Assembly: GCA_009885905.1 (NCBI GenBank)
Contig: VFJU01000042.1
Span: 1-5,994 of the forward strand
Source: Verrucomicrobiota bacterium
GTDB taxonomy: Bacteria > Verrucomicrobiota > Verrucomicrobiia > Verrucomicrobiales > Akkermansiaceae
Length of the DNA: 5,994 nucleotides
Direction: 5' to 3'
This document shows positions 1-5,994 of this stretch, in pieces. Made by a program: the position numbers and the translations under genes. Numbering within the stretch: the first letter of the stretch is position 1; each line of letters opens with the position of its first letter. The notes beneath the pieces are model-generated. The model was not told where the DNA came from. It worked only from the letters and a program-made list of their open reading frames with translations, and searched no databases.

Positions 1-3000
1 GTCGCACCTGATCCCGAGGCACCCCATGTTCCTGCGGCTTTCTGTACCGATCCAAAGTAGAGCTGATCCACAGTTTCCACCCCAGTGGGTTGGACCTTGC
101 CACCGTTGATGACGAGTGTCGTTAGATCATCGATCGCAAAGCCATTGACCGCAAGAATACCGCTGTTGACAGTGATTCCCGCATAGCTGTTAAGATTGAG
201 TGCGTCACCAACGAGGCTGAGAGTTCCTGTACCAGATTGCGTGATAGTACCTTGTCCATCGATCAAGCCCGATAATGTTTGATCGGCGGAGCTGCTAAAG
301 ACGAAGTTTGCTCCTACCCCAAATTGAATGGCTCCCGCATAAATTCCGCCACTTCCAAGTCGACCAGAGCCACTGACCTTCAAGGTGCCTTGGCTGATTT
401 TGGTAGTACCGCTGTAGGTATTAGTGCCAGTAAGGTCGAGGGTTCCGTCCCCGTCTTTCATCACGCCTAACGCGCCACCAGTGGTGCCGGTTGAGTTACT
501 GATCGGAGAACTGATCGTGACCGCACTTGGTGCATTGTTAGTGTTGATACCAAACAAGGCATTCGCTTTAAGTCCGTTGGCATTGCTGACGGAGAGATTG
601 CTGAGCAGGGTTCCAATCTGGGTGCCGCTAAATTCACCGCTACCACCCGCATTGATTGCGAGCGTCGCGTCACTGGAAACCGTGATTTTTGCAGCCGTCC
701 AATTGGCCTCCACGGCACTGTAGAGCGAGGAAGGTTTGGCGATAAGCAGTGTCCCGGCAGTGACTGAGGTACTGCCTGTGTAGGAATTTGCTCCAGAAAG
801 CGTCCAACCGCCAGAGCCAGATTTCACAAGGGAAGTGGTACCAGATGTGCTATCCACAATGCGCCCACTGATTTCTCCCATGCCCGATCCCGTGCCCTGC
901 AGAGTGAGGCTTTTGATTCCTAGACCGCTCGCTGTAAAATCGCTCGTGAATTTAAGGGGCCCGCTGCCAAAGTGTTCAACAATCCCACCCCCGGTGGTAC
1001 CGGCAAGATTGATGACGCGATCCGTTGTTTCGCCATAACCCTGATAAAAGAGGGTGCCTGATGTGTTACCCGAGCCGAGGGAGATCGTTCCGTCAGCCAC
1101 CGTCACGGGTGCACCAAGACCACTGGTCGCGCTACCTCCAACGACGCTGTTAATCGTGGAAGCGAGAATTTTTCCTGCCTGAATGCTGACCGGCCCCGTG
1201 AAAGCGTTATCTGAGTTGGTCAGCGAAAGTGGACCACTGCCAGTCTTGATGATACCGCCAGTACCGCTGGTGATGCCATTGATGGACATATTGAAAGATG
1301 TCTGGATGGTGGAGGTCGCACTAAGTGCGAAGCTTCCGCTGAGACTGCAGCCAAACCCATTGTTTGAAATTATAGTGCCGCCATTAAGTGAGACCGCGTT
1401 ACTTCTATTTCCCCGCTCTAGGGAGAGAATACCACCAGAATTTACGGTGACAGGTCCTGTGCCGAGGGTGGCAGGTGTGGTATCCGTAACGCCTGCTGAC
1501 AAGGTGCCAGCATTGACGATAGTTCCGCCGCTATAGCTATTGGTCAAACCAGTGATCGACACCTTGCTCGGACCGTTCTTAACCAATACGCCAGAACCCG
1601 AAATTAAGCCTGACAGAGTGAGCGTGCCGGTACCACTCCCTCCAAAGCTCGTGTCAGATGCGAGGCCGATAGGCGGCGCGATGGTCGCGGTGGTATTTGA
1701 ACCTAGATTGATTTGTGGGTTGTTGGATCCGTCGCTGGTCATCGTGATCGCATTGGCGCCAGCGATTGTAACGGTGGCAGTACTGACGCCTGTACTCGAG
1801 AAATTAAGCTGATTCGCTTGGAAACCACCCGTTAGATCTTGAGTTGTTGTGTAGGCTCCTGGTAGGGCGAAGTTGAGTTTGTAGTCCGATCTTCCACCGT
1901 TTGCCGGTGCCGCTATGGCGCCCGAATCAGCGGTCCACTTGGTGTTATCACTCCAATTACCAGCGATGGCGGCGGCCCACGTAAAGTTCGAGAGATTGAT
2001 GACGCTGATTCCAGATTGAGTGGCGCTGATAGAGGAAATGGCATCTGAGACCGTGACCGATTGGGTGCCTAGGGTATTCAGTGTAAGTCCCGTAAAGGTG
2101 TGCACTCCAGCGTCTCCGCTCAAGAAACTGTAGCTGGAAGGCAGGGTCGCGATGGGGTCGCTGCTGGTAAAATTGACAGCTCCCGTGTATCCCGTGGCGG
2201 TGTTGCCATATGAATCCACAACGGTGACCGTGATGCTGCCGGGGACATTGATTGCGCGAGGACTTGAGAAGCCTGAGAGGACAAAGCCGCTCGCGCTGGC
2301 CCCGGTCACAGTGATCCCAGATTGGGTTCCAGTCACGTAGCTGCTGACAGTGTCGGTGGCCGTGATGGATTGACTGCCGGCGCTATTCAGCGTGACTCCA
2401 CTGAAGGTGTGGACACCGTTGTCGCTAGAAACAAAGGTATAGTCGGAGGGCAAGCCAGCCAACGTGCTAGATGTGGTAAAGTGGACGGTGCCTGAGTAGC
2501 TTGTGGAGGTCGCACCGTTCGAGTTCTTTGCCGTGACCGTGATGCTTCCCGCTGCTCCTGCCGCTTGAGGGCTAGGAAAACCTGAAAGCGTGAGGCTCAC
2601 TGCGGCATCATTGGCAGAGATGACAATGCCGGATTGGCTGCCAGTGATTGAACTACTTACCGTGTCTGTTGCGGTGAGAGTGAACATGCCGGCGGTATTG
2701 AAGATGACTCCACTGAAGGTGTGCACTCCAGCGTCTCCAGCAACAAAAGTATAGTTCGATGGCAAGTTGGCAGCGCTATCGCCAGTGCTGAGGCTGACGG
2801 TGCCGGTGTATCCGGTAGCGACGTTACCATAGGTATCTTTCGCGGTGACGGTGACACTGCCCGCGTTGCCTAATGACTGTGGGTTGGGAAAGCCAGAAAC
2901 CGTGAGGCTCGTTGCTGCGGCGGCTTGCACGTTGAAAGTCGCCGTACCGGTCTTACCCGCCCCTGTGACGATGAAGGTCTTGCTTGCCCCAACCACCGTT

Positions 3001-3929
3001 GGTGTGACACTCACTCCCGTTAAGCTACCCGCCGTAAAGCTACCAGAGGTTCCCGTAATATTAGCCGTGCCGCTGTAGGCTAACGTGCCATTGTATGCCA
3101 CGGTGTTTTCACTGGCATCTTTCGCAGTGATGGTGACACCCGTGATCGCTTGGCCTACCGTCTGGTTCGCAGAAATCCCAGAGATGGTGAAATGATCTAG
3201 ACTTCCTGGCGTGAAGGTCACATCCACATTACTCATTAGAATCTGGTCCGCATTCGTATCACCCGTGTTCTGAAAGCCGACGCGATTGAGGACATAGGTC
3301 AGTGGAGTTGTGTCCGTGAATGTCATGTTGGCAAAGTCGAGACCATCGGAATTGCGCTTAAGCGAGGTGGTGGTCACCAACCCACCTGTAGCATTGCGTG
3401 CGATGTTGACGGTGAAATTATACTGGGTGTTTGTGAGTACGACCCCCGATCCCATGCCTGCAGCACTGAACACCAACGCGGTGGCACCGGTGGAACTCGA
3501 AAATGCACCAGTGTTAGGGCTGTTCCGTTCGTAAATCGTGCCAGTGCTGATGGATCCCGTGTTGAAGGCAAAATAGCCGAGCCAACCATTCGTGGTGGCA
3601 CTGCTGTTCAAATTAAACAGGCCGAAGCGAAAAAACCCACCGCTGGTGCCCGTCACACTGGCTCCTGCAAAAGTGGCCGAACCCGTAAGTGTGATGGCAT
3701 CTCCCTCGGCCGCGAGGGTGATGGAAGGGAAACTCGCATAAAGGTTTGAGGCCTTTGCATTGTCTGCCGCACCACTGCCCCAAGTAGGTGAGGCAGTAGC
3801 CGTGTTGCTCAGGATGGTGGTGGTTGACGTTGTCGCCCAAGGTCCTGCGACTGGTCCCGCTTTGGCCAGAGATGCAGCGAGCACGAATGCGAAAAGTTTT
3901 ATTTGCGTGGGTATTTTTATGGATTTCAT
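1..3929 (-). CDS. Giant secreted Ig-like / autotransporter-associated beta-strand repeat protein, 3' end outside window
   Basis: One uninterrupted frame runs from the ATG at 3927-3929 off the left edge (1309 codons plus 2 nt). I translated it through without meeting a stop. The start is the first ATG after an in-frame TAA at 3942-3944; no clear Shine-Dalgarno sequence precedes it. Residues 1-24 are a Sec signal peptide (Lys at 2, 5 and 11, hydrophobic core, likely AKA cleavage site). Residues 25-242 form a Gly/Ser/Thr/Asn-rich domain shared with the gene at 5321. Residues 243-648 are four Ig-like modules of 98-104 residues. A GNWSDNTKW motif just after Trp651 opens the repeat region, as is typical of PATR proteins, and five beta-strand repeats lie between residues 774 and 1263. 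The last visible part (TVDQLYFG...AAGTWGASGSGA) resembles the closing module that usually comes shortly before the C-terminus of such proteins. The protein is probably exported and exposed at the surface or in the matrix. No catalytic motif was seen. The anchor (PEP-CTERM or other) is not visible. A role in adhesion is inference only. Confidence 0.9.
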   Translation of the reverse strand, partial: MKSIKIPTQIKLFAFVLAASLAKAGPVAGPWATTSTTTILSNTATASPTWGSGAADNAKASNLYASFPSITLAAEGDAITLTGSATFAGASVTGTSGGFFRFGLFNLNSSATTNGWLGYFAFNTGSISTGTIYERNSPNTGAFSSSTGATALVFSAAGMGSGVVLTNTQYNFTVNIARNATGGLVTTTSLKRNSDGLDFANMTFTDTTPLTYVLNRVGFQNTGDTNADQILMSNVDVTFTPGSLDHFTISGISANQTVGQAITGVTITAKDASENTVAYNGTLAYSGTANITGTSGSFTAGSLTGVSVTPTVVGASKTFIVTGAGKTGTATFNVQAAAATSLTVSGFPNPQSLGNAGSVTVTAKDTYGNVATGYTGTVSLSTGDSAANLPSNYTFVAGDAGVHTFSGVIFNTAGMFTLTATDTVSSSITGSQSGIVISANDAAVSLTLSGFPSPQAAGAAGSITVTAKNSNGATSTSYSGTVHFTTSSTLAGLPSDYTFVSSDNGVHTFSGVTLNSAGSQSITATDTVSSYVTGTQSGITVTGASASGFVLSGFSSPRAINVPGSITVTVVDSYGNTATGYTGAVNFTSSDPIATLPSSYSFLSGDAGVHTFTGLTLNTLGTQSVTVSDAISSISATQSGISVINLSNFTWAAAIAGNWSDNTKWTADSGAIAAPANGGRSDYKLNFALPGAYTTTQDLTGGFQANQLNFSSTGVSTATVTIAGANAITMTSDGSNNPQINLGSNTTATIAPPIGLASDTSFGGSGTGTLTLSGLISGSGVLVKNGPSKVSITGLTNSYSGGTIVNAGTLSAGVTDTTPATLGTGPVTVNSGGILSLERGNRSNAVSLNGGTIISNNGFGCSLSGSFALSATSTIQTSFNMSINGITSGTGGIIKTGSGPLSLTNSDNAFTGPVSIQAGKILASTINSVVGGSATSGLGAPVTVADGTISLGSGNTSGTLFYQGYGETTDRVINLAGTTGGGIVEHFGSGPLKFTSDFTASGLGIKSLTLQGTGSGMGEISGRIVDSTSGTTSLVKSGSGGWTLSGANSYTGSTSVTAGTLLIAKPSSLYSAVEANWTAAKITVSSDATLAINAGGSGEFSGTQIGTLLSNLSVSNANGLKANALFGINTNNAPSAVTISSPISNSTGTTGGALGVMKDGDGTLDLTGTNTYSGTTKISQGTLKVSGSGRLGSGGIYAGAIQFGVGANFVFSSSADQTLSGLIDGQGTITQSGTGTLSLVGDALNLNSYAGITVNSGILAVNGFAIDDLTTLVINGGKVQPTGVETVDQLYFGSVQKAAGTWGASGSGA
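141..1610 (-). repeat. Five autotransporter-associated beta-strand (PATR-type) repeats
   Basis: Units of the form G(x)IxGxGxxxKxGxGxLxLTGxNxYxGxTxVxxGTLxV are seen at 1491-1610 (residues 774-813, VKNGPSKVSITG...GTIVNAGTLS), 1152-1277 (885-926, IIKTGSGPLSLT...VSIQAGKIL), 735-866 (1022-1065, VKSGSGGWTLSGANSYTGST), 372-476 (1152-1186, MKDGDGTLDLTGTNTYSGTT) and 141-269 (1221-1263, ITQSGTGTLSLVGD...ITVNSGILAV). Such units are known to form right-handed beta-helix passenger domains. Spacing is irregular, with poorly matching linkers between units, so the repeats are old and diverged. No autotransporter barrel domain is visible, but the C-terminus is missing. Confidence 0.82.
1978..3203 (-). repeat. 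Four tandem Ig-like modules in the giant protein
   Basis: The module starts, marked by a hydrophobic-x-SGF or ISGI motif, fall at residues 243, 341, 445 and 548, giving lengths of 98, 104, 103 and about 101. The last three align closely: SGFPxPQ or SGFSSPR, then GSxTVTxxDxYGN (less exact in the middle unit), then GYTGxVxF, then LPSxYxF, then GVHTFxG, then TVSSxxTGxQSGI. This is the pattern of the Ig-like or invasin-type beta-sandwich repeats found in many bacterial surface proteins. The first module is more diverged (DHFTISGISANQTVGQAITG). These modules probably act as spacers that hold other domains away from the cell; this role comes from family knowledge and is not shown here. Confidence 0.8.
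3259..3839 (-). repeat. Left arm of a 581-bp inverted repeat (paralogous domain)
   Basis: This segment inside the giant gene matches 5414-5994 in inverted orientation without gaps (position p pairs with 9253 minus p). By hand count there are about 67 mismatches in 581, or roughly 88% identity. A 51-bp stretch at 3393-3443 is identical to 5810-5860. The match ends only because the window ends, so the true arm may be longer. Confidence 0.88.
3858..3929 (-). other. Signal peptide coding segment of the giant gene
   Basis: Codons 1-24 give a positively charged start (MKSIKIPTQIK), a hydrophobic core (LFAFVLAASL) and a predicted signal peptidase I site after AKA at residues 22-24. This sequence shares nothing obvious with the signal peptide of the paralogue at 5321, although the mature domains are nearly identical. 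Confidence 0.8.
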
Positions 3930-4032
3930 GAGTGTGAATGATTACAGAGCGTTAAACGTGGATTTTTTAGTTAACAATTAACCAAAGGGGAGAATAAGAA
4001 AACCATTCAAAAACCAATTATTTTTAACGTCC

Positions 4033-4064
4033 GCAAGATTATATCTGCCATATTTCCTCGCTAA
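4033..4064 (-). promoter_or_regulatory. Candidate promoter of the giant gene
   Basis: Reading leftwards, the operator is followed at once by TTAGCG (4059-4064) and, 15 bp further, by a perfect TATAAT at 4038-4043. The -35 box is poor and the spacer is short. The block is supported mainly by its similarity to the equivalent stretch after the second operator (AAATATG and CTTGC are shared). The transcription start is not known. A start just after the TATAAT would give a leader of roughly 100 nt. Confidence 0.45.
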
Positions 4065-4085
4065 CTAGCCGAAATTACCGACTAG
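4065..4085 (-). promoter_or_regulatory. Predicted operator 1, 21-bp imperfect palindrome
   Basis: The plus strand reads CTAGCCG, seven bases, CGACTAG. Read in the direction of the giant gene, it matches the site at 5234-5254 at 19 of 21 positions. The two half-sites (CTAGYCG and its complement) form an inverted repeat suited to a dimeric helix-turn-helix protein. The nearest candidate is the regulator encoded immediately upstream. The site lies 135 bp before the giant gene's start codon and directly next to the promoter-like block. Confidence 0.72.
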
Positions 4086-4149
4086 ATTAATACATCAATT
4101 CGTCACAAGAAACGAGGAGACGAAAAAGTGGCAGGGTTCAATTTCTTGA

Positions 4150-5226
4150 TCACCCCTTCCACGCCGGACCAATGCTGCCACCGTCTATGAACTGGGCAGG
4201 TACCACGCTGGGTTTGCGGTCTGGAAGTCCTTTTTTAACTGATAAAACCCAGCGAACCACGTGCCGAACCATGGGCTTCGAGTCCGACTTGATGTGGGCG
4301 ATGCCAGAATGACACCAAGCGAACGCAGGATCATCACCGGTCGCAACCAATGATACCTGTTCGGGCACATGGAGGCGCCTCCGTGCCAGAAATTCCATGG
4401 TGGCGATGAATTGGGCCGTCTCGCTAATAATCATCGCTGTTGGAGGCGTTAAGCGAAAAAGACTTTCTAGCAGTTGATGGAATCCTTCGGGAGTTTCCTC
4501 CCACGCCGGCAGATTGAAGTCTCCGGCAGATAGCCCGTGAAGGGCCAACTCATCTAGAAACGCCTGTTCTATTTTTCCTGGTATCGGCAAGCGGCGCGCC
4601 TTGCGTGCGATCAGCACGATGCGGCGATGCCCGAGCTCGAGGAGTCGTCGTGTGGCGCTAACATAGGCCGATAGCTTATCTGGCCCGACACTGGCTACAG
4701 GTAGCCCTAATGCACGCCCATATAGTGCGAAGCAGGGAGTTAACTGTAACGTAGACCATTTTAACAACTCGTAAGAACCCGCCACCAGAATCCATGCATC
4801 GGCTGGGTGTTGGCCGAGCATACGGGTGATTCGACCTACGTCGTGCCCAAGTTGGACTTGGGTTTTGGGCAGATAAAACAACTCGTGATCTTTCGACCTA
4901 ACATCCCTCTCGATCTGCAACAAGACTTGGCCTACCTTGTTCTGTTCATCGGACAAATCATCATGAAGCAGCATCCCCACACGAAGCGTTCGGTGTCCTA
5001 TTGCCTGAGCTGTGATGGAACGACAGCGGCCCAAACCCTGCGCACTCAGTAATCCTTCCGCCTCAAGTAAACGCAATGCGGCACGAATCGTGTCCCGCGA
5101 AACATCAAACTCCGCCGCCAACCGAGCTACACCGGGCAGCATTTCCCGCCACCGACCGGAACGCAATCCTTTGCGCAGATGCTCAGCGCACAATTCGGCG
5201 ATAGAATTTCGGTGGAGTCGGTGCAT
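4150..5226 (-). CDS. Transcription regulator with GntR-like winged helix and LacI-type sensor domain
   Basis: This complete protein has 358 residues. Residues 8-72 form a winged helix: helix SIAELCAEHLRKGLRSGRW, then LPGVARLAAEFDVSRDTIRAALRLLEAEGLL (residues 30-60) and a wing ending around Ile71. This is the GntR pattern of a recognition helix (SRDTIRAAL) followed by LEAEGLL. From Leu80 (LRVGMLLHDDL) onward it resembles the periplasmic-binding-protein-like sensor of the LacI/GalR family, including SVGPDKLSAYVSATRRLLELGHRRIVLI and a late TGDDPAFAW segment. Such hybrids usually sense a sugar or related small molecule and act as dimers in the cytoplasm; the ligand here is unknown. An in-frame TAG lies upstream at 5251-5253, so the ATG at 5224-5226 is the only upstream ATG choice. 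No Shine-Dalgarno sequence precedes it, and operator 2 ends 8 bp before it. The gene sits between two paralogous secreted-protein genes, each with a matching operator, which suggests that it regulates both as well as itself. Confidence 0.9.
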   Translation of the reverse strand: MHRLHRNSIAELCAEHLRKGLRSGRWREMLPGVARLAAEFDVSRDTIRAALRLLEAEGLLSAQGLGRCRSITAQAIGHRTLRVGMLLHDDLSDEQNKVGQVLLQIERDVRSKDHELFYLPKTQVQLGHDVGRITRMLGQHPADAWILVAGSYELLKWSTLQLTPCFALYGRALGLPVASVGPDKLSAYVSATRRLLELGHRRIVLIARKARRLPIPGKIEQAFLDELALHGLSAGDFNLPAWEETPEGFHQLLESLFRLTPPTAMIISETAQFIATMEFLARRRLHVPEQVSLVATGDDPAFAWCHSGIAHIKSDSKPMVRHVVRWVLSVKKGLPDRKPSVVPAQFIDGGSIGPAWKG

Positions 5227-5233
5227 GCAATTA

Positions 5234-5254
5234 CTAGTCGTTATTTTCGGCTAG
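5234..5254 (+). promoter_or_regulatory. Predicted operator 2, 21-bp imperfect palindrome
   Basis: The plus strand reads CTAGTCG, seven bases, CGGCTAG, with one more symmetric base pair outside (A on the left, T on the right). It is the second copy of the site at 4065-4085, in the same orientation relative to the downstream surface-protein gene. It lies 66 bp before the start codon at 5321. It also sits in the untranslated leader or promoter of the regulator, 8 bp (7 intervening bases) from that gene's ATG. A protein bound here could therefore affect transcription in both directions. Confidence 0.75.
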
Positions 5255-5292
5255 TTGGCAAGAAAATATGAATTATATCTCCTTGCCGAGGT
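5255..5292 (+). promoter_or_regulatory. Candidate promoter of the second surface-protein gene
   Basis: The operator is followed directly by TTGGCA (5255-5260), a fair -35 box, and then by an AT-rich stretch (AAATATGAATTATATCT). The block aligns without gaps to the one after operator 1. The exact -10 box is unclear: the position equivalent to the TATAAT of the other promoter reads TATCTC, and TATATC lies 2 bp earlier. The conserved alignment is better evidence than either hexamer. Confidence 0.4.
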
Positions 5293-5306
5293 ATAGGAAT
5301 AATGAG

Positions 5307-5319
5307 AGCTACGGTAGCT
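5307..5319. repeat. Short palindrome AGCTACGGTAGCT just before the start codon
   Basis: A perfect 6-bp inverted repeat with a single central base ends one base before the ATG at 5321. In RNA a one-base loop is too tight, so only a shorter stem could form. As DNA it could be a small protein site. It occupies the place where a ribosome binding site would be expected. It is not present before the paralogue's start. Confidence 0.35.
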
Positions 5320-5320
5320 T

Positions 5321-5994
5321 ATGAAAATCCAATCAACCTCCCGACTCATTCACATCAGCCTCTTTATTTGCCTCTGCACCTGCCTCAGTACCCATGGGGC
5401 AACCGTCACCGGATGGGCAACAACGTCAACCACGACCACCCTAAGCAACCAAACCACTGCATCGCCTACATGGGGCAGTGGTGCGACAGACAATGCAAGG
5501 GCCTCAAACCTATATGCAAGTTTCCCCACCATCAATCTCGCGACTGCGGGAGATGCCATCACACTCACGGGTTCGGCCACTTTTGCAGGAGCCAATGTGA
5601 CGGGCACCAGCGGCGGTTTTTTTCGCTTCGGCCTGTTTAATGTGAACAGCAGTGCCACCACGAATGGTTGGCTCGGATACTTTGCCTTTAGCACGGGATC
5701 CACCGGCACTGGCACGTTGTACGAACGAACAAGTGGCAACACTGGGGCATTTTCAAGTTCCACCGGCGCGACTGCGTTGGTGTCCAGCGCTGCAGCCATG
5801 GGATCTGGAGTCGTACTCACAAACACCCAGTATAATTTCACCGTCAACATCGCACGCAATAGTTCAGGTGCGTTAGTGACCACCACCTCGCTCAAGCGCA
5901 ATTCCGACAATCTCGACTTTGCCAACATGACATTCACGGACACAACTCCGCTGACCTATGCCTTCAATCGCGTCGGCTTTCAGAACACGACTGA
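5321..5994 (+). CDS. Secreted paralogue of the giant surface protein, 5' part only
   Basis: The frame is open from the ATG at 5321 to the right edge (224 codons plus 2 nt). An in-frame TAG at 5315-5317 makes this the first possible ATG. Residues 1 to about 27 form a signal peptide (MKIQSTSRLIHISLF, then a cysteine-rich core with Cys17, Cys19 and Cys21, ending STHGA). No proper lipobox is seen, so a lipoprotein is unlikely. From Trp32 onward it aligns without gaps to residues 31-223 of the giant gene at 1-3929, with 26 differences in 193 residues (about 86% identity). The shared part includes TASPTWGSGA, GDAITLTGSATFAGA, GFFRFGLFN and TQYNFTVNIARN. I do not recognise a named family for this domain. 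It is Gly/Ser/Thr-rich, probably beta-structured, and has no visible catalytic motif. Whether Ig-like and beta-strand repeats follow, as in the paralogue, cannot be seen here. Confidence 0.88.
   Translation, partial: MKIQSTSRLIHISLFICLCTCLSTHGATVTGWATTSTTTTLSNQTTASPTWGSGATDNARASNLYASFPTINLATAGDAITLTGSATFAGANVTGTSGGFFRFGLFNVNSSATTNGWLGYFAFSTGSTGTGTLYERTSGNTGAFSSSTGATALVSSAAAMGSGVVLTNTQYNFTVNIARNSSGALVTTTSLKRNSDNLDFANMTFTDTTPLTYAFNRVGFQNTT
5414..5994 (+). repeat. Right arm of a 581-bp inverted repeat (paralogous domain)
   Basis: This is the partner of 3259-3839. The arm begins at the first Trp of the mature domain. Upstream of it the two genes diverge sharply through the signal peptide and leader, and they become similar again only in the operator and promoter block. 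About 1.57 kb carrying the regulator and both control regions lies between the arms. Confidence 0.88.

Follow-up and report, generated by a model that had tools for sequence, protein, structure and literature searches.

The locus analyzed here raises the question of whether one regulator, placed between two related surface-protein genes, reads two copies of a palindrome and in this way governs both neighbors. The window, that is, the whole stretch of DNA that was analyzed (5,994 bp), is one entire contig (C429) of a 569-contig, 2.78-Mb assembly, and the closest named relatives of the source organism are Verrucomicrobia. ORFs and profile matches bear out the layout described in an earlier note, with a sole regulator gene (R) that has a paralogous gene on either side (A and B), both encoding predicted surface proteins, and the palindrome copies flanking R. 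The paralogy of the neighbors is equally clear (581 bp at 88% identity, and 82% protein identity over the compared part). The features in their order along the window are as follows.

3929 to 3, minus strand: surface protein A, an ORF with a signal-peptide-like start (by eye), N-terminal domain X and PATR/beta strand repeats; it runs off the contig
4017 to 4091, plus strand: A site, a copied R promoter region with no regulator behind it (aligned locally, with gaps, to the region between R and B at a score of 70.5)
4038 to 4043, minus strand: TATAAT-like -10 of A without a good -35, a weak inference read from the sequence
4065 to 4085, no strand: palindrome copy 1, CTAGCCG-N7-CGACTAG, predicted operator before A (exact pattern match; arms identical to copy 2)
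5226 to 4150, minus strand: regulator R, 358 aa, with a GntR-type winged HTH (PF00392, E 1.7e-11) and a LacI-type sensor (Peripla_BP_3, PF13377, E 5.9e-18)
5233 to 5238, minus strand: ACTAGT, a weakly matching -10-like hexamer of R that lies 6 nt from the ATG in a promoter predicted to be leaderless (located by aligning the family at the -35-like box)
5234 to 5254, no strand: palindrome copy 2, inside the spacer of R's predicted promoter; a predicted operator in the R-B intergenic region (pattern match and family alignment)
5256 to 5261, minus strand: TTGCCA, the -35-like hexamer of R, separated from the -10-like one by 17 nt (family alignment)
5321 to 5994, plus strand: surface protein B, an ORF with a signal-peptide-like start (by eye) and domain X; it is cut by the contig end

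The profile search also agrees with the regulator class named before, a GntR-type helix-turn-helix (HTH) domain being combined with a LacI-type sensor domain. Among solved structures, R matches LacI-type sensors and, weakly, the HTH of PdhR. Relatives of R occur in 40 of the 59 genomes searched, its own included, with up to 29 in one genome among the matches listed. Flanking DNA was fetched mostly for the stronger of the listed matches (97 regulators), and 95 regulators were used for anchoring. Promoter and neighbor counts cover 82 regulators, and the centre test covers the 71 that are full-length and clearly anchored. For covariation, 73 of 81 regulators were kept after removal of near-identical ones. 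Another 22 promoters were read and left out of the family statistics.

Judged from these comparisons, R likely binds the palindrome copies as a sugar-responsive repressor of itself and both neighbors. Copy 2 would occupy most of the 17-nt spacer between the -35-like and -10-like hexamers of R; a dimer bound there would block RNA polymerase, which suggests autorepression. From copy 1 and copy 2, R would repress A and B, and the sensor domain would let go of the DNA on binding a carbohydrate.

The repeated block and doubled operators

The blocks at 4027-4085 and 5234-5292 are an inverted pair with 76% identity (45 of 59 positions match when counted directly), and the palindrome copies agree at 19 of 21 positions, both fitting CTAGYCG-N7-CGRCTAG exactly, as had been reported. 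The arms match at 14/14 positions and both mismatches fall in the spacer. The exact pattern has no other occurrence in the 2.78-Mb assembly, in which about 0.04 matches are expected at equal base use, and there is no match with one mismatch. Two mismatches add 18 further places, which gives 20 in total vs 34 for a backwards control pattern. A wider regulon of the window motif was rejected, since at up to two mismatches its matches are no commoner than those of the control in the assembly.

The earlier note had called the repeats an operator-promoter module. The repeats are real, but the 59-bp block is mainly the promoter region of R itself. In a gapped alignment, the similarity of the A-side block reaches about 4017-4091, ends near the start codon of R and stops before its coding sequence. 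Since the block is R's promoter region, it is alone no evidence of a promoter for A or B. The palindrome at 5234-5254 comes within 7 bp of R's ATG, so that copy 2 lies within R's predicted promoter as much as before B.

The nature of the block favors the alternative that R represses only itself and that copy 1 is a relic of the A/B duplication without function for A. We consider this unlikely. In copy 1 the -35-like box on the R side is altered (TCGCTA vs TTGCCA), whereas the palindrome arms are unaltered, and the arms differ significantly in this respect from the rest of the block (14/14 vs 31/45 matching positions, Fisher p 0.013; p 0.052 for the whole palindrome). An altered box beside unaltered arms suggests that the palindrome may have been kept for binding. 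The intact arms could also reflect mere recency, with the coding parts 88% identical. A search for a second-regulator remnant behind copy 1 found none, its best local score being equalled by 996 of 1000 shuffles.

Relics of this kind do exist in the family. Of 95 operators, 6 recur within their own fetched locus with at least 16 of the 18 arm positions matching, vs 0.05 expected from the operators of other regulators; at 15 or more of 18, the count is 11/95 vs 0.9. The other 89 regulators have no second operator at 16/18, and many loci are shortened by contig ends. The six doubled cases are the window, L094/L184, L045, L040, L050, and L122. In L184 (G012:C431), the second copy matches at 18/18 arm positions and precedes a decayed R fragment (by eye). 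In L045 a copied R promoter has no regulator match behind it, and in L050 the doubled operator belongs to two neighboring regulators. For L122, reading by eye places the second copy within a short ORF, at its 5' end as called; this ORF has a PEP-CTERM-like tail. Some doublings resemble mere duplication traces, and the window may be one too. The doubling here probably arose by inverted copying of the operator and the surface-gene front to the other side of R.

Two of these loci have further peculiarities. At 5217-5531 of L184, a fragment resembling a surface-gene start adjoins the remnants of a regulator HTH encoded on the opposite strand, and the second operator sits in its end (by eye). At 6072-6135 of L040, tandem operators 41 bp apart (about four helical turns) precede one regulator, an arrangement that recalls cooperative AraR pairs.

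Orthologues of R were compared at 63% (L144), 68% (L034), and 70% (L033) identity. Conservation of the palindrome holds for its core, GCCGAA in the left half and CG-N-C (not TCG) in the right half, which is kept at 63-70% identity, but not for the second copy. In L034, L143, and L144, no convincing second operator was found; the best other matches reach 14/18, and a 15/18 match in L034 sits inside a sulfatase ORF. Together with the 89/95 regulators that have no second operator at 16/18, this makes the co-control of two surface genes at best special to this lineage. The proposal that R coordinates the locus accordingly retains, as an inference, the second copy with its unchanged arms and lacks conservation of the doubling. 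With one mismatch allowed, the ortholog-operator pattern CTRGCCGAA-N4-TCGNCTAG is matched in 65 of 195 genomes by raw count, and G012:C431 shows two sites for it.

In L034, R is followed divergently by two X proteins, an X-sulfatase fusion, and a sulfatase, in this order. The first X protein has a PEP-CTERM-like tail by eye and no Pfam match. In L144, the orthologue has as its divergent neighbor an ORF of 988 aa whose repeats look PATR-like by eye. L033 (CAMCYK010000127.1), which carries the locus, is titled Akkermansia muciniphila, and this species label may be doubtful. Its regulator promoter letters equal those of G378 (L143), which is placed in another genus of the window's family.

Regulator promoters and neighboring surface genes

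Regulator promoters were anchored with a search seeded with TTGACAAC, which was built on the sigma-70 -35 consensus. The layout consists of a TTGACA-like box, a 17-nt spacer, a weak -10-like box, and the start codon, and is clear and full-length in 71 of 95 regulators. The -35-like box begins 34-38 nt upstream of the start codon in 71/82 promoters, and a Shine-Dalgarno-like stretch is present in 6/82. The short distance from box to start and the rarity of Shine-Dalgarno-like stretches suggest a leaderless regulator mRNA, which is a prediction. The -10-like hexamer is weak, in that an A in second and a T in sixth place occur together in 29/82 promoters.

Two smaller regularities accompany this layout. 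The -10-like box ends 5-9 nt ahead of the start codon in 71/82 promoters. An A-rich and then T-rich stretch is conserved upstream of the -35-like box in 60 promoters, about 22-31 nt from the palindrome centre; lying on the divergent side, it resembles an UP element.

The upstream ORF is divergent for 63 of 82 regulators, vs 120 of 351 control ORFs. A divergent neighbor of the PEP-CTERM/PATR type accompanies 25/82 regulators vs 3/351 control ORFs (p 6e-17), and by the same rules 57/82 regulators are without one. These counts come from automatic ORF calling, with PEP-CTERM and PATR recognized by regular expressions, and are rough for regulators and controls alike. A conserved surface-gene promoter at a constant distance from the palindrome, as an activator would predict, was sought across 60 divergent loci, and none was found. 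Repression of the surface genes is accordingly a prediction, and a site centred near -44 of A's TATAAT could equally serve activation.

The same result bears on the alternative that R activates A and B and represses itself. It was considered since the start predicted for A lies about 44 bp downstream of the palindrome centre, and it gains from a TATAAT at 4043-4038 with a poor -35 and from a scan of 3900-5400 of the window that yielded no standard promoter at its threshold. However, no -10 is conserved at a fixed distance in the 60 divergent loci, the B copy has only a TATATC-like element, and GntR and LacI-type proteins are mostly repressors. We therefore regard activation as improbable and keep the repressor reading.

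Operator letters and the DNA-binding domain

In many relatives of R, a palindrome with other letters occupies the same position in the promoter. When 71 promoters are aligned, they share an inverted repeat whose letters vary but whose centre is fixed; complementarity there is 0.406 vs 0.300 expected. The test gave z 7.5 at centre 36 (0 of 200 permutations), and the other 17 of 18 centres stayed at z of 2.0 or less. Single inverted repeats are modest, a score of 5 or more being reached by 47% of real promoters vs 24% of shuffled ones and 21% of upstream control stretches.

Operators also differ within a genome. In G004, with 15 alignable operators, the best match to a sibling operator is 9-12 of 18 arm positions for 13/15, and the two that reach 15/18 are the neighbors in L050. 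In G044, with 18 alignable operators, all 18 have a best match of 7-13/18. Two G004 operators searched on a single 4.4-Mb contig have one site each at up to one and up to two mismatches, where the controls have 2 and 5.

Operator similarity tracks HTH similarity among the 73 regulators, with rho 0.23 and 0 of 1000 permutations as high, in a permutation scheme that ignores kinship. With the sensor domain held constant, the partial rho between HTH and operator is 0.19 (0/1000 permutations); the value for the sensor is 0.085. The columns that covary most strongly with the operator are R48 and R44, and D45 is also high. R48, R44, and D45 align by eye with R49, R45, and T46 of FadR, and so with DNA-contact residues of FadR and AraR listed in Table 1 of PMC4494728. 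The 11 contact columns score higher than the 45 other HTH columns (p 0.018 by maximum z and 0.001 by mean z) and than 83 sensor columns (p 1.4e-4). The non-contact HTH columns I9, L59, and L51 covary too, so that the contact signal is enriched and not exclusive.

The significance of the motif within the window is modest, as two matches at up to three mismatches arise in 19 of 200 shuffles, but the complementarity at a fixed centre in 71 promoters and the covariation with HTH contact residues make it scarcely credible that the palindromes are no operators but accidental or structural elements within an intergenic region that was duplicated. Of the original proposal that R binds both sites, the part in which R would read the palindrome is backed by the fixed centre, the HTH covariation, and the core kept in orthologues; the part concerning a second site is weakened, as no convincing second copy is seen in the orthologues.

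Known systems and the surface proteins

The sensor domain of AraR is of the LacI type. AraR and R have a common two-part build, with a GntR HTH and a separate sensor (PMC4218819). As described there, AraR of Bacillus subtilis uses at least eight boxes of one consensus for thirteen genes, and its palindromic operators, single or paired and released by sugar, lie in its own promoter and before polysaccharide-degradation genes, to which R and the operators predicted here are likened. Unlike AraR with its one consensus, many regulators per genome are found here, with differently spelled operators beside surface genes. The window palindrome is, by eye, unlike the AraR consensus printed in PMC4218819, and R is therefore not called AraR.

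Divergons of the GntR family, as covered in PMC4494728, similarly have a site between the regulator and a divergent gene and show HTH-operator covariation. Their single site lies at about mid-region, whereas the one here lies 7 bp before the regulator start codon. The FadR and HutC motifs given there have central GT and AC 2-4 nt apart; in the window palindrome the distance is 11 nt where these are present.

Dedicated regulation of surface proteins likewise has a precedent in the PEP-CTERM cis-element of Proteobacteria with PrsK, PrsR, and PrsT, which form a sigma-54 two-component system, in contrast to the local one-component regulators here (PMC1569441). Table 1 of Haft and colleagues lists 65 PEP-CTERM proteins and no PrsK, PrsR, or PrsT for Verrucomicrobium spinosum, and the authors state that further regulators and DNA motifs were still to be found (PMC1569441). 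Among the papers listed in searches of open-licence literature, no title or abstract opening describes the pairing of R-type regulators with surface genes.

More broadly, we give roughly even chances to the reading that GntR-LacI regulators, expanded in this lineage to up to dozens per genome, each read their own palindrome set in their own leaderless promoter and govern the adjoining surface gene. After duplication, palindrome and HTH would diverge together, and an orphan operator copy would hand R a second surface gene, as in the window. What is new is the enlarged repertoire of operators, with spellings that differ, next to surface genes; the build itself is AraR-like. A local regulator with a predictable operator beside a surface gene is a concrete candidate for PEP-CTERM regulation in Verrucomicrobia. 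The approximately 80 alignable regulator-operator pairs are natural data on the divergence of DNA specificity after duplication, and they offer a way to guess which surface proteins respond to which sugar.

For the window, the surface proteins themselves are informative on a possible ligand. The PATR repeats of A match PF12951 (E 1.2e-25, 89.7 bits vs a cut-off of 27) and TIGR02601 (E 3e-25); they are the only Pfam match of A, and B has none. The nearest full-length relative of the truncated B (P0001, 260 aa, 91%) ends by eye in PE-T, a hydrophobic stretch, and an RRRR tail, and a relative in L033 has a PEP-CTERM Pfam match. The AlphaFold model of domain X is confident and mainly beta. Its best structural matches, with modest scores, are L-type and legume lectins, thrombospondin C-terminal domains, and galectins. 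Domain X of A and B is thus predicted to be lectin-like, and a sugar-binding role is plausible. The lectin-like domain in A and B and the sulfatases beside the L034 orthologue suggest that the ligand of R is perhaps a product of a sulfated polysaccharide. Domain X occurs in 6 of the 59 genomes, its own included, so that X itself is not the common target of the family.

The window's own assembly has an X-sulfatase gene on contig C111 (L035), which, going by the gene order in L034, may belong beside B. A third operator was sought on C111, with no match at 13 or more of 18; the contig begins inside the X-sulfatase gene, and the search covers the locus from that point on. The domain X-sulfatase fusion spans 3-2810 of L035, and 2832-8339 encodes, in convergent orientation, a PATR protein of 1835 aa that also has Ig-like and SASA esterase domains.
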